IMG/VR virus record: IMGVR_UViG_3300042332_000520
Location: 1 to 53,828 of that record
Source of the DNA: a virus
Strand: one strand, 5' to 3'
DNA length: 53,828 nt
The notes beneath the pieces were generated by a model. The model did not search any database. It worked only from the letters and a program-made list of their open reading frames with translations, and was not told the origin of the DNA. The translations under genes were made by a program, and so were the position numbers. This document shows, piece by piece, positions 1 to 53,828 of this stretch (position 1 is its first letter; each line of letters opens with the position of its first letter).

Positions 1-369
1 ATCAAAGATAAAGGCATTGATCAAAATAACGCAAAAGAAGTCCTTGACGGTGTTATCGATGTAATGGTCACTGCACTAGGTCTATTGCAAAAGCTTGAAT
101 ATCTCGGTGTAGATGGTAATCGAGCAATGCGTGATACTGCTTACAATAACTTAACCAAGTATCCTGCAAAAGAGTTAACAGCAATTCAAACTGCTCAGAA
201 ATACGAAGAAGATGGTACTATGGTTATGGTAGAATATAATTCTTTATATGATCTATTTGTAATTAAGAATATGCATGACAAGGTTATGAAACCGATTGAT
301 TTTGAATCCAACGATTTATCTAACTGTATCCCTAAAGAACTATTGGAGAACGGTTTTGACACAGAATAA
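1..369 (+). CDS. MazG-like nucleotide pyrophosphohydrolase, 5' truncated by window edge
   Basis: The frame is open from base 1, so the N-terminus lies outside the window; an internal ATG at 64 is not the likely start. The visible 122 residues contain an ExxD-type motif (EVLD, residues 13-16 of the fragment), a helix DGVIDVMVTALG and a following LGVD...NNLTKYP segment. This is the pattern of the C-terminal half of MazG/HisE-like NTP pyrophosphohydrolases (seen motif plus family knowledge). These enzymes cleave (d)NTPs to NMP and pyrophosphate. It overlaps the next gene, which encodes another nucleotide diphosphohydrolase, so a nucleotide-pool role fits. The exact substrate cannot be read from the sequence. 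Confidence 0.6.
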   Translation: MKDKGIDQNNAKEVLDGVIDVMVTALGLLQKLEYLGVDGNRAMRDTAYNNLTKYPAKELTAIQTAQKYEEDGTMVMVEYNSLYDLFVIKNMHDKVMKPIDFESNDLSNCIPKELLENGFDTE

Positions 370-919
370 TATTACATTGCTGAATATAGATTACATTGCA
401 CAAGCTGATCCAGATTATTCTTGTGGAAATAATACATGTCATTTTTCTGCAATAAATTGTGACGCTGTGCAAGAATTAGGTAAGTGCTATGAAAAAGGCA
501 TCTTTTGGGTAAGAAAGGAAGATATGAAATCAATTACACAAGAAATTAAAGAATGGAAAGACAAAGAAATCAGTGATCAAGTTCCCGGAACTAAATACGA
601 CCAAGGTAAGTTGCAATATACATTAGTACCTCCGTATGCATTACAGGAAGTTGCACGTAATTTAACAGAAGGTTTGAAAAAATATAAAGAGCGCAATAAC
701 TGGCAAAAAGTTGAAGGTGCAGAGCAGCGTTATATGGATGCCCTTATGAGGCATTTTGAGGCCATTAGAAGGGGTGAAATCTATGACGTAGATAGCAGTG
801 ACCCAACTATCAGTCATATGTCTGCTGTAGCCGTTAATGCGATGTTCTTGCTGGAGTTCATGTATAATCCTGAGCTACAAAAAGAAAAAACCGACCTTGC
901 TTTACCAAAAACCCTGTGA
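356..919 (+). CDS. dATP/dGTP diphosphohydrolase-like protein (DUF5664/MazZ-type)
   Basis: I place the start at TTG 356, preceded by GGAG at 345-348 with 7-nt spacing and overlapping the end of the upstream gene; this gives 187 residues. A later ATG at 524 is the alternative, but the upstream codons look coding. The C-terminal two thirds carry GTKYDQGKLQY, then ALMRHFEAIRRGE and SHMSAVAVNAMFL, the pattern of the phage dATP/dGTP diphosphohydrolase N-terminal family (related to MazZ). A cysteine-containing N-terminal extension of about 55 residues precedes it and is not recognised. The likely role is hydrolysis of purine dNTPs. No purZ lies in the window, so base-modification use is not shown. 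Confidence 0.65.
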   Translation: MTQNNITLLNIDYIAQADPDYSCGNNTCHFSAINCDAVQELGKCYEKGIFWVRKEDMKSITQEIKEWKDKEISDQVPGTKYDQGKLQYTLVPPYALQEVARNLTEGLKKYKERNNWQKVEGAEQRYMDALMRHFEAIRRGEIYDVDSSDPTISHMSAVAVNAMFLLEFMYNPELQKEKTDLALPKTL

Positions 920-925
920 TATAAT
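897..925 (+). promoter_or_regulatory. sigma-70-like promoter upstream of the 956 gene and nrdBA
   Basis: TTGCTT at 897-902, a 17-bp spacer and TATAAT at 920-925 with the extended -10 dinucleotide TG (TGATATAAT). It overlaps the last codons of the diphosphohydrolase gene and would start transcription about 25 bp before the gene at 956. Confidence 0.65.
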
Positions 926-955
926 CACTATTCTCTTAATTTTTAAAGGTAGTAT

Positions 956-1375
956 ATGAACAAAAAATTAAAGTTCCCACCTCGTCCAAGTGCTATCATG
1001 GCACTATGCATTATCTCTGAATCTGAAATTGTAAAAGTAATGCCAAATTATTCAGCAGAGTTTGAAAACCAAGAGATTAAGTTTAAAAGCTTTCTGTACT
1101 CACTAGGAATGGATATCAATAAGCCATTCCAGCGCCAAGATGGTTTGCAGCACAGAAACCGAATGAATGAGATCGTGGTTTGCAGTCGATGGGTAGGAGA
1201 AGAGAGAATTGATGAAGCTTGGATTATGAGTGGCTATGCAAGTAAGCCAGCCATTGATAAGGCAAGTGGAAGTAAACTAACAGAAGACCTCTATCGAGCC
1301 AGATATGAAACAGAAGACGCACAAGCAATGCTGGAAGCTAGAGATCGATACAATACAATCACAGAGGAAGAATAA
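956..1375 (+). CDS. conserved phage hypothetical protein
   Basis: 139 residues with an AAGG-containing ribosome site just before ATG 956. I do not recognise a domain. The N-terminus is basic and proline-containing, the centre is mixed and the C-terminus is acidic (ITEEE). It sits directly behind a promoter, and its stop overlaps the nrdB start by one base (TAATG). It is therefore translationally coupled to ribonucleotide reductase and may serve nucleotide metabolism; that is context inference only. Confidence 0.6.
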   Translation: MNKKLKFPPRPSAIMALCIISESEIVKVMPNYSAEFENQEIKFKSFLYSLGMDINKPFQRQDGLQHRNRMNEIVVCSRWVGEERIDEAWIMSGYASKPAIDKASGSKLTEDLYRARYETEDAQAMLEARDRYNTITEEE

Positions 1376-2361
1376 TGCTAGATAAGCACCTGTTGCCAAT
1401 TAACGAAAGAAAAGAACCAATTGAGTTCGCAGATCAACAACTAAAAGTATTTTGGCTACCAGATGAAATTAAAGTAGAGAAAGATATTCAAGATGTACTA
1501 GTAAACTTCACTCCAGCTGAAAAGCATGCAGTTATTACTACATTGAAACTATTTAGTATCTACGAAACACACGCAGGTTCTGAATATTGGGGTGGACGTT
1601 TTAAGAATATGTTTGATGGTGCAGAATTCCATCGAATGGCTTCAGTCTTCTCTATGTTCGAACTTGCAGTACATGCTCCGTTTTACAATAAGATCAATCA
1701 ACTATTACACATTGATACGCCAGAGTTTTACACATCGTATTTGAACGACCCTGTTTTAAAGCAGCGAGTAGATCATATTGGTGAGATTATTGATCACGAG
1801 GATGACCTAATCTCATTAGCTGCTTTTTCAATGGTAGAAGGTGTAATCTTATATTCATCTTTCGGTTTTTTGAAGCACTACCAATCACAAGGAAAGAATA
1901 AGCTAATGAATGTTGTGCGTGGGATCAATTTCTCAGTGCGTGATGAAAATATGCATTCTGTAGGTGGTGCTTGGGCATTCAAATATAAACTAGAGCAATT
2001 AAAGCAAACTCTTTCACCGCAAGCTTTTGAATTGCACAAGTTGGCAATTGAAGAACAAGTTCGATTAGTTGCACGAAAGCTTTATGAACATGAGTGCCAG
2101 ATTATTGCCAAGTTATTTGAGCAAGGTGAAATCAAAGGTATCACTGCACATCAACTTGAAAATTTCGTGCAATCTAGAGTCAATGAGTGCTTGAAGCAAC
2201 TTGGATTTGAAAAAGAATATGATGTAAAATATAACCCGATTGCAGAGTGGTTCTATAAAGGTATTAATGATTATTCCTTTAATGACTTCTTCAGCGGAAT
2301 GGGTAATCAGTATCACCGTAATTGGGATGAATCAGCGTTTGTATGGAAGGCAGCAGAATGA
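1375..2361 (+). CDS. nrdB: ribonucleotide reductase class I, beta (radical) subunit
   Basis: 328 residues. The beta subunit houses the dimetal/tyrosyl radical cofactor that starts NDP reduction in the alpha subunit. Visible ligand helices are FELAVHAPFY (His100, candidate radical Tyr104), SMVEG (Glu155) and RDENMH (Glu191, His194), in the order of the family. The second-helix Glu is four residues before His100 rather than the usual three, which should be checked by alignment. GAGG lies upstream of the ATG, and the start overlaps the previous stop. The end overlaps nrdA as ATGA, so the two subunits are translationally coupled. A close relative such as class Id or Ie is possible, because subclass cannot be assigned by eye. 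Confidence 0.92.
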   Translation: MLDKHLLPINERKEPIEFADQQLKVFWLPDEIKVEKDIQDVLVNFTPAEKHAVITTLKLFSIYETHAGSEYWGGRFKNMFDGAEFHRMASVFSMFELAVHAPFYNKINQLLHIDTPEFYTSYLNDPVLKQRVDHIGEIIDHEDDLISLAAFSMVEGVILYSSFGFLKHYQSQGKNKLMNVVRGINFSVRDENMHSVGGAWAFKYKLEQLKQTLSPQAFELHKLAIEEQVRLVARKLYEHECQIIAKLFEQGEIKGITAHQLENFVQSRVNECLKQLGFEKEYDVKYNPIAEWFYKGINDYSFNDFFSGMGNQYHRNWDESAFVWKAAE

Positions 2362-4055
2362 GTAAGAATATCTATAAAGAGTTGAGTGAAGAGCGTAAGA
2401 AGCTACAAGAGCAAGATTTAGTTCCACAGTGGTACACCACAGCAGGTTATCAGATGTTCAAAGAGAAATATGAATGGGATACTAACGGTCGTTCTGTTCG
2501 TGGTCAGTTTGAACGGATAGCCTCTACTGCAGCAAAACATGTTCCTATGCTTCCTGAAGCTGAAGCAAAGTTCTTTGAGTTGCTATGGAAGGGTTGGCTG
2601 TCTCCTAGTACTCCTGTATTGGCTAATATGGGTACGACAAGGGGTATGCCAGTATCATGCTCAGGAACAGTCGTTACGGACTCAATTGATGGCTTCTACA
2701 GTAATTTGCATGAAGTAGCTATGCTGACTAAAAACGGTTTCGGCACTGCATCTGATTTCAGTAGTATTCGTCCTCGTGGTTCTAAGATCAGCATTGGTGG
2801 TAAAGCCAGCGGTGTATTACCAGTCATTAAAGAGCACGTTAATGCAATGCGTAACGTTGCACAAGGTACTGCACGTAGAGGTGCTTGGGCTTGCTATCTG
2901 GATATTGAGCATGGTGATTTCCATGAAGTAGTTGAGCATATTTCTGCAGAACCGGATGACCTGAATATTGGCTGGACAATTCGACAGTCATTTATTGATC
3001 GTTTAGATGCTGGTGATCAAGAAGCTGTTACTCGTTTCCAGAAGGCCATGAAAGTAAAAATGGTTACTGGTAAAGGTTACTTCTTCTTTATCGATAAAGC
3101 CAATGCTAAACGTCCAGTAATGTACAAAGACTTAGGGCTAATGATTAATAACTCTCAGTTATGTTCTGAGATTATGTTATTCAATGATGAAGAGCACACA
3201 TATACTTGTGTACTATCATCTAAGAATGCAGCAAAATATCCTGAATGGAAGAATACAGATGCTGTATATTGGGCCACGATTTTCTTGGATTGCGTTGCTA
3301 GTGAGTTTATCGAAAGAGCACAAGGTGTTCCGGGCTTAGAAAAGGCTGTACGATTCACTATCAAAGGCAGAGCACTAGGTTTGGGTCTGTGCGGTATTCA
3401 TACATTGTTTATGCAAGAAAGTCTACCGTTTGAAGGATTTGAAGCACATCGGTTAAGCCAAGAGATTCAAAAGCACATTGATGAAGAGTCACTACGTGCT
3501 TCAAAAGATTTGGCTAAACTGCTAGGTGAACCTGAATGGTGTAAAGGTTATGGATTGCGTAATACGCATCGTATTGCTATTGCACCTACAAAATCTACTG
3601 CATTATTAATGGGTGGTATTTCCGAAGGTATTAACCCCGATCCTGCAATGAGTTATACTCAGATGACAGCTGCTGGTGAAGTAGATCGTTTGAATCCTGT
3701 ATTACTTGAGTCGATGAAACGCAAAGGTGTTTACACCAAGAAACACATTCAAGAGATTACGGACAAGCAAGGTTCTGTTCAGCATGTGAGTTGGTTGACT
3801 GCAGAAGAGAAAGAAATTTTTAAGACTGCGTTCGAAATCAACCAGAAAGCTGTGTTAAGATTAGCTTCTGCACGTAGCATGTATATTGATCAATGGCAAT
3901 CATTGAACTTATTCTTTGCTGCAGATGAAGACCCTGCTTGGATTGCTGAAGTTCACTCTGAAGCCTTCCGTGATCCAAACATATTAGCTCTGTACTACAT
4001 TTATACTCAAGCTGGTGTACAAGCCGCTAAAGGTGAATGTGAAGCTTGTCAATAA
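2358..4055 (+). CDS. nrdA: ribonucleotide reductase class I, alpha (catalytic) subunit
   Basis: The start ATG 2358 overlaps the nrdB stop and has AAGG upstream; a 15-base-longer ATG at 2343 lacks this coupling. 565 residues. It reduces ribonucleoside diphosphates to deoxy forms. Visible elements are active-site Cys101 (PVSCSG), the thiyl Cys269 with Glu271 (QLCSE), Cys284 (TCVLSS, redox partner), the Tyr546/Tyr547 pair near the end for radical transfer, and the C-terminal Cys561/Cys564 pair (CEAC) that is re-reduced by thioredoxin. There is no N-terminal ATP-cone, so no classical dATP overall-activity site. The position normally Asn in NxCxE reads Gln here. A thioredoxin gene follows after a terminator. 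Confidence 0.93.
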   Translation: MSKNIYKELSEERKKLQEQDLVPQWYTTAGYQMFKEKYEWDTNGRSVRGQFERIASTAAKHVPMLPEAEAKFFELLWKGWLSPSTPVLANMGTTRGMPVSCSGTVVTDSIDGFYSNLHEVAMLTKNGFGTASDFSSIRPRGSKISIGGKASGVLPVIKEHVNAMRNVAQGTARRGAWACYLDIEHGDFHEVVEHISAEPDDLNIGWTIRQSFIDRLDAGDQEAVTRFQKAMKVKMVTGKGYFFFIDKANAKRPVMYKDLGLMINNSQLCSEIMLFNDEEHTYTCVLSSKNAAKYPEWKNTDAVYWATIFLDCVASEFIERAQGVPGLEKAVRFTIKGRALGLGLCGIHTLFMQESLPFEGFEAHRLSQEIQKHIDEESLRASKDLAKLLGEPEWCKGYGLRNTHRIAIAPTKSTALLMGGISEGINPDPAMSYTQMTAAGEVDRLNPVLLESMKRKGVYTKKHIQEITDKQGSVQHVSWLTAEEKEIFKTAFEINQKAVLRLASARSMYIDQWQSLNLFFAADEDPAWIAEVHSEAFRDPNILALYYIYTQAGVQAAKGECEACQ

Positions 4056-4059
4056 CAAC

Positions 4060-4080
4060 AAGGGCTTCGGCCCTTTTTAT
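4060..4080 (+). terminator. Rho-independent terminator after nrdA
   Basis: The stem AAGGGC/GCCCTT with a TTCG loop is followed by a T-run. It lies between nrdA and the thioredoxin gene, so it probably lowers rather than abolishes downstream expression. Confidence 0.8.
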
Positions 4081-4091
4081 AAGGAAATGAA

Positions 4092-4334
4092 ATGAAAAAC
4101 TTAGTAGTATTTAAAGCTCACTGGTGTCAGCCTTGCAAAATGCTTGGAAAAACATTATCTGAAACTGATCTTGGTATTCCAGTCAGTACAATCGACATTG
4201 ATGCTGATCCAACAGCTACTGTAGAATATAATATTCGTGGAGTTCCTACTGTATTATTGATGCAGGATAATATGGTTGTAAAGCGCAAAAGCGGATATAT
4301 GACCTCTGAACAATTAAAAGAGTTCTGTGCATAA
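4092..4334 (+). CDS. thioredoxin-like protein
   Basis: 80 residues with the active-site motif WCQPC near residues 12-16 and the cis-proline motif GVPT later, the two hallmarks of the thioredoxin fold. It is shorter than the about 105 residues of host thioredoxin, as usual for phage forms. AAGGAA precedes ATG 4092; the ATG five bases earlier is out of frame and stops at once. Next to nrdAB it most likely re-reduces the C-terminal cysteines of the alpha subunit. A glutaredoxin is less likely because the motif is CQPC. Confidence 0.9.
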   Translation: MKNLVVFKAHWCQPCKMLGKTLSETDLGIPVSTIDIDADPTATVEYNIRGVPTVLLMQDNMVVKRKSGYMTSEQLKEFCA

Positions 4335-4347
4335 AGTACAGACGTAA

Positions 4348-4388
4348 AAATACCCCGAGTCCTGTAAAGGATATCGGGGTTTATTTTT
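4348..4388. terminator. bidirectional terminator between convergent genes
   Basis: The stem ACCCCGA (4352-4358) with TCGGGGT (4374-4380) has T-runs on both sides. It separates the rightward thioredoxin gene from the leftward lysis genes and fits convergent termination. Confidence 0.8.
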
Positions 4389-4855
4389 TAAATTTGAATG
4401 CCGGGTAAGTATATAGTCTTACCGTTCTGTTTTACAGCAGTAAGCACTTGGCATTTTAGATCAGCAGGGTTGTAAGATACATGGACCCATCCGCTATCTG
4501 GAACACCTTGTGTATAAAACTCTAGAATAACTTGAGTAAACTTAAAGTTTTCTACGATCCATTTTGCTAAATCACCGTTAGCAATACCTGCGATTTCAAT
4601 ATCAGCAGCTTGACCTCTGCAATGATCAGAGTTAGTACTACCACCAACAGAAGCATTCACAGCTGGAGCACGATAACCGCTATTAATTTTAATTGGTTTG
4701 CCCTTTTTATCTCGAATTGGTTGTAGAATATTGTCTACTAGAATTTGAAGACTTGCGATAGCTTCTGGACTTGGAGTATTGTCTAGACCTTTACTTACAG
4801 CTGTTCCTGAATAGGTAAGTTCAGCGAGTGAAAAGTTTTTAGAAAGTTGTGTCAT
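4388..4855 (-). CDS. M15-family peptidase endolysin
   Basis: 155 residues, no signal peptide. The zinc-site pattern of M15A peptidases is visible: SGYR at 59-62, then SDHCRGQAADI giving His78 and Asp85, and WVHVSY giving His125. This family cleaves peptide cross-links in peptidoglycan, and the Peptidase_M15_3 subgroup is common as a phage endolysin. Export would need the holin. Its start overlaps the end of the Rz-like gene (ATGA), placing it in the lysis cassette. It is the last gene of the leftward operon before the terminator. Confidence 0.9.
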   Translation of the reverse strand: MTQLSKNFSLAELTYSGTAVSKGLDNTPSPEAIASLQILVDNILQPIRDKKGKPIKINSGYRAPAVNASVGGSTNSDHCRGQAADIEIAGIANGDLAKWIVENFKFTQVILEFYTQGVPDSGWVHVSYNPADLKCQVLTAVKQNGKTIYLPGIQI

Positions 4856-5301
4856 TTAATATCCTTATTTGTAGGCCAAGCCTGTGTTAAAGTTTTTGCG
4901 TCAAGGGCGTGTCCATCAGCTTTTCTCGCCATTTCTGTAAGAGCAGCTGAACACTCTCCGAATACGGTTGTTGCGGTTGTTGCGTAGTCTCTAACGGAGG
5001 TGCAGGAAGCTGTAGAGATGGCGGTGCTATTACGTTGGTTGTACTCCCGCACCCACTCAAGCTCATCACGAGCATTAGAGGCAGCAACAGCGTTTTGTTT
5101 AGCTTTGAGACTAGCTTCTTCAATAGCTGCATCTTTTTTCCTTTGTAGTCTGTTAGAATCCTCCATAACTTGGGCCGTAGCGATAGCTAAAGCTTTTGTA
5201 TTGGAGGCTTCCATATCACTTATGATAGAATTCATACGCCAACCTTGAACAACAAAACCGGCTACAAAAGCCGCTATAGTTAATCCAACGGTTAGTTTCA
5301 T
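4852..5301 (-). CDS. Rz-like inner-membrane spanin
   Basis: I choose ATG 5301, with AAGGA five bases upstream and the previous stop just before it; a longer frame from 5403 starts inside the upstream gene. The 149-residue product has one N-terminal membrane segment (about residues 3-20) followed by a long charged, coiled-coil-like periplasmic region. This is the architecture of i-spanins, which bridge to an outer-membrane lipoprotein and fuse the two membranes at lysis. A second gene encoding that lipoprotein is nested inside it in another frame, which strongly supports the call. Confidence 0.82.
   Translation of the reverse strand: MKLTVGLTIAAFVAGFVVQGWRMNSIISDMEASNTKALAIATAQVMEDSNRLQRKKDAAIEEASLKAKQNAVAASNARDELEWVREYNQRNSTAISTASCTSVRDYATTATTVFGECSAALTEMARKADGHALDAKTLTQAWPTNKDIK
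4887..5132 (-). CDS. Rz1-like outer-membrane spanin lipoprotein, nested inside Rz
   Basis: 81 residues lying wholly within the Rz-like gene in a different frame. The N-terminus is a lipoprotein signal: basic MQLLKK, hydrophobic LLLPLMLVM and lipobox LSGC, with lipidated Cys28. The mature part is proline-rich (PPSLQLPAPPLE), typical of o-spanins. AAGGA lies a few bases before ATG 5132. Together with the inner-membrane partner it would form the spanin complex that disrupts the outer membrane. Embedded arrangement is known for lambda Rz/Rz1; here both ends of the smaller gene lie inside the larger one. Confidence 0.85.
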   Translation of the reverse strand: MQLLKKLVSKLNKTLLLPLMLVMSLSGCGSTTNVIAPPSLQLPAPPLETTQQPQQPYSESVQLLLQKWREKLMDTPLTQKL

Positions 5302-5302
5302 A

Positions 5303-5641
5303 TTAATCCTTATTTGATTCATGTAGGGAGGTGCGGATATAAGCTGTAGCTGCCATAAAAGCAACAACAATAGTACCCATAGCTGCAGCAAATGTAGTTG
5401 CAAGACCCATTAGTAATCCTGCTTTTTCTGCAGTTACAAATGGTAGGCTCATGAAAATAATGATTGCGAAAGGAAGACCTAAAGCTGCCCATGCCATTAG
5501 ACGCTGTTGATCAGCAAGCTTATCCATATTTTCAATCTGCAGCATTCTTTCACTGCGATTAAGTTCTTCGTCTGTTACAACACCATCACCATCCATATCG
5601 AATTGGTTATATACTGAGTTAGATTGTAATTGTTTTGACAT
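5303..5641 (-). CDS. EF-hand-containing membrane protein, possible holin or holin regulator
   Basis: 112 residues. Residues 15-26 form a canonical calcium loop: Asp15, Asp17, Asp19, Gly20 and Glu26. It is followed by a charged helix and two hydrophobic segments (about 49-68 and 76-102) that look membrane-spanning. It sits between the spanins and other small membrane proteins, so a lysis role is plausible. Whether it is a holin, antiholin or an unrelated membrane protein cannot be decided by eye. Calcium binding is inferred from the intact motif. Confidence 0.6.
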   Translation of the reverse strand: MSKQLQSNSVYNQFDMDGDGVVTDEELNRSERMLQIENMDKLADQQRLMAWAALGLPFAIIIFMSLPFVTAEKAGLLMGLATTFAAAMGTIVVAFMAATAYIRTSLHESNKD

Positions 5642-5642
5642 A

Positions 5643-6140
5643 TTATTTACCTTTTAAAGAACCAGCACCTAACTGGTCGATTGCTTTCCATTGATCATCA
5701 ACATCTCGTTTGAGAATCACCATGCTTTCTCGCATTGATTGCACATCACGAGTAAACACACTTACACCATCTACAGTAGTTTTTAAAGACGCAATAGACC
5801 CTTGAAGTTTTGCAACATCGTTGGATTCAATCAGAGTCTTCATACTTCCTAATTCTGTGGTATGTTTATTTGAAACAGCTTCTAGATCACTTTGTTTAGC
5901 AATAGTAGCATTGTGATTCTTTTCTAAAGTGTCAACTTGCTCGATTAATTTTACCAATGGTTCACCATCAGGCATTTTAATAGCATTAACTGTAGTTTCT
6001 AATTGTTCAAAACGGGCTACTTGCTTACTAGCCCACCAAACACCTCCACTAACGGAAGATACAATTGAAAATACTACGGCAATTACAATGCCTCTAAATT
6101 TGACACCACCGACTGATAATTCTGTAGTCTCAAGACTCAT
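5643..6140 (-). CDS. membrane-anchored coiled-coil protein, lysis-region hypothetical
   Basis: 165 residues. An N-terminal hydrophobic stretch (about 17-38, GIVIAVVFSIVSSVSGGVWW) is followed by a long heptad-like region rich in Leu, Lys, Glu and Val, suggesting one membrane anchor and a coiled coil. No enzymatic motif. It is packed between the EF-hand protein and a secreted protein in the same leftward operon. A structural or lysis-timing role is possible; no family is recognised. Confidence 0.55.
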   Translation of the reverse strand: MSLETTELSVGGVKFRGIVIAVVFSIVSSVSGGVWWASKQVARFEQLETTVNAIKMPDGEPLVKLIEQVDTLEKNHNATIAKQSDLEAVSNKHTTELGSMKTLIESNDVAKLQGSIASLKTTVDGVSVFTRDVQSMRESMVILKRDVDDQWKAIDQLGAGSLKGK

Positions 6141-6961
6141 TATCTATCTCCATATATTTGTGGTTGTTGAAAAAATTGAGTTGCTGAAACTTGACTATCT
6201 TTAAGAAAACCTGTAAAACTTAGGGAGTAGCTATTAGGTATCTCAATATTAAGCATATCTTTAGAATAGCCATAAGTTACACTAGAGTTGTAAAGACTCT
6301 TATTATAATTTGTAGCTGATAAATCAATTTTGTCTGTAAGGGGTTTATTATTAGCTGCAGCCAGAAAAGCACCTGCTTTAGTTGCGTATTCGTTTACGTT
6401 TGCTAAAGAAGTGTTATAAGAAGCTACGTCAGATTGCTTAATGTCTTTATTAAGTCCTGATGCTGTGATTGCAGCCTGAGCAGCCTGAGCTGTAGGAGAA
6501 TCGTTTGCTGTGTTTGAGATTTGATTTACAGTAACAGCTGACTGTAAAGCTACAGCAGATTTAGCAAGTTCCGAGATAGAGTTTTGCATAAGTGTTTTAT
6601 TAACTTTTGCATTATCTTCTAGTAATTGTCTAGCTGTATAAAAATTTGTAGCCTGAAAAGTAGACAAAGAACTATTATATTGTTTTACCTGAGCATCTGT
6701 GATTATACCCGTTTGATATATATTCGGATCAGCAATAAGATAGTTATTCGCAGTTGTACTTAGATTATTACTAATCTTAATACCAGAACTAATTTGATTC
6801 TTAATAACTAGACTACTGTTTTGTAGATTAGTTATCGTTGCGCTCTGTTGAGCTGTTAGTTGAGCGTTTGCTTGTCCTGAACTTATCAGACAAACTGCCG
6901 CTATCATCAATCCTAATGCCTGTGCTTGTAGAGATTGGCTTGAGTGTTTTAAAGATACCAT
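6140..6961 (-). CDS. secreted hypothetical protein
   Basis: 273 residues. The start at 6961 is supported by GAGG eight bases upstream. After a polar n-region there is a hydrophobic segment ending SSGQANA before Gln, a typical signal peptidase I site near residue 33. The mature part is Asn/Ser/Ala/Thr-rich with few charges. It overlaps the 3' end of the gene upstream by 134 bases in another frame. Location next to lysis genes and export suggests a periplasmic role; the function is unknown. Confidence 0.5.
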   Translation of the reverse strand: MVSLKHSSQSLQAQALGLMIAAVCLISSGQANAQLTAQQSATITNLQNSSLVIKNQISSGIKISNNLSTTANNYLIADPNIYQTGIITDAQVKQYNSSLSTFQATNFYTARQLLEDNAKVNKTLMQNSISELAKSAVALQSAVTVNQISNTANDSPTAQAAQAAITASGLNKDIKQSDVASYNTSLANVNEYATKAGAFLAAANNKPLTDKIDLSATNYNKSLYNSSVTYGYSKDMLNIEIPNSYSLSFTGFLKDSQVSATQFFQQPQIYGDR

Positions 6962-7445
6962 AATCTGGCCTCATTGAAGGATTTTGTTGCCACAATAAAG
7001 TAGCTTGTTTACCAATAGCTCCTAGATATGGACAAGGTGTACCTGCCATCGCCATGCCCTGATAAACTCGTGGGTCTTGGCATAAAGTTGCTACAGCAGC
7101 TACTTTAAGACCAAAATCATTTAAAGTTTTTGATAACTTTAATAGTTCGCATTGCTCATCTCTCATATAAGAACCTGCACTAATCCCGATAATAGTAGAA
7201 CTGACACTCCCACCATAACCTAATAAACATGAATCTGAACCTCCAGACATAAAGCTTGGAGCCATAGCACTAGGTGGGGGTGTTGAACCGGGTGCATTAC
7301 CATTATAGGTAGTACTACTAGAGGAATTATTTGAGTTATTACTTATATTCGAACCCTGTTGATTAGTGCTCAAATTATCAACCGAAGCACTGTTTTGAGC
7401 TAAAACTACTAAAGGAAACAATAATACCAATAGCAGTTTTTTCAT
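6828..7445 (-). CDS. secreted cysteine-containing hypothetical protein
   Basis: 205 residues with a clear signal peptide (MKKLLLVLLFPLVVLA, cleavage before Gln17). A low-complexity Asn/Ser/Gly/Pro linker follows, then a more ordered region with several cysteines (DSCLLGYGG, DEQCELLKL, ATLCQDPR, GTPCPYLG), which could form disulfides in the periplasm. Its end overlaps the next gene by 134 bases. Phage families with the DEQC...LC arrangement are known as uncharacterised proteins. No function is assigned. Confidence 0.55.
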   Translation of the reverse strand: MKKLLLVLLFPLVVLAQNSASVDNLSTNQQGSNISNNSNNSSSSTTYNGNAPGSTPPPSAMAPSFMSGGSDSCLLGYGGSVSSTIIGISAGSYMRDEQCELLKLSKTLNDFGLKVAAVATLCQDPRVYQGMAMAGTPCPYLGAIGKQATLLWQQNPSMRPDYGIFKTLKPISTSTGIRIDDSGSLSDKFRTSKRSTNSSTERNDN

Positions 7446-7672
7446 TACATTCCAATAAACATTTTAAGAATATTTGTAATTCCAACTGATTGAGCTACAA
7501 TTACAAATACGGCACCCATTGCTAGGTACTTAATTTGGTTTAAAGTTTTTTCTATGCCTGTTAAAGAATTGCGTAGATCAGTAGAAATGTCTTGAAGCTT
7601 CTTCAATTCTTCTGCATGATCTTCAACTTTTAATTCAAGTTTAATAACACGGTGTTCAATTTGCTCTGCCAT
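7445..7672 (-). CDS. holin-like small membrane protein (XhlA-like layout)
   Basis: 75 residues. Residues 1-48 are charged and heptad-like, and residues 50-72 are one hydrophobic membrane segment. This is the layout of XhlA/haemolysin-type holin-associated proteins. It is the first gene of the leftward lysis operon, with its own promoter at 7742-7770. It could be the pore former that releases the M15 endolysin, but single-span coiled-coil proteins also act as accessory holins. Confidence 0.55.
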   Translation of the reverse strand: MAEQIEHRVIKLELKVEDHAEELKKLQDISTDLRNSLTGIEKTLNQIKYLAMGAVFVIVAQSVGITNILKMFIGM

Positions 7673-7699
7673 ACTTCTACTTTCACTATCTGAGTTATA

Positions 7700-7726
7700 A
7701 ATGAATAAACCACCCGAAGGTGGTCT
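7700..7726 (-). terminator. hairpin between lysis promoter and holin-like gene
   Basis: Perfect stem ACCACC/GGTGGT with a TTCG-type loop (7709-7724), followed leftward by a short U-rich stretch. It lies just downstream of the promoter at 7742-7770. It can therefore act as terminator of the cupin operon or as a leader attenuator/5' stabiliser. Confidence 0.6.
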
Positions 7727-7741
7727 ATTATGATAACTACT

Positions 7742-7770
7742 ATTATATCATTAAGGTTGATAAAAATCAA
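7742..7770 (-). promoter_or_regulatory. sigma-70-like promoter for the lysis operon
   Basis: On the minus strand TTGATT (7770-7765), a 17-bp spacer and TATAAT (7747-7742), with TG at the extended -10 position (TGATATAAT). It would start transcription near 7735, ahead of the holin-like gene. Confidence 0.72.
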
Positions 7771-7773
7771 GGG

Positions 7774-8130
7774 TTAATTTGTGATCAATTTACCAGCTAG
7801 TTCCAATGGATTTACACCTTCTGGAATCATACTAGGATCAATAATATCATTGGTTTCTTTATCACGTAATGCATGAATACAGTATGCAACTGTTTGATCA
7901 GTTAAAGCGGTAAGCTCATGTACTTTATCTGCTTTAATATAGATCATTTGTGGTGCAGTGAAAATTGACTCTTTACCATCTACAACTACTTTTAACCGTC
8001 CTTTAGCCAGAAGAGTTAAGTGATCAAACTGATGAGTATGTCCAATTTCTACATCACCAGCTTTTTGAAAATGCATCATTCTGGAATAAAGATTAGCTAC
8101 GCATCCGATGTTAATGTCTGGTTGGTTCAT
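7774..8130 (-). CDS. cupin-domain protein
   Basis: 118 residues forming one cupin barrel. The first motif gives His31, His33 and His37 (GHTHQFDH), and a second-motif His71 (KVHELTA) completes a metal-binding set. Small phage cupins of this kind sit near tail fibre genes, and their substrate is unknown. It overlaps the upstream gene by four bases (ATGA), so it is co-translated with the fibre-associated protein. An enzyme on sugars or a fibre-modifying role would be speculation. Confidence 0.75.
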   Translation of the reverse strand: MNQPDINIGCVANLYSRMMHFQKAGDVEIGHTHQFDHLTLLAKGRLKVVVDGKESIFTAPQMIYIKADKVHELTALTDQTVAYCIHALRDKETNDIIDPSMIPEGVNPLELAGKLITN

Positions 8131-8390
8131 AGAATCTCCACTGGAATTGTTGCAGGTTGTCTTGTGATAATTTCTACAATAGGTGGTGGAATATAATCAG
8201 TGATAATACCGTATTTACCAGTAACAATATCGTTAAAAATATCTCTACCGTGTTGTTCAACATCGTTTATTGAAGCTGTGAAAGGTAAAACCTCATCCCC
8301 AAACTGGCTTGTGGTAATTTCACAATCAATTTGAGTTTTTTCAGCATTCGCCCAACGTGGATTTGTTATAGCATTTAACTTAGATTGCAT
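8127..8390 (-). CDS. tail fibre-associated small protein (putative assembly chaperone)
   Basis: I choose the second ATG (8390), because AAGGA lies six bases before it but directly abuts the first. 87 residues. The order NPRWANAEKTQIDCEITTS...YIPP resembles small proteins that follow phage fibre genes. It lies directly after the 330-residue fibre gene and before the cupin. A fibre assembly role is inferred from position; no catalytic motif is seen. Confidence 0.5.
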   Translation of the reverse strand: MQSKLNAITNPRWANAEKTQIDCEITTSQFGDEVLPFTASINDVEQHGRDIFNDIVTGKYGIITDYIPPPIVEIITRQPATIPVEIL

Positions 8391-8399
8391 AATCATTCC

Positions 8400-9392
8400 T
8401 TAAGAAATACGAAGAAAAACAGTAGCGCCGGGCATATAAAAATAATTATATCCATCAGAAGTAACTCCCCATGCCTCTCCCAGCGCCCTCCATGTTCCGG
8501 CAGGGGCAAGAGTACCACCTGTACCAGTGCCGCTATAACGCAAAGATGAACCAGCGTGAGTTGTGCCCGGTCCATATGATGCGGTTACATTTGCAGTCGT
8601 CTGGGAAAAAGTTGTTCTTAAAAATGCATAAGAACCTACAGAACCAGCACCTGCTGCTGCTGTAGCATTCAAAACTTGTTGTGGTGAGATAAAATTAACA
8701 GTATTAGCATTATTAACGTTGAAATTACCCGGATTATATACGTTTACATTACCCGGAGTTTCTCCTCCAAATATCCAAGTAGGCTGTCCACCAAAACCGG
8801 ACCAATTAAGTTGAATAGCTGTACCGTCACCACCACCTGAAGCTACAGTAGAAGCTTTAGCAGCTAAAGTAGCATTAGTTGCCGTGCCTATAATTGTAGA
8901 CGTAAAAGTCTTAGTTCCAGCAATAGTTTGATTACCAGTATTATACACACCATTTGTAACTGTTCCAGCATTACCTGTTACACTTCCAGCAATGGTAGAT
9001 GTAAACGTCTTAGTTCCTGCAATTGTTTGATCACCAGAAGTGGATACATCTCCTGTACCATTAACTTGTTTATAGTTACTTGTATCTGCAGATGGGTCAG
9101 TTGTTCCAGAACCAGAAGCAGTAATTCTACGATAACCTAAACCATTGATTGGACTCCATACAACAGCGCCATTATCGTATGTTGTACCACTCACCCATTT
9201 TACAATATTAGTTGCTGCTAGTACAGCAGCTGCAGAATTAACAGCATTAACTTCGCTGGTATTTACGTTAGTTTGAAGAGCATTAGCTTCGGTTTGAAAT
9301 TGAGGTAATGCACCTAAAAATGAATCAGCCCTGTCATTAAAGTTTGTAGGGTCTTGTCTACTTGGTGGTGTTGGTAAAGCTGTAATAGCCAT
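8400..9392 (-). CDS. tail fibre protein with repeated shaft motif
   Basis: 330 residues. The segment QTIAGTKTFTSTI occurs twice about 30 residues apart, a common phage fibre shaft repeat. A glycine/threonine/asparagine-rich middle and an aromatic C-terminus (GYNYFYMPGATVFLRIS) follow. The N-terminal 60 residues are helical and probably attach to the tail. Host receptor binding is the likely role. It is followed by a small putative chaperone gene, a pairing seen repeatedly in this phage. Confidence 0.8.
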   Translation of the reverse strand: MAITALPTPPSRQDPTNFNDRADSFLGALPQFQTEANALQTNVNTSEVNAVNSAAAVLAATNIVKWVSGTTYDNGAVVWSPINGLGYRRITASGSGTTDPSADTSNYKQVNGTGDVSTSGDQTIAGTKTFTSTIAGSVTGNAGTVTNGVYNTGNQTIAGTKTFTSTIIGTATNATLAAKASTVASGGGDGTAIQLNWSGFGGQPTWIFGGETPGNVNVYNPGNFNVNNANTVNFISPQQVLNATAAAGAGSVGSYAFLRTTFSQTTANVTASYGPGTTHAGSSLRYSGTGTGGTLAPAGTWRALGEAWGVTSDGYNYFYMPGATVFLRIS

Positions 9393-9404
9393 ATTATTTC
9401 CTTA

Positions 9405-10745
9405 TTAAATTAAACCTTCAATTTGTAAATTACAAATCGAATGAGTAGGGTATGAAATTTCAGTTGAGAAATCACGATAGAAACCATATGTAATTAATGG
9501 CTCTTCAAATTGAATATCTGTACTAGCCAGCCAGAGTACAGGTGTAGCTCTAATTTGATATAAAATACGTTGTACTTTATTTAAGTTAGCATTTGTAAGG
9601 GAAACACTGGCATTAATTCGTTTACTATAGTTTCTTTTAATGAAAGTTATATTACCAAATTCATCAGTATCTTTTCTGGAGTAATCAATAATACCAGCAC
9701 TAACACCGTATTGAGTATCTCCAATAAATTTCATTATTCCTGTGATAAAACTTCCTAAACTAATAGTCCCTGTACCAGAAATTTTAATAGTAATTAAAAC
9801 ATTAGAGGCTGTAGGAATATCCATATAAACACTCATTGTTCTTATTGTATCAGAATCATAGAAGAAATAGCTATACCAATCTAAGGAATCTCCACCAGTA
9901 AGTTGTTGAGCATTATGATAAATTTTTGTTTTTAAACCAGTATCAGTTACCGCTATGCTAGTTTTACTTCCGGTCACATTAAGTAAAGCTACCGTGTCAA
10001 TAGAAGAAGCAGTAACAGCAAAAATAATATCTGAACTTGAGCTAGATATACTACTAATTTGGTCATCGAAAACCGCCATTTTATTTGTTGGACCTGTTCT
10101 TGACCAATAAGAGGTAGCAGTTATAGGATTCTGATTTAAATTACTATTCTGTAAACTAATATACGTACCTAAAATACCATATGATACAGAAGTACCTAAT
10201 GCATAAGTTGTTCCAGAAGACCACTCAGCATAAGCATTAGTTAAGTTTGTATAAACTAATCCAGAGCCGGTAATAATATCTGCGGCACGAGTAACTGCTG
10301 TTGCTGCTGTATTTATCCAACTTGTTGCACTACCATTTAATTCTAACTGGGCTTTTGTGACTGTGCCTGTCACGGTTAGTGTTAAACTTCCAGCTGTCGG
10401 TGTAAACGTATAAGTTGTTCTAACAGGATAAGTACCAGTTCCAACCACTGTAGCAACGTTTGCTCCCGATAGTACGATAGTACCTGTACCATAGAAAGAT
10501 AAGGTATAAGAGGTAGCTATTACAGTTACACTTTGAGTTGTCAGAGTGGTACTGTTAAGTAAAATATTAGTAGCAGCATTTTCAATTAATACCCCTAAAA
10601 ATTCATGAGTAATTGGATCATAATTAATACGTACAGTATCAATTGCTGCAGTTTGCATTACCCCAGCTATATCAAAATAAGTACCTACAGTACTTCTAGT
10701 AATAGAGCCAGTAGTTGTCACTGGTTCTGGTTTTACTAAGTTCAT
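9405..10745 (-). CDS. tail protein with GTYFD-type N-terminus, receptor-binding or tail-tip component
   Basis: 446 residues. The N-terminus shows the phage tail pattern ITRSTVGTYFD...IDTVRINYDP...GVLIENAATN. The C-terminus (LNKVQRILYQIRATPVLWL...YGFYRDFSTEISYPTHSICNLQIEGLI) is also a recurring phage tail-protein ending. The middle is beta-rich and threonine-rich. I infer a structural tail protein, perhaps carbohydrate-binding or distal tail. It lies between two fibre genes downstream of the tape measure. Confidence 0.65.
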   Translation of the reverse strand: MNLVKPEPVTTTGSITRSTVGTYFDIAGVMQTAAIDTVRINYDPITHEFLGVLIENAATNILLNSTTLTTQSVTVIATSYTLSFYGTGTIVLSGANVATVVGTGTYPVRTTYTFTPTAGSLTLTVTGTVTKAQLELNGSATSWINTAATAVTRAADIITGSGLVYTNLTNAYAEWSSGTTYALGTSVSYGILGTYISLQNSNLNQNPITATSYWSRTGPTNKMAVFDDQISSISSSSSDIIFAVTASSIDTVALLNVTGSKTSIAVTDTGLKTKIYHNAQQLTGGDSLDWYSYFFYDSDTIRTMSVYMDIPTASNVLITIKISGTGTISLGSFITGIMKFIGDTQYGVSAGIIDYSRKDTDEFGNITFIKRNYSKRINASVSLTNANLNKVQRILYQIRATPVLWLASTDIQFEEPLITYGFYRDFSTEISYPTHSICNLQIEGLI

Positions 10746-10757
10746 AGTTTATCTTTC

Positions 10758-11090
10758 TTATTCTGGTTTTGGATATTTTAATTTAACTGCTAGACATTTA
10801 GCAATATATTCATCTATTTGTTGTTGATCACCTTTTACAAGACCATCAATATAATCTGTAATTGGAGGATATTCTTGAGCACGTAGCATTCTATATTCAA
10901 TAGCAGAATTATCTGGAACTTCATTAGGAACTAGTACTAGATTATCTTCAATGCACTCGACTCGATTACCTTTATTAACACCTTCAATTAAATTTTGATA
11001 TTCAATATCTGAGATAGTAATAAAATTATCTAGTGTGTCTACTTGCGGAATTGCGAAACGCTGTTTATCTTTTAAATAATATTTAGGCAT
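10758..11090 (-). CDS. small fibre-associated protein, putative tail fibre assembly chaperone
   Basis: The start is ATG 11090, overlapping the upstream stop by one base (TAATG) with GAGGA upstream; the longer frame from 11117 lies inside the previous gene. 110 residues. The C-terminus YPPITDYIDGLVKGDQQQI...CLAVKLKYPKPE matches a recurrent ending of small phage tail proteins of the XkdW-like type. It follows a C1q-like fibre gene, so help in folding or attaching that fibre is likely. Confidence 0.6.
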   Translation of the reverse strand: MPKYYLKDKQRFAIPQVDTLDNFITISDIEYQNLIEGVNKGNRVECIEDNLVLVPNEVPDNSAIEYRMLRAQEYPPITDYIDGLVKGDQQQIDEYIAKCLAVKLKYPKPE

Positions 11091-11662
11091 TAATCGATCC
11101 TCATAATACGAAGGCAACCCATATAACCAGCAGCGGCATACGAAATGTTTGTTTGTAGACCTGTAGGAGTACCTGCTGTTATTAATTCACCTGCATATAA
11201 ATAACCCCAATAACTTGATTCTGTATATGCAGCATTATAACCTGCGTGACTATGTTCCCAAGCACCTAATGTTCTAGTTTCTAAGTTAGTTCTATTACCA
11301 TTGGAACCTAATCCAATATAAGTATCACCAACACCATTAGCTCTTGCTGTAGCCCTACAAATATATAATCCTGATTTTAGTACATAAATACCATCAGTAG
11401 AAGATACCCAATCTAAACTTGATCCGTTACCTTGACCACTATTGTATCTAAATTTATAATCAGATATCCAGCTTGTTTGACCAATCTTAGCTGCCCACTC
11501 ACCACCTAGAGTTGTAGCTCTGTAAGCAGTTGTAGAACTCGCCACTGCAAATCTATTTTCATCGGTAATAAAAAGGGGTTCACCTTCCAGTAAACCCCTT
11601 GTAGAAGCTAGGGCATCGATCTTAGCCCTAGTACCTCGTTTTAATTGTAAAGTAGTTGTCAA
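11090..11662 (-). CDS. tail fibre with C1q/TNF-like C-terminal domain
   Basis: 190 residues. The N-terminal 45 residues (LQLKRGTRAKIDAL...GEPLFITDENRFAV) are a common tail-attachment motif of phage fibres. The remainder has the beta-rich pattern of a C1q-like jelly roll, including GIYVLKSGLYICRATAR and a hydrophobic last strand. Such heads trimerise and bind receptors. The start overlaps the tape measure stop by four bases. Confidence 0.72.
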   Translation of the reverse strand: MTTTLQLKRGTRAKIDALASTRGLLEGEPLFITDENRFAVASSTTAYRATTLGGEWAAKIGQTSWISDYKFRYNSGQGNGSSLDWVSSTDGIYVLKSGLYICRATARANGVGDTYIGLGSNGNRTNLETRTLGAWEHSHAGYNAAYTESSYWGYLYAGELITAGTPTGLQTNISYAAAGYMGCLRIMRID

Positions 11663-14600
11663 ACGACACCTCCATCAATAGTAGCTGATACACTTAGTGT
11701 TTCACCATCTTGGTTAGCACGTTCTAGAATCTTAGCTGTCTTAGCATTGTGAGATACATCAGCTCTTACTTCAGCACGTAGGCCTTGAACTTCTGTAACT
11801 AATGCAGATAACAATTCTTGATTACTTGAAGTAGCACTAACAGTTGCTGTTGCACCTGTACCTGAAGCAGAAATAGCAGAAATAGAAGTAGCAGTAGGAG
11901 AAGCACTCAAGAATCCATTTGCGCCTGTATAGCCTAAAGTATCTTGTAAAGATTGTGCAAGTCGAGCACGAGCCATTACAATATCAGTAGCATTGACAGC
12001 AGTAGCGCCAGCAATCTGTTCTAAGCCTTTTGTGACCTCTGGTAACTTACCTAGTGCGGTAGTATCACCAGCTCTTGCTTGAGCAGTTAGAATAGCAAAT
12101 TGAGCCTCTAATCCAGCTTGGTTAGTATCAACACCACGTAAACGAGCAATCTCATCGACAACTGATTTAGTAGCAGATTCCAATGCAGCTTTATAAGCCT
12201 CTTCAGCTTTAGTCTTGTCTTGCAATGCTTGGATTTGATCGTAGATACCACGATTTTCATCACTTAGTAAAGCAGCACGATCAACTGCAGCTTGAGTTGT
12301 CTTACCTTGTAGAATTGCTAATTGCTGTTCGAGTTTAGTTTTCTCGTCTGTAACTTTTGCAGCAGCTTCAGCAGCGGCTTTTGAATCTTCTAGGGCTTTA
12401 ACTTGGTCAAATAACGCTTGATTAGTTTCATAGATTTTATCACGTTCTCTAGCTCGTAAAGTAACTGTATCCCCTTGTAGAGTTAGAAGCTGTGTTTCTA
12501 AATCATAACGCTGTTGTAAAACTTGTTCACCAAGTTTCTCTAAAGCATCGTATGATTCTAAGCCTAGTTTTTTAGCAAGGTCATCACCAAAACCACTAAG
12601 ATATTCATCAATCTTTTTCTGACGTTCTTCACCAGAAAGACCTTTTAGATTTAACTCAATACTCTTAGTAACATCTTTCAATCCAGAAGCATCTAAGCCT
12701 AACGCATCAGCATATTTCTTAGTAGTTACATCTAAACCAACTAAAGAAATATCTAAATATTCTTGAAGAGTATCAGATACCTTAGAAAAGTTTCTACCTG
12801 ATTTATTACTTCTAAACCAACCGCCTTTTTGGAACCAGTCTTCAAATGCTTTTACATCAGCACCTTGAGTTGTAAGAGTACCTACAATACCTTCACCAGT
12901 AATCTCCTTAGCCTTCATACCAAAGGCACGATTAGCTACACCACTTACAGCACCTACACCTAATGCAACTAATGGACCTAGACCCGGAATAAAAGCAGCA
13001 GCGACAGTAGCTACGTCTTGTAGTTTTGTCATTGTCTTGCTGATTTCGTAGTCTTGACTGATTACTCTATTTGCAGCAACACCAGCAACAGCACCCGCAG
13101 TAGGAGCAGCAGCAGCACCTGCATTGAATGCACCAGATGTTGCAGAACCTATAGAAGACACAGGAGCACCCATACTGAAACCAGAGACTACACCTTGACC
13201 AAAAGCACTAGCAGCAGCACCTAGTGTTGTACCACCTATAGCGATACCACTTATTTGACTTCCAATAGTACTAGAAAGAGTACTACCTTTAGCGCCACCA
13301 AGAAGGCTATTTAAACCTGATGAAACTATATCAACCACAGCTCTAATGTTAACAGTAATCTCTTTTCTGAGTTCAGCTTCTAAAACACTTCTCAATGCTT
13401 TACCTGTATTTTTCCAACCTTTACCTAGATTGTCTACAAGAGCTTTAGTAATCTCTTCATTGACACGATTGTATTCTTGTTTATAGTATAATATTTCAGC
13501 ATCAATACCAGCTTGTACAATACTAGTTCTAGCAATATCGATTGCTTTGTTAGCATTGGTCATCGCAGTAATATATGCGCTATAAGCAGCACCTCTTTCA
13601 GTACCAGAAGCATTAGGATTGTTCAATACAATTAAGTATTGTTTATAAGCTTCTTCTTGTGCTTTAGTGAACTTGGAAACTTCAGCAGTCTGTCTCTTAG
13701 TTTCATCAGCAACAGCTTTAATACTTGCAGCTTCTGCACCATACGCATTAGTTAGTCTATCTTGTAATTCAAGATCAATTCTTTTATTTTCAGCAATATC
13801 TTCCTGAGCTTTAGCATACTCTTTAAAAGTCTTTGTACTAGCAAAAGCTGCTTTCTCAAACTCTAATAGAGCAACTTGTTCTCTTGCGCTAAATGCGGAG
13901 TCTATTTTTGATTTTGTATCCTCAACAGTAGCATTAAACTCTTCAAAATCTTTAGTTAAATTAACTAGTTGTTCTTGAAGTTGTTTTTTATTCTCAGGGT
14001 CTTTAGCTTTGCCGAAAGCTTGTGCTAGTAAAGTAGCTTGAGCTTCGTAAGCTGTCTTATACTTAGCACTAAAACTATTAATAACCTCTAATTGCTTTTG
14101 TTCAGAACGGCTTAATAAGTCAGTATCTTGTGCAATAAAATCAGCACGTTCAATTAGACCTGCATCAAAACGAGCTTTTAAGATAGAGCGTTCATCTTTC
14201 GCAAAACCTTCAGCAAGTCTCAATTGTTCGTTATAATCTTTTTGGATTATGCTTAAATCTTTGCTGGCTGAAACTGTTACAGCTGGACCCTTCTCATCTT
14301 TATATTTATCTCTAATATTTTGAAGAAGTTTTTCATATTCCACTTGAGTAATTAAACCTGCTTTAACAAGCCCTTGATATTTAGATTGAGCTTCAGCAAT
14401 TTCTTTTTCTCGTTTATCTTTATTAGATGAAAACTGAGAAACATCTTTAGCGTATTCTCCAAAAACTTTACTTAGTCTTGCTTGATCTGAAATACGAGTC
14501 TGATCATTATCACTTGCTTGTTGAGAATATTTCAACTGTTCTTTTAACGCTGCGAGCGTAGCCTCATTATTAGCCTTAGTCGCAGGAGAAGCTTGAGTAC

Positions 14601-16593
14601 CTAATCTAATAGTTTCCTCTACTTCTTTAATCTGTCTTTTTAAATTCTCAGTCGGTGATGCTTTTCTCCACAGTGCTCTGAAAACCTCGTCAAAGAAATC
14701 TCCAACATTAGAAGATAAGCTCTTCATAAAAATTGCAAAATCGGATAACTCTGTTTTTAATCTATCTTTCTGTTGTATAGTAACATCAGCATATGCCTTC
14801 ATTGCTACAGCAGCTGCTTCACTTTCCTTACCTTGCTTCGATAATTCTAATACAACTTTTAATACCTCAGGAGCCACCAAACCAGTTGCTTTGGCTATCT
14901 CATTTAATGCTTCAACTGGCTTCTCTTTCAATTTAGCAAATTGTTTAACTGTATCTTCAATAGCTACACCTGCAAATTTTAAATTATTTGCTGAGGTTAC
15001 AACCATATTGATCTCACCAGCCAAGAAACCACCTTCTTTAGCCATCTCTTGCATAACTTTTAAAGCTGTACCTGAATTGACTCCAACACTATTTAAAGCT
15101 TCTGCATAAGCTACTGCACCAGTCGTATTAATGCCTAATGAAGCTCCAGTTTTAACTAGTTGAACCGTCATTGCATCTTGCTCTTTTACTACATCGTACA
15201 AGCCTTTAGCTAAAGCAATAAAACCTGCAATTGCGGAAACTAAGAGAACACCTGTTAGAATTTGTAGTCCAGCTGCAGCACCTTTAAATAAAGACATTAA
15301 CTTACTATCAGAACCTGCTGATAAAGCAATACTATATCTTAGTCTTTCAAGCACTTGTTCAGTACCTGTAATCTGCATAGCAAAATCTGTTACAGCTTTA
15401 CCACTTGCCTTAATTGCATTAACAAAGAATCCACCAATAGCTTGACCAGTTTGCAAGAAGGAAGTTGCAATCTGTGTTGCAGCACCAGCCATAGCTTGCT
15501 CTAATTGTTTACCACTTGCACCAGCTTGTTGAATAGCACCACGAATCTGATCACCTTGTTGGATCATAACCAACAGAGGATTCATACCAGAAGCTAATGA
15601 GATACCAACGTCACCCATCTGAACAGAAATAGCACGAGCCAAGTATTGTAATTTATCTGCTTGCTTTTTATCTGCAATGGCATCGAACTGAGTTTTAGCT
15701 TTAGCTAATTTAACTGCAGCTTCGTCCGAACTCATACCTGTTTGACGTAAGGCTTTCTCGTATTTGACCAGAGCATCGCTACCAGCCTTATCGAGTTTGG
15801 CGTTAGAAACATCTAAAGCAGCAGCTAAACGAGCGTCCGCATCTGCAAGATAGGCTGTAGCCTTAGCTGCATTAGAGGCATCTTTTTCTTGTTGCTTAAT
15901 CGTACCAGTAATCACGTTTTGCTTTTGTGCAAGAGCACCAGCAATACCAATAATTTTTTGATACTCAGCTTCTACTTGTTGCGTTGACTTACCCTCCATT
16001 ACGGATAAGGCGATTAGACGTTGCTTTTCAATAGCAAGTTCTTGCATTTGCGTCTTAGTTAGACCAAGACTTTTATTATATAATTGCTCAACTTCTTCAG
16101 CAACTTTTAGTTTATTTGTCCATGACTCTAAAGCACCGATACTTTTATCGAATGGATCAGTGCCCATTAAAGTACGTTGTGTGCGTAAAGTTTTACTTAG
16201 TTCGTCAATCTCACTACTAACAGCACCAGCTACTTTAGCTGTAGCCATCATTGAAGCTTGACCTCTTGAGTGACCCTGAGCCATATACTCTAGGACCATA
16301 ATTTGTTTCTCTAAAACAGATACTTGATTTTTTGAAGAACCAGTAGCACTATCTTGAGACTTAGCTAATCTTTCAGCAGCAAGGGCGGCTTTAGCATTTG
16401 CTTCCTCTGTCTTAGCGGCAGTCAAGGCTGTCTTAGCTTGAGCCAGTGCTAATTTTTCTGCATCAATAGCAGCTTGTTTAGTTGGTTTATTTACTTTACT
16501 AAGTGCATCACCTAATGCACTGATCTTCTTGGTGGCAGCATCAAGTTCTGTAGTGTCTACGGTAAACTTTAGTTCTTCTAAATTTAGTGCCAT
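11659..16593 (-). CDS. tail tape measure protein
   Basis: 1644 residues, by far the longest gene. The N-terminal few hundred residues are Ala/Lys/Glu-rich coiled coil, then QMGDVGISLASGMNPLLVMIQQGDQIRGA, a region conserved in lambda-type tape measures. Hydrophobic segments follow (such as GVLLVSAIAGFIALAKGLYDVV), then further coiled coils and a Gly/Ala-rich part. It sets tail length (about 0.15 nm per residue, so near 250 nm) and takes part in DNA ejection. It directly follows the frameshifted chaperone genes, as in most long-tailed phages. GGAG precedes ATG 16593. Confidence 0.95.
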   Translation of the reverse strand: MALNLEELKFTVDTTELDAATKKISALGDALSKVNKPTKQAAIDAEKLALAQAKTALTAAKTEEANAKAALAAERLAKSQDSATGSSKNQVSVLEKQIMVLEYMAQGHSRGQASMMATAKVAGAVSSEIDELSKTLRTQRTLMGTDPFDKSIGALESWTNKLKVAEEVEQLYNKSLGLTKTQMQELAIEKQRLIALSVMEGKSTQQVEAEYQKIIGIAGALAQKQNVITGTIKQQEKDASNAAKATAYLADADARLAAALDVSNAKLDKAGSDALVKYEKALRQTGMSSDEAAVKLAKAKTQFDAIADKKQADKLQYLARAISVQMGDVGISLASGMNPLLVMIQQGDQIRGAIQQAGASGKQLEQAMAGAATQIATSFLQTGQAIGGFFVNAIKASGKAVTDFAMQITGTEQVLERLRYSIALSAGSDSKLMSLFKGAAAGLQILTGVLLVSAIAGFIALAKGLYDVVKEQDAMTVQLVKTGASLGINTTGAVAYAEALNSVGVNSGTALKVMQEMAKEGGFLAGEINMVVTSANNLKFAGVAIEDTVKQFAKLKEKPVEALNEIAKATGLVAPEVLKVVLELSKQGKESEAAAVAMKAYADVTIQQKDRLKTELSDFAIFMKSLSSNVGDFFDEVFRALWRKASPTENLKRQIKEVEETIRLGTQASPATKANNEATLAALKEQLKYSQQASDNDQTRISDQARLSKVFGEYAKDVSQFSSNKDKREKEIAEAQSKYQGLVKAGLITQVEYEKLLQNIRDKYKDEKGPAVTVSASKDLSIIQKDYNEQLRLAEGFAKDERSILKARFDAGLIERADFIAQDTDLLSRSEQKQLEVINSFSAKYKTAYEAQATLLAQAFGKAKDPENKKQLQEQLVNLTKDFEEFNATVEDTKSKIDSAFSAREQVALLEFEKAAFASTKTFKEYAKAQEDIAENKRIDLELQDRLTNAYGAEAASIKAVADETKRQTAEVSKFTKAQEEAYKQYLIVLNNPNASGTERGAAYSAYITAMTNANKAIDIARTSIVQAGIDAEILYYKQEYNRVNEEITKALVDNLGKGWKNTGKALRSVLEAELRKEITVNIRAVVDIVSSGLNSLLGGAKGSTLSSTIGSQISGIAIGGTTLGAAASAFGQGVVSGFSMGAPVSSIGSATSGAFNAGAAAAPTAGAVAGVAANRVISQDYEISKTMTKLQDVATVAAAFIPGLGPLVALGVGAVSGVANRAFGMKAKEITGEGIVGTLTTQGADVKAFEDWFQKGGWFRSNKSGRNFSKVSDTLQEYLDISLVGLDVTTKKYADALGLDASGLKDVTKSIELNLKGLSGEERQKKIDEYLSGFGDDLAKKLGLESYDALEKLGEQVLQQRYDLETQLLTLQGDTVTLRARERDKIYETNQALFDQVKALEDSKAAAEAAAKVTDEKTKLEQQLAILQGKTTQAAVDRAALLSDENRGIYDQIQALQDKTKAEEAYKAALESATKSVVDEIARLRGVDTNQAGLEAQFAILTAQARAGDTTALGKLPEVTKGLEQIAGATAVNATDIVMARARLAQSLQDTLGYTGANGFLSASPTATSISAISASGTGATATVSATSSNQELLSALVTEVQGLRAEVRADVSHNAKTAKILERANQDGETLSVSATIDGGVV

Positions 16594-16612
16594 AATATGC
16601 TCCAGTTATATA

Positions 16613-16627
16613 TTTATACAGTATAAA
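16613..16627 (-). promoter_or_regulatory. leader hairpin before tape measure gene
   Basis: Perfect palindromic arms TTTATA/TATAAA around a 3-base loop, a few bases before the GGAG of the tape measure gene. A short AT-rich hairpin in the untranslated leader; a similar placement is seen before several other structural genes. Confidence 0.4.
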
Positions 16628-16660
16628 TTCTTTCTTATATATACTATTAGTAATATACAT

Positions 16661-16685
16661 AAGAAAGCCTCCGAATAGGAGGCTG
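16661..16685 (-). terminator. terminator after tail assembly chaperone genes
   Basis: The stem AGCCTCC/GGAGGCT (16666-16672 with 16678-16684) has a 5-base loop and TTTCTT on the leftward side. It lies between the chaperone frame and the tape measure gene. Confidence 0.75.
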
Positions 16686-16689
16686 ACTG

Positions 16690-17088
16690 TTATTTCTTTT
16701 GTTGATTGCGCTTCTCAGCTTCCTTAGCTTCTTTTGCATAAGCAGTTAAAGCTTCATTATCTAATCGTTTAATTAGTATAATTTCCCACTCTTCGGGTAT
16801 TACATCTATCAAATCGAAATATGCTTTAATCTCTGTGTAGTTGATCGGATTAATACCGAAGCCATTAGAGCCTCTAGCATTGTGTAAGTCAATAAACCAT
16901 TTCCAAACTGACATACAGCTTTCAGGAAGTTCAATTAAATCATTGAACTCCTTAGGTTTAATGCCTGTTTGTCTCCATACAGAGTTGAGCTGATCTCTTA
17001 AAGTTGAACCATCTTTTGATCGTTTACCAAAAGCGAATTCTTGCTTTGCATAATCAACAGTAGTATCTAACTCAAGCGGGTCGAAAGT
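16690..17088 (-). CDS. tail assembly chaperone, downstream frame (gpT-like) expressed by frameshifting
   Basis: This frame opens after a TAA at 17091-17089 and runs 132 codons to the stop at 16690. Its first ATG (16914) has no ribosome site, and the 58 codons before it read as good protein (FDPLELDTTVDYAKQ onward). It overlaps the end of the upstream chaperone gene by 17 bases. This is the classic arrangement in which a ribosomal shift fuses the second frame to the first, and the fusion protein coats the tape measure during tail assembly. The shift needed is +1 (or -2). Confidence 0.75.
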   Translation of the reverse strand, partial: TFDPLELDTTVDYAKQEFAFGKRSKDGSTLRDQLNSVWRQTGIKPKEFNDLIELPESCMSVWKWFIDLHNARGSNGFGINPINYTEIKAYFDLIDVIPEEWEIILIKRLDNEALTAYAKEAKEAEKRNQQKK

Positions 17089-17485
17089 TTAGAATCTGAC
17101 CAGATTCCTCCGTTACCGCTTCACGAATCCAAGGATGCTCTTTAAAGATACGCTCTGCATTCTCTTTGGTAAATGGAACATCTTTACCACTCTCAGCGAT
17201 ACCTTTCCAATCGATAACACGAACGACAGCGGACTCAATGGCTAACTCTTCTGCCTCGTCTAGTGTCATATCGTCAGCTTCTTTGCCACGGCGTTTAGCT
17301 TGTTGTTCTTTTAGTTTAAATTCTGCATACTTCTTACGGGCGTATGCTTTAACGGTCTTAGACTGATCGCCACGAATAGTAATAAAAGCACCAGTGCCTT
17401 CACCAGTACCGGGAAGCTTTAGTTCGAACTCATAACCGGCTTCTGCAGTTTCTGCAAAATTGTTTTTACTTAGGTCAAATGACAT
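17072..17485 (-). CDS. tail assembly chaperone, upstream frame (gpG-like)
   Basis: I start at ATG 17485, which has AAGGAA five bases upstream; a TTG at 17500 is the longer alternative. 137 residues, beginning MSFDLSKNNFAETAEAGYEF, with an acidic helical middle and WKGIAESGKDVPFTKENAERIFKEHPWIREAV near the end. This is a recognisable tail assembly chaperone pattern. It is located between tail tube and tape measure genes. The frame ends TTT CGA CCC GCT TGA, inside the window where the shift into the downstream frame must occur. Confidence 0.8.
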   Translation of the reverse strand: MSFDLSKNNFAETAEAGYEFELKLPGTGEGTGAFITIRGDQSKTVKAYARKKYAEFKLKEQQAKRRGKEADDMTLDEAEELAIESAVVRVIDWKGIAESGKDVPFTKENAERIFKEHPWIREAVTEESGQILNFRPA

Positions 17486-17512
17486 AATATTTCCTTTCAA
17501 TGTTATTAAAAT

Positions 17513-17526
17513 AAGGTTTTCACCTT
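17513..17526 (-). promoter_or_regulatory. GNRA-capped leader hairpin before tail chaperone gene
   Basis: On the transcript AAGGT-GAAA-ACCTT, a perfect 5-bp stem with a GAAA tetraloop followed by AUUUU. It lies just downstream of the promoter at 17541-17569 and before the ribosome site. Confidence 0.5.
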
Positions 17527-17540
17527 GCTATTGAAATACA

Positions 17541-17569
17541 ATTATAGCATATATTTCAAAGAAAATCAA
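17541..17569 (-). promoter_or_regulatory. sigma-70-like promoter for tail chaperones and tape measure
   Basis: Minus strand TTGATT (17569-17564), a 17-bp spacer and TATAAT (17546-17541) with TG in the extended -10 position. It lies in the gap after the tail tube gene terminator. Confidence 0.75.
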
Positions 17570-17593
17570 GAGGGTATAATCAGTTCTACAAAT

Positions 17594-17625
17594 GAAAAAA
17601 CCCCTCGGAGTTAACCAAGGGGTTT
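17594..17625 (-). terminator. terminator after tail tube gene
   Basis: The stem AAACCCCT/AGGGGTTT is followed on the minus strand by TTTTTT. It lies ten bases after the end of the tail tube gene. Confidence 0.82.
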
Positions 17626-17634
17626 AGACAGCTA

Positions 17635-18843
17635 TTAAGCTAGTGAGTCTTGAATCTGAATTGTAGTTGCTGGTAGACCGGCAGTAGTTACATCGTTCAA
17701 TAGGGCTTGGAAGCTTGTAGAAGCTACAGCACCTAATTCACCGTCATCCACATCAAAGCTAGATAGCTTGACTTTAGGGATAGTGAAAGTGATAAAATCA
17801 GCAGTGGCTGTTGAATTTGAAGTCAAAGCCAGAACTAGTGATACTGGAGTTTCAGCATCAAAGTAACCACGGAAAGTATTATCTTGGAAGTAAACACTTA
17901 GATTACCAGTAACACGGATACGACCAGTGAAGATATCAGCAATAGAGTTAGAACCAACAGCAGTAGCATTCTCAGTAGCACGTTCAATAGTGAAATCAGC
18001 AGAAGTTACTAGAGCAACTGGAGCGCCTTGTACTAGCATTACACCGTTAACAGCAGCAAAAATACCGTTAGTATTTTGAGTAGTAGGACTTGTGTAGTAT
18101 TGTGAAGTACCAGTTTGGCCTAGGTCTTTACCCACGAAACCAACGTCAATCGTTGAAAGACCAGAAGCAGGTAGTTGAACAGCAATGCTATTAACTTTCA
18201 TACCTGTGAAGACTTCAGATTGAGCAATATCAGAGTACCACTCTTCGATAGAGTAAGATTGATCAGTATGGCCTGTTAGAGGAACTGAAGTAGCTTTACC
18301 TGTAGCAGTTACTGTGCAACCAGCAATTGGGCCTTCAGCGGTCATTGTAGTACCGTTAACAACAGCAACTGTTAATACAGTAGCGGTCATAGAAGCGATC
18401 AATAGGTTTTTGTTGATGTTAGCAGCGTTTAGAGTACCAACACTTAGACGTACAACCATACCAACTTGGAAACCATCTGTTAAGAAAGAACCAGTAGCAC
18501 GAGTTACAGTGTAGAGTGAACCAGAAGCAGCGATAGTTAGTGATACTGTAGCAGCTGTAGGAGCAGTTACAAAGTCTTTACCTACGATAGAACCCATGAA
18601 ATCAGAATAGGTTGCAGGGGATAGTTCACCATTTAGACTACCAACTGCACTACGTACACCGTGGCGGAAATCCGCTACTTGACGGTCTGTACGAATTTCA
18701 TTTGATTCGTATGCTTCTTTATTTAAGTTGAAACTTGCAGTTACTCTGCGTAGAAGTTTACCGCCAGTATTACCTGCAATAGTACCCCAAGTAGTTTCTT
18801 TTTTGTAGCCAACTTGTTTAGCTGTGCCTTTTGCGATTGCCAT
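17635..18843 (-). CDS. major tail (tube) protein
   Basis: The start ATG 18843 has GGAG eight bases upstream; the longer frame adds ten residues with no ribosome site. 402 residues, beginning MAIAKGTAKQVGYKKETTWGT, with LLRRVTASFNLNKEAYESNEIRTDRQVADFRHGVRSAVGS, the N-terminal pattern of duplicated-domain phage tail tube proteins. A Thr/Val/Ala-rich insertion (about 110-190) looks like an Ig-like or decoration domain. It polymerises into the tail tube. The gene is flanked by a tail terminator gene and the chaperones. Confidence 0.85.
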   Translation of the reverse strand: MAIAKGTAKQVGYKKETTWGTIAGNTGGKLLRRVTASFNLNKEAYESNEIRTDRQVADFRHGVRSAVGSLNGELSPATYSDFMGSIVGKDFVTAPTAATVSLTIAASGSLYTVTRATGSFLTDGFQVGMVVRLSVGTLNAANINKNLLIASMTATVLTVAVVNGTTMTAEGPIAGCTVTATGKATSVPLTGHTDQSYSIEEWYSDIAQSEVFTGMKVNSIAVQLPASGLSTIDVGFVGKDLGQTGTSQYYTSPTTQNTNGIFAAVNGVMLVQGAPVALVTSADFTIERATENATAVGSNSIADIFTGRIRVTGNLSVYFQDNTFRGYFDAETPVSLVLALTSNSTATADFITFTIPKVKLSSFDVDDGELGAVASTSFQALLNDVTTAGLPATTIQIQDSLA

Positions 18844-18907
18844 ATATATTTCTCCAATTAATTCATTTTGCAAAATGACTGATTTAAGGTATCAGAAAAC
18901 CCGTTGA

Positions 18908-19315
18908 TTAGTTAGAATAAACTTCTGCAACTAATTCGATTAACACAGGGCAAATTACCCGATCTGAAGCAACTGAGTTACCAGCTATTTGAGGTGTGTT
19001 AAGTACATGAATTCTTACGTTACCTTCTAGCGCAGTAAAACCTTTGCTAAAATGCTCTCGAATTAATTCTGCACGATTTATTACTTCAGCAGTTCCTTTA
19101 TTTGTAGCACCTACAACAAAAACTTGCATTGTAATATTTTCTCTATGAAAACCTCTGCCCAATACAGGATCAGTAGGTCTTTGAATCATAAACTGAACTC
19201 TCTGGTACAATTCAGATGGAGGTGTAAAACTAACACCTTCCCATGCTGTAGGTATAACAGGAGTTAAATTTTGTAGATGCCTTTCAGCAGCTCTTTTGAC
19301 TTCTATGATTGCCAT
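18908..19315 (-). CDS. tail terminator-like protein (DUF4128-type)
   Basis: 135 residues. The pattern YQRVQFMIQRPTDPVLGRGFHRENITMQVFVVG and a closing strand VICPVLIELVAEVYSN fit the small alpha/beta tail terminator family placed just before the tail tube gene. Such proteins cap the growing tail and join it to the head. Its start touches the stop of the preceding gene, so the two are co-translated. Confidence 0.68.
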   Translation of the reverse strand: MAIIEVKRAAERHLQNLTPVIPTAWEGVSFTPPSELYQRVQFMIQRPTDPVLGRGFHRENITMQVFVVGATNKGTAEVINRAELIREHFSKGFTALEGNVRIHVLNTPQIAGNSVASDRVICPVLIELVAEVYSN

Positions 19316-19836
19316 TAGCTTGCCTTATAATATTCGTTTAACTGTAGTTGATAAACACCCATAATCTCGTCTTTTGTTGGTTGCATAACACCATTAGGAG
19401 CTTGACCTGAGTATCCTTTTTCTAATGCACCAAATCTTCCTTGCGTGAATCCGACTGTAGCCATGTAAGGAACACTGTTGGTGATGTAAACTTTATCACC
19501 TAACTTGTATGTCATCGAATCTTGTTCAGCGTTTGTTTTGATATTAATAGCTTCTCTGTTTTCAGCTCGTTCTGGCACTAATATGCTCGAAGGAAGATTC
19601 ATAGTAACAGTCCAACCACCTTTAGCTGAACCTTCATACGGTAAGAACCAACGTAATCTACTCTTGAGATTATAGTATTTTGCATAAGTCTCAGAATCAC
19701 CAAAAGGAGTATTTTCAATAGCTTTCCATGCAATATGATAAGCAAAAATCTGGACCATTCCTTCGAGTTTCTTAATAGCTTCTTCGTGGAACTTCTTTAG
19801 TTGGTTTTCTAGTTTTGAAGTATCGCACTTAATCAT
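19315..19836 (-). CDS. HK97 gp10-like tail completion/neck protein
   Basis: 173 residues. Helical N-terminus (IKCDTSKLENQLKKFHEEAIKKLEGMVQIFAYHIAWKAIENTPF), then a beta region with VYITNSVPYMATVGFTQ and a C-terminal QAPNGVM, the pattern of gp10-type neck proteins where a tyrosine and Pro-Tyr turn are typical. It joins head and tail. Position between head closure and tail terminator genes agrees. Confidence 0.72.
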   Translation of the reverse strand: MIKCDTSKLENQLKKFHEEAIKKLEGMVQIFAYHIAWKAIENTPFGDSETYAKYYNLKSRLRWFLPYEGSAKGGWTVTMNLPSSILVPERAENREAINIKTNAEQDSMTYKLGDKVYITNSVPYMATVGFTQGRFGALEKGYSGQAPNGVMQPTKDEIMGVYQLQLNEYYKAS

Positions 19837-19837
19837 A

Positions 19838-20197
19838 TTAACCCTTAGTTGCGATAATACGATAAAGAGCTAAATCGTGCTGTGCTCTATGTTCAACAAT
19901 AGAACCAATAGTAAATGTTTCAGAGTTTACTGTAATTTTATCGTTTACAGAAGGTACGAAAGATAAACCAGTATTAACTAAATAGAACATAGCTGATGTT
20001 TTACCGATTAAATTAGGATAGTTATATTGAGTAGCATTAATATGCTTTTTATACATTGTAACAGTATAAGCTGTTTCTGTATTAGTTGTTTGTCCGGTCT
20101 CAACATCGTATTCACTTTCTGTGATTACTGAGTAAACCATTGGTTCACCGTGGGACTCTACTAACCTTTTACTTGACACTAAAAACTGATTAGTCAT
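19838..20197 (-). CDS. head-tail joining (head closure) protein
   Basis: 119 residues, mostly beta strands, with a short charged N-terminus. Order and size match small stopper/head-closure proteins that follow the connector. It lacks a strongly diagnostic motif, so the call rests on synteny: adaptor upstream, gp10-like neck protein downstream. Its start is nine bases from the upstream stop. Confidence 0.55.
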   Translation of the reverse strand: MTNQFLVSSKRLVESHGEPMVYSVITESEYDVETGQTTNTETAYTVTMYKKHINATQYNYPNLIGKTSAMFYLVNTGLSFVPSVNDKITVNSETFTIGSIVEHRAQHDLALYRIIATKG

Positions 20198-20205
20198 TTA
20201 GCACC

Positions 20206-20607
20206 TCAAATTCCGAAAAAGCTATTTGGAAGACTTGGTGAAGTAGAAGGTTGTATAATAATGTTATTGTCAGATGTAGCATTATTTGCTTGCATGTCTG
20301 AAATACTGATACCACCAGCATAACCTAGAAGATTTTGAAGATTTTGATTTAGATCAGGATTCTTAATATACATTTGTAAGGCTTGCATATATTGTTTAGC
20401 AGTGCCAGTACCTTTTACACTAAAGATATCTACTGATTCATCTGAACGCATAGAGAGTTTTAATAAAATACTTTTTGCAGCATCTAAAGCAGCTCTACGA
20501 ATAGACCAATCATTTTTGTCTAGGAAATAACGATATTCAATATCAGACATAATAGGCAAAGTAACATCAGTATCGCCTAATTCCATACGAAGTGCGTGAA
20601 TTGTCAT
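20206..20607 (-). CDS. head-tail connector (adaptor) protein
   Basis: I start at ATG 20607, which has AAGGAA five bases upstream. 133 residues; the N-terminal half is alpha-helical (YRYFLDKNDWSIRRAALDAAKSILLKLSMRSDESVDIFSVKGTGTAKQYMQAL), as in gp6/gp15-type adaptors that dock on the portal. The C-terminal third is Asn/Ser/Pro-rich and probably flexible. It is the first gene after the capsid terminator. Confidence 0.6.
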   Translation of the reverse strand: MTIHALRMELGDTDVTLPIMSDIEYRYFLDKNDWSIRRAALDAAKSILLKLSMRSDESVDIFSVKGTGTAKQYMQALQMYIKNPDLNQNLQNLLGYAGGISISDMQANNATSDNNIIIQPSTSPSLPNSFFGI

Positions 20608-20619
20608 AATGTTTCCTTT

Positions 20620-20633
20620 TGTTATTTCTAACA
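20620..20633 (-). promoter_or_regulatory. GNRA-capped leader hairpin before adaptor gene
   Basis: On the transcript TGTTA-GAAA-TAACA, a perfect 5-bp stem with a GAAA tetraloop immediately upstream of the AAAGGAA ribosome site. Confidence 0.45.
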
Positions 20634-20687
20634 TAAAAACTGCAGAATAACATTCGATCTGTTACAATGCAGTGCTTATGTTAGAAA

Positions 20688-20703
20688 GCCCCCGTGAGGG
20701 GGC
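20688..20703 (-). terminator. terminator after major capsid gene
   Basis: Perfect GCCCCC/GGGGGC stem with a 4-base loop, then TTTCT on the leftward side, starting 11 bases after the capsid stop. The U-run is short, so read-through is likely. Confidence 0.72.
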
Positions 20704-20713
20704 AATCTCAACT

Positions 20714-21730
20714 TTAGTTAGAAGTTGTTAGCTTGACTAGAGCACCGGGACGGCGAACTAGGTTCAAGAAGTTAGATTCAGTTTCAATACTGATTTCTGA
20801 ATCCTTAGGATCACGGTATGTGAATGCATAAGCTTGTTCACCTAGAGTGTTAACGTGTGTGAACTTGTTAGCAGGTGAGAAGTAGCTGATGAACATATCG
20901 TTAGTGCCTGTAGGTAGCATGTAAGCTTCGCCAGCAGGGATTAGAGCTGTACCGTTGAATGAACCACGGTATTCGATGTATGTAACACCACCGTGTACGA
21001 AACGGCGATATACACCAGAACCTAGACGGTTACGTAGTGGCTCTTGGGTGCTAGTGTAATACTTGTAAGCTTCTTTAACAGATGCGTGAGCGATTAACTT
21101 AGCGAAGAAAGTTGGTGAGCAGAGAACGATGATTTCGTTAACTACTTCGCCACTTAGGATGTTGTCCTGAATGTGGGCAATACCTTCTTCAGACTTAGCT
21201 GTTAGGTCAGTTGTGCTTGTACCTAGAACAAAGTCGATTGACTTGCGGGTTACGCCAAAGTCAGTGTAGAAGTTACCAGCTACAGTGCCGTTAGGAGCGT
21301 AGATAGCGCCAGTTGTAAGAGCATAAGCACGAGCAGCTTCTAGAGTTACAGCGTGGTTCATGCGGATACGCTCTAGCTTACGAGCGATAACAGCAGCCTC
21401 AGTTTCAGCCATGTCAGCAGAACCGTAGGCACGTTTGCCTTGAATGTCCTGTGGCTTGATAGCGTCATCTAGAGGGAAGTGAGGGATAGCGAATGAACGT
21501 AGGTTACGTGTATCGTCCTTGTTCATAGTGTTACGAGCGCCACGAACTTGGTCAGTTACTAGACCTAGTGTGCCTTCGCTGGCTTCAACAGTGATAGAAT
21601 GTTGGGAAACAGATTCATCACGGAAAATGCCGAGTTCATTAATTAGACCCCATTTATTAGGAACTAGAAGAAGTTCTTGTGTATAATCAACGAGTTCAAA
21701 TGGTTTTTCAAAGCTACGTACTTGTGCCAT
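20714..21730 (-). CDS. major capsid protein (lambda gpE-like)
   Basis: 338 residues. Recognisable gpE-family features are an N-terminus ending with PNKWGLINELGIF, SITVEASEGTLGLVTDQVRGARNTMNKDDTRNLRSFAIPHFPLDDAIKPQDIQG, a helix AAVIARKLERIRMNHAVTLEAARAYAL, and a C-terminal EAYMLPTG...FSPANKFTHVNTLGEQAYAF. It assembles the icosahedral shell. It sits after the decoration and scaffold genes, as in lambda-like heads, and codon use is more regular than in its neighbours, as expected for a highly expressed gene. Confidence 0.93.
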   Translation of the reverse strand: MAQVRSFEKPFELVDYTQELLLVPNKWGLINELGIFRDESVSQHSITVEASEGTLGLVTDQVRGARNTMNKDDTRNLRSFAIPHFPLDDAIKPQDIQGKRAYGSADMAETEAAVIARKLERIRMNHAVTLEAARAYALTTGAIYAPNGTVAGNFYTDFGVTRKSIDFVLGTSTTDLTAKSEEGIAHIQDNILSGEVVNEIIVLCSPTFFAKLIAHASVKEAYKYYTSTQEPLRNRLGSGVYRRFVHGGVTYIEYRGSFNGTALIPAGEAYMLPTGTNDMFISYFSPANKFTHVNTLGEQAYAFTYRDPKDSEISIETESNFLNLVRRPGALVKLTTSN

Positions 21731-21768
21731 GTTATATATTCCTTATAAGTTATTAGATTTAATGCAGA

Positions 21769-22104
21769 TTAGACTGCATCGTTAACTGCGATACCCTTGG
21801 CTTCTAGAGCAGCGTATACGTCAGCAGCAACAAGACCACCTAGAACGATACCGCCCTTAGATACGATAGCTGGACCTTTTACGAGGGCTAGAACTTTAAC
21901 GCCAGTGCCACTCGCTTCTTCCATAGCGATACCAACTACATCGGCAGCTGCAGCAGCAATGCCGTCAGCGTCTAGTAGAGTACCGGGAACAATGTTCGTA
22001 CCAGTTACGGTTAGAACTGCACGAGTATAGCCGCTTTCAGGCCATAGTTCTTGTTTAACAACGTTAGAAAGACGTTTTGCTTCTGTTGCAAATGGATTTG
22101 CCAT
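21769..22104 (-). CDS. head decoration protein (gpD-like)
   Basis: 111 residues. The pattern TGTNIVPGTLLDADGIAAAAADVVGIAMEEASGTGVKVLALVKGPAIVSKGGIVLGG is that of trimeric head-decoration proteins related to lambda gpD, which stabilise the expanded capsid. It lies directly before the major capsid gene, with a ribosome site GGAG before ATG 22104. Confidence 0.85.
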   Translation of the reverse strand: MANPFATEAKRLSNVVKQELWPESGYTRAVLTVTGTNIVPGTLLDADGIAAAAADVVGIAMEEASGTGVKVLALVKGPAIVSKGGIVLGGLVAADVYAALEAKGIAVNDAV

Positions 22105-22127
22105 AATTATTTCTCCAATTAATAAAA

Positions 22128-23093
22128 TTATTTAGTGAGCTTGGCTTTTAATACTTTTGCCACAGCGGATTCTTGAATAACAGGTTCTTCTTGAGTAGAA
22201 GCACCTTGCTCGTTGAATAGAGCAGATTCCTGCACTGATTTTTGAATATCAGCTAGGGTTTTTACAACTGCTTGGAAGTCTTCATCAGAAGCATCCTTAA
22301 CAGCTTTAAATAGGGTTTCAGCTTTAGCTTCATCTTCAATTACTGCTACGAGTTCGCTCTTACGGGCTTTTTCGACAGCGGCTTTCTTTTCGGCTTCAAA
22401 CTGAGCAATTGTTTCCATAGCTTTTTCGAGCTGTACTTTTTGCTCTTCAAGAGCTTTTTGTACTAGTTCGAATTGAGCTTTTTCAACGGTTTCGACTTTT
22501 AGGTCTTCATCCATGTTAGATTTCTCCAATTCTTGTTTTACAACAGAGGTAGATACCTCTTCATTAATAACCTCGCATGCGGGTGAGGTATCAGCAACCT
22601 GTGCGGTTGTAGATTCGGTAACTGTGTTAAACGCTTTTTCAATTAAAGCTTGATCATTTAACATAGCTAAATATTCGGTTTCATCCAAAGTAGATAAGAC
22701 TTCAGCAAGACTCTCAGCTTCATTAGCAGCTTTTAGAATCTCAAAAGCTTCCATACGTGCTTTAATCCAATCTTGAACTTCAGCTTGAGCTTCTTCAGTT
22801 TCCATTGCTTGTGTATCTGCAGGTTCTACATAACCCATCATAGTTGCTAATACTTTAGCATCTTCAGACCACATATTAAAGAACTTTGACAGAAAATCAG
22901 GCAGTTCCATAGTTACACGGACTTGTTGCATTTTCTCAATAAATTCTTCGCTGAAATTATTTGATTTTAGAACTAAAGCATAATCATGGCTATTAGCTGG
23001 ACCACCTTGTTCTTTAGATGTTAACGCTACGTGAGCGCCTTCTTTCTCAAATGAAATATCTGAGAGTTTTCTTTTTGCTTTACGAGTAGCCAT
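22128..23093 (-). CDS. scaffold-like capsid assembly protein
   Basis: 321 residues, very acidic, with a predicted coiled coil (about 200-250: Leu, Glu, Lys and Gln heptads). The N-terminus has ISFEKEGAHVALTSKEQGGPANSHDYALVLK, a recurrent motif of phage scaffold proteins. It would guide capsid assembly and be removed or cleaved by the adjacent protease. Its start overlaps the protease stop by one base. Confidence 0.72.
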   Translation of the reverse strand: MATRKAKRKLSDISFEKEGAHVALTSKEQGGPANSHDYALVLKSNNFSEEFIEKMQQVRVTMELPDFLSKFFNMWSEDAKVLATMMGYVEPADTQAMETEEAQAEVQDWIKARMEAFEILKAANEAESLAEVLSTLDETEYLAMLNDQALIEKAFNTVTESTTAQVADTSPACEVINEEVSTSVVKQELEKSNMDEDLKVETVEKAQFELVQKALEEQKVQLEKAMETIAQFEAEKKAAVEKARKSELVAVIEDEAKAETLFKAVKDASDEDFQAVVKTLADIQKSVQESALFNEQGASTQEEPVIQESAVAKVLKAKLTK

Positions 23094-23896
23094 TAATCTT
23101 CCTCTTCAATTGTTTCGACTGCAGCTAATGCTCCAATACTTAATCCGTTAATTTCGCCTGATTTAATAAGTTCCCATAAGCTATCATCAAGACATTGCAC
23201 AGTAGCAACCCAAGTGCCTTTCTTAACGAACTTGTCACCAAGAACAAAATCAGAAGGACAGACATAACTTTCACAGAATTCGAAAGTGCTTGTTTCAACT
23301 AAATGAAACAAATTAGCTTTCATACTGTACTTATTAAAATTATGACAAGCTTTACGAACCTCTTGTTCGCTAGTAATATCGCCATGAAGATCAACTTCAT
23401 CTGGAACCATTACTATAAAAGTAGCTTGCTTTAATTCATCATTGGTAGCTTTTGTTACAGGAAGTTTTACACCCGGAAGACTATCTTCTGAATTAACTTC
23501 TTCTTCTGTAATATCTTTAGTGTAGCTTTTTAAAATCTCTTCTTGTTTAAGAATTCGTCTTGCAAAAGCTAAACCGGCAGAACCACCCCAAAGAAGCCAT
23601 GCGATAGTACCTGCGGTTGGACCACCATCTGGCATTTTCTTTTTAGGGTCATAGTTCTTTTCGTGGCGACTAAAGAAAGAATACATTCTTTTTACAGTGT
23701 CTAGAGAAAGATTACCATTAATGATATCTCTTGCTCTTGCTACACCAGAACCTACTCCTTCTGTTTTAGCTTGGGAAGCATCTAAACCACCTCTACCATA
23801 TTTTTCACGTAAAGCTAGTCCACGTTTGGCATTATTTTTCATCGCATCCGTAGGAGCGTAACTTTTAGCTTTACTAATTTTCTGCTCTGGTTGCAT
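23093..23896 (-). CDS. XkdF-like prohead protease
   Basis: 267 residues in two parts. The N-terminal part has KRGLALREKYGRGG...GVARARDIING...VKRMYSFFSRHEKN and AWLLWGG. The C-terminal part has FIVMVPDEVDLHGDITSEQEVRKACHNFNKYS, HLVETSTFEFCESYVCPSDF and GTWVATVQCLDDSLWELIKSGEINGLSIGALA, the XkdF-type serine protease pattern. It probably processes scaffold and capsid proteins. Located just before the scaffold gene; a promoter lies upstream at 23929-23957. Confidence 0.8.
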   Translation of the reverse strand: MQPEQKISKAKSYAPTDAMKNNAKRGLALREKYGRGGLDASQAKTEGVGSGVARARDIINGNLSLDTVKRMYSFFSRHEKNYDPKKKMPDGGPTAGTIAWLLWGGSAGLAFARRILKQEEILKSYTKDITEEEVNSEDSLPGVKLPVTKATNDELKQATFIVMVPDEVDLHGDITSEQEVRKACHNFNKYSMKANLFHLVETSTFEFCESYVCPSDFVLGDKFVKKGTWVATVQCLDDSLWELIKSGEINGLSIGALAAVETIEEED

Positions 23897-23907
23897 TTTA
23901 GCCTCTT

Positions 23908-23923
23908 TTAATATACATATTAA
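23908..23923 (-). promoter_or_regulatory. AT-rich leader hairpin before prohead protease
   Basis: Inverted arms TTAATA/TATTAA around a 4-base centre, between the promoter at 23929-23957 and the ribosome site of the protease gene. Stability is low because the stem is AT-only. Confidence 0.35.
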
Positions 23924-23928
23924 ACATA

Positions 23929-23957
23929 ATTATATCATATTTTTATTGGAAAATCAA
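23929..23957 (-). promoter_or_regulatory. sigma-70-like promoter for head genes
   Basis: Minus strand TTGATT (23957-23952), a 17-bp spacer and TATAAT (23934-23929) with TG extended -10. It precedes the protease, scaffold, decoration and capsid genes. Confidence 0.75.
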
Positions 23958-23969
23958 GATAAATATGAA

Positions 23970-24230
23970 TTATGCTTCAATAATTTGCTCTGAACGAACC
24001 TTAGCAGTAATTACATAACCCCTGTCAAAAGCTAAATTGACGATCTCTTCTTTAGAATTAGGGATTTGTTCTCCAATTTCCAATAGTTTTTGAATAGCTA
24101 ATGAAACAATTTCAGTCTCTGCTTGATTAGATCGCCCGATTGCTATACTATTAAAAAGAAACTCTGGATCAATTTCAGAGTAGGTAAAGCACTTATATTG
24201 ATGATCTGTTAAATTAATTGTAATTTGCAT
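23970..24230 (-). CDS. small fibre-module hypothetical protein
   Basis: 86 residues, mixed alpha/beta, no recognised motif. It is the last gene of the fibre block and follows the 276-residue C1q-like fibre with a 3-base gap. By analogy to the other fibre/small-gene pairs it may assist fibre assembly, but its sequence differs from the 62-residue proteins. Confidence 0.5.
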   Translation of the reverse strand: MQITINLTDHQYKCFTYSEIDPEFLFNSIAIGRSNQAETEIVSLAIQKLLEIGEQIPNSKEEIVNLAFDRGYVITAKVRSEQIIEA

Positions 24231-24233
24231 TAT

Positions 24234-25064
24234 TTATCCTAAATATTCGATTGTGACTTCTGTGTGCATTGGGGCAGTATAGCATTGAAAAGCTTGTAAA
24301 TATGCATTTAAGTAGATATACTGATTTGCTGTCATATTAATACAGCCTGAAGATGAATATGTACCATCTCCAGTTGCGGTAATTTCTGTAAAACAAATAA
24401 TACCTCCACTACTACTTTTAACTTCTAAGCGTCTTCCAGATACACCACCTTGTTTATATACGTTCAAAGTTACTCTGTATAAACCATCCACAGGGACATG
24501 AACAACAAGGCCGCCGCCGCCAATACTACCCCCATTATAAAATCCACCCCTATTAATAGTGAATTGACTTCCTAACCCATATGAAGTATTGGCTGCAAAT
24601 GTCTCGGAACCATTATTTCTTGTAACTTGACAAATAGGTTGATAAGGTGTTTTAATTGCTCCATTAGCATCTATACTTAAACGAGAAGTGCCATTAGTAT
24701 ACATATTTAATGTATTGACTGTACCATCTCCTTCTATTTTTTGTGCAGTGGCTGCACCAGAATTAAATGTTAAAGTTGCATAAGGATCGTTAGCTGATCG
24801 TCTTCCAATTACAACTCCTTCGTATAAAGAACTTGCTACTGAAAATCGAGAGTATCCATTTTTATATACTTCAAGATAATTTGAAGTATTAGCACCGATG
24901 CCTAACCCAACAGAGTTTACAATTAATTGATCAGTAACACTTCCATTAATTCCATTACCAAGACGGACAGTTCCGTCTGGTACAGTTGGTTGATATAATG
25001 TAAAGTTTTGGGTTGGTGTACTTGACTGACCAACTTGAAGATTATTAATTTTTAATGTACTCAT
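24234..25064 (-). CDS. tail fibre with C1q-like C-terminal domain
   Basis: 276 residues. Beta-rich shaft with RLSIDANGAIKTPYQP near the middle, then a C-terminal domain (about 140-276) with GGLVVHVPVDGLYRVTLNVYKQ and YIYLNAYLQAF...HTEVTIEYLG, the strand order of C1q/TNF jelly-roll heads. Likely host recognition. The start touches the stop of the preceding small gene by one base. Confidence 0.7.
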   Translation of the reverse strand: MSTLKINNLQVGQSSTPTQNFTLYQPTVPDGTVRLGNGINGSVTDQLIVNSVGLGIGANTSNYLEVYKNGYSRFSVASSLYEGVVIGRRSANDPYATLTFNSGAATAQKIEGDGTVNTLNMYTNGTSRLSIDANGAIKTPYQPICQVTRNNGSETFAANTSYGLGSQFTINRGGFYNGGSIGGGGLVVHVPVDGLYRVTLNVYKQGGVSGRRLEVKSSSGGIICFTEITATGDGTYSSSGCINMTANQYIYLNAYLQAFQCYTAPMHTEVTIEYLG

Positions 25065-25252
25065 TATATAATTTCTTTCTCTGTTTGATCAGGAGGTAAT
25101 GGAGTATTACCTTCAGCAAGCCAAGTTAGGTAAGCTTGGTAATCGGTATTGGCGGGGTCGAAGGGGATGAAGGCGCTGTCTACAATACGTTCTACAAATG
25201 TAGCTTCTTCAGTACCTAGAAAATTCATGTGTTTTTTATAAGGTATAATCAT
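25064..25252 (-). CDS. 62-residue fibre-module protein
   Basis: 62 residues. Contains DSAFIPFDPANTDYQAYLTWLAEGNTPLPPD, a motif common in small proteins paired with phage fibres (Asp-Tyr-x-Ala-Tyr-Leu-x-Trp...Gly-Asn). It overlaps the upstream fibre gene by four bases. A similar protein is encoded at 26199-26387, so two fibre/partner pairs lie in tandem. Confidence 0.6.
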   Translation of the reverse strand: MIIPYKKHMNFLGTEEATFVERIVDSAFIPFDPANTDYQAYLTWLAEGNTPLPPDQTEKEII

Positions 25253-26202
25253 AATTCAACTCCTTCTGCAACAATAAATGCTCCAGTACCGGGAGCTTGA
25301 GCATAGAAACGACCTGCTGCAGTGCATCGTAATTGCCATGAATACAAAGATGGGTTGATTGCGGACACGTTATTTGTAAATATATTACTTAATGTAAATG
25401 CAGCCCCAGTAAATGACATAGTTGGTGTTGCACGCATAGTTACAGGAAGTGGGATATTGTTAACTGTATATGATTGTACAATGTTTTGATATGCGTCTTG
25501 GAAATATGCTCCACTTAATTGTTGTTTCAAGTAATATCTTTGACACAACTCCAACTCGGTTTGTATAGGTCTAAACTCAAAAGGGCTTGCTACAGAGCCT
25601 TTTTCAAGTTGCAATTCTCCTATTGTTAAAGTCGCACCAGAGTTTAAAGCACCAGTACTGATAACTATAGCAATACCAGAGCCTGTAGCAACTGGAAAAG
25701 TCGCAGAATATTTATTTTCTGTACTATTAATAGTAAAAGTTCCAGTAGCTATTTGAGTCTGTGTTGGTGAGTTAAGAGTGCCAAAAGCATCTGTACTGTT
25801 TGCATAATATGCTGTCCAATTGATAGATGTTAGACTTGAACTACTTGCTTTAATAGAAAATACAGCCGTATTACCATAGATATCAAATGTATTTGCTCTT
25901 TCTAATCGAGTACCAAAAGTAATTCCAGTACATCCAGTAGCACCTGTAAATCTATAGCGTTTTTGATTTAGTACTGTAACAATTTGGCCTGTGATAGCTG
26001 CACCAAAAGAAGTTCCAAAAAATCTGTCTACTAAATATACAGCATTACTGTTTTGAATAGTATGCGAAGCAAAAAATTTATACTGATCTACTTCAAAAGA
26101 ACCATTAATAATTCTATTTCGAAAACCAGTATAACCTGCAGAACCTTGAGAAGAAGAATCTGCAAAAGATATCCCATTTGTACCATTAATTGTTACTGTC
26201 AT
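25249..26202 (-). CDS. tail fibre with RNRIINGSFE/CQRYY domain
   Basis: 317 residues. Carries FRNRIINGSFEVDQ near residue 27 and SPFEFRPIQTELELCQRYY near 210, two conserved ends of a beta-sandwich, carbohydrate-binding-like module found in phage fibres. The same two motifs appear in the upstream 364-residue fibre. The N-terminus (TVTINGTNGISFADSS) is a tail-attachment type sequence. Probable receptor-binding protein. Confidence 0.75.
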   Translation of the reverse strand: MTVTINGTNGISFADSSSQGSAGYTGFRNRIINGSFEVDQYKFFASHTIQNSNAVYLVDRFFGTSFGAAITGQIVTVLNQKRYRFTGATGCTGITFGTRLERANTFDIYGNTAVFSIKASSSSLTSINWTAYYANSTDAFGTLNSPTQTQIATGTFTINSTENKYSATFPVATGSGIAIVISTGALNSGATLTIGELQLEKGSVASPFEFRPIQTELELCQRYYLKQQLSGAYFQDAYQNIVQSYTVNNIPLPVTMRATPTMSFTGAAFTLSNIFTNNVSAINPSLYSWQLRCTAAGRFYAQAPGTGAFIVAEGVEL

Positions 26203-26387
26203 TCTTGTACTTCCTGCTGTGTTTGTGTACCCCAGATAACCACTGGAGCAGTATTACCTTCTTCTACCCAACTTAAATATGCTAAGTAATCAGAGTTATC
26301 TTCTGACATTGGAATACATGCGCCATCTTCTCTTAGAATATGCTGTTTATTATGATGGAAATTATCCATTTGTATGATTGTGTACAT
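26199..26387 (-). CDS. 62-residue fibre-module protein, paralogue-like
   Basis: 62 residues with CIPMSEDNSDYLAYLSWVEEGNTAPVV, matching the spacing of the DYxAYLxWxxEGNT motif in the protein at 25064-25252. It lies immediately after the 364-residue fibre gene and overlaps the next fibre by four bases. Probable partner or chaperone of the fibre before it. Confidence 0.6.
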   Translation of the reverse strand: MYTIIQMDNFHHNKQHILREDGACIPMSEDNSDYLAYLSWVEEGNTAPVVIWGTQTQQEVQE

Positions 26388-26395
26388 AACTATCC

Positions 26396-27490
26396 TTAGG
26401 TAATTTCATTAGAAGCGATCCAAGAACCTTCAGTAATTGCAGAAGTTCCACTATTAGACCCTTTTCCAGTTACATCCATATTGGCAATAAAACCACTTGA
26501 ATGCACAAAACCTACAGTTGTTGCTACAGATGGATACTGCCAAGTAGTACCATTACTATACAGAGCTAAAGCATTAGCATGTCCAGTACTATGACTAGGA
26601 CGGTAAAATGTAATAGTAGGTGTTCCTCGCATTGTTGTGGCAAACGGAATATAACACGTTTCTGCTGCTACACCGTTATAAGTAGAAGCAATTCCGCATC
26701 TTAAACTATAAGCTCCAGCATAAGGAGCTACCCAACCGTAAGGTGTGCTTTGCTGATAATATCTTTGACATAACTGCAACTCAAGTCCAAAAGGTCTTTG
26801 CTCAAATGGAGTTGCAACAGAACCTCCCTCAAGTTGTAATGAATAAAAAGTCTTCTGAAAAGTTCCAGCAACAGGGATAATTATAGTTAATGCGCCATTA
26901 TCTGCTGCAATTGTTTTACCTGCTACCGATGGTACATTAAAAACTAAAACTCTACGATAAATTGTACCTAATACTAGTACTGATGTATCTGAAATAGGTG
27001 CTGTGTCTACACTAGTACTTCCACCAGAGCCAAATGCTTGTCGTAGATAAGGAGGTGTACCTGTTTCTGTACCACTTACATTATTGTAGTAATAAGATAA
27101 TGTACAAGTTTGACCTGCAAATGTTCTTACGTTCTCTACAGTATGTAAAATATAACCGCCAACTAAAGATGTACCTCCTAGTAGCATATAATTACCTAAA
27201 TCAGAACTTATACTTGGTTGAACATCTACACCTTTTACTACTGATAAAGAGCCAGAAGACCAACCAAAATAAAAACGATCTACAGAATTATAACCTCCAG
27301 TTGTTTGAGAAGTATTTCGTTGCCATACCTGTAAACCACCATTAATAATCTTATTTCTAAAATTCTGTAATTGATCTGTAGTTGCAATTATACCACTTGT
27401 TGTTGGAACTGTAAGTGTATAAGCTGCAGTAGTAACAGGAGCATTAAGCTCCACGCTACCACCAGCAGACGATTGTAATTTAACTCCCAT
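26396..27490 (-). CDS. tail fibre, second copy of the RNKIINGG/CQRYY domain
   Basis: 364 residues. The N-terminus GVKLQSSAGGSVELNAPVTTAAYTLTVPTTSGIIATTDQ is a typical phage fibre attachment sequence. FRNKIINGGLQVWQRN and TPFEQRPFGLELQLCQRYYQQ mark the same domain as in the next fibre, so the two are diverged paralogues. Likely receptor-binding component. Confidence 0.75.
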   Translation of the reverse strand: MGVKLQSSAGGSVELNAPVTTAAYTLTVPTTSGIIATTDQLQNFRNKIINGGLQVWQRNTSQTTGGYNSVDRFYFGWSSGSLSVVKGVDVQPSISSDLGNYMLLGGTSLVGGYILHTVENVRTFAGQTCTLSYYYNNVSGTETGTPPYLRQAFGSGGSTSVDTAPISDTSVLVLGTIYRRVLVFNVPSVAGKTIAADNGALTIIIPVAGTFQKTFYSLQLEGGSVATPFEQRPFGLELQLCQRYYQQSTPYGWVAPYAGAYSLRCGIASTYNGVAAETCYIPFATTMRGTPTITFYRPSHSTGHANALALYSNGTTWQYPSVATTVGFVHSSGFIANMDVTGKGSNSGTSAITEGSWIASNEIT

Positions 27491-27499
27491 TAAAACTCC

Positions 27500-29158
27500 T
27501 TAAATTATTGTCCATGTAGAACCATTAGGTACTGTTACAGTAATACCGTTTGTGACAGTAATTGGACCTGCTGACATAGCATTATTTCCCGTGGCTATAG
27601 TATAATTTGCGCTAATTGTATTTGAATTCTCAATAATGCCGCTACTGACTTTTAATGCAGTTACAGTAGCAGTTCCTCCAAACACATTGGTAGCTGTACC
27701 CGCGATATTAATATTCCATGTTGCGTAACCACCACCACCATAAGGTCCGGGCCAGCCAATATCTGCCCAAGTTGTAGCATAATCTGTATTTGAAGATTTT
27801 ACTAGAACATAGTTTGTAGAACCTCCAGCAGCTACTCCGGGTCCGGGTTGACCGGGTGGACCGGGTTCTCCCGGAGCACCATCTATACCATCGACACCAT
27901 TCAAACCATCGACACCGTTTAAACCATCGGCACCGTTTAAACCATCAGCACCGTTTAAACCGGGCGCTCCATCCATACCAGCTGGTCCTGCCGGTCCTTC
28001 TGGTCCTTGCGGTCCTACTGGCCCGGCTGACCATGTACCATCGCCTCTCCAGAACGTAGTAGCCGAAGCATTTGTACCACTATTTAAACGTGATACAGGC
28101 AAGTTAGCTAATAAATTAGTAGCATTTGTAGCTGTACCATTTAAAGTAGCAGTAATAGTTCCTGCTGAAAAATTACCAGAAGCATCTCTTAATACACTAG
28201 AATTAGCAGTATTAGTGCTAACGGAGTAACCGACTTGTGAATTAGCTATTGTGGCGGTAACGTTTTCAAAAGCTAGAGTTTGGAATCCAATAGCCCAGCC
28301 GGAGGTATATGAGGCGGACATGCCGCCATAACCAAGTTGAACGTCCGTAACATATACCTGAGGATATTCCCATGTTGAAGATAATTCCCCTACGTATACG
28401 ACTGCTTTACCTGCTGCATTATAACCAAAACGTACTGTAAACCTACGATCTACTTGAGGATTTCCTACAATATAAGCAAAAGGATTATTAGCCCAAGTAT
28501 TGCCGGGGCCATAAGCATAACTACCACAATGAATTTCAAAAGATTCGTTTGTAGTATATTCGTAGACTTTAATAGTCATACGAATCATCGTATTAGTCAT
28601 ACCAACTGGAAGCGTAATAACCATTGCACCAGTAACAGTTCCAGCACCTGTGGTATAAACAGCACCACCGGGGTTAGTAATTCTGGTGAATCCTCCGTCA
28701 TAAATACTAGGTACTACAATATTAGCACTACCATTAAATGAAATACCATTAATTGTTCTGGTTGTTTGTAGTGTAGTGGCTGTACCTGCATTACCTGTTA
28801 CGTTGATACCCCAAGTACCACTAGCTCCTGTACCTGTTAGAGTTGGTGAATAACTATTATAATTACTACTATGCAGAGCTATTGCACCATTAATAGTCAG
28901 ATTGCCAGAACCTCCGGGAGTAAATTTTAATAATCCTACAGTACTGTTACGAACCCATTTATTACCAGTATCAATCAGTGCTACATCATAAGCATTAGCT
29001 ACGGATACACCTGCTGCAATAACCTTTGCAGCTGCACCACTGATATCTATACCCCAAGTTCCAGTAGCTCCTACACCTGCAGTACTTGGTCCTGCAGTAC
29101 TTTGTATGGTATTGTCGGCAAATTTTATGCCATTTTTTACTTTAAATTCATTTGCCAT
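27500..29158 (-). CDS. tail fibre with collagen-like Gly-X-Y segment
   Basis: 552 residues. Starts [20 protein letters not shown], a fibre attachment motif. A stretch near residues 377-440 is an uninterrupted Gly-X-Y repeat ([13 protein letters not shown], then four copies of the NG(A/V)DGL unit, then [12 protein letters not shown]), expected to form a collagen-like triple helix in a fibre trimer. The DNA of the NG(A/V)DGL part is a direct 18-bp repeat (27888-27959). The flanking parts are beta-rich. Role: long fibre or whisker. Confidence 0.82.
27888..27959 (-). repeat. four tandem 18-bp repeats in the collagen-like fibre gene
   Basis: Four consecutive 18-base units beginning CCATC(A/G)RC, at 27888, 27906, 27924 and 27942, differing at a few positions. 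They encode six-residue NG(A/V)DGL units, so copy number could change by slippage and alter fibre length. Confidence 0.85.
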
Positions 29159-29184
29159 TTTGTTTCCCTATCCACAAATATGTC

Positions 29185-30393
29185 TTACACTGCAAATAGT
29201 GTACGCTCGATAATTATCGATGCATTAGTTGTTGCTGCGTTTGTAATAGTGGCACTTAATGTTAGTGTGCCTGTAGCGATTGCAGCTGAGAAAGTCACTG
29301 GAATTGGAGATGCAGCATTTGTTTCTAAAACAGAATACTCGTTCATTACTACGTTAGTTCCATCGTGAAGCATTCTTACTTCGCTTACTTGATATTTAGT
29401 TCCTTGAGTTACTTGAATTGTGTATTTAGCACTTCTGTATGTTGCCGTGGCCCATGTATCTAGAGTTGAAATAGTATTGACTGTAATATTGGCAGGTGTT
29501 ACAGCTTGTTTAGCTATTTTTGTAGCTGCACTTACAGCTAAAAGTAGTGCAGAATTATTTAACTGAATATTTGAAGTAGTTGTACTACCTCTTCCAGTAA
29601 CAGTAGATAAAGTATCTGATTCAGTTGTCAGATAACTTACGTTTGATGCTGCAGTAACTAGACCTTTTGCATTAACTGTTACGTTATTGTAAGTGCCTAC
29701 ATTAGAGTTTACAGTTGCTAGGGTTGCTGTTCCTGTTACGTTTGCGGAACCATTAAAAGAACCTGATGTGTATGTTACATCACCAGTCATAGCGATTGTA
29801 CGACCAGTGGTTAATGTAGCTGCGCTACCTGTAATATTGCTGTCTGTAAAAGCTACATCTTTGTAAGAAGCATAAGCTGTTGCAGAACCAAAAGCTTGTT
29901 GCCAAATACGCATTCCAATAGCGTCTTTACGGAACATAACTAGATTATCATTACCTCCGCTAGAATCAGTATAACTTCTCAGATGTAAAAAGTCAGCATA
30001 TGGACTAGCACTATTATTTGTCCAAGAAGTAAAACCAAATTTTAATCTGCTGGTTCCTAATTCACTTGGGCTAATTGCCCTATTATCTTCACCAGATAAT
30101 AATCCAGAAGTCGATGCTGTTGCAGCATTACCAGTTGTACTTTGGTTAAAAGTGGGCCATGTTTGACCAGCTGCAAAGGTAATAGCGCCTGTCATTGTAC
30201 CACCAGTAAGTGGTAAATAAACACTACTTAGTGAAGTTACAGAAGGAAAATAATCAATCGTTATACCGTCTGATTTTTTGTAGTATAATTTTCCATCTGC
30301 ATAGTTTAACGCTAATTCTCCATAACTCAAATCTGTTGTTAAAGGAATTTTTGCTGCTACAGATGATTTTTTAAGCTGGACTAAATTTGCCAT
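29185..30393 (-). CDS. tail fibre/tail structural protein
   Basis: Starts at ATG 30393 with AGGAG five bases upstream; a TTG one codon earlier is the alternative. 402 residues. The N-terminus NLVQLKKSSVAAKIPLTTDLSYGELALNYADGKLYYKKSDG is a common tail-attachment element of fibres, and it is followed by a Thr/Ser/Ala-rich shaft. The C-terminal 100 residues carry KYTIQVTQGTKYQVSEVRMLHDGTNVVMNEYSVLE, a beta-rich head seen in several phage fibres. Confidence 0.72.
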   Translation of the reverse strand: MANLVQLKKSSVAAKIPLTTDLSYGELALNYADGKLYYKKSDGITIDYFPSVTSLSSVYLPLTGGTMTGAITFAAGQTWPTFNQSTTGNAATASTSGLLSGEDNRAISPSELGTSRLKFGFTSWTNNSASPYADFLHLRSYTDSSGGNDNLVMFRKDAIGMRIWQQAFGSATAYASYKDVAFTDSNITGSAATLTTGRTIAMTGDVTYTSGSFNGSANVTGTATLATVNSNVGTYNNVTVNAKGLVTAASNVSYLTTESDTLSTVTGRGSTTTSNIQLNNSALLLAVSAATKIAKQAVTPANITVNTISTLDTWATATYRSAKYTIQVTQGTKYQVSEVRMLHDGTNVVMNEYSVLETNAASPIPVTFSAAIATGTLTLSATITNAATTNASIIIERTLFAV

Positions 30394-30411
30394 CAAGACT
30401 CCTAAAAAGGT

Positions 30412-30441
30412 ATAAAATAAAAGGGGCTAAAAAGCCCCTTA
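30412..30441 (-). terminator. terminator after 762-residue fibre gene
   Basis: Perfect AAGGGGCT/AGCCCCTT stem (30421-30440) with an AAAA-type loop and a U-rich tail on the minus strand. It separates the large fibre gene from the next fibre. Confidence 0.88.
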
Positions 30442-30447
30442 TGAATA

Positions 30448-32736
30448 TCAGTATGTACCGCCGTCAATAGAATTTGACCAGTAAGGATTACCAGCTGCAT
30501 CTTCACGTAAGAAGCTACCATCAATAGTAGAAGCAGCAGTTACACCCATTGCAGATGTACCATTACCATAGATTATACCACGAGCAGTAGCTGTTGTCAA
30601 TCCTGTACCACCGTTTGCTACTGCAATAGTTGTACCATTCCATGTACCAGTACCAATAGTACCAACAGTAGTAATAGTACCTTGACCAGCATAAGTAGAC
30701 GCAATATCTATTGCATCAGCTGTAACACTAATTCTATTAGTTGTACCAACTACAGCGAGAACACCTGAAGTGTATGTTAAACCGTTACCAGCTACAGTGC
30801 TTGCTAGAGCAATATCATTAGCATTAACTGTAATACCTAAACCTGCACCTACATCAAATGTAGTACCATTTAATGTTAAACCATTACCAGCTACATATGC
30901 ACCAGCACCTGAGAATTGTGTCCAAACCTGACCTGAGAAACTTGTCAAATAGTGATTAGTTTGGACCCATCCTGTTTTAGCATAATTTAGACCTTCCATA
31001 ATATATACAGAAGAACCAACAAGTTCTTGATAAGTATCTGCATCTGCAGAACGAACTAGAGCATATGTTGTACCATTGTCGGTGTAATTGTATACACCAT
31101 TATCAGCTGCAGTTGTTTGACCAGTTAATAGTAAACGATAGCCTACATGGGCAGTGCCAAGAGCAGCATGTCCATCGATAATCAGTGTATTAGTAGAACC
31201 AGTTAATGCAACGTTTGTTGTGGCTAATAAGTTAGCTGCAGCTTTCCAATCAAGACCTGAAACTGCATTATCTACATAGGCTTTGTTGGCAGCATCTGTA
31301 GAATTTACTGGAGCAGCAACACCTGTAATTCTGTGATTTGCTACGTCTACGGCACCAGAGCCATTTGGACTAATAATGATATTACCATTAGCATCTAAAG
31401 AACTTAGTGTATTTCCGTTTAGATTTAAGTTATCTACTGTTAATTCTGTAACACCTGCTAGAGAAGTAGAAGTTGCGCCTAATGCTACTGTTGTAGAACC
31501 AATAGTTACAGAACTATAAGTTAGAGATGTATTGGCAATATTGGTAAGTGTATTATTAGCACCGCTAATAGTCTTACCTGTAAATGTTTCTGTGCCAGCT
31601 AATGTAGCTAATGTACCAGATGTTGGTAAAGTAACTGTTGTATTAGCAGTAGAATTAAGAGTAGTAACAAACGCACCAGTTGTTGCTAAAGTTGAACCGT
31701 TAGCGATTGTTAAAGTCGCTGAAGTTGCAGGAGCTGTTAGCGTAAGTTTGTTAATTGATGTTGCAGTAGCGGCACCTAGAGTAGGTGTAACAAGGGTTGG
31801 ACTTGTTGCAAAAACTAAAGAACCAGAGCCTGTTTCATCAGAAATAACGCCAGCTAACTGAGCAGAAGTTGTAGCTGCAAAATTACCTAATGTATTACTA
31901 GTTAAAGCTAATGTACCAGTACCAGTTGGAAGTGTAACAGTGTTAGTTCCAGCAACAGCATTGGCAACAAGAGTTGTAGAGCCAGAAGTTGAACCGTCAT
32001 ATTTTGCACCCGTACCACCGATAGTTGGTAATGTTAGGGTTTTATTTGTAAGTGTTTGAGTGCCTGTTAGAGTAGTAACAGTACTATCAATATCGAAAGT
32101 AACTGTGTTATTTGTAACAGCAGATGTGATACCAACACCACCAACAAAACTTAATGTATCCGTTAATAAGGCAACAGCATCTGTACCAGTATCACCAGAA
32201 ATATTTAAATTAGAGGCTACAGCAGCTGTAGATACACCTGTAACTAAACCTTTAGCGTTAACTGTAATAACTGGAATAGATGAAGCAGCACCAAATGTAC
32301 CTACATTAGTATTTACAGTAGCTAGTGTTAAAGCACTAGATACATTGGTTGAACCGTCTACAGAGCTAAAAGTAGCTGTTGCATCACCAGTTAAGGATAG
32401 GTCACGAGCAGTAGCCCATTTTGTAGCAGTACTTGCATTACCAGCAAGAGCTGCAGTAATTGTACCAGCTAAAAAGTTACCTGATGCATCTCTTTTTACG
32501 ATTGTAGAAGCAGTATTGGCATTTGTAGCTGCACTCACCATATCGGTGAAAAATTTACCACCGATTACAATATGATTCGCCGCATTACCAGAGGTTTCTG
32601 TACCCATACCGATGTATAAGCGATCACCACCATTTGAGCCATTATCAGCTAATGCTGAATACGCTAATTCACCTTGAGCTAGTGTAGTAGGATTACCTGC
32701 CACATCAGAGCGTTTGAGTCTTAAAATTGAAGCCAT
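30448..32736 (-). CDS. large tail fibre protein
   Basis: 762 residues, the longest fibre. N-terminus ILRLKRSDVAGNPTTLAQGELAYSALADNG...RLYIGMGTE is a recurring tail-attachment motif. The long middle is Thr/Ala/Gly/Ser/Val-rich with repeated tags such as TLTLPTIGGTG and TVTLPTG, typical of shaft repeats. The ending GGTGLTTATARGIIYGNGTSAMG and IDGGTY is common in cyanophage-type and other fibres. Probably a long side fibre. Confidence 0.82.
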   Translation of the reverse strand: MASILRLKRSDVAGNPTTLAQGELAYSALADNGSNGGDRLYIGMGTETSGNAANHIVIGGKFFTDMVSAATNANTASTIVKRDASGNFLAGTITAALAGNASTATKWATARDLSLTGDATATFSSVDGSTNVSSALTLATVNTNVGTFGAASSIPVITVNAKGLVTGVSTAAVASNLNISGDTGTDAVALLTDTLSFVGGVGITSAVTNNTVTFDIDSTVTTLTGTQTLTNKTLTLPTIGGTGAKYDGSTSGSTTLVANAVAGTNTVTLPTGTGTLALTSNTLGNFAATTSAQLAGVISDETGSGSLVFATSPTLVTPTLGAATATSINKLTLTAPATSATLTIANGSTLATTGAFVTTLNSTANTTVTLPTSGTLATLAGTETFTGKTISGANNTLTNIANTSLTYSSVTIGSTTVALGATSTSLAGVTELTVDNLNLNGNTLSSLDANGNIIISPNGSGAVDVANHRITGVAAPVNSTDAANKAYVDNAVSGLDWKAAANLLATTNVALTGSTNTLIIDGHAALGTAHVGYRLLLTGQTTAADNGVYNYTDNGTTYALVRSADADTYQELVGSSVYIMEGLNYAKTGWVQTNHYLTSFSGQVWTQFSGAGAYVAGNGLTLNGTTFDVGAGLGITVNANDIALASTVAGNGLTYTSGVLAVVGTTNRISVTADAIDIASTYAGQGTITTVGTIGTGTWNGTTIAVANGGTGLTTATARGIIYGNGTSAMGVTAASTIDGSFLREDAAGNPYWSNSIDGGTY

Positions 32737-32750
32737 AATTTTTCCTTGAT

Positions 32751-33014
32751 TTAATAATGTCCAGATTCAACGCTCTGGTTTTCGAGAAGGGTTGTTGCAA
32801 CCCATTTTTGTACTACATCTGAATAGACTAAAACTGAACCGTTTTCCTTATTCGTAGCATCTACATCAACAGCCCCTTCTATTTGAGTAACACCTTGCGG
32901 TCCGGGTTCATTAGCTGTAATAATAGTTTGTGGTTGATCAGTATCAATAATCAGTACAGAAGAAGCTCCTTCTTCAATTACTAAAATTGTTTCACTGATT
33001 ACAGTTTCAATCAT
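32751..33014 (-). CDS. small structural-region protein, unknown
   Basis: 87 residues, acidic, beta-strand rich, with GPQGVTQIEGAVDVDATNKENGSVLVYSDVVQKWVATTLLENQ. The last part looks like the attachment segment of fibres. GGAGG precedes the ATG, which overlaps the upstream stop (ATGA). It lies directly before the 762-residue fibre and may connect it to the tail. No family is assigned. Confidence 0.5.
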   Translation of the reverse strand: MIETVISETILVIEEGASSVLIIDTDQPQTIITANEPGPQGVTQIEGAVDVDATNKENGSVLVYSDVVQKWVATTLLENQSVESGHY

Positions 33015-33370
33015 CTAGTTACCTCCGGGATCGCTGCAAAGCACCCTTCTAAAATACGATAGACTGGACCTTCACTTGGATAAATAATTTCTAGATCATA
33101 AACTCCGCCAGTAAAAGTATAACTAGTGCTCACTGTATGTTCGATATCAATTCTTAATTTTCCTAGAACTGGATCATATATAGATAATTTACCATTTTCA
33201 GTAGTAAGTGTATCTAAAATTTCAGAACTATTTACTGATTTTCTAATTTGCATTCTAGCTGTACAACCTGTTAGATTCACAGGTTCAGCAGGTGTTCCAG
33301 TCTTCCACTGGATTAGTTTAGAAAAGGTAGAACCTTTATAAACTGTTAAATCTAAATTTGCTGGTTGCAT
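33011..33370 (-). CDS. phage tail structural protein with small beta-sandwich
   Basis: 119 residues. LDLTVYKGSTFSKLIQWKTG...VNLTGCTARMQIRKSV...KLRIDIEHTVSTSYTFTGGVYDLEIIY...VYRILEGCFAAIPEVTR matches a recurring phage structural domain found near fibre and baseplate genes, with its typical closing PEVTR. Probably an Ig-like adaptor between tail and fibres. It is co-translated with the gene downstream. Confidence 0.62.
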   Translation of the reverse strand: MQPANLDLTVYKGSTFSKLIQWKTGTPAEPVNLTGCTARMQIRKSVNSSEILDTLTTENGKLSIYDPVLGKLRIDIEHTVSTSYTFTGGVYDLEIIYPSEGPVYRILEGCFAAIPEVTR

Positions 33371-33379
33371 GTTGTTCCT

Positions 33380-34801
33380 TTAAAATAACACCAGTGAAGC
33401 GAGTGATGTACGATAATCTACGTAGTTTTCGCCAGTATCAGTACTAACTGTTCTAGCTTTAGGTATGTTTGTGTAAGAATTCGCACTCTGAAAAATGACT
33501 GAACCCATTTTTACAAACTCTAAGAAAGGCAAACCTGTCATTTCTTTTAGTTCCACTTTGGCTCCTGCTCTTGCATTAGATTTTGTATTATATGTATTTC
33601 CTAATACTGCAACAATTGGATTTTCAACGTCATTAGTAGCAAGAACATGCACAAGTAAGAATTCATTATTTGGAACCTCACTCAATATCCAACCAGTTCC
33701 ATTGTAATGATTATATGCAGGGCGGGTAGTGCCAGAATAATGCGAAACTTCATTTGGAAGAATTAATGCAAAATTACTTGAATTTTTTCTATACCAATTT
33801 GTATTAGCACCAATCCGATAGAATACTGGAAGATGAGCAATAGTTGAAAAATCTTGTGGCGAATTATCAATAATATTTATAGTTAAATCCTCATCTGCAA
33901 TAACGCCATTATCGCATCCAAATTGAGCTGCACTAGATAGTGATCCATTTTGTTCAGTAAGAATATTTGAGATGCCTAAACCTGATCTATATTGAGCACC
34001 AATTGATAAGTGCAAATGCTGATGGGTAGCACCATCCATTATAATGCCGTGTCTTTCATCTGCAAAGTAAATATGCTTTTGTTGGTCTTGTCTCCAATAT
34101 ACCAAAGCAACTAAAGCTGCATTCAGAAATAAGTCTGGAGTAACAGTAGTACTTGTTGTTAATGCTTCAGATGGATAATCAAAATAAATAAAATGCACAC
34201 CAGTAGTATCAGTAAGCTGAATAGACTCTGAGAAGTATGTATGTTCCTTTGCATGCAACCAAACATTAAAACCTTGCTGCATATTTGTAGCTGCAATAGT
34301 AAATGTTCTTGAGCTATCATCAAAACTGATAGTGCTTGTGGTTCTGGTTTGAAAACCAGTTGGTTCTTGCATTGCTAGAACTGCGCTATTATCTTGAGTT
34401 ACATTGACTGTTTGAGTAATATGCTCTTCGATAGCTTTATTTTTTGTAGTTATTTTCTTGCCATCTTTAAACAAGATAACCAAATGCCCTACGGAGTCGA
34501 ATTCAGCCCCTACAATAAGGTTTGGATCATTACTAATAGGTTGATCGCCAACAGCCTTAGAAGTCATCTCATACGGGCTTCCAGATAGGCTTCTTAGTGC
34601 TTGCATGTGAGCAGGTACTTTAGGTTTTACTGGTTGATTCTTTTTCTCTTTAATCTTTACAGCACTAAGGCCAGCAAAGATTGCTTCTTCTTGTGTTTGT
34701 TCTTTATCCAGAGCAGCATTGGCAACTGTAGCAAATAACTCTTTTAATTCTTTTGATTTTCCTTGCATAGCAGGAATAGTGTTAGTTGCACTCCAAGCCA
34801 T
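33380..34801 (-). CDS. tail fibre-like protein with ChaB-like N-terminus
   Basis: 473 residues. The first 55 residues (IPAMQGKSKELKELFATVANAALDKEQTQEEAIFAGLSAVK) have the ChaB-like pattern, shared with the small protein encoded just upstream. The rest is beta-rich with RHGIIMDGATHQHLHLSIGAQYRSGLGISNI, as in phage fibre or minor structural proteins. The pairing suggests the ChaB domain is a capsid or portal docking module rather than a cation transport regulator. Own promoter at 34860-34888. Confidence 0.6.
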   Translation of the reverse strand: MAWSATNTIPAMQGKSKELKELFATVANAALDKEQTQEEAIFAGLSAVKIKEKKNQPVKPKVPAHMQALRSLSGSPYEMTSKAVGDQPISNDPNLIVGAEFDSVGHLVILFKDGKKITTKNKAIEEHITQTVNVTQDNSAVLAMQEPTGFQTRTTSTISFDDSSRTFTIAATNMQQGFNVWLHAKEHTYFSESIQLTDTTGVHFIYFDYPSEALTTSTTVTPDLFLNAALVALVYWRQDQQKHIYFADERHGIIMDGATHQHLHLSIGAQYRSGLGISNILTEQNGSLSSAAQFGCDNGVIADEDLTINIIDNSPQDFSTIAHLPVFYRIGANTNWYRKNSSNFALILPNEVSHYSGTTRPAYNHYNGTGWILSEVPNNEFLLVHVLATNDVENPIVAVLGNTYNTKSNARAGAKVELKEMTGLPFLEFVKMGSVIFQSANSYTNIPKARTVSTDTGENYVDYRTSLASLVLF

Positions 34802-34823
34802 AAACTCTCCTTATAAACAATAA

Positions 34824-34850
34824 TAACCCCGAGAGTAACCTCGGGGTATT
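34824..34850 (-). terminator. hairpin before the ChaB-like fibre gene
   Basis: The stem ACCCCGAG/CTCGGGGT (34826-34833 with 34840-34847) is followed leftward by TTATTATT. It lies immediately downstream of the promoter at 34860-34888, so it may be a leader hairpin or terminator of the portal operon. Confidence 0.65.
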
Positions 34851-34859
34851 TGTAAGACT

Positions 34860-34888
34860 ATTATATCACAAAATTACTATTAATTCAA
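34860..34888 (-). promoter_or_regulatory. sigma-70-like promoter for the fibre block
   Basis: Minus strand TTGAAT (34888-34883), a 17-bp spacer and TATAAT (34865-34860) with TG at the extended -10. It overlaps the last codons of the small ChaB-like gene. Confidence 0.72.
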
Positions 34889-35115
34889 GATAAATTAGAG
34901 TATTTTGATTTCATTAAATCTTCAACTGATTTTTTAACTTTATCTTTTTTGAATGACTCTTCTGCATTCTTCATAGCAGCAAGAGAAGCAATACGAGCCT
35001 TTTCTTCAGACCCTGTATCTTTCAAGGTCTGATTAAAAACACGAATAGCAACTTCTTGCACTGCATCACTCTTTTTAGAGGCCCATTGTGGAGGGTTAGT
35101 TTTTGAATAAGGCAT
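34885..35115 (-). CDS. small ChaB-like protein
   Basis: 76 residues, lysine-rich. PYSKTNPPQWASKKSDAVQEVAIRVFNQTLKDTGSEEKARIASLAAMKNAEESF fits the ChaB-like fold (two helices bracketing a Pro/Trp turn). It directly follows the portal gene and precedes the ChaB-headed fibre protein. In phages such proteins are structural or assembly factors of unknown role. Confidence 0.65.
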   Translation of the reverse strand: MPYSKTNPPQWASKKSDAVQEVAIRVFNQTLKDTGSEEKARIASLAAMKNAEESFKKDKVKKSVEDLMKSKYSNLS

Positions 35116-35117
35116 AA

Positions 35118-36593
35118 TTATCCTGCATTCTCTAAGTTATCGGAACTGGTATCATTACCAGATGGATTTGTTGAAGTACCTTCGCCAGCTGTTTTCATGC
35201 CGTCACCACTTCTAGAGGTCTTTGCAGGAATAAGGGCAGCATTAGGTTCTTCATCTTCAGGTAGACCGTCTACACCTACTGATTCACGAATACGATTTAG
35301 AACAGCACGATCAACTTCAAGTACAGAAGTACTAGCAAAACGTTGAATAGCTTTACTGAATGATTCTAAATCTTCGGTCTGGATATTATCATAATCCATG
35401 TAACCCATTCTGGAAGTATCCCAACCATTGAGTTCATAGGTTTGACGAATTAAATCTTCATTGATTACTTGTGTAATCTTATTGAGCATTGATTCAGCAG
35501 CTGAACCAGATAAAGTACTCTTGATCTGACCAAGTGCAAAAGAACCACCACCAGTTTGACCCATAGTTAATAGATCGGCGAATAAAGAAGTAAGAATTAA
35601 GTTCTTGTAGTATTCTTTAATCTTAGATGTATCCATTGCTTTGCCACCATTAAGGCTTAGAAGCTCTAGATTGAATAAAGGCTGGCGAGTATCTGCATCA
35701 AAAGCTTGTGGTAGAATCAAAGCTGATTGCTGATTTACCTGCAAATTCCGCATTACATTTTCGTAGTAAGCACGAATTGCTTTTTGTTCTGGAGATGCAT
35801 CGTTAGATAGATACTGAGGTGGAAGCTTTAGAACTGGAAGACCAGCTAAATCTTTAGCTACACCGTTGGCTTCGATCTCTTCGATAACAGTGAGAAATCG
35901 CCAAGCTAGATAAGCATCACGCAATGGAGACTTACCGAAAGGATCGCCTTTATGTTTACCTGCTCTAAACAGCATGATCTTGCTGCGAGGAAGTACAATA
36001 GCATTTAAACTACGACTAGCAAAACGATTATACGGATCACTTACTTGAGATAGATTCTGACGAACACCAAGAATTTCATTACCATCATCTGAGAAAACAA
36101 AACGCTCAATAGTCTCTTGGTTACGAATTGGAAGCTTTCTCCATCCGATTAATCCATCATTGTATTTGGAGCCAGCAGCTTTTGTGCGCTTACGATAGAC
36201 TTTTTCATGCACTGAGAAACCAAAAGTATTTGCACTTAGAGCATCACTAATAAATTCAGACCAAGTTTGATCTTGTAAGTCTTGCATCATTTCATTGATG
36301 GCTTTTACTTGATTAAGTTCTTCTTCAGTAGCGTTATCAGGAGCCTTAAATTTCCAATCTACCTTACTAATTAGATTATCAAATAAAGATAAAGCTGAAT
36401 TAATAGTACTGTGGTAGGACATTTGTTTAAATGTATTAACTGAAGCTGGAAAGTTGAGTTCTTTCTTTAGTTCAGTATCCGTTACTCCTGCATAAATATT
36501 AAGGCCAAGATAACCACTTTCAGATAATTTAAATCGTTCAGGTGTATCGCCCATTGTAGCTTTAGTAACTTCTTGTTTTCTTGGTCTTGCCAT
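35118..36593 (-). CDS. portal protein (DUF935-type)
   Basis: 491 residues. Typical of DUF935 portals: SYHSTINSALSLFDNLISKVDWKFKAP, a DQTWSEFISDALSANTFGFSVHEKVYRKR segment, DPFGKSPLRDAYLAWRFLTVIEEIEANGVAKDLAGLPVLKLPP, and GQTGGGSFALGQIKSTLSGSAAESMLNKITQVINEDLIRQTYELNGW. It forms the dodecameric vertex through which DNA is packed. It follows the large terminase gene. Confidence 0.88.
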   Translation of the reverse strand: MARPRKQEVTKATMGDTPERFKLSESGYLGLNIYAGVTDTELKKELNFPASVNTFKQMSYHSTINSALSLFDNLISKVDWKFKAPDNATEEELNQVKAINEMMQDLQDQTWSEFISDALSANTFGFSVHEKVYRKRTKAAGSKYNDGLIGWRKLPIRNQETIERFVFSDDGNEILGVRQNLSQVSDPYNRFASRSLNAIVLPRSKIMLFRAGKHKGDPFGKSPLRDAYLAWRFLTVIEEIEANGVAKDLAGLPVLKLPPQYLSNDASPEQKAIRAYYENVMRNLQVNQQSALILPQAFDADTRQPLFNLELLSLNGGKAMDTSKIKEYYKNLILTSLFADLLTMGQTGGGSFALGQIKSTLSGSAAESMLNKITQVINEDLIRQTYELNGWDTSRMGYMDYDNIQTEDLESFSKAIQRFASTSVLEVDRAVLNRIRESVGVDGLPEDEEPNAALIPAKTSRSGDGMKTAGEGTSTNPSGNDTSSDNLENAG

Positions 36594-36604
36594 TCAAGGC
36601 TCCT

Positions 36605-38077
36605 TTAATTAATAATACTTGAGAATGCAGGTAAGTTTGTCTGTACTTGCATACTTTCAAATGGATTAGAACCTGAGAAATCAGGTAATGTGAAATTAGG
36701 GATTGATGTATCTTTATTCAATAAAAGCATACAGTCTGAACAGCAGTCTACTTGGTCGTCTTTTTTCTTAGGATCGCCATCAAAGATTTCAAGTTCATCG
36801 AAGAAGTCTTTATTCCAGTTCGCTTTTACTACATTAACGAAACCAGCTTGAGCAATACTAGAGAAAGGAGCAAAACGGGTAATCTTGGATTTAACTGGCT
36901 TTGTTAGTCTGCAACTAAAACCCATTTCAGCTAATTTACGTTGCAAGTCTTTAGCATAAGCACCAGCAGCAGCTGCAGGATCAAGCGGAATAGAAATAAT
37001 CACATCTTGTCCATCTTGAATAGCTGTTTGGAAAACTAGTTTCTCAACTTCATGCACTCTATCTCGCAGACCAACTACATCTTCAACTGTGTAGACTTTA
37101 GCTGCATCCTTGGACATTAAAACTCCACGAGTCCAGTCAGGATTAGGATATTGTTCGGACGGTTTACTAAAAGCAAAGTCCCATGCTCGGATTCTTTGAC
37201 GAGCTTTACCATTGGCATGATCTACTAAGCCTACCCATTCTCGTTTAAACAAGCCAGAAGACTCTTGACGAGCAAACCAAGACCCATCTAGCAAGCGTTC
37301 CTTTTCAACCCTTGGAAGGGACATTAAACGGCTAATATAGTCAGGTTGTGCTTTGAGCAAAGGTGGGTTATCTCTGCAGGTAGCACCAATGAAAGTAAAA
37401 GAGCTGATACCGGACTCATCACCGGAACCATGTACAGTTTCTGCAGCTTCGAGGCTATTATACCAAAGCATGGTATTGCCTTGTCTAAAGAAGAAACGCT
37501 TATAACCAGTTTTCTCTTGTAAAGGAATACCTGTTTGAGGGTCTAGATAAAAGTCCTCTAACCAGCCTCTTAAAAAGCTGTTATAATCAGGGTTGGTCAT
37601 TAGGAACATCTGTGGTTTGTAATCCACGTAAGCATTTCGCATACGAGATAACAAATAGACGACCATTTCTTCCTCAAAGTCCGTAGCTTCATCAAAAATA
37701 ACTAAACTGTATTGACCACCTTTGTGATCGTACATGTTACTTGAGTGCTGCATGTGACTGAATTTGAGAAGTGCTCCATTAGGGAATATAATTTCTAGTT
37801 CTCGTGTACGAATACGTAAGTTTGGAAACAAAGCACTGTATAAGTTACAAGCTTCTTGCCAAACAGAACCGGGAGCAGTAAGCATCTTAGATGTTCTACG
37901 GAAAATAACTCCAGTAGCTCTAGGATGCTGCATGAATTTTAAAGCAATAAGCAGTGAGGTATAAGTCTTACCTGAACCTGCTGCTCCACCAGCCAGAGTA
38001 ATAGTTGAATCACTATTTAAAAATAACTCTTGCTTTTTAGAGGCTGGTCCAATTACAACTTGTTTCTCGTTCTGCAT
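36605..38077 (-). CDS. terL: terminase large subunit
   Basis: 490 residues. ATPase domain: Walker A GGAAGSGKT (about 30-38) and Walker B LVIFDEATD (near 130). The C-terminal nuclease has acidic positions in RAWDFAF (near 294) and DQVDCCSDC (near 445). It packages DNA into the prohead and cuts concatemers. It lies between the small terminase and portal genes. Length is normal for the family. Confidence 0.94.
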   Translation of the reverse strand: MQNEKQVVIGPASKKQELFLNSDSTITLAGGAAGSGKTYTSLLIALKFMQHPRATGVIFRRTSKMLTAPGSVWQEACNLYSALFPNLRIRTRELEIIFPNGALLKFSHMQHSSNMYDHKGGQYSLVIFDEATDFEEEMVVYLLSRMRNAYVDYKPQMFLMTNPDYNSFLRGWLEDFYLDPQTGIPLQEKTGYKRFFFRQGNTMLWYNSLEAAETVHGSGDESGISSFTFIGATCRDNPPLLKAQPDYISRLMSLPRVEKERLLDGSWFARQESSGLFKREWVGLVDHANGKARQRIRAWDFAFSKPSEQYPNPDWTRGVLMSKDAAKVYTVEDVVGLRDRVHEVEKLVFQTAIQDGQDVIISIPLDPAAAAGAYAKDLQRKLAEMGFSCRLTKPVKSKITRFAPFSSIAQAGFVNVVKANWNKDFFDELEIFDGDPKKKDDQVDCCSDCMLLLNKDTSIPNFTLPDFSGSNPFESMQVQTNLPAFSSIIN

Positions 38078-38085
38078 TTATATCC

Positions 38086-38439
38086 TTACGCAGCTTTTTC
38101 TTCTTGCTCAATTACTTTGAGAGAGAATAAAGGTGCATTATGTTGTTGAATTTCAGTGCCTTGTTCTTCTGCATGATCTTCATCGTAAACATCTAGTGTA
38201 AGTCTGCGATAATTGTCTAAAAGAACAGTAGCTGCTTTTAATTGGTTTTGGTGACTAGCTTCTTCATTCTTCATGATTTTGGCAGCTTGCATAATGGCTT
38301 CTGCTACATGAGGTTTGATTTTGCGAAGCAGCATGATTAACTCACGCTCTTTTAGTTCACGATTAGTTGGTTTATCTAAAACGCTGTCCTTCTTAGGGCG
38401 ACCGTTTGGATTACCTGATTTGCCTTTTGTAAAAGCCAT
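38086..38439 (-). CDS. terS: terminase small subunit
   Basis: I start at ATG 38439, where AAGGAG lies five bases upstream; the longer frame from 38529 runs through the leader hairpin. 117 residues. N-terminal FTKGKSGNPNGRPKKDS is the basic DNA-binding segment of DUF5681-type phage small terminases. A helical middle and acidic tail follow. It recognises the packaging start and hands DNA to terL, encoded nine bases downstream. Confidence 0.75.
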   Translation of the reverse strand: MAFTKGKSGNPNGRPKKDSVLDKPTNRELKERELIMLLRKIKPHVAEAIMQAAKIMKNEEASHQNQLKAATVLLDNYRRLTLDVYDEDHAEEQGTEIQQHNAPLFSLKVIEQEEKAA

Positions 38440-38457
38440 AATATCTCCTTGAATTAG

Positions 38458-38477
38458 CTCTGGTGACGACTCCAGAG
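38458..38477 (-). promoter_or_regulatory. leader hairpin upstream of terS
   Basis: Perfect CTCTGG/CCAGAG 6-bp stem with an 8-base loop, about 13 bases before the AAGGAG of terS. May mark processing of the tRNA transcript or protect the 5' end of the structural mRNA. Confidence 0.45.
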
Positions 38478-38742
38478 TAGCCTTTTCGTATCTACCGCAG
38501 AAGGAACGCTGTATTCTTTGCATAAGCACTTGGCAATGCTTACCTGAAGCTTCTACACTTCATGTTACCTCGCAACAGATTCGAGGGACGCCTAAAACCG
38601 AGGTGACTTCGGACCTAAGGTAGGTTCGGTACGTCCTTTGTCTATGGACAGTGGACAAAATAAGTGTGCGTTTTAACTTATAGCGTAAGTCGCACCCCTT
38701 GCTACTTCCCGTAATAGCCTAAGCTATCTCTCGAACGGTTTC
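38478..38742 (-). other. non-coding spacer between tRNA cluster and terS
   Basis: About 265 bases with no credible gene, no tRNA arms and no clear promoter. On the minus strand it contains several small self-complementary stretches (for example AGGTCC...GGACCT near 38620), so a structured RNA is possible. I cannot name one. Confidence 0.4.
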
Positions 38743-38832
38743 TGGCGGACAGGGACGGAGTTGAACCCTCAAGGCCCGTTAAGGCTCGGCTGCTTTCAAG
38801 GCAGTTTTCGTCGCCAATCGATTTGCCTGTCC
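38743..38832 (-). tRNA. tRNA-Ser (UGA)
   Basis: Acceptor GGACAGG/CCTGTCC with encoded GCCA, long variable arm, T-loop GTTCAAC. The anticodon loop reads TGA in a 5-bp stem. Reads UCN codons, especially UCA. Confidence 0.9.
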
Positions 38833-38837
38833 GTATA

Positions 38838-38923
38838 TGGTGGGCACTCTAGGACTCGAACCTAGTAGTCTTTTGGACGGCGGATTTACAGTCCGCTGCA
38901 GTCACCAGTGCTGCTCAATACCC
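38838..38923 (-). tRNA. tRNA-Tyr (GUA)
   Basis: Anticodon stem GCGGA/TCCGC with loop CTGTAAA, giving GTA. It has the long variable arm expected of bacterial tRNA-Tyr and encoded ACCA. The acceptor has two wobble pairs. Confidence 0.9.
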
Positions 38924-38954
38924 TTTGTTGTTTGCTATTTGCGAATAGCGAATA

Positions 38955-39032
38955 TGGTCCGTAATGAATGATTCGAACATTCGATATCTCGGCCCCAAAC
39001 CGAGTGACTTAACCAGACTAGCCTAATTACGG
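38955..39032 (-). tRNA. tRNA-Pro (UGG)
   Basis: Acceptor CCGTAAT/ATTACGG with ACCA; anticodon stem CTCGG/CCGAG with loop TTTGGGG, anticodon TGG. Standard T-loop GTTCGAATC. Confidence 0.92.
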
Positions 39033-39041
39033 ATGTTAAGA

Positions 39042-39117
39042 TGGCGTATCCCGTAGGAGTCGAACCCACAACCTGCGGATTTGGAATCCGCCACTCTGCC
39101 AGTTGAGTTAGAGATAC
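39042..39117 (-). tRNA. tRNA-Trp (CCA)
   Basis: Acceptor GTATCTC/GGGATAC with GCCA; anticodon stem GCGGA/TCCGC with loop TTCCAAA, anticodon CCA. Serves the single UGG codon. Confidence 0.92.
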
Positions 39118-39123
39118 ATTTGT

Positions 39124-39201
39124 TGGCAGAGGATACTGGATTCGAACCAATGATACTAATTTCAAAGACTAGTGCTTTAGGCCAGACTAAGCTAATCCCC
39201 A
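39124..39201 (-). tRNA. tRNA-Gln (UUG)
   Basis: Anticodon stem CTAGT/ATTAG with loop CTTTGAA, anticodon TTG. The acceptor begins with T and has a weak first pair, as is characteristic of tRNA-Gln. Encoded GCCA. Confidence 0.85.
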
Positions 39202-39207
39202 ACAAAC

Positions 39208-39299
39208 TGGCGGAAGATACAGGATTCGAACCTGTGGGACAGCTTTCGCCGCCCTATTGTTTAGCAAACAACCGCAATCGGCCTCTCTGCCAATCTTCC
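39208..39299 (-). tRNA. tRNA-Ser (GCU)
   Basis: Acceptor GGAAGAT/ATCTTCC, long variable arm, anticodon loop TTGCTAA (anticodon GCT), encoded GCCA. Reads AGU/AGC; with the UGA isoacceptor it covers serine codons in two boxes. Confidence 0.9.
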
Positions 39300-39304
39300 T
39301 TATT

Positions 39305-39379
39305 TGGCTGGCAAAAGTGGGATCGAACCACTGACCGGACGGTTAACAGCCGTCTGCTCTACCTCTGAGCTATATGCCA
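39305..39379 (-). tRNA. tRNA-Asn (GUU)
   Basis: D-arm AGCTCAGAGGTAGAGC is standard; anticodon stem GACGG/CCGTC with loop CTGTTAA, anticodon GTT; encoded GCCA. One acceptor mismatch. Confidence 0.92.
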
Positions 39380-39560
39380 AAATTCTTCCAACTGTTACCT
39401 TATGCTCTTTCCGTTGGCGATTGAGCAGCCGAACTTTTTACGTAGTTGACGAACCCTTAGGGACGTACAGCGGAATACACGTTTATTGGAAAGTTCCGAT
39501 AGCACCCATCGTCACTAACAACCGTTGAATGGATGATCCTACCAGTTCCATTATTTGCCT
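39380..39560 (-). other. spacer inside the tRNA cluster
   Basis: About 180 bases with no T-loop, no acceptor pair and no open frame of interest. I see nothing that supports a further tRNA. Confidence 0.45.
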
Positions 39561-39636
39561 TGGTGACCTCACCGGGATTCGAACCCGGCTTATCTGCGTG
39601 AAAGGCAGATGTTCTAACCTACTAAACTACAAGGTC
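39561..39636 (-). tRNA. tRNA-Glu (UUC)
   Basis: Acceptor GACCTTG/TGAGGTC with ACCA; anticodon stem TCTGC/GCAGA with loop CTTTCAC, anticodon TTC; T-arm CCGGG TTCGAAT CCCGG. Confidence 0.93.
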
Positions 39637-39644
39637 ATATTTAT

Positions 39645-39728
39645 TGGTGCTTCAGGAGAGACTCGAACTCTCAATCCTCTCGGCATTGGTTTCTAAGACC
39701 AACGTGTATACCATTCCACCACCGAAGC
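39645..39728 (-). tRNA. tRNA-Leu (UAG)
   Basis: Acceptor GCTTCGG/CTGAAGC with ACCA, long variable arm, anticodon stem TTGGT/ACCAA with loop CTTAGAA, anticodon TAG. Reads CUN. Confidence 0.93.
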
Positions 39729-39730
39729 TT

Positions 39731-39806
39731 TGGTACGGAAAACTGGACTTGAACCAGTGACCTGTCGCTTATCAAGCGAATGCTCTACCAACTGAGCTAT
39801 ATCCGT
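39731..39806 (-). tRNA. tRNA-Ile (GAU)
   Basis: D-arm AGCTCAGTTGGTAGAGC; anticodon stem TTCGC/GCGAC (first pair T-C unpaired) with loop TTGATAA, anticodon GAT; encoded ACCA. Confidence 0.92.
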
Positions 39807-39819
39807 ATTATATTGTATT

Positions 39820-39904
39820 TGGTGCTGAAGGTGAGACTCGAACTCACGTAAGATTTCTCTGACGGCTTACAAAACCGTTGCAATTGCCGCTATGCGACTT
39901 CAGC
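39820..39904 (-). tRNA. tRNA with UGU (Thr) anticodon and a long variable arm
   Basis: Acceptor GCTGAAG/CTTCAGC with ACCA; anticodon stem ACGGT/GCCGT with loop TTTGTAA, anticodon TGT. Between anticodon and T stems lie 14 bases with an AGA-GAAA-TCT stem-loop, so the molecule is type II in shape, 85 nt. The pairs G1-C72 and C2-G71 with G35 and U36 agree with known ThrRS identity elements, so it is probably charged with threonine, but a threonine tRNA with a helical variable arm is unusual. Confidence 0.6.
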
Positions 39905-39908
39905 TTAT

Positions 39909-39982
39909 TGGAAGCGGGTACTGGATTCGAACCAGTGATGCTGCGAGCTTATGAGACTGCAGTAGTGACCACCTTACCCGCT
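39909..39982 (-). tRNA. tRNA-Met-like (CAU), noncanonical D arm
   Basis: Acceptor AGCGGGT/ACCCGCT with TCCA and a sound T-arm ACTGG/CCAGT. The anticodon loop CTCATAA reads CAT. The anticodon stem needs a bulged C, and the D-arm is about four bases short with a very small loop. It may be a decaying or specialised tRNA. Confidence 0.5.
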
Positions 39983-39991
39983 ATGTGTTCT

Positions 39992-40186
39992 TTAGATAGA
40001 ATCTCCAGTATCATTATCATCATAGATATGAGCCTGTGTTCTACCTGTTGGATTTTTAAGTAGACTAAATTCTACTTCTGTTTCTGAATCAATTTCATCC
40101 AGTACTATACTTCTGCACTCATTACACTCATAGGTGTTATTAAAAATAGTGTGTTTAAAGTACTGGTTGCAAATAATGCATTTCAT
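39992..40186 (-). CDS. small zinc-ribbon-like protein
   Basis: I start at ATG 40186, preceded by GGGA five bases upstream; longer frames to 40261 lack a ribosome site. 64 residues. Cys3, Cys6, Cys21 and Cys24 form two CxxC pairs 15 residues apart, a zinc-ribbon pattern, followed by an acidic tail. It is first in the transcript from the promoter at 40452-40480 and precedes the tRNA genes. Possibly a transcription or nucleic-acid-binding factor. Confidence 0.6.
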   Translation of the reverse strand: MKCIICNQYFKHTIFNNTYECNECRSIVLDEIDSETEVEFSLLKNPTGRTQAHIYDDNDTGDSI

Positions 40187-40261
40187 AATGTTCCCAAATA
40201 TATATTCTGATTGTATCTCATTATAGTCAATATAGAGTATTTTGTCCATTATGAGATACAC

Positions 40262-40451
40262 TACCCTTACGGGGATAGGTGACGGTTCCTACCTTCTACC
40301 GATAAGTGGTGTTGAAAGGAGGGAAAGTACACTACGAATCATAGACGGTTATTATCCTGTAGGTTAATAGCTATTAATCAGCATGCAGGGTATAGGCGCT
40401 TAAAACCTATATTTACGTAGCTAGTTGGCTATTATTTACAAGATAAGTCTA
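40262..40451 (-). promoter_or_regulatory. long untranslated leader upstream of the zinc-ribbon gene
   Basis: About 190-260 bases between the promoter at 40452-40480 and the gene at 40186. They are GC-richer than the surroundings, contain no open frame and have short self-complementary parts near 40270-40300 (CTATCCC...GGGTAG with one bulge). It might be a structured regulatory leader; I do not recognise a riboswitch. Confidence 0.35.
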
Positions 40452-40480
40452 ATTATAGCATGACTTATTGTATTTTTCAA
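40452..40480 (-). promoter_or_regulatory. strong sigma-70-like promoter facing the tRNA cluster
   Basis: Minus strand TTGAAA (40480-40475), a 17-bp spacer and TATAAT (40457-40452), close to consensus with TG at the extended -10. It directs transcription of the zinc-ribbon gene, tRNAs and probably terS/terL. Confidence 0.82.
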
Positions 40481-40486
40481 GGTAAA

Positions 40487-40972
40487 TCAATCAAATATAC
40501 AATATTTACTTAAAATTTTAGCATACTTCAACTGCAATTTATTAAACATACGTCTTGCAACTACAATATCTTGCACAACTAAGATTCTATCTTTACCCTC
40601 TTCTCTCCAATGCAGCACATAGCTGAACATATCTTGAGCATGAGGGACTATACGTAACGTACCACTTAGATTTCTTTGTGCTTCCTTTATGGAGTTATGC
40701 ACCTTTCTAGTTACGGTAGTTAGATTTTGTAATTTATAGTTACTCGTATCTAAGTTCTTATGCAGTACAACCTTATCTTTAGGCACAAGTTTGTTATTAC
40801 CTAACTCTATGGCTGTCTTGTTAGCTTTAATTTTATACTTCTTACCCTTTTTATAAAAAATTAGGTATCCTTCTTCATCTGGAAATATCTGACGATAAGG
40901 CACATTCCCTTTTAATAAAAAGAAAGCACCTAACATTGGATCATAGTTTATTAAATCTTTCATATTGTCCAT
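40487..40972 (-). CDS. HNH/AP2-like phage protein
   Basis: 161 residues. INYDPMLGAFFLLKG (N-terminal motif of phage HNH-type proteins), then VVLHKNLDTSNYKLQNLTTVTRKVHNSIKEAQRNLSGT, and a closing HWREEGKDRILVVQDIVVARRMFNKLQLKYAKI. The HxNLDTxNxxxxNL core recalls HNH endonucleases, but a full catalytic set is not obvious. The C-terminus resembles AP2-like or DNA-binding parts of homing-type proteins. Preceded by a strong promoter at 41001-41029. Confidence 0.5.
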   Translation of the reverse strand: MDNMKDLINYDPMLGAFFLLKGNVPYRQIFPDEEGYLIFYKKGKKYKIKANKTAIELGNNKLVPKDKVVLHKNLDTSNYKLQNLTTVTRKVHNSIKEAQRNLSGTLRIVPHAQDMFSYVLHWREEGKDRILVVQDIVVARRMFNKLQLKYAKILSKYCIFD

Positions 40973-41000
40973 AAGTATAGGTTGAATTCTGAATTTACTG

Positions 41001-41029
41001 ATTGTACCATTGGATTAGTACGTTGTCAA
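41001..41029 (-). promoter_or_regulatory. near-consensus promoter for the HNH-like gene
   Basis: Minus strand TTGACA (41029-41024), a 17-bp spacer and TACAAT (41006-41001). The predicted start lies about 20 bases before the gene. Confidence 0.82.
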
Positions 41030-41082
41030 GCACATCTCAGAATATTTCTATGTTTTATGACATTCATGGTTATAGTATGTAC

Positions 41083-41100
41083 TGTTGTATTTATACAACA
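41083..41100. repeat. palindrome, candidate operator
   Basis: Arms TGTTGTA/TACAACA around TTTA, with outer TATG/CATA extending the symmetry. It lies between the promoter of the HNH-like gene and the AT-rich tract, where an operator would fit. Confidence 0.5.
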
Positions 41101-41148
41101 CATAGCATACGGTACAGCTTTATCAAGTTAGAAAGAGAGAAAGCCTAA

Positions 41149-41212
41149 TGTATATTATAACGTACGTATAATATAAATATTATTATTCAATCTTAAAAAT
41201 AAATCTTATTAG
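41149..41212. other. AT-rich tract next to iterons
   Basis: A 64-base stretch of almost only A and T (with ACGTACGT in its middle), directly beside three iterons. It would melt easily and could serve as a DNA unwinding element. No gene. Confidence 0.5.
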
Positions 41213-41213
41213 T

Positions 41214-41277
41214 GTGCAGAATTCGCCATATGGTGTGTGCAAATTTCGCCATATCACGAGTGCATTTTTCGCCATAT
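41214..41277. repeat. three 23-bp-spaced direct repeats (iterons)
   Basis: GTGCA(N)4TTCGCCATAT-like 18-base units start at 41214, 41237 and 41260, exactly 23 bp apart, sharing TTCGCCATAT. Spacing of two helical turns places them on one face. The last unit reaches the stop codon of the winged-helix gene. They look like binding sites for that protein, at an origin or operator. Confidence 0.75.
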
Positions 41278-41645
41278 CAGAAAGGATCAGACTCTTCATG
41301 AGTTGGTGCTTTGGGTTTGTACAAGTTGTATAGATCATGCACAACGTAGCTATGGGAAATGACAGATCGCTCTGCATTGTGTAACTTGCGTTTATAGATA
41401 GAAATCAACTTAGCCTCTTCCAAAGCTTTGATGCTGTCGTTAACTGTCTTACGAGCTAACCCTAGTTCTTCTCCAATTTCCTGCATATTCTCATGATAGG
41501 CTTTACTTAGCCTACTAAAGAACGTGTACTTATATAGCATGTGAGTGTAGACTAACTTAGCATTAGATGTAAGGTCTTTCCTGCTCTTTAGGGCATTAGA
41601 CATACGCATCCAAGTGTTTGGTGTTTCGTTTGTAGTGATGGGCAC
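41277..41645 (-). CDS. winged-helix DNA-binding protein, candidate replication initiator or regulator
   Basis: I use GTG 41645, which has a strong AAAGGAGG just upstream; no good ATG exists. 122 residues. LTSNAKLVYTHMLYKYTFF...IGEELGLARKTVNDSIKALEEAKLISIYKR (residues 25-86) is the pattern of helix-turn-helix 36/replication-protein-type winged helices. It lies beside three iterons and an AT-rich tract. A divergent promoter pair (41668-41726) controls it together with the neighbouring rightward gene. An autoregulator or an initiator both fit. Confidence 0.6.
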   Translation of the reverse strand: MPITTNETPNTWMRMSNALKSRKDLTSNAKLVYTHMLYKYTFFSRLSKAYHENMQEIGEELGLARKTVNDSIKALEEAKLISIYKRKLHNAERSVISHSYVVHDLYNLYKPKAPTHEESDPF

Positions 41646-41667
41646 AGTACCTCCTTTTCTAATTTGG

Positions 41668-41695
41668 ATTCTAGCACCAAAAAGGCACAAGTCAA
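41668..41695 (-). promoter_or_regulatory. promoter of the winged-helix gene
   Basis: Minus strand TTGACT (41695-41690), a 16-bp spacer and TAGAAT (41673-41668). Predicted start about 16 bases before GTG 41645. Confidence 0.7.
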
Positions 41696-41698
41696 CTG

Positions 41699-41726
41699 TT
41701 GTGTTTAAAAATTTTTATGGTATAAT
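41699..41726 (+). promoter_or_regulatory. divergent promoter toward phoH and clpP genes
   Basis: Plus strand TTGTGT (41699-41704), a 16-bp spacer and TATAAT (41721-41726). The -35 elements of the two divergent promoters are four bases apart. Confidence 0.65.
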
Positions 41727-41753
41727 GTAAGTTCAACTTAACAAAGGAGTCCC

Positions 41754-41972
41754 ATGACTAAGAAAATTGAAGCTTATAGTTTATACGAATTCTGTCAACT
41801 AGTTCAAGATGCTGTACTGGAAGGTTATCGATTTGATTTCGACAGCAATGATAATTTCCCTACTGCTTTCGGTTCATTGCTAGTAGCTGGTATGGTTTTA
41901 CCTGCAAAAGCTACTGAAGCACCTAAGGAAGATAAAGCACCTAAAAGAGGTCGTCCAGCATTGGCTGAATAA
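41754..41972 (+). CDS. small protein with AT-hook-like tail
   Basis: 72 residues. First 45 residues are helical and acidic (SLYEFCQLVQDAVLEGYRF), and the last 22 residues are Lys/Pro-rich with KRGRPALAE, matching the GRP core of an AT-hook. AAAGGAG precedes the ATG. First gene of the rightward operon with the PhoH-like ATPase. A DNA-binding role is only suggested by the tail. Confidence 0.55.
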   Translation: MTKKIEAYSLYEFCQLVQDAVLEGYRFDFDSNDNFPTAFGSLLVAGMVLPAKATEAPKEDKAPKRGRPALAE

Positions 41973-41993
41973 TTAACTAAAGATCGGAGCAGT

Positions 41994-42776
41994 ATGAAAA
42001 GATCACATAAAGAGCAACAGCAAAGAGTCCAGAAGGAAAAGTTCCAAAGAGTTCAATTCCCTGTACTGCATGCAATGAATGATAAACAAGGTGAATTACT
42101 AGAAGCATTAAAGTATAATACTTTAGTAGTAGCTAGAGGTAGCGCAGGTACAGGTAAGACTTTACTAGCGGTATGGCATGCTGCTAAGAAACTGCACTAT
42201 GGTGATATTAAGAAAGTTGTTCTGATCCGAGCTTACCAACCCTTAGCTGGTCGTAGCATTGGTTTCCTTCCCGGTACAGCTGAAGAGAAGCTATTGCCTT
42301 TCTATCAACAGATGATTGATTACTTTGAAGATTACTTGGGTAAAGCAACTACTGAGATTCATCTAAAAAATAAAACTATTGAGATTTGCAGTTTAGAGAC
42401 TATTCGTGGACGCAGCTGGAATGAAAGTATTATTATTGTGGATGAAAGCCAGAACTTATATGTTCCAGAGATTCAAGCATTGACTACTCGGGTTGGTAAT
42501 GACAGTCAGATCGTATTCTGTGGAGATAATACTGGACCTCAGACTGACGTTAAAAAAGGTATGGACGGTTTGACTTACTTAGAAAAAGTATGTCTAAAAT
42601 ACAATATTGATGACTGCAGTTTTACTACCTTTGGTCGTGAACACGTAGTACGCAGTGGTTTGACTAAAGAATTCGTTATTGCTTTTGAAGAAGAATTAGA
42701 GCAAGAAGTACTAGGTCAAGCTATTACACAAACATTGACTAAAGGAGTTACAAATGCAAAAGCTAAAAAATTATAA
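41994..42776 (+). CDS. phoH: PhoH-like ATPase
   Basis: 260 residues. Walker A RGSAGTGKTLLA (about 48-59), RAYQPLAGRSIGFLPGTAEEKLLPFYQQM and Walker B IIIVDESQNL (about 146-155), with QALTTRVGNDSQIVFCGDNTGPQTD. These are the PhoH-type features, known in many phages. Its cellular role there is unsettled (nucleic-acid helicase or phosphate response). The end overlaps the ClpP-like gene by 23 bases in another frame. Confidence 0.92.
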   Translation: MKRSHKEQQQRVQKEKFQRVQFPVLHAMNDKQGELLEALKYNTLVVARGSAGTGKTLLAVWHAAKKLHYGDIKKVVLIRAYQPLAGRSIGFLPGTAEEKLLPFYQQMIDYFEDYLGKATTEIHLKNKTIEICSLETIRGRSWNESIIIVDESQNLYVPEIQALTTRVGNDSQIVFCGDNTGPQTDVKKGMDGLTYLEKVCLKYNIDDCSFTTFGREHVVRSGLTKEFVIAFEEELEQEVLGQAITQTLTKGVTNAKAKKL

Positions 42777-43428
42777 AAATTTTACATTGGTTGGCAAAGC
42801 TAACGAAGATGATGACGATGAAACTCCTAGTCCTAGCAATAATAATCATCTTGCTTTCTTTCAAAGTACTCAGACTAATCGATGTATTAAAGCAGCTATT
42901 GATGAAAATGTAAGAGAGGCTAAGTATTATAGATTACTTATCCAAGCTATGGATTCATTAAGTTCTGATGATTTATTTTTACTTAGTATTAATACTTACG
43001 GTGGACACCTAGATGGTGCTATCGCTTTGATTAATGCTATGAATAATACAGAGGCTAATGTGCATTGTTCTATTGATGGAGTGGCAGCTAGTGCAGGTAG
43101 CTTAATTGCTCTTGCATCACCTAGTGTCAGCGTCAGTCCTTATGCCAGTATGATGATTCACTCAGCTACATTTGGAGCTTTTGGTAAGCAGTCTGATGTT
43201 ATCTCTCATGCTTCTTTCGTAGATAAGCAAGTCAAGAGCTTAATGTCTGATGTGTATAAGGATTTCCTTACTGATCAGGAACTGTCGGATGTATTTATGG
43301 GTAAGGAACTTTGGTTTAACTCAGAAGAAATCGTCCAGAGACTAGAACGCAGACAAGAACTGGTACTAGCACGACACAAGAAAGCTGAAAGAGAAGCTAA
43401 GAGAGCTCCGGCTAAAACTTCTAAATAA
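42754..43428 (+). CDS. ClpP-like protease
   Basis: 224 residues. SINTYGGHLDGAIALINAM and DGVAASAGSLIAL give the nucleophile Ser113, and MMIHSATFG gives His136, as in the ClpP fold; the third residue (Asp) is not clear by eye. An acidic N-terminal extension and a Lys-rich tail are unusual. It is not next to the capsid genes, so a self-standing role (proteolysis of host or phage proteins) or capsid maturation are both open. A terminator follows. Confidence 0.8.
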   Translation: MQKLKNYKNFTLVGKANEDDDDETPSPSNNNHLAFFQSTQTNRCIKAAIDENVREAKYYRLLIQAMDSLSSDDLFLLSINTYGGHLDGAIALINAMNNTEANVHCSIDGVAASAGSLIALASPSVSVSPYASMMIHSATFGAFGKQSDVISHASFVDKQVKSLMSDVYKDFLTDQELSDVFMGKELWFNSEEIVQRLERRQELVLARHKKAEREAKRAPAKTSK

Positions 43429-43446
43429 AAAATTTTTATAAGCATA

Positions 43447-43484
43447 CAAGACCCTTGGTTAACTCCTTGGGTCTTTCTTTTTTG
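43447..43484 (+). terminator. terminator of the phoH-clpP operon
   Basis: The stem AAGACCC/GGGTCTT (43448-43454 with 43469-43475) is followed by TCTTTTTT. Confidence 0.85.
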
Positions 43485-43952
43485 TACAAATGATTTATAG
43501 CCCCTATAGCGCCCTAAAGCTTTGTAGGGTTACTTTGGTATGCGATTGGTTTTTGCGCTTGCTGTACGCCCTTATAGCGCCCTTTATGCGTGTCTGATTG
43601 CAAATAACCAGTTCTACTTTTAAAAAAATTATTGTTCTTTTGTTCTTTATTACTTGTAGTTATTTTGTTTGCTATTTATATGCATTAATCCGGGTATAGG
43701 TATAAGCAATATGACAGGGGTGCTTGACGAGAGAGCACAGATATATTCTATTTATTTCTACGATCTTAAAATATCCGCATGATATTGAAGGATTCTATAT
43801 CTGATATACCACAATTCTATAACGCAAGGCTGAGGAAATTTTTTTTTAGCCTATTTTGGGTCTATAGGTTTTGCCGCTTGGGTTGTATGCCTTCCCGCAT
43901 ACTGCGAGACCTTCCGCATAATCTGCCCATTATCTGCCCGATAATCTGCCAA
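43485..43952. other. intergenic region with short repeats
   Basis: No gene of quality. Holds a 12-bp direct repeat (TATAGCGCCCT at 43505 and 43573) and three ATCTGCC units starting 43921, 43932 and 43944 (11 and 12 bp apart). No promoter is clear. The function is unknown. Confidence 0.45.
43921..43950. repeat. three helically phased ATCTGCC repeats
   Basis: ATCTGCCC, ATCTGCCC and ATCTGCC begin at 43921, 43932 and 43944, giving spacings of about one helical turn. They precede a strong bidirectional terminator, and a protein-binding array is possible. Confidence 0.5.
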
Positions 43953-43984
43953 CAAAAAACCCCGGTTTTAGGCCGGGGTTTTCT
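43953..43984. terminator. bidirectional terminator
   Basis: The stem AACCCCGG/CCGGGGTT has T/A-rich tails on both sides. It ends the leftward GP88 operon and also blocks rightward transcription. Confidence 0.85.
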
Positions 43985-43990
43985 GAGGGT

Positions 43991-44104
43991 TTAATGTCTG
44001 GTGAGCGTTCGGGCCAGTGCCGCTAGGTAAGCTGCAGCGCATACGGTAAGGACAATCGCCCATAATACGGCATACCCTGCGACGATGCATAAAATGATTG
44101 TCAT
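43991..44104 (-). CDS. putative small membrane protein
   Basis: 37 residues from ATG 44104, which overlaps the GP88 stop (ATGATGA). MTIILCIVAGYAVLWAIVLTVCAAAYLAALARTLTRH is one hydrophobic segment with a basic end, as in phage small membrane proteins. There is no clear ribosome site; translation would be coupled. Confidence is low. Confidence 0.35.
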   Translation of the reverse strand: MTIILCIVAGYAVLWAIVLTVCAAAYLAALARTLTRH

Positions 44105-44799
44105 CATGCTGCAGCTTTCTGCAGTCGTATCACTTTCTGCATTTTGCGCCCGTGGGCAGGGTAAGCTATAACGGCGGTCCCTTTGTCCCAGCATGCTCGG
44201 CATCCGTTGCATTTGCCGCCTCTGCTGTAGGCTTCGCATACGGTCACACCTTCGGGGATATCCTGCGGGTCTGCGCTTGCCGTTATTGTGCTGCCGTGAA
44301 GCCCTGCCGTAAACTCGCCCGTGATGCTATCGCTTGAAAATCGAACGCTAACATTAGGAAGGTTTTGCATGCGCTGCAATGCTGGGTGCCACTTGTCAAA
44401 CTTCATCATGCGGGTAGGTAGCCAATGCATGCACCATGGGGTTTGCTGCATCACTTGGAAAACCTTTTCCGCCAGCTTTACGCTGAAGAGGTCGCCCGAG
44501 TCCAGCCATCGAAAATAGCGGTCGTTTTGTAGGGCTTTCACCATGTCGCTAACCCAATCGGGGCGGGTCCAGTCCTCTTGGTTGTGCTGCCGTGGGGCTT
44601 TCACGTTCGGGTAATTGTAATTTCCGGTTGTTGCATAACATCCAGAGCATGCGGGGACTAGTTCTCCGCCATTGGTACGGCTTCCGGGGCATGTTGTAAG
44701 GGCTTCAAGGGACCATGAACGGATGCCGTCAAGCTTAGATGTGATGCTGATACGGGGGCCGCTGGTGGGCTTCGTGGTGGTTTTGCTGACTTTGATCAT
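44104..44799 (-). CDS. GP88-family protein, possible Fe-S or zinc protein
   Basis: 231 residues. CPG (Cys37), CSGCYA (Cys51, Cys54), NYPNVKAPRQHNQ, FRWLDSGDLFS (about 96-106), WLPTRMMKFDKW and a CNGCRAC cluster (Cys197, Cys200, Cys203) are the features of the phage GP88 domain. The HxSGD-like step and cysteine set recall radical-SAM-type or Fe-S proteins, but the CxxxCxxC signature is not clear. Its GC content is higher than the rest of the phage, suggesting exchange with another phage. AAAGG precedes ATG 44799. Confidence 0.7.
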   Translation of the reverse strand: MIKVSKTTTKPTSGPRISITSKLDGIRSWSLEALTTCPGSRTNGGELVPACSGCYATTGNYNYPNVKAPRQHNQEDWTRPDWVSDMVKALQNDRYFRWLDSGDLFSVKLAEKVFQVMQQTPWCMHWLPTRMMKFDKWHPALQRMQNLPNVSVRFSSDSITGEFTAGLHGSTITASADPQDIPEGVTVCEAYSRGGKCNGCRACWDKGTAVIAYPAHGRKMQKVIRLQKAAA

Positions 44800-44828
44800 G
44801 TTGTGACCTTTGGTTGTCTACTGGTGGG

Positions 44829-45041
44829 TTATGCGGTGGCGGTGTCTTGCTCGCTCATTCGCTGCAGCTGGCCGTGTGCGGTGTCGATTGCGTCCTGCTT
44901 GTCTTCTGTGTGGTAGTCGGAATTTTGCAAGTGCTGACCGGCTTTATAGAATTTAACCCGGTATTCGTTCCAGTCGGTGTCCTTGTAGATTTTGGCGGTT
45001 GTTTCGGCTGCTGCTTTGTGGATGGTGTTAATGAGGCGCAT
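44829..45041 (-). CDS. small conserved phage hypothetical protein
   Basis: 70 residues. NEYRVKFYKAGQHLQNSDYHTEDKQDAIDTAHGQLQ is a recognisable pattern (YRVxFY...DYxTxDKxDAxDTA) of uncharacterised phage proteins. High GC as in the GP88 gene. No strong ribosome site is seen at ATG 45041. Function unknown. Confidence 0.5.
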   Translation of the reverse strand: MRLINTIHKAAAETTAKIYKDTDWNEYRVKFYKAGQHLQNSDYHTEDKQDAIDTAHGQLQRMSEQDTATA

Positions 45042-45074
45042 GGTTAGGCTTTCAAGGTTTGAGGGGGTGATGGT

Positions 45075-45095
45075 ACCCCGGTGGTTTTCCGGGGT
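45075..45095. terminator. GC-rich hairpin without U-tract
   Basis: Perfect ACCCCGG/CCGGGGT arms with a 7-base loop between the genes at 45108 and 45041. No following U-run, so a pause or processing site is as likely as termination. Confidence 0.45.
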
Positions 45096-45107
45096 CTTGG
45101 TGGTGGT

Positions 45108-45335
45108 TTAACGGGCGAATTTAACGGCGAATTGTCTCAGCTGGGCGGTGCATGCGTTGCGGATTTTCTGGTGGTGCTGACTGGTGTTGTAGTGCATCAC
45201 CTGAGTGCCTGCCTTAGTGGTTCCCAGATACTGGCCTTTCACGCCGTCCAGCTGCTGCACCCATTGGCCCGGTTTTGTATTGGCGGGGATATCGGCGAAG
45301 GTGGAAACCTGAATTGTTTTGGTGTACTTTTGCAT
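45108..45335 (-). CDS. small hypothetical protein
   Basis: 75 residues from ATG 45335, preceded by AAAGG inside a copy of the GAAAACAAAGGT-like motif; the longer frame to 45473 runs through another gene and the motif. Reads MQKYTKTIQVSTFADIPANTKPGQWVQQLDGVKGQYLGTTKAG, a small beta-rich protein with a basic C-terminus. Function unknown. Confidence 0.5.
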   Translation of the reverse strand: MQKYTKTIQVSTFADIPANTKPGQWVQQLDGVKGQYLGTTKAGTQVMHYNTSQHHQKIRNACTAQLRQFAVKFAR

Positions 45336-45361
45336 GATAGTGTTACCTTTTGTTTTCAAAT

Positions 45362-45448
45362 TTAGATGAAGTGGCTGATCAAGGGGAGAATTGCAAACCA
45401 GAGTATTACATTTGCGAGAATGAGGATTTGATTGTCTGACATTTTCAT
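45362..45448 (-). CDS. 28-residue membrane peptide
   Basis: Short frame from ATG 45448 (or the in-frame ATG 45442), preceded by GGAG, ending TAA at 45362. Sequence: a polar start then ILILANVILWFAILPLISHF, a single hydrophobic segment. The ribosome site, size and membrane character agree with small phage membrane proteins. It overlaps a copy of the p-oriented motif. Confidence 0.5.
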   Translation of the reverse strand: MKMSDNQILILANVILWFAILPLISHFI

Positions 45449-45457
45449 TTTCTCCAG

Positions 45458-45598
45458 TTAATAAATAATCCATTGATTTTTAATGCGGCAAAATCTAGAA
45501 ATCTTGCCATTATTAGAAAATCCTAAGCATGAAAATTCTAGGCGTTCTCTAATGGCTTGAATTAATGCATTTTCTGATTCTAATTTGAAATTCATCAT
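45458..45598 (-). CDS. small hypothetical protein
   Basis: 46 residues from ATG 45598, with AAAGG upstream in the repeat motif; longer frames start in the hairpin. MMNFKLESENALIQAIRERLEFSC, then basic. No family. The motif directly upstream carries its ribosome site, suggesting control. Confidence 0.4.
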   Translation of the reverse strand: MMNFKLESENALIQAIRERLEFSCLGFSNNGKISRFCRIKNQWIIY

Positions 45599-45619
45599 TT
45601 TGTGAACCTTTGTTTTCAA

Positions 45620-45668
45620 GAGTTTTGGGGTAGTGTATACCTTTGTTCGCATACACTATAGAAAACTC
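45620..45668. repeat. long hairpin with repeat motif in its loop
   Basis: Outer arms GAGTTTT/AAAACTC and inner arms TAGTGTAT (45631-45638) with ATACACTA (45651-45658) enclose a 12-base loop ACCTTTGTTCGC; its complement holds GAACAAAGGT, the repeat core. Could fold in RNA or single-stranded DNA. Confidence 0.65.
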
Positions 45669-45901
45669 TCAATTTTTAATGAACTGTGAACCTTTGTTTT
45701 AAGGTTCTGAGGGCCAGTCCGATCACTGCCGCCATGTGTTCAATTATATCGGGTAATGTGTTGTTTTGACGCAACAATGCATTTATTTTTATAGGATAAA
45801 CCCTATGTAAACTTCTGTTTTCAATTTTGGGTTATTTCCTGCCTTATATAGAGGAAAGTGAACCCTGCATTTTGAGAACTTCTGTTTTCAACTGTAAAAA
45901 G

Positions 45902-45970
45902 TTATCCACATGTTATTAGTCTTATATAAGAGTTAAAATTGTGGATAACTATAACTAGTGCTGTGGATAA
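45902..45970. repeat. three DnaA boxes around an AT-rich stretch
   Basis: TTATCCACA at 45902-45910, its complement TGTGGATAA at 45940-45948 and again at 45962-45970. The first two, in opposite orientation, flank 29 bases that are strongly AT-rich and include CTTATATAAG. Confidence 0.8.
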
Positions 45971-46171
45971 CTTTTTCTGAGGGGGTAGGTGCTGCGGGTG
46001 CTTTGTGGGCCTTGCTGGTCGTTCTAGAGCGTTCTAGCGGCATGTCTTTTCATACAGTATTCATTTTGGGCGTGTAATACTGGCACGGTTTTTGCGGTTG
46101 TAAACTTTTGTTTCTCATTTATTATTGCAAACAAAATAGTTACATTTCCAGCTGATGCATAAATTGTAACA

Positions 46172-46312
46172 AAATGTAACAGTGTCAGCTTCATGTAAGC
46201 TTCGCATGCTAGGTCCAGGATGTAGTACTTTTGTTTCTTATAGCATTTTGTGAACCAGAGTATTACATTGTAAGGTTTGCGTAAATTGTAACCAATTGTA
46301 ACAAATTGTAAC
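46172..46312. repeat. AATTGTAAC repeats
   Basis: AATTGTAAC at 46172, 46284, 46294 and 46304, with a variant at 46182. The last three are exactly 10 bp apart. They lie between inverted motif copies and next to the DnaA boxes. Confidence 0.75.
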
Positions 46313-46406
46313 TGTAAGCTTCTTGTAAGGTTTCTGTGCTAATACTGGGTTTTCATACAGTAGTACCTTGGTTTCTCATATGGATTTGAAAACAAAATAG
46401 TTACAT

Positions 46407-46490
46407 TGTGGATAAACCTGTGGATAACCTGTGGATATGTGGATAACCCTGTGCATAACCTGTGGATAACTCGGGATAACCTGTGGATAA
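46407..46490 (+). repeat. tandem DnaA-box array, candidate origin or DnaA titration site
   Basis: Six exact TTATNCACA boxes (reverse-oriented) start at 46407, 46419, 46438, 46450, 46461 and 46482; degenerate boxes lie at 46430 and 46471. Spacing is mostly 10-12 bp, all in one orientation. Dense helically phased DnaA sites are typical of oriC, plasmid oris or datA-like loci. Confidence 0.85.
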
Positions 46491-46614
46491 CTCAAAATGA
46501 GTACTTTGGTTCTCAAATCGCCCAAAATCCATTAGTTTTGAGCATTTTATTTCCGTAGACCCCCAAGGGTTTTTTAGTCAAAAATTTTCTGCACCTCCCT
46601 ATGGGTTTTTAAAA

Positions 46615-46650
46615 CAGAAAAACCACCAAGGATTTCTCCAAGGTGGTCTA
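46615..46650 (-). terminator. terminator after the 46668 gene
   Basis: ACCACC/GGTGGT arms (46622-46627 with 46642-46647), loop with an inner pair, and TTTTT on the minus strand. Confidence 0.78.
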
Positions 46651-46667
46651 GGGGTTTTTAGTTCAGT

Positions 46668-47090
46668 TTAATTCTTGAATTGATAGGGTTTATTCCAACG
46701 ACCAAGACGCATACTAACATAATAAGCGCAATGGAAATAATCAGTCATGAGATCAGATTTATCCCAATGATCAACCATCATGATAGCCTTGGCTTTCTCC
46801 AGATACTCCAGAGCTTTACCTTCAAAAGAGCTGTCAAGAAAATAGTGATTGATATTGATATTGCCAGTTTCTTTTGCATAGCTGATTACAGCCTCAATAT
46901 CACGCAATGAACGCTTAGTTGTAATGGTATTAGCAAAGCTTTGAATGAAGTCAATACTGCCTTCTGAAACGGTCAAGCACAGTTGACTACCACCTTTACC
47001 TGACAATGTAGCCTTAACACCGTACTCTTTGTTCAAAGCCTTCAAAGCAATACGAGCTTTGTTGATGGTTTCTTCGGTAACGTAAGCCAT
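46668..47090 (-). CDS. conserved phage hypothetical (LPD29-like)
   Basis: Start ATG 47090 with AAGGAA six bases upstream. 140 residues. AYVTEETINKARIALKALNKEYGVKATLSGKGGSQLCLTVSEGSIDFI and HWDKSDLMTDYFHCAYYVSMRLGRWNKPY resemble a polyvalent-protein-associated domain found in phages. Position: last in the leftward early-type gene run. Function unknown. Confidence 0.6.
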   Translation of the reverse strand: MAYVTEETINKARIALKALNKEYGVKATLSGKGGSQLCLTVSEGSIDFIQSFANTITTKRSLRDIEAVISYAKETGNININHYFLDSSFEGKALEYLEKAKAIMMVDHWDKSDLMTDYFHCAYYVSMRLGRWNKPYQFKN

Positions 47091-47152
47091 GATGATTTCC
47101 TTGATGAACAATCCTGATAAGGGTTGTGATTTTGTTTGGTTGGTATGCCTAG

Positions 47153-47182
47153 ATTATAGCACAACTTTGCCAGTTTTATCAA
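47153..47182 (-). promoter_or_regulatory. promoter of the 46668 gene, leader class A
   Basis: TTGATA (47182-47177), an 18-bp spacer and TGCTATAAT (TATAAT at 47158-47153), overlapping the end of the 47154 gene. Leader starts CTAGGCATACCAACCAA. Confidence 0.7.
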
Positions 47183-47384
47183 CAACGCACAATTTTCTTA
47201 CGTTGCTACCTTTTTGTTTCCACAGCTCATACATTGCACGACTGATGGCATGACCTAAGATACTGATGCGAGTTTCACGGGTAGGATGTGTAACCATAAC
47301 TAGGTCTAATTCGATTCTTTTAAAACGAGCAATTTTGATTGCTTGATCAAGTTGAATCTCATACTGAAGGCGAAGATTGTGCAT
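47154..47384 (-). CDS. small hypothetical protein
   Basis: 76 residues, basic, with AAGGAA before ATG 47384. MHNLRLQYEIQLDQAIKIARFKRIELDLV... no recognised domain. Own promoter at 47393-47419. Function unknown. Confidence 0.55.
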   Translation of the reverse strand: MHNLRLQYEIQLDQAIKIARFKRIELDLVMVTHPTRETRISILGHAISRAMYELWKQKGSNVRKLCVVDKTGKVVL

Positions 47385-47392
47385 AAATTTCC

Positions 47393-47419
47393 TTGGTTGG
47401 TATGCCTAGATTATATCAC
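47393..47419 (-). promoter_or_regulatory. promoter of the 47154 gene, leader class A
   Basis: Extended -10 TGATATAAT (TATAAT at 47415-47410) and leader CTAGGCATACCAACCAAGG, the same as upstream of the 46668 gene. The -35 is weak. Confidence 0.6.
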
Positions 47420-47586
47420 AATTCTCCACCAGCCATATAAGCCAATGTAAAATCTTCAATTTCTTCCTTTGTTGCCCATTTAAGACTCATTATATGCTCT
47501 TCTGACAATACCATCAGAAAGTGCTCCATTCTGTGTTTAGCACAACTAAGAAAGAACGGGTTGTGCATTTTACTATACAAGTTCAT
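47416..47586 (-). CDS. 56-residue hypothetical protein
   Basis: Short gene: ATG 47586 overlaps the upstream stop (ATGA), ending TGA at 47416. Codes MNLYSKMHNPFFLSCAKHRM...EEIEDFTLAYMAGGEL, with no stop in 56 codons. Coupled translation supports it; the ribosome site is weak. Function unknown. Confidence 0.55.
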   Translation of the reverse strand: MNLYSKMHNPFFLSCAKHRMEHFLMVLSEEHIMSLKWATKEEIEDFTLAYMAGGEL

Positions 47587-47831
47587 ACGCTTACCATCAT
47601 CTGAGCTTCTGTTACAAACTTTTCATCAACAAGGAAATGGTCCCCAATCTCTCGCAGTTCATCATTCACATAAGTAGGAGAATCACTCAGGATGCTGTGC
47701 TGGATAGCTCCACCGTACTTTACACGAGTCTCCATGACCGTACCAGTGACCCATGCTTGATCAAGATACTTGGCAATGACCCATTGACCTTTACGATCAA
47801 AATTAGAACCTGCATTGAATTTGCATTTCAT
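47583..47831 (-). CDS. small hypothetical protein
   Basis: 82 residues with GGAG before ATG 47831. WVIAKYLDQAWVTGTVMETRVKYGGAIQHSILSDSPTYVNDELREIGDHFLV suggests a small beta protein. Preceded by a promoter of the shared cassette. Function unknown. Confidence 0.6.
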   Translation of the reverse strand: MKCKFNAGSNFDRKGQWVIAKYLDQAWVTGTVMETRVKYGGAIQHSILSDSPTYVNDELREIGDHFLVDEKFVTEAQMMVSV

Positions 47832-47840
47832 TGTATACTC

Positions 47841-47868
47841 CAGTTGTTGAAGCCTAGATTATATCACA
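47841..47868 (-). promoter_or_regulatory. shared promoter-leader cassette (class B)
   Basis: TGTGATATAAT (TATAAT at 47863-47858) followed by CTAGGCTTCAACAAC and GGAG of the next gene. Confidence 0.65.
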
Positions 47869-48037
47869 AGTTTTGAGGTGCTAGTGGAGTATCACCTGTT
47901 CTATCGCAATATTTTATGCAGTCTTCTTTTGTATTAAAACGCATGACGGATAGATGACCTTTTGGATTATAAGCTGTCCATTTTGTCGCATGATATAGTA
48001 CAGGTAATCCTGCTTTTTGTTGATGCCAATTATTCAT
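47864..48037 (-). CDS. small hypothetical protein
   Basis: Start ATG 48037, preceded by AGGTGG; longer frames lie in the upstream gene. 57 residues: MNNWHQQKAGLPVLYHATKWTAYNPKGHLSVMRFNTKEDCIKYCDRTGD. No domain recognised. The YHATKW motif is reminiscent of small phage proteins. Confidence 0.5.
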   Translation of the reverse strand: MNNWHQQKAGLPVLYHATKWTAYNPKGHLSVMRFNTKEDCIKYCDRTGDTPLAPQNL

Positions 48038-48038
48038 A

Positions 48039-48206
48039 TCACACCACCTGATTAAAACATTGCAAGGAATCAAAATCTGAACCATGATCAACATTTAGAT
48101 CACGATATACCCATGAATAGTACACTGTATCACGAGTTTGTTCATCATCATACGAACAGATATCGATTACGATACCATATTGCAAATAGATTAGATAGTA
48201 TTTCAT
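48039..48206 (-). CDS. 55-residue hypothetical protein
   Basis: ATG 48206 to TGA 48039, 55 codons with no stop. It precedes the next gene by one base (TGATATG). Sequence: KYYLIYLQYGIVIDICSYDDEQTRDTVYYSWVYRDLNVDHG. The leader carries the shared cassette at 48214-48243. Function unknown. Confidence 0.55.
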   Translation of the reverse strand: MKYYLIYLQYGIVIDICSYDDEQTRDTVYYSWVYRDLNVDHGSDFDSLQCFNQVV

Positions 48207-48213
48207 GTTAGTC

Positions 48214-48243
48214 TTTCAGTTGTTGAAGCCTGTATTGTATCAC
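48214..48243 (-). promoter_or_regulatory. shared promoter-leader cassette (class B)
   Basis: TGTGATACAAT (TACAAT at 48239-48234), then ACAGGCTTCAACAAC before the 48039 gene. Confidence 0.62.
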
Positions 48244-48431
48244 AATTGATCGTTGATTTCGTAAGGGCTAATGCAATCACCATAAATATCTAGCAAGATT
48301 TTATTTTTGGTTTGAACTTGCATTCGTTGATCATACACCCCATGAAGATCAGAACATTCACCACAAGTCCAAACAATACTTGCATTGTACTTTTCCAATA
48401 GTGCTTTCAATTCATTTGCAAAATCGTTCAT
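48240..48431 (-). CDS. small hypothetical protein
   Basis: 63 residues, GGAG before ATG 48431. Contains WTCGECSDLHG with two cysteines spaced CxxC, perhaps metal-binding. Function unknown. Confidence 0.55.
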   Translation of the reverse strand: MNDFANELKALLEKYNASIVWTCGECSDLHGVYDQRMQVQTKNKILLDIYGDCISPYEINDQL

Positions 48432-48439
48432 TGTATTCT

Positions 48440-48466
48440 CCGTTGTTGAAGGCTAGATTGTAGCAG
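48440..48466 (-). promoter_or_regulatory. shared promoter-leader cassette (class B)
   Basis: TGCTACAAT (TACAAT at 48462-48457), leader CTAGCCTTCAACAAC and GGAG. Confidence 0.62.
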
Positions 48467-48470
48467 CTTT

Positions 48471-48653
48471 TTAAGCCATTACAGCTTTTCTTTTATTTAT
48501 TTCACGAGTGATGCAATTTTTAGCAGACTGCACTGATTTGCGTACCTTCATTTTGCTGTCTTGGTCTACGGTTTCAACTCTGGTTGTAACGGCTTTAGTA
48601 CCAAGCTGCACAATAAAAGAACCACGATAGGTTTGAACTTTTTGAATTTTCAT
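48471..48653 (-). CDS. small basic hypothetical protein
   Basis: Start ATG 48653 with AGGAG upstream; a longer frame reaches into the neighbour. 60 residues, strongly basic: KIQKVQTYRGSFIVQLGTKAVTTRVETVDQDSKMKVRKSVQ, beta then helix. Possibly nucleic-acid-binding. Confidence 0.5.
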   Translation of the reverse strand: MKIQKVQTYRGSFIVQLGTKAVTTRVETVDQDSKMKVRKSVQSAKNCITREINKRKAVMA

Positions 48654-48660
48654 GTTAACT

Positions 48661-48689
48661 CCTGTTTGTTGAAGATTAGATTGTACTGC
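48661..48689 (-). promoter_or_regulatory. shared promoter-leader cassette (class B)
   Basis: TACAAT at 48685-48680, leader CTAATCTTCAACAAAC and AGGAG. Confidence 0.6.
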
Positions 48690-48972
48690 ACTTTTCATAC
48701 GCTTCTTCCCATTCTTGCATAAATTTATTGTCGTAGTAATCCACAACTGTTTCATCATCTGCAAGACCGAAAGCTGAAACCTTTACCCAAGTGATAAGAT
48801 CATCCAAGTCTGCACTGCGGATTTTTAATTCAGCTTCTTCAACGGATTCAATAGCATCTACAATTCTCTGATACTTACCTGAGTGAGTAACTTGCCACTC
48901 TTCACCATCCCATACACTGCAAACATAACCTTGAGCAAGTGCAAATTTAACCAAATGCTTGTAAGCTTTCAT
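48676..48972 (-). CDS. hypothetical protein
   Basis: 98 residues, acidic, AAGGAG before ATG 48972. KFALAQGYVCSVWDGEEWQVTHSGKYQRIVDAIESVEEAELKIR is typical of uncharacterised phage proteins. No known domain. Overlaps the next promoter. Confidence 0.6.
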   Translation of the reverse strand: MKAYKHLVKFALAQGYVCSVWDGEEWQVTHSGKYQRIVDAIESVEEAELKIRSADLDDLITWVKVSAFGLADDETVVDYYDNKFMQEWEEAYEKCSTI

Positions 48973-48981
48973 GCTAACTCC

Positions 48982-49155
48982 TTATGCGTAAACTTCTTCT
49001 GTTTCAATGTCGTATTCTACATCAGAACCATTGGCTTTCTTCTGTTCAATGTATTTAAGTGCAGCTTCTTTTGTAGCAAACACTCGCTCATTGTACCATA
49101 CCGAATGCTCATTGCCACTGTAGGAATTCTCAGCCATTACTATAAAAACTTGCAC
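48982..49155 (-). CDS. 57-residue hypothetical protein with GTG start
   Basis: GTG 49155 with GGAG upstream to TAA 48982. Sequence MQVFIVMAENSYSGNEHSVWYNERVFATKEAALKYIEQKK, a small alpha/beta protein. No stop in 57 codons and correct leader placement support it. Not seen as an ATG frame. Confidence 0.6.
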   Translation of the reverse strand: MQVFIVMAENSYSGNEHSVWYNERVFATKEAALKYIEQKKANGSDVEYDIETEEVYA

Positions 49156-49162
49156 TTTGCTC

Positions 49163-49192
49163 TCCAGTTGTTGAAGCCTCTATTGTATCACA
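49163..49192 (-). promoter_or_regulatory. shared promoter-leader cassette (class B)
   Basis: TGTGATACAAT (TACAAT at 49187-49182), leader AGAGGCTTCAACAAC, GGAG. Overlaps the end of the small membrane protein gene. Confidence 0.65.
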
Positions 49193-49289
49193 ACTTTTTA
49201 GACCTTTTACCAATCCTATAGCCAATGTAACCAGAAATTCCAATTACACCGACTAGACCGATTGCAAAAATTAATTGCAATAAGAACAT
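49188..49289 (-). CDS. 33-residue membrane peptide
   Basis: ATG 49289 one base after the upstream stop, GGGA at proper distance. MFLLQLIFAIGLVGVIGISGYIGYRIGKRSKKL: one membrane segment and a basic tail. Coupled to the TPR protein gene. Confidence 0.5.
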   Translation of the reverse strand: MFLLQLIFAIGLVGVIGISGYIGYRIGKRSKKL

Positions 49290-49290
49290 A

Positions 49291-50316
49291 TCAATCCCAA
49301 CTTGAGCTAGAACTAGAGTCAGAGCTAGAACTTGAATCCGACCAGCTACTAGAGCTATCAGAGCTACTAGAAGACCAGCTAGACGAGGATTTAGAGCTAG
49401 AGCTACTGTCGTCATCCCAAGAGCTAGAACGGCTTGGTTTATCGTCCCATGATGTATCTACTTTAGGTTCTGGAGCTTCCCAACTAGAGCTAGGGGCTGG
49501 AACTTCTCGCACTGTTTCTCGAACTACTTCACGAGTACTATGGTCAGGTTTATTGCTCAAAATACTGTGCATAGCAGCGCCAGCAATCATACCAGTCAAC
49601 ATGTCACTTGTACTGTTCGATGTATTATTAATAACAGTTGTCGGTGCAGGACTATGAACTACAGGTGCAGTATAGGTTGCTACAGGGACTTCTGGCACCG
49701 GATAATTTGATGCAGATTGCACTCGTGTACTGCTTTTAATAGGAGCTACACTGGCAGCAATAGTGGGTTTAACAGGATTATCTACCTTAATAGTTGTTGG
49801 CTTAGTTGCCTGAGCTTCTACTCTGCGCTTTTGAGCTTCTTGATATTTAGTAATAGCCTCTTGTTCTAGAATTTTTTGGCGTTTAACTTTCTTCTGGTGG
49901 CTATCATAAAGCACATAGCCGACATAACTAGTCAAAGCTATAATCAAAAGAATAGCTAGATTACGTCCAAAATGACTTTCTTCAATTACTTCAATTTTAG
50001 CTACCTGAGGATGAATCGCTTGCTTTAAATTCTCTACAGAAGATTGTGGTGCAAAATCCAAAGTAGGATTAAGACCCATAGCCTTATCAAGAGCATGTTG
50101 AGCCTTGGTTAGATTACCCAGACCAGCCTGAGCTTGAGCCATAGCATAGAAAGCCTTGGCTGATTTTGGATGGTTAGCAATAATCTCTTCCAAACCTTTT
50201 TCAGCTGCTCGGTACTCTTGGCTTGCAATTAGTGTTTGAACTTGATTAAAAGACGGTTCAGCATTTGCAAACAAAGCAAAGAAACTGAACATAATTGCAA
50301 TGATAATATTCTTCAT
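49291..50316 (-). CDS. secreted or membrane TPR protein with serine-rich tail
   Basis: 341 residues. Signal peptide (1-19, FFALFANA before Glu), TPR-like helices (about 25-85: LIASQEYRAAEKGLEEIIANHPKSAKAFYAMAQAQAGLGNLTKAQHALDKAMGLNP), a hydrophobic segment (about 120-137), Pro/Ala linker and a tail of Ser, Trp and Asp from about 285. No catalytic motif. It may sit in the envelope with the TPR part periplasmic. Function unknown; possibly superinfection exclusion or host-envelope interference, which is speculation. Confidence 0.65.
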   Translation of the reverse strand: MKNIIIAIMFSFFALFANAEPSFNQVQTLIASQEYRAAEKGLEEIIANHPKSAKAFYAMAQAQAGLGNLTKAQHALDKAMGLNPTLDFAPQSSVENLKQAIHPQVAKIEVIEESHFGRNLAILLIIALTSYVGYVLYDSHQKKVKRQKILEQEAITKYQEAQKRRVEAQATKPTTIKVDNPVKPTIAASVAPIKSSTRVQSASNYPVPEVPVATYTAPVVHSPAPTTVINNTSNSTSDMLTGMIAGAAMHSILSNKPDHSTREVVRETVREVPAPSSSWEAPEPKVDTSWDDKPSRSSSWDDDSSSSSKSSSSWSSSSSDSSSSWSDSSSSSDSSSSSSWD

Positions 50317-50323
50317 ATTTTCC

Positions 50324-50530
50324 TTAATTGAATTTGTTTAGATTAAACATGCAGTTAGCATAAGCTTGCCACAGTTCTGTTTGTCGTTCTTGATCAGAGA
50401 TACAGATACCAGAGATACTTGAGGTATAAGCATCTGTTCTGCGTTTAATCTCTTGAAGAACAGCAACCAATTCTTCTTTTTGCATACCATAGAAGAATTG
50501 ATTATCGGCTGAGTTGTAAGTAATATTCAT
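50324..50530 (-). CDS. small hypothetical protein
   Basis: 68 residues, start overlaps the stop of the upstream gene (ATGA). MNITYNSADNQFFYGMQKEELVAVLQEIKRRTDAYTSS: mostly helical. Function unknown. Confidence 0.5.
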   Translation of the reverse strand: MNITYNSADNQFFYGMQKEELVAVLQEIKRRTDAYTSSISGICISDQERQTELWQAYANCMFNLNKFN

Positions 50531-50739
50531 TGCCCAATTTTATGTGCTAGGTTTTCCCAATAGCTGTGGCCTTGAATAGTATCTCCCCAATAGACAACAG
50601 CCCACAAACTACCATCAGGTTCAAAATCCACTTTATTTCGCATATCAGTCTGCATATATACTGCAGCTTCAATATCGTGCATAGCTACTTTATTGATCAA
50701 CTCAAGATATGCTAGTTCATCTTCTGCTTTAAATTTCAT
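50527..50739 (-). CDS. small hypothetical protein
   Basis: 70 residues, acidic start then beta: MKFKAEDELAYLELINKVAMHDIEAAVYMQTDMRNKVDFEPDGSLWAVVYWGD. GGAG before ATG 50739, and overlaps with neighbours on both sides. Function unknown. Confidence 0.5.
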   Translation of the reverse strand: MKFKAEDELAYLELINKVAMHDIEAAVYMQTDMRNKVDFEPDGSLWAVVYWGDTIQGHSYWENLAHKIGQ

Positions 50740-51224
50740 GATTTCTCCTTTTCATATTGAACAAGTGTTACGGAGCCTCCATTGTACTCCACAATGTGAG
50801 CGAAAAACTCCAGTTTTTGTAAAATTGTTTCTGAATCTCCACCAGCTAGGCCCATACCAATGTAAGGGAAGCCAATGTTACAACCTTTGTATACAGCTGC
50901 AAGCATCAGTAGAATTTTACTAAAAGCCTCGTAATTAAAGTGGTCTTTAGCTGGTTGACCTTTACGGTTGTAATCGTATTGGGTATAAGCATTGATGATA
51001 TTGAACTGCTTACCAACCATTACAGAGTAAGAACCAAGCTTTGTTTTATCGCCTTTGATTGTTTGGCAATCCACTGCATAGGCTTCTGGATACTCTTCTT
51101 TGATTTGTTTGGCAATACCACTACCCATAGTACAAAAGCAATTGCAGCCTTGCACAATAACGTGGAAATGTCCCTTACGAGCCAGATCAAGCAAATCCCC
51201 TTTTGCGTGTTTAAGTTTCTGCAT
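50736..51224 (-). CDS. macro-domain protein, probable ADP-ribose hydrolase/binder
   Basis: Start ATG 51224 with GGAG upstream, overlapping the upstream gene by 14 bases. 162 residues. HAKGDLLDLARKGHFHVIVQGCNCFCTMGSGIAKQIKEEYPEAY (residues 6-49) and NIGFPYIGMGLAGGDSETI (116-134) are the ADP-ribose-binding loops of the macro fold. It binds ADP-ribose or removes it from substrates. In a phage it might reverse host defence ADP-ribosylation; that is inference. Confidence 0.85.
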   Translation of the reverse strand: MQKLKHAKGDLLDLARKGHFHVIVQGCNCFCTMGSGIAKQIKEEYPEAYAVDCQTIKGDKTKLGSYSVMVGKQFNIINAYTQYDYNRKGQPAKDHFNYEAFSKILLMLAAVYKGCNIGFPYIGMGLAGGDSETILQKLEFFAHIVEYNGGSVTLVQYEKEKS

Positions 51225-51444
51225 CTTCTTCTCCATATGAACTGTAGTTTTTCCAGTATTTTTTCAATAGACCATCGTAATTATCTTCTGCAGCATCGTG
51301 ATTGTAAAGATGCTTTGAAGAAAAGAAACGACCATAACCAAAATAGCAAGATTTACAGCAGTTGTTTGCAAATAAATTCTCACCACCTTGGTTATATCTT
51401 GGTAAATACTTCAGTTTTTGTTTACGTTGTTTCCTGATATTCAT
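51211..51444 (-). CDS. small cysteine-containing hypothetical protein
   Basis: 77 residues. Basic N-terminus then NNCCKSCYFGYGRFFSSKH, with three cysteines in a CCxxC order, and an acidic end. The CCxxC suggests metal binding. Overlaps its neighbours. Function unknown. Confidence 0.5.
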   Translation of the reverse strand: MNIRKQRKQKLKYLPRYNQGGENLFANNCCKSCYFGYGRFFSSKHLYNHDAAEDNYDGLLKKYWKNYSSYGEEDAET

Positions 51445-51593
51445 GCTTCGTCATAAGCTTTGCCTAGACCAATACTAATATACCAGAATAGAATATTAAT
51501 ACTGATAGTGTGTTTAAATGGAAACTTAGTATAGAAAATACCAAGACCAAAACCATTAGAATTACCAAATGTAAAACGATCACCTGAACCCAT
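51441..51593 (-). CDS. small hydrophobic hypothetical protein
   Basis: Start ATG 51593 with AAGGAGG; 50 residues: MGSGDRFTFGNSNGFGLGIFYTKFPFKHTISINILFWYISIGLGKAYDEA. Glycine-rich and aromatic with a hydrophobic stretch; possibly membrane-associated. Confidence 0.5.
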   Translation of the reverse strand: MGSGDRFTFGNSNGFGLGIFYTKFPFKHTISINILFWYISIGLGKAYDEA

Positions 51594-51594
51594 A

Positions 51595-51723
51595 TTAATC
51601 CTCCTTATGTTGATTTTTTGCTTCACGTTTACGATCTTTGTGCTTCTGTACAGACTTTCGCATAACAATAGCCACAAGATGATTGCGCTGTTTAAGCTTG
51701 AGTTTCTTTAACTTTTTAGACAA
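51595..51723 (-). CDS. 42-residue lysine-rich peptide
   Basis: TTG 51723 overlaps the upstream gene's stop; ends TAA before the next ribosome site. Very basic (KKLKKLKLKQR... HKDRKREAKNQHKED). Start is uncertain and a ribosome site is weak. Possibly nucleic-acid-binding. Confidence 0.35.
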   Translation of the reverse strand: MSKKLKKLKLKQRNHLVAIVMRKSVQKHKDRKREAKNQHKED

Positions 51724-51955
51724 GATAATCTCGCATTGCTCTATGAATACAAGTGAGAAGATGCTGGCAGTGATTATACACAGAATCACGTTCGTTTGTA
51801 TCTGCAGAACGATCTGTAATCATTTTAGGAATACTTTCATTATATCCTACAATATCTAAGAGCATCATAAAATCTTCTTTGTTATCAAAATTCAAAACCA
51901 CTTGTACTGGTTTAAAAGCTGGAACTTGAAATGTTTCTTTAATTTCTACTTTCAT
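51716..51955 (-). CDS. hypothetical protein
   Basis: 79 residues. MKVEIKETFQVPAFKPVQVVLNFDNKEDFMMLLDIVGYNESIPK, then DSVYNHCQHLLTCIHRAMRDYL. Mixed alpha/beta, no domain recognised. Function unknown. Confidence 0.58.
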   Translation of the reverse strand: MKVEIKETFQVPAFKPVQVVLNFDNKEDFMMLLDIVGYNESIPKMITDRSADTNERDSVYNHCQHLLTCIHRAMRDYLV

Positions 51956-51970
51956 ATTTTCCTTTCAGTG

Positions 51971-52291
51971 TTAAACGCCTTGTTCTTCTGCCATTGTAGC
52001 AGCAAATTTAAGCCATGCATAACGAGCTTGTTGATTTTCTTCATCGAACCTACCTTCATCTCCAAAAGCATTTATTGAAGAGACAGGACAACCCATGTTT
52101 TTTAAACCAGTTTGAATTCGTGCAATATCTTTATCAAAATCCTCATATCCATGCAATTTAAAATACGCTTCCTCTACTGCACAGCAAGAGTATTTTTCTT
52201 TTCGACCACCATTAGACCAATATTCATAACGTTCAGCAGCAAGGCAATTATCTGCAGCATAATGCAAAATTTCAGCGATAGTAATAGACAT
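51971..52291 (-). CDS. conserved phage hypothetical protein
   Basis: Start ATG 52291, two bases after the upstream stop with GGAG upstream. 106 residues, starting MSITIAEILHYAADNCLAAERYEYWSNGGRKEKYSCCAVEEA, a pattern found in small phage proteins. Function unknown. Confidence 0.55.
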   Translation of the reverse strand: MSITIAEILHYAADNCLAAERYEYWSNGGRKEKYSCCAVEEAYFKLHGYEDFDKDIARIQTGLKNMGCPVSSINAFGDEGRFDEENQQARYAWLKFAATMAEEQGV

Positions 52292-52292
52292 A

Positions 52293-52613
52293 TCAATCTC
52301 CAAGCTGTTTGTAGTATTTAATCAAATCATCCATGAAATTCAAACGAGTTTGCTGCATTTTCTTAGGGTCATTTAGAATATCATTCTGAGTTGCATGGCC
52401 TTTTGCAATAAGCCAATCTGAAAGAGAAAAGTTATGACCAATTAGTTCAGCAATTTTATTCTTAATTTGACGACCTTTGCCGTACAATTCATGTTCATTG
52501 CAGACTTCTCCAATTTGATCACAAATATAAGGAGAGATAGCATTATCATGCCGACCAGTAAAAGTCATAGGCATTTTCTCTTTTGCCAATTCAATAATTT
52601 TTGAGCTTTTCAT
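52293..52613 (-). CDS. hypothetical protein
   Basis: Start ATG 52613 with AAGGAG. 106 residues: KSSKIIELAKEKMPMTFTGRHDNAISPYICDQIGEVCNEHEL...SLSDWLIAKGHATQ. Helical; ends with NFMDDLIKYYKQLGD. Function unknown. Confidence 0.55.
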   Translation of the reverse strand: MKSSKIIELAKEKMPMTFTGRHDNAISPYICDQIGEVCNEHELYGKGRQIKNKIAELIGHNFSLSDWLIAKGHATQNDILNDPKKMQQTRLNFMDDLIKYYKQLGD

Positions 52614-52623
52614 ATTTATCTCC

Positions 52624-52965
52624 TTATTTCCAGAATTTATACCAAGGTTTTTTAACCGTAGATGGAATATCAATTGTATCTTTCAAATACTCTGCAAGGA
52701 AAAGGCACATGTATGCTCGTTCTTCCCATTCTTCGTAGGTATTTGTATACTTTCCTAGAAATTCATCGGTATCTTGGAAGATTTCACGCAGAAGTTTTCC
52801 CATTTTATCGTAATATCTTTCATCATTTGCTTGCTGAGAGATAGCATTGCAAATACCACAATGAGTATTTACACCTGTGTCATTGAAATATTTCTCAGCA
52901 CAGATCAAGAGTTGGTTATGCAAGTCAATGCGCTCTTCGAGAGTAAGTTTTTCAGTGTTCTGCAT
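52624..52965 (-). CDS. hypothetical protein
   Basis: 113 residues, acidic, with AAAGGAG before ATG 52965. Helical, cysteines in NTHCGICNAISQQ (CxxC). Function unknown; no domain recognised. Confidence 0.55.
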   Translation of the reverse strand: MQNTEKLTLEERIDLHNQLLICAEKYFNDTGVNTHCGICNAISQQANDERYYDKMGKLLREIFQDTDEFLGKYTNTYEEWEERAYMCLFLAEYLKDTIDIPSTVKKPWYKFWK

Positions 52966-52977
52966 GTTTGTCTCCTT

Positions 52978-53241
52978 TTAAACAGCAACAGCTTCAATAC
53001 CTTGCATACGCAAAGCTACGATTGTATTGCGGTTGATGCTGCGATAGCCTTTATTTTGCACATCATAGATGTTGATATACTCATTGGTGTTTGTACTGAG
53101 CTTACCACCCTTGAGGTATTTCTTAACACCAAGGCGACCATTGAGAACTCGCAAGGAGCCATCTTGTTTGATAAAAGAGACAGTAACCATCTTACCGTTG
53201 GATTGTTCGATCATACTGGCGAAAATTTTAGAGCTTTGCAT
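52978..53241 (-). CDS. SH3-like beta-barrel protein (DUF2693-type)
   Basis: 87 residues. KMVTVSFIKQDGSLRVLNGRLGVKKYLKGGKLSTNTNEYINIYDVQNKGYRSINRNTIVAL is the recognisable pattern of the phage SH3 beta-barrel fold family. Strong promoter cassette at 53252-53281. Probably a nucleic-acid- or protein-binding small factor. Confidence 0.7.
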   Translation of the reverse strand: MQSSKIFASMIEQSNGKMVTVSFIKQDGSLRVLNGRLGVKKYLKGGKLSTNTNEYINIYDVQNKGYRSINRNTIVALRMQGIEAVAV

Positions 53242-53251
53242 TTGAGTTCCT

Positions 53252-53281
53252 TTACGTTTGTTGAAGATTAGATTGTAGCAC
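53252..53281 (-). promoter_or_regulatory. shared promoter-leader cassette (class B)
   Basis: TGCTACAAT (TACAAT at 53277-53272), leader CTAATCTTCAACAAAC and AAGGA. Confidence 0.62.
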
Positions 53282-53289
53282 AGATTTGG

Positions 53290-53739
53290 TTAAATTCCGA
53301 AGTCACTATCAACTTTTTTGAAGACAGCCACAACTCGTTTGCCAGCTGGATTGTCGAAAGTATCGATGATCTTACCATTGACCACAGCAACTGCATGACC
53401 AGTAGTATTGACAATGTACTCACCCAAACCAAGAGTAGGCAAAAGCTTTGCCAATGTAGTACCTGCATTTGGGTATTGCTTGGTGATATTGGCTGTATAA
53501 CGAGCAGCACGAGTTGTACCATACACACCGTACAGAACAAATCCAGCTTCTTCGTAGGCAGGTTTCATCGTAGTGAAGAAAGCACCTTTGCAATCCTTAC
53601 GACCGTGTTTCTTGAGCAAAGCATGTGCTTTTTCATAAGGCATTTCAGTTGCATTAGCCAAGGCACGAACAGTGCAATCATTGCGTTCATTGCCAGAGGT
53701 AGAAGTTGCACCACGGTAAACAGCTTGAATCTTACGCAT
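53290..53739 (-). CDS. papain-like/C39-like cysteine peptidase-type protein
   Basis: Start ATG 53739 with GGAG six bases upstream; ATGs at 53751 and beyond lack it. 149 residues. NERNDCTVRALANATEMPYEKAHALL (Cys22), then GHAVAVVNGKIIDTFDN with His115 and Asp126/129, in the order of papain-like cysteine peptidases (C39 or NlpC-like). Found in several phages as an uncharacterised protein. No signal peptide. Substrate unknown. Confidence 0.6.
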   Translation of the reverse strand: MRKIQAVYRGATSTSGNERNDCTVRALANATEMPYEKAHALLKKHGRKDCKGAFFTTMKPAYEEAGFVLYGVYGTTRAARYTANITKQYPNAGTTLAKLLPTLGLGEYIVNTTGHAVAVVNGKIIDTFDNPAGKRVVAVFKKVDSDFGI

Positions 53740-53744
53740 CTTAA

Positions 53745-53779
53745 ACTCCATTAGTGTTGTCGATGGAAGAATTATAGCA
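53745..53779 (-). promoter_or_regulatory. extended -10 promoter of the peptidase-like gene
   Basis: TGCTATAAT (TATAAT at 53776-53771), followed by CGACAACACTAATGGAG, a relative of the class B leader. The -35 is weak. Confidence 0.55.
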
Positions 53780-53828
53780 AACTTTTTGGAGTCATGCGTA
53801 TAACCCTTCAATCTAGTCAACTTTTATG

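Follow-up and report, generated by a model that had tools for sequence, protein, structure and literature searches.

A conserved DnaA-box element, and a tandem DnaA-box array beside it, in a non-coding gap of a freshwater phage genome

The locus considered here raises the question of what a dense cluster of apparent DnaA boxes does in the genome of a phage. The window, i.e. the whole stretch of DNA analysed (53,828 bp), comes from IMG/VR as a virus record and, judging by synteny, corresponds to ~70% of a phage genome of 76-84 kb resembling that of Limnohabitans phage DC31. On the basis of DC31 and of phage P26059A, its host is probably a Limnohabitans-like member of the Comamonadaceae. Record PQ492658.1 labels DC31 as a Pakpunavirus; the paper on DC31 gives a tail of 203 nm and little similarity to known phages. 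The window also has a cluster of ten tRNA genes (38838-39904, minus strand), where DC31 has five at the syntenic place; tRNAs were the sole matches in an Rfam search. The boxes form two clusters within one gap, which, with its flanking genes, is organized thus:

45111-45335, minus strand: phrog_21585-like gene (75 aa), a conserved neighbour transcribed away from the element
45653-46667, no strand: non-coding gap with both box clusters, syntenic with DC31 19820-20750
45898-45989, minus strand: ~90-bp DnaA-box core element (from alignment with DC31, P26059A and relatives L225-L232, and from IMG/VR matches)
45902-45910, plus strand: opposed DnaA box TTATCCACA of the core (motif scan)
45918-45933, no strand: AT-rich palindrome AGTCTTATATAAGAGT between the opposed boxes (sequence and alignment)
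45940-45948, minus strand: DnaA box TTATCCACA of the core (motif scan)
45962-45970, minus strand: DnaA box TTATCCACA of the core (motif scan)
46407-46490, minus strand: tandem array of six exact boxes and two degenerate units (motif scan, repeat finder, simulation)
46671-47090, minus strand: phrog_10415-like gene at the gap border, used as probe for relatives

The array drew attention in a sequence-only reading of the window, which described six exact and two degenerate boxes in 84 bp, all in one orientation, with starts mostly 10-12 bp apart; coordinates, strand and simulation agree with that description. The exact boxes (TTATNCACA) start, on the minus strand, at 46407, 46419, 46438, 46450 (TTATGCACA), 46461 and 46482, and the degenerate units are a box with one mismatch at 46430 and one with two mismatches at 46471-46479 (TCGGGATAA on the plus strand). 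The start-to-start spacings along the array are 12, 11, 8, 12, 11, 10 and 11 bp, and Tandem Repeats Finder gives an 11-bp period with 7.9 copies. The null for clustering was a set of 300 first-order Markov simulations of the window, in which the maximum per 84 bp was two exact boxes (reached twice) and otherwise zero or one, compared with the six observed. Boxes with at most one mismatch are not in excess over the entire window (68 versus 82 in shuffles); the signal therefore lies in their clustering. Chance clustering was considered and is ruled out by the Markov simulation together with a reversed-motif control.

The same reading held that such an array is unusual in tailed-phage intergenic DNA, which is not borne out. 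Tandem arrays, taken as three TTATCCACA separated by 1-30 bp, are present in at least 120 IMG/VR stretches, against nine for the reversed motif in the same pattern in the completed IMG/VR scan, and an idealised array matches 100 named-phage records versus six plasmid records. The named phages span T5-like, T7-like, Lactococcus, Arthrobacter and microvirus genomes; in Salmonella phage oldekolle, for example, it occupies a non-coding gap next to the pre-early genes A2 and A1. At 105 of 116 sampled array loci the array is outside ORFs of at least 80 aa, while 67% of random stretches from array loci fall inside such an ORF. Successive spacings in the IMG/VR arrays peak at 11-12, 21-23 and 32-34 bp, as expected for boxes on one helix face; duplication of an 11-bp unit would look alike. 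One microvirus (Microvirus mar31) has, at ~1950-2075, approximately eleven head-to-tail TTTTCCACAGG units, intergenic and resembling an array of variant DnaA boxes.

The conserved feature of the gap is, however, the second cluster and not the tandem array. Three further exact boxes had been placed ~500 bp from the array; they are present, at 437-505 bp, but the first of them points the other way, a detail that had passed without mention. The earlier suggestion that the array be sought in related phages gave a divided outcome, in that the six-box array is not conserved, but the three-box element ~430 bp away from it is. Relatives were found via the gene at 46671-47090 and include L225-L232, at 49-67% identity; all eight of these have a box cluster in the syntenic gap; the boxes of L227 are degenerate, and its element was found with a looser pattern only. 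Same-strand boxes number at most 3-4 per run in the relatives, and none of the 129 element loci has a same-strand run denser than the window's array; this count of loci, like other locus counts, is an upper bound, as some loci are one contig fetched twice. The six-box array is best seen as a lineage-specific expansion, and the conserved ~90-bp element is the more important feature.

Alignment of the window with DC31, P26059A and six of L225-L232 defines a common block, TACCCC..GAAAAAGTTATCCACA, 13 bp, TTATCCACA, AATTTNNACTCTTATATAAGACTGATAACC and TGTGGATAACT, which in the window corresponds to the minus-strand reading of the second cluster. The order of the core is TACCCC..AAAAA, a box, 13 bp, a second box, the AT-rich palindrome and an opposed box; in short, a pair of boxes is followed by the palindrome AGTCTTATATAAGACT and then by an opposed third box. 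A search with the palindrome and third-box pattern gave matches in at least 119 IMG/VR stretches, which belong to several phage groups and share one consensus, with gap lengths of 4, 7, 8 or 9 bp; extra boxes occur at near-helical distances of ~22, 32, 41, 52 and 62 bp, measured from the third box. The element is intergenic. Relative to the palindrome, conservation extends from about -100 to +40 and no further, and exact boxes number 3.4 per 300 bp around the element versus 0.013 elsewhere (the pattern itself requires one box). The loci fall into six main groups by protein content, with mean GC of 0.38-0.52 and few proteins in common within the stretches compared. Many relatives have only two or three exact boxes. 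A small GC-rich group (L320, L321, L377, L405 and L414) has the palindrome and two boxes with a 4-bp gap, without the left half of the element. Iteron-like CTTATATAAG repeats, spaced by multiples of 16 bp, are found in L225 (10613-10741), L227 (10754-10850) and L230 (10799-10879); such repeats adjoin the element in several relatives and are absent from the window.

Exactly one element is present in each of the eight records of 70-84 kb, including the isolates DC31 and P26059A; a forward and a reverse match in these records together make up a single site. Most of the records have their TTATCCACA sites concentrated there. In the named phages, a match over most of the element is confined to DC31 (94.9%) and P26059A (83.1%). 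The phrog_21585-like gene lies within 1.7 kb of the element in 52 of the 129 loci, and all 59 copies of the gene, at 95-1676 bp, are transcribed away from it. The orientation of the element relative to that gene is, by contrast, variable, with 47 cases facing in one direction and 12, including the window, in the opposite direction (the orientation score is weak in a few loci). Such inversion is tolerated by an origin or a binding site, but not by a simple directional promoter. Mean column identity in the neighbouring small protein is 35%, while conservation of the element is confined to its block, and the predicted structure of the protein (mean pLDDT 80) gave no significant PDB match. A AAAACAAAGGTTCAC-like motif recurs on the minus strand of the window at 45615, 45699, 45820, 45887 and 46113, always in one direction; by the pattern used it is confined to the gap, it occurs also in relatives, and it is a possible promoter or operator.

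The element was absent from all 274 sampled genomes of the presumed host's class and all 121 of its family, and 11 Limnohabitans genomes have isolated box pairs and no tandem array; the idea of a recently captured host oriC is, in view of both results, unsupported. The motif GRDHTTVLHA of the box-binding domain is present in DnaA of 11 of 12 Limnohabitans genomes, and in the presumed host DnaA boxes lie upstream of dnaB and other genes. The rpmH-dnaA gap was considered as the host oriC and set aside, having one box, the cluster of two or three boxes upstream of minC being a better candidate. In Limnohabitans L301, L302 and L303 these minC-upstream boxes are perfect and have near them a trio-like CTACTAC and an AT-rich stretch, making the region a candidate chromosomal oriC away from dnaA.

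As judged from their sequence and arrangement, the boxes are DnaA boxes in a non-coding gap. That they capture host DnaA, as had been proposed, is plausible and is the natural reading fitting the conservation; the earlier proposal was bound up with the six-box array, however, which is not the conserved part. On the sequence evidence we consider, with confidence that is about evenly balanced, that the gap at 45653-46667 has within it a DnaA-capture site most likely acting as a phage replication origin or origin enhancer. A broader proposal, offered more tentatively, is that an undescribed, orientation-independent ~90-bp DnaA-capture element may be the origin of a large and diverse assemblage of lytic freshwater phages, such that phages with their own replisome would still rely on the host initiator. 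Host DnaA would bind the high-affinity boxes of the element and then extend cooperatively along the helically phased boxes; its assembly could strain, open or mark the AT-rich palindrome, which, once opened, would admit the replisome for phage replication. The six-box array may add DnaA binding and, at phage copy number, may also draw DnaA off the host chromosome.

The usual view is that tailed phages equipped with a primase-helicase and polymerase of their own initiate without DnaA, and it counts against the origin reading that DnaA is not a necessity for a phage with such a primase-helicase. The genes of DC31 include those for a primase-helicase, a DNA polymerase, an exonuclease and a ligase; the nine phage records searched yielded neither a DnaA DNA-binding domain nor a DnaC-like loader, and no phage initiator or Rep initiator was recognised in gene searches. 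The GC-skew minimum of DC31 is at 35.1 kb, away from the element, though its skew follows gene direction and was uninformative. A DnaA-trio tract was not recognised by eye beside the element; the likely host oriC shows one.

Titration, in which the boxes are a decoy that takes DnaA from the host oriC, so that host initiation stops and resources pass to the phage, is rather unlikely. Consistent with it, one phage genome presents eight TTATCCACA in two clusters, against 12-19 for the entire genome of a Limnohabitans (2.9-3.9 Mb; six genomes counted), arrays recur in unrelated phages, and the window's array is an expansion within its family. A sponge, however, needs number and not a fixed ~90-bp architecture, many relatives manage with their two or three exact boxes, and the AT-rich palindrome is given no role. 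The single copy, the fixed architecture and the orientation-independence together favour an origin-like site over a mere sponge.

Two other explanations concern what reads the boxes, and to what end. That the operon starting at the phrog_21585-like gene is controlled by DnaA, by itself or together with a phage factor, is unlikely: the constant direction of that gene in 59 of 59 copies, the repeated one-direction AAAACAAAGGTTCAC-like motifs and the precedent of dnaB and other box-preceded genes in the presumed host are what such control would lead one to expect, but the element is inverted in 12 of the 59, the window included, and the gap has no more sigma-70-like promoters than expected by chance. 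It is very unlikely that the TTATNCACA and CTTATATAAG repeats are iterons read by a phage-encoded protein and not by DnaA. These phages have many genes without known function and CTTATATAAG is repeated in iteron-like fashion in several relatives, but the box is the canonical DnaA consensus, arrayed in phages of unrelated hosts, and the gene searches brought no phage initiator to light. Titration and transcriptional control could coexist.

No earlier description of the element or of such phage arrays was found in the open-access papers searched, and the papers on DC31 and P26059A make no mention of DnaA or an origin. The presence of one DnaA-box element per genome in many lytic phages makes use or disabling of the host initiator testable, and isolated phage-host systems exist, i.e. 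DC31 on Limnohabitans sp. DCL3 and P26059A on Curvibacter. The element is a non-coding marker for these freshwater phages, and DnaA-box arrays merit annotation in phage genomes.

Among known systems, datA-type titration loci have several DnaA boxes in a short intergenic stretch. The element shares with datA its multiple boxes in short intergenic DNA, but is phage-borne and differs in box number and layout. The iteron origins of plasmids and plasmid-prophages, e.g. P1 oriR, RK2 and pSC101, have DnaA boxes by short AT-containing repeats, and the element resembles them in this juxtaposition; it differs in that the window phage has no recognised Rep initiator, and its relative DC31 has replication proteins of its own. 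The injection-stop-signal region of T5 is non-coding, lies near the pre-early genes and is described as having repeats, palindromes and DnaA boxes (PMC13250531). The likeness is that of a non-coding DnaA-box region, with an array also in Salmonella phage oldekolle, but T5-like phages are unrelated to the window phage and their stop signal is linked to two-step DNA entry. The T5-type context (A1/A2, terminal repeat) is replaced in the window by phrog_21585- and phrog_10415-like neighbours, and T5-like phages gave no match to the consensus element. For Pseudomonas phage vB_PseuGesM_254, a putative origin with DnaA boxes and AT repeats was predicted with Ori-Finder in a single genome (PMC11512268); its likeness to the element lies in these features. 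The element differs from bacterial oriC in being phage-borne, in its absence from the sampled host-group genomes and in having no DnaA-trio recognised by eye, but it shares with oriC clustered high-affinity boxes, helical spacing, AT-rich DNA and a single occurrence per replicon.
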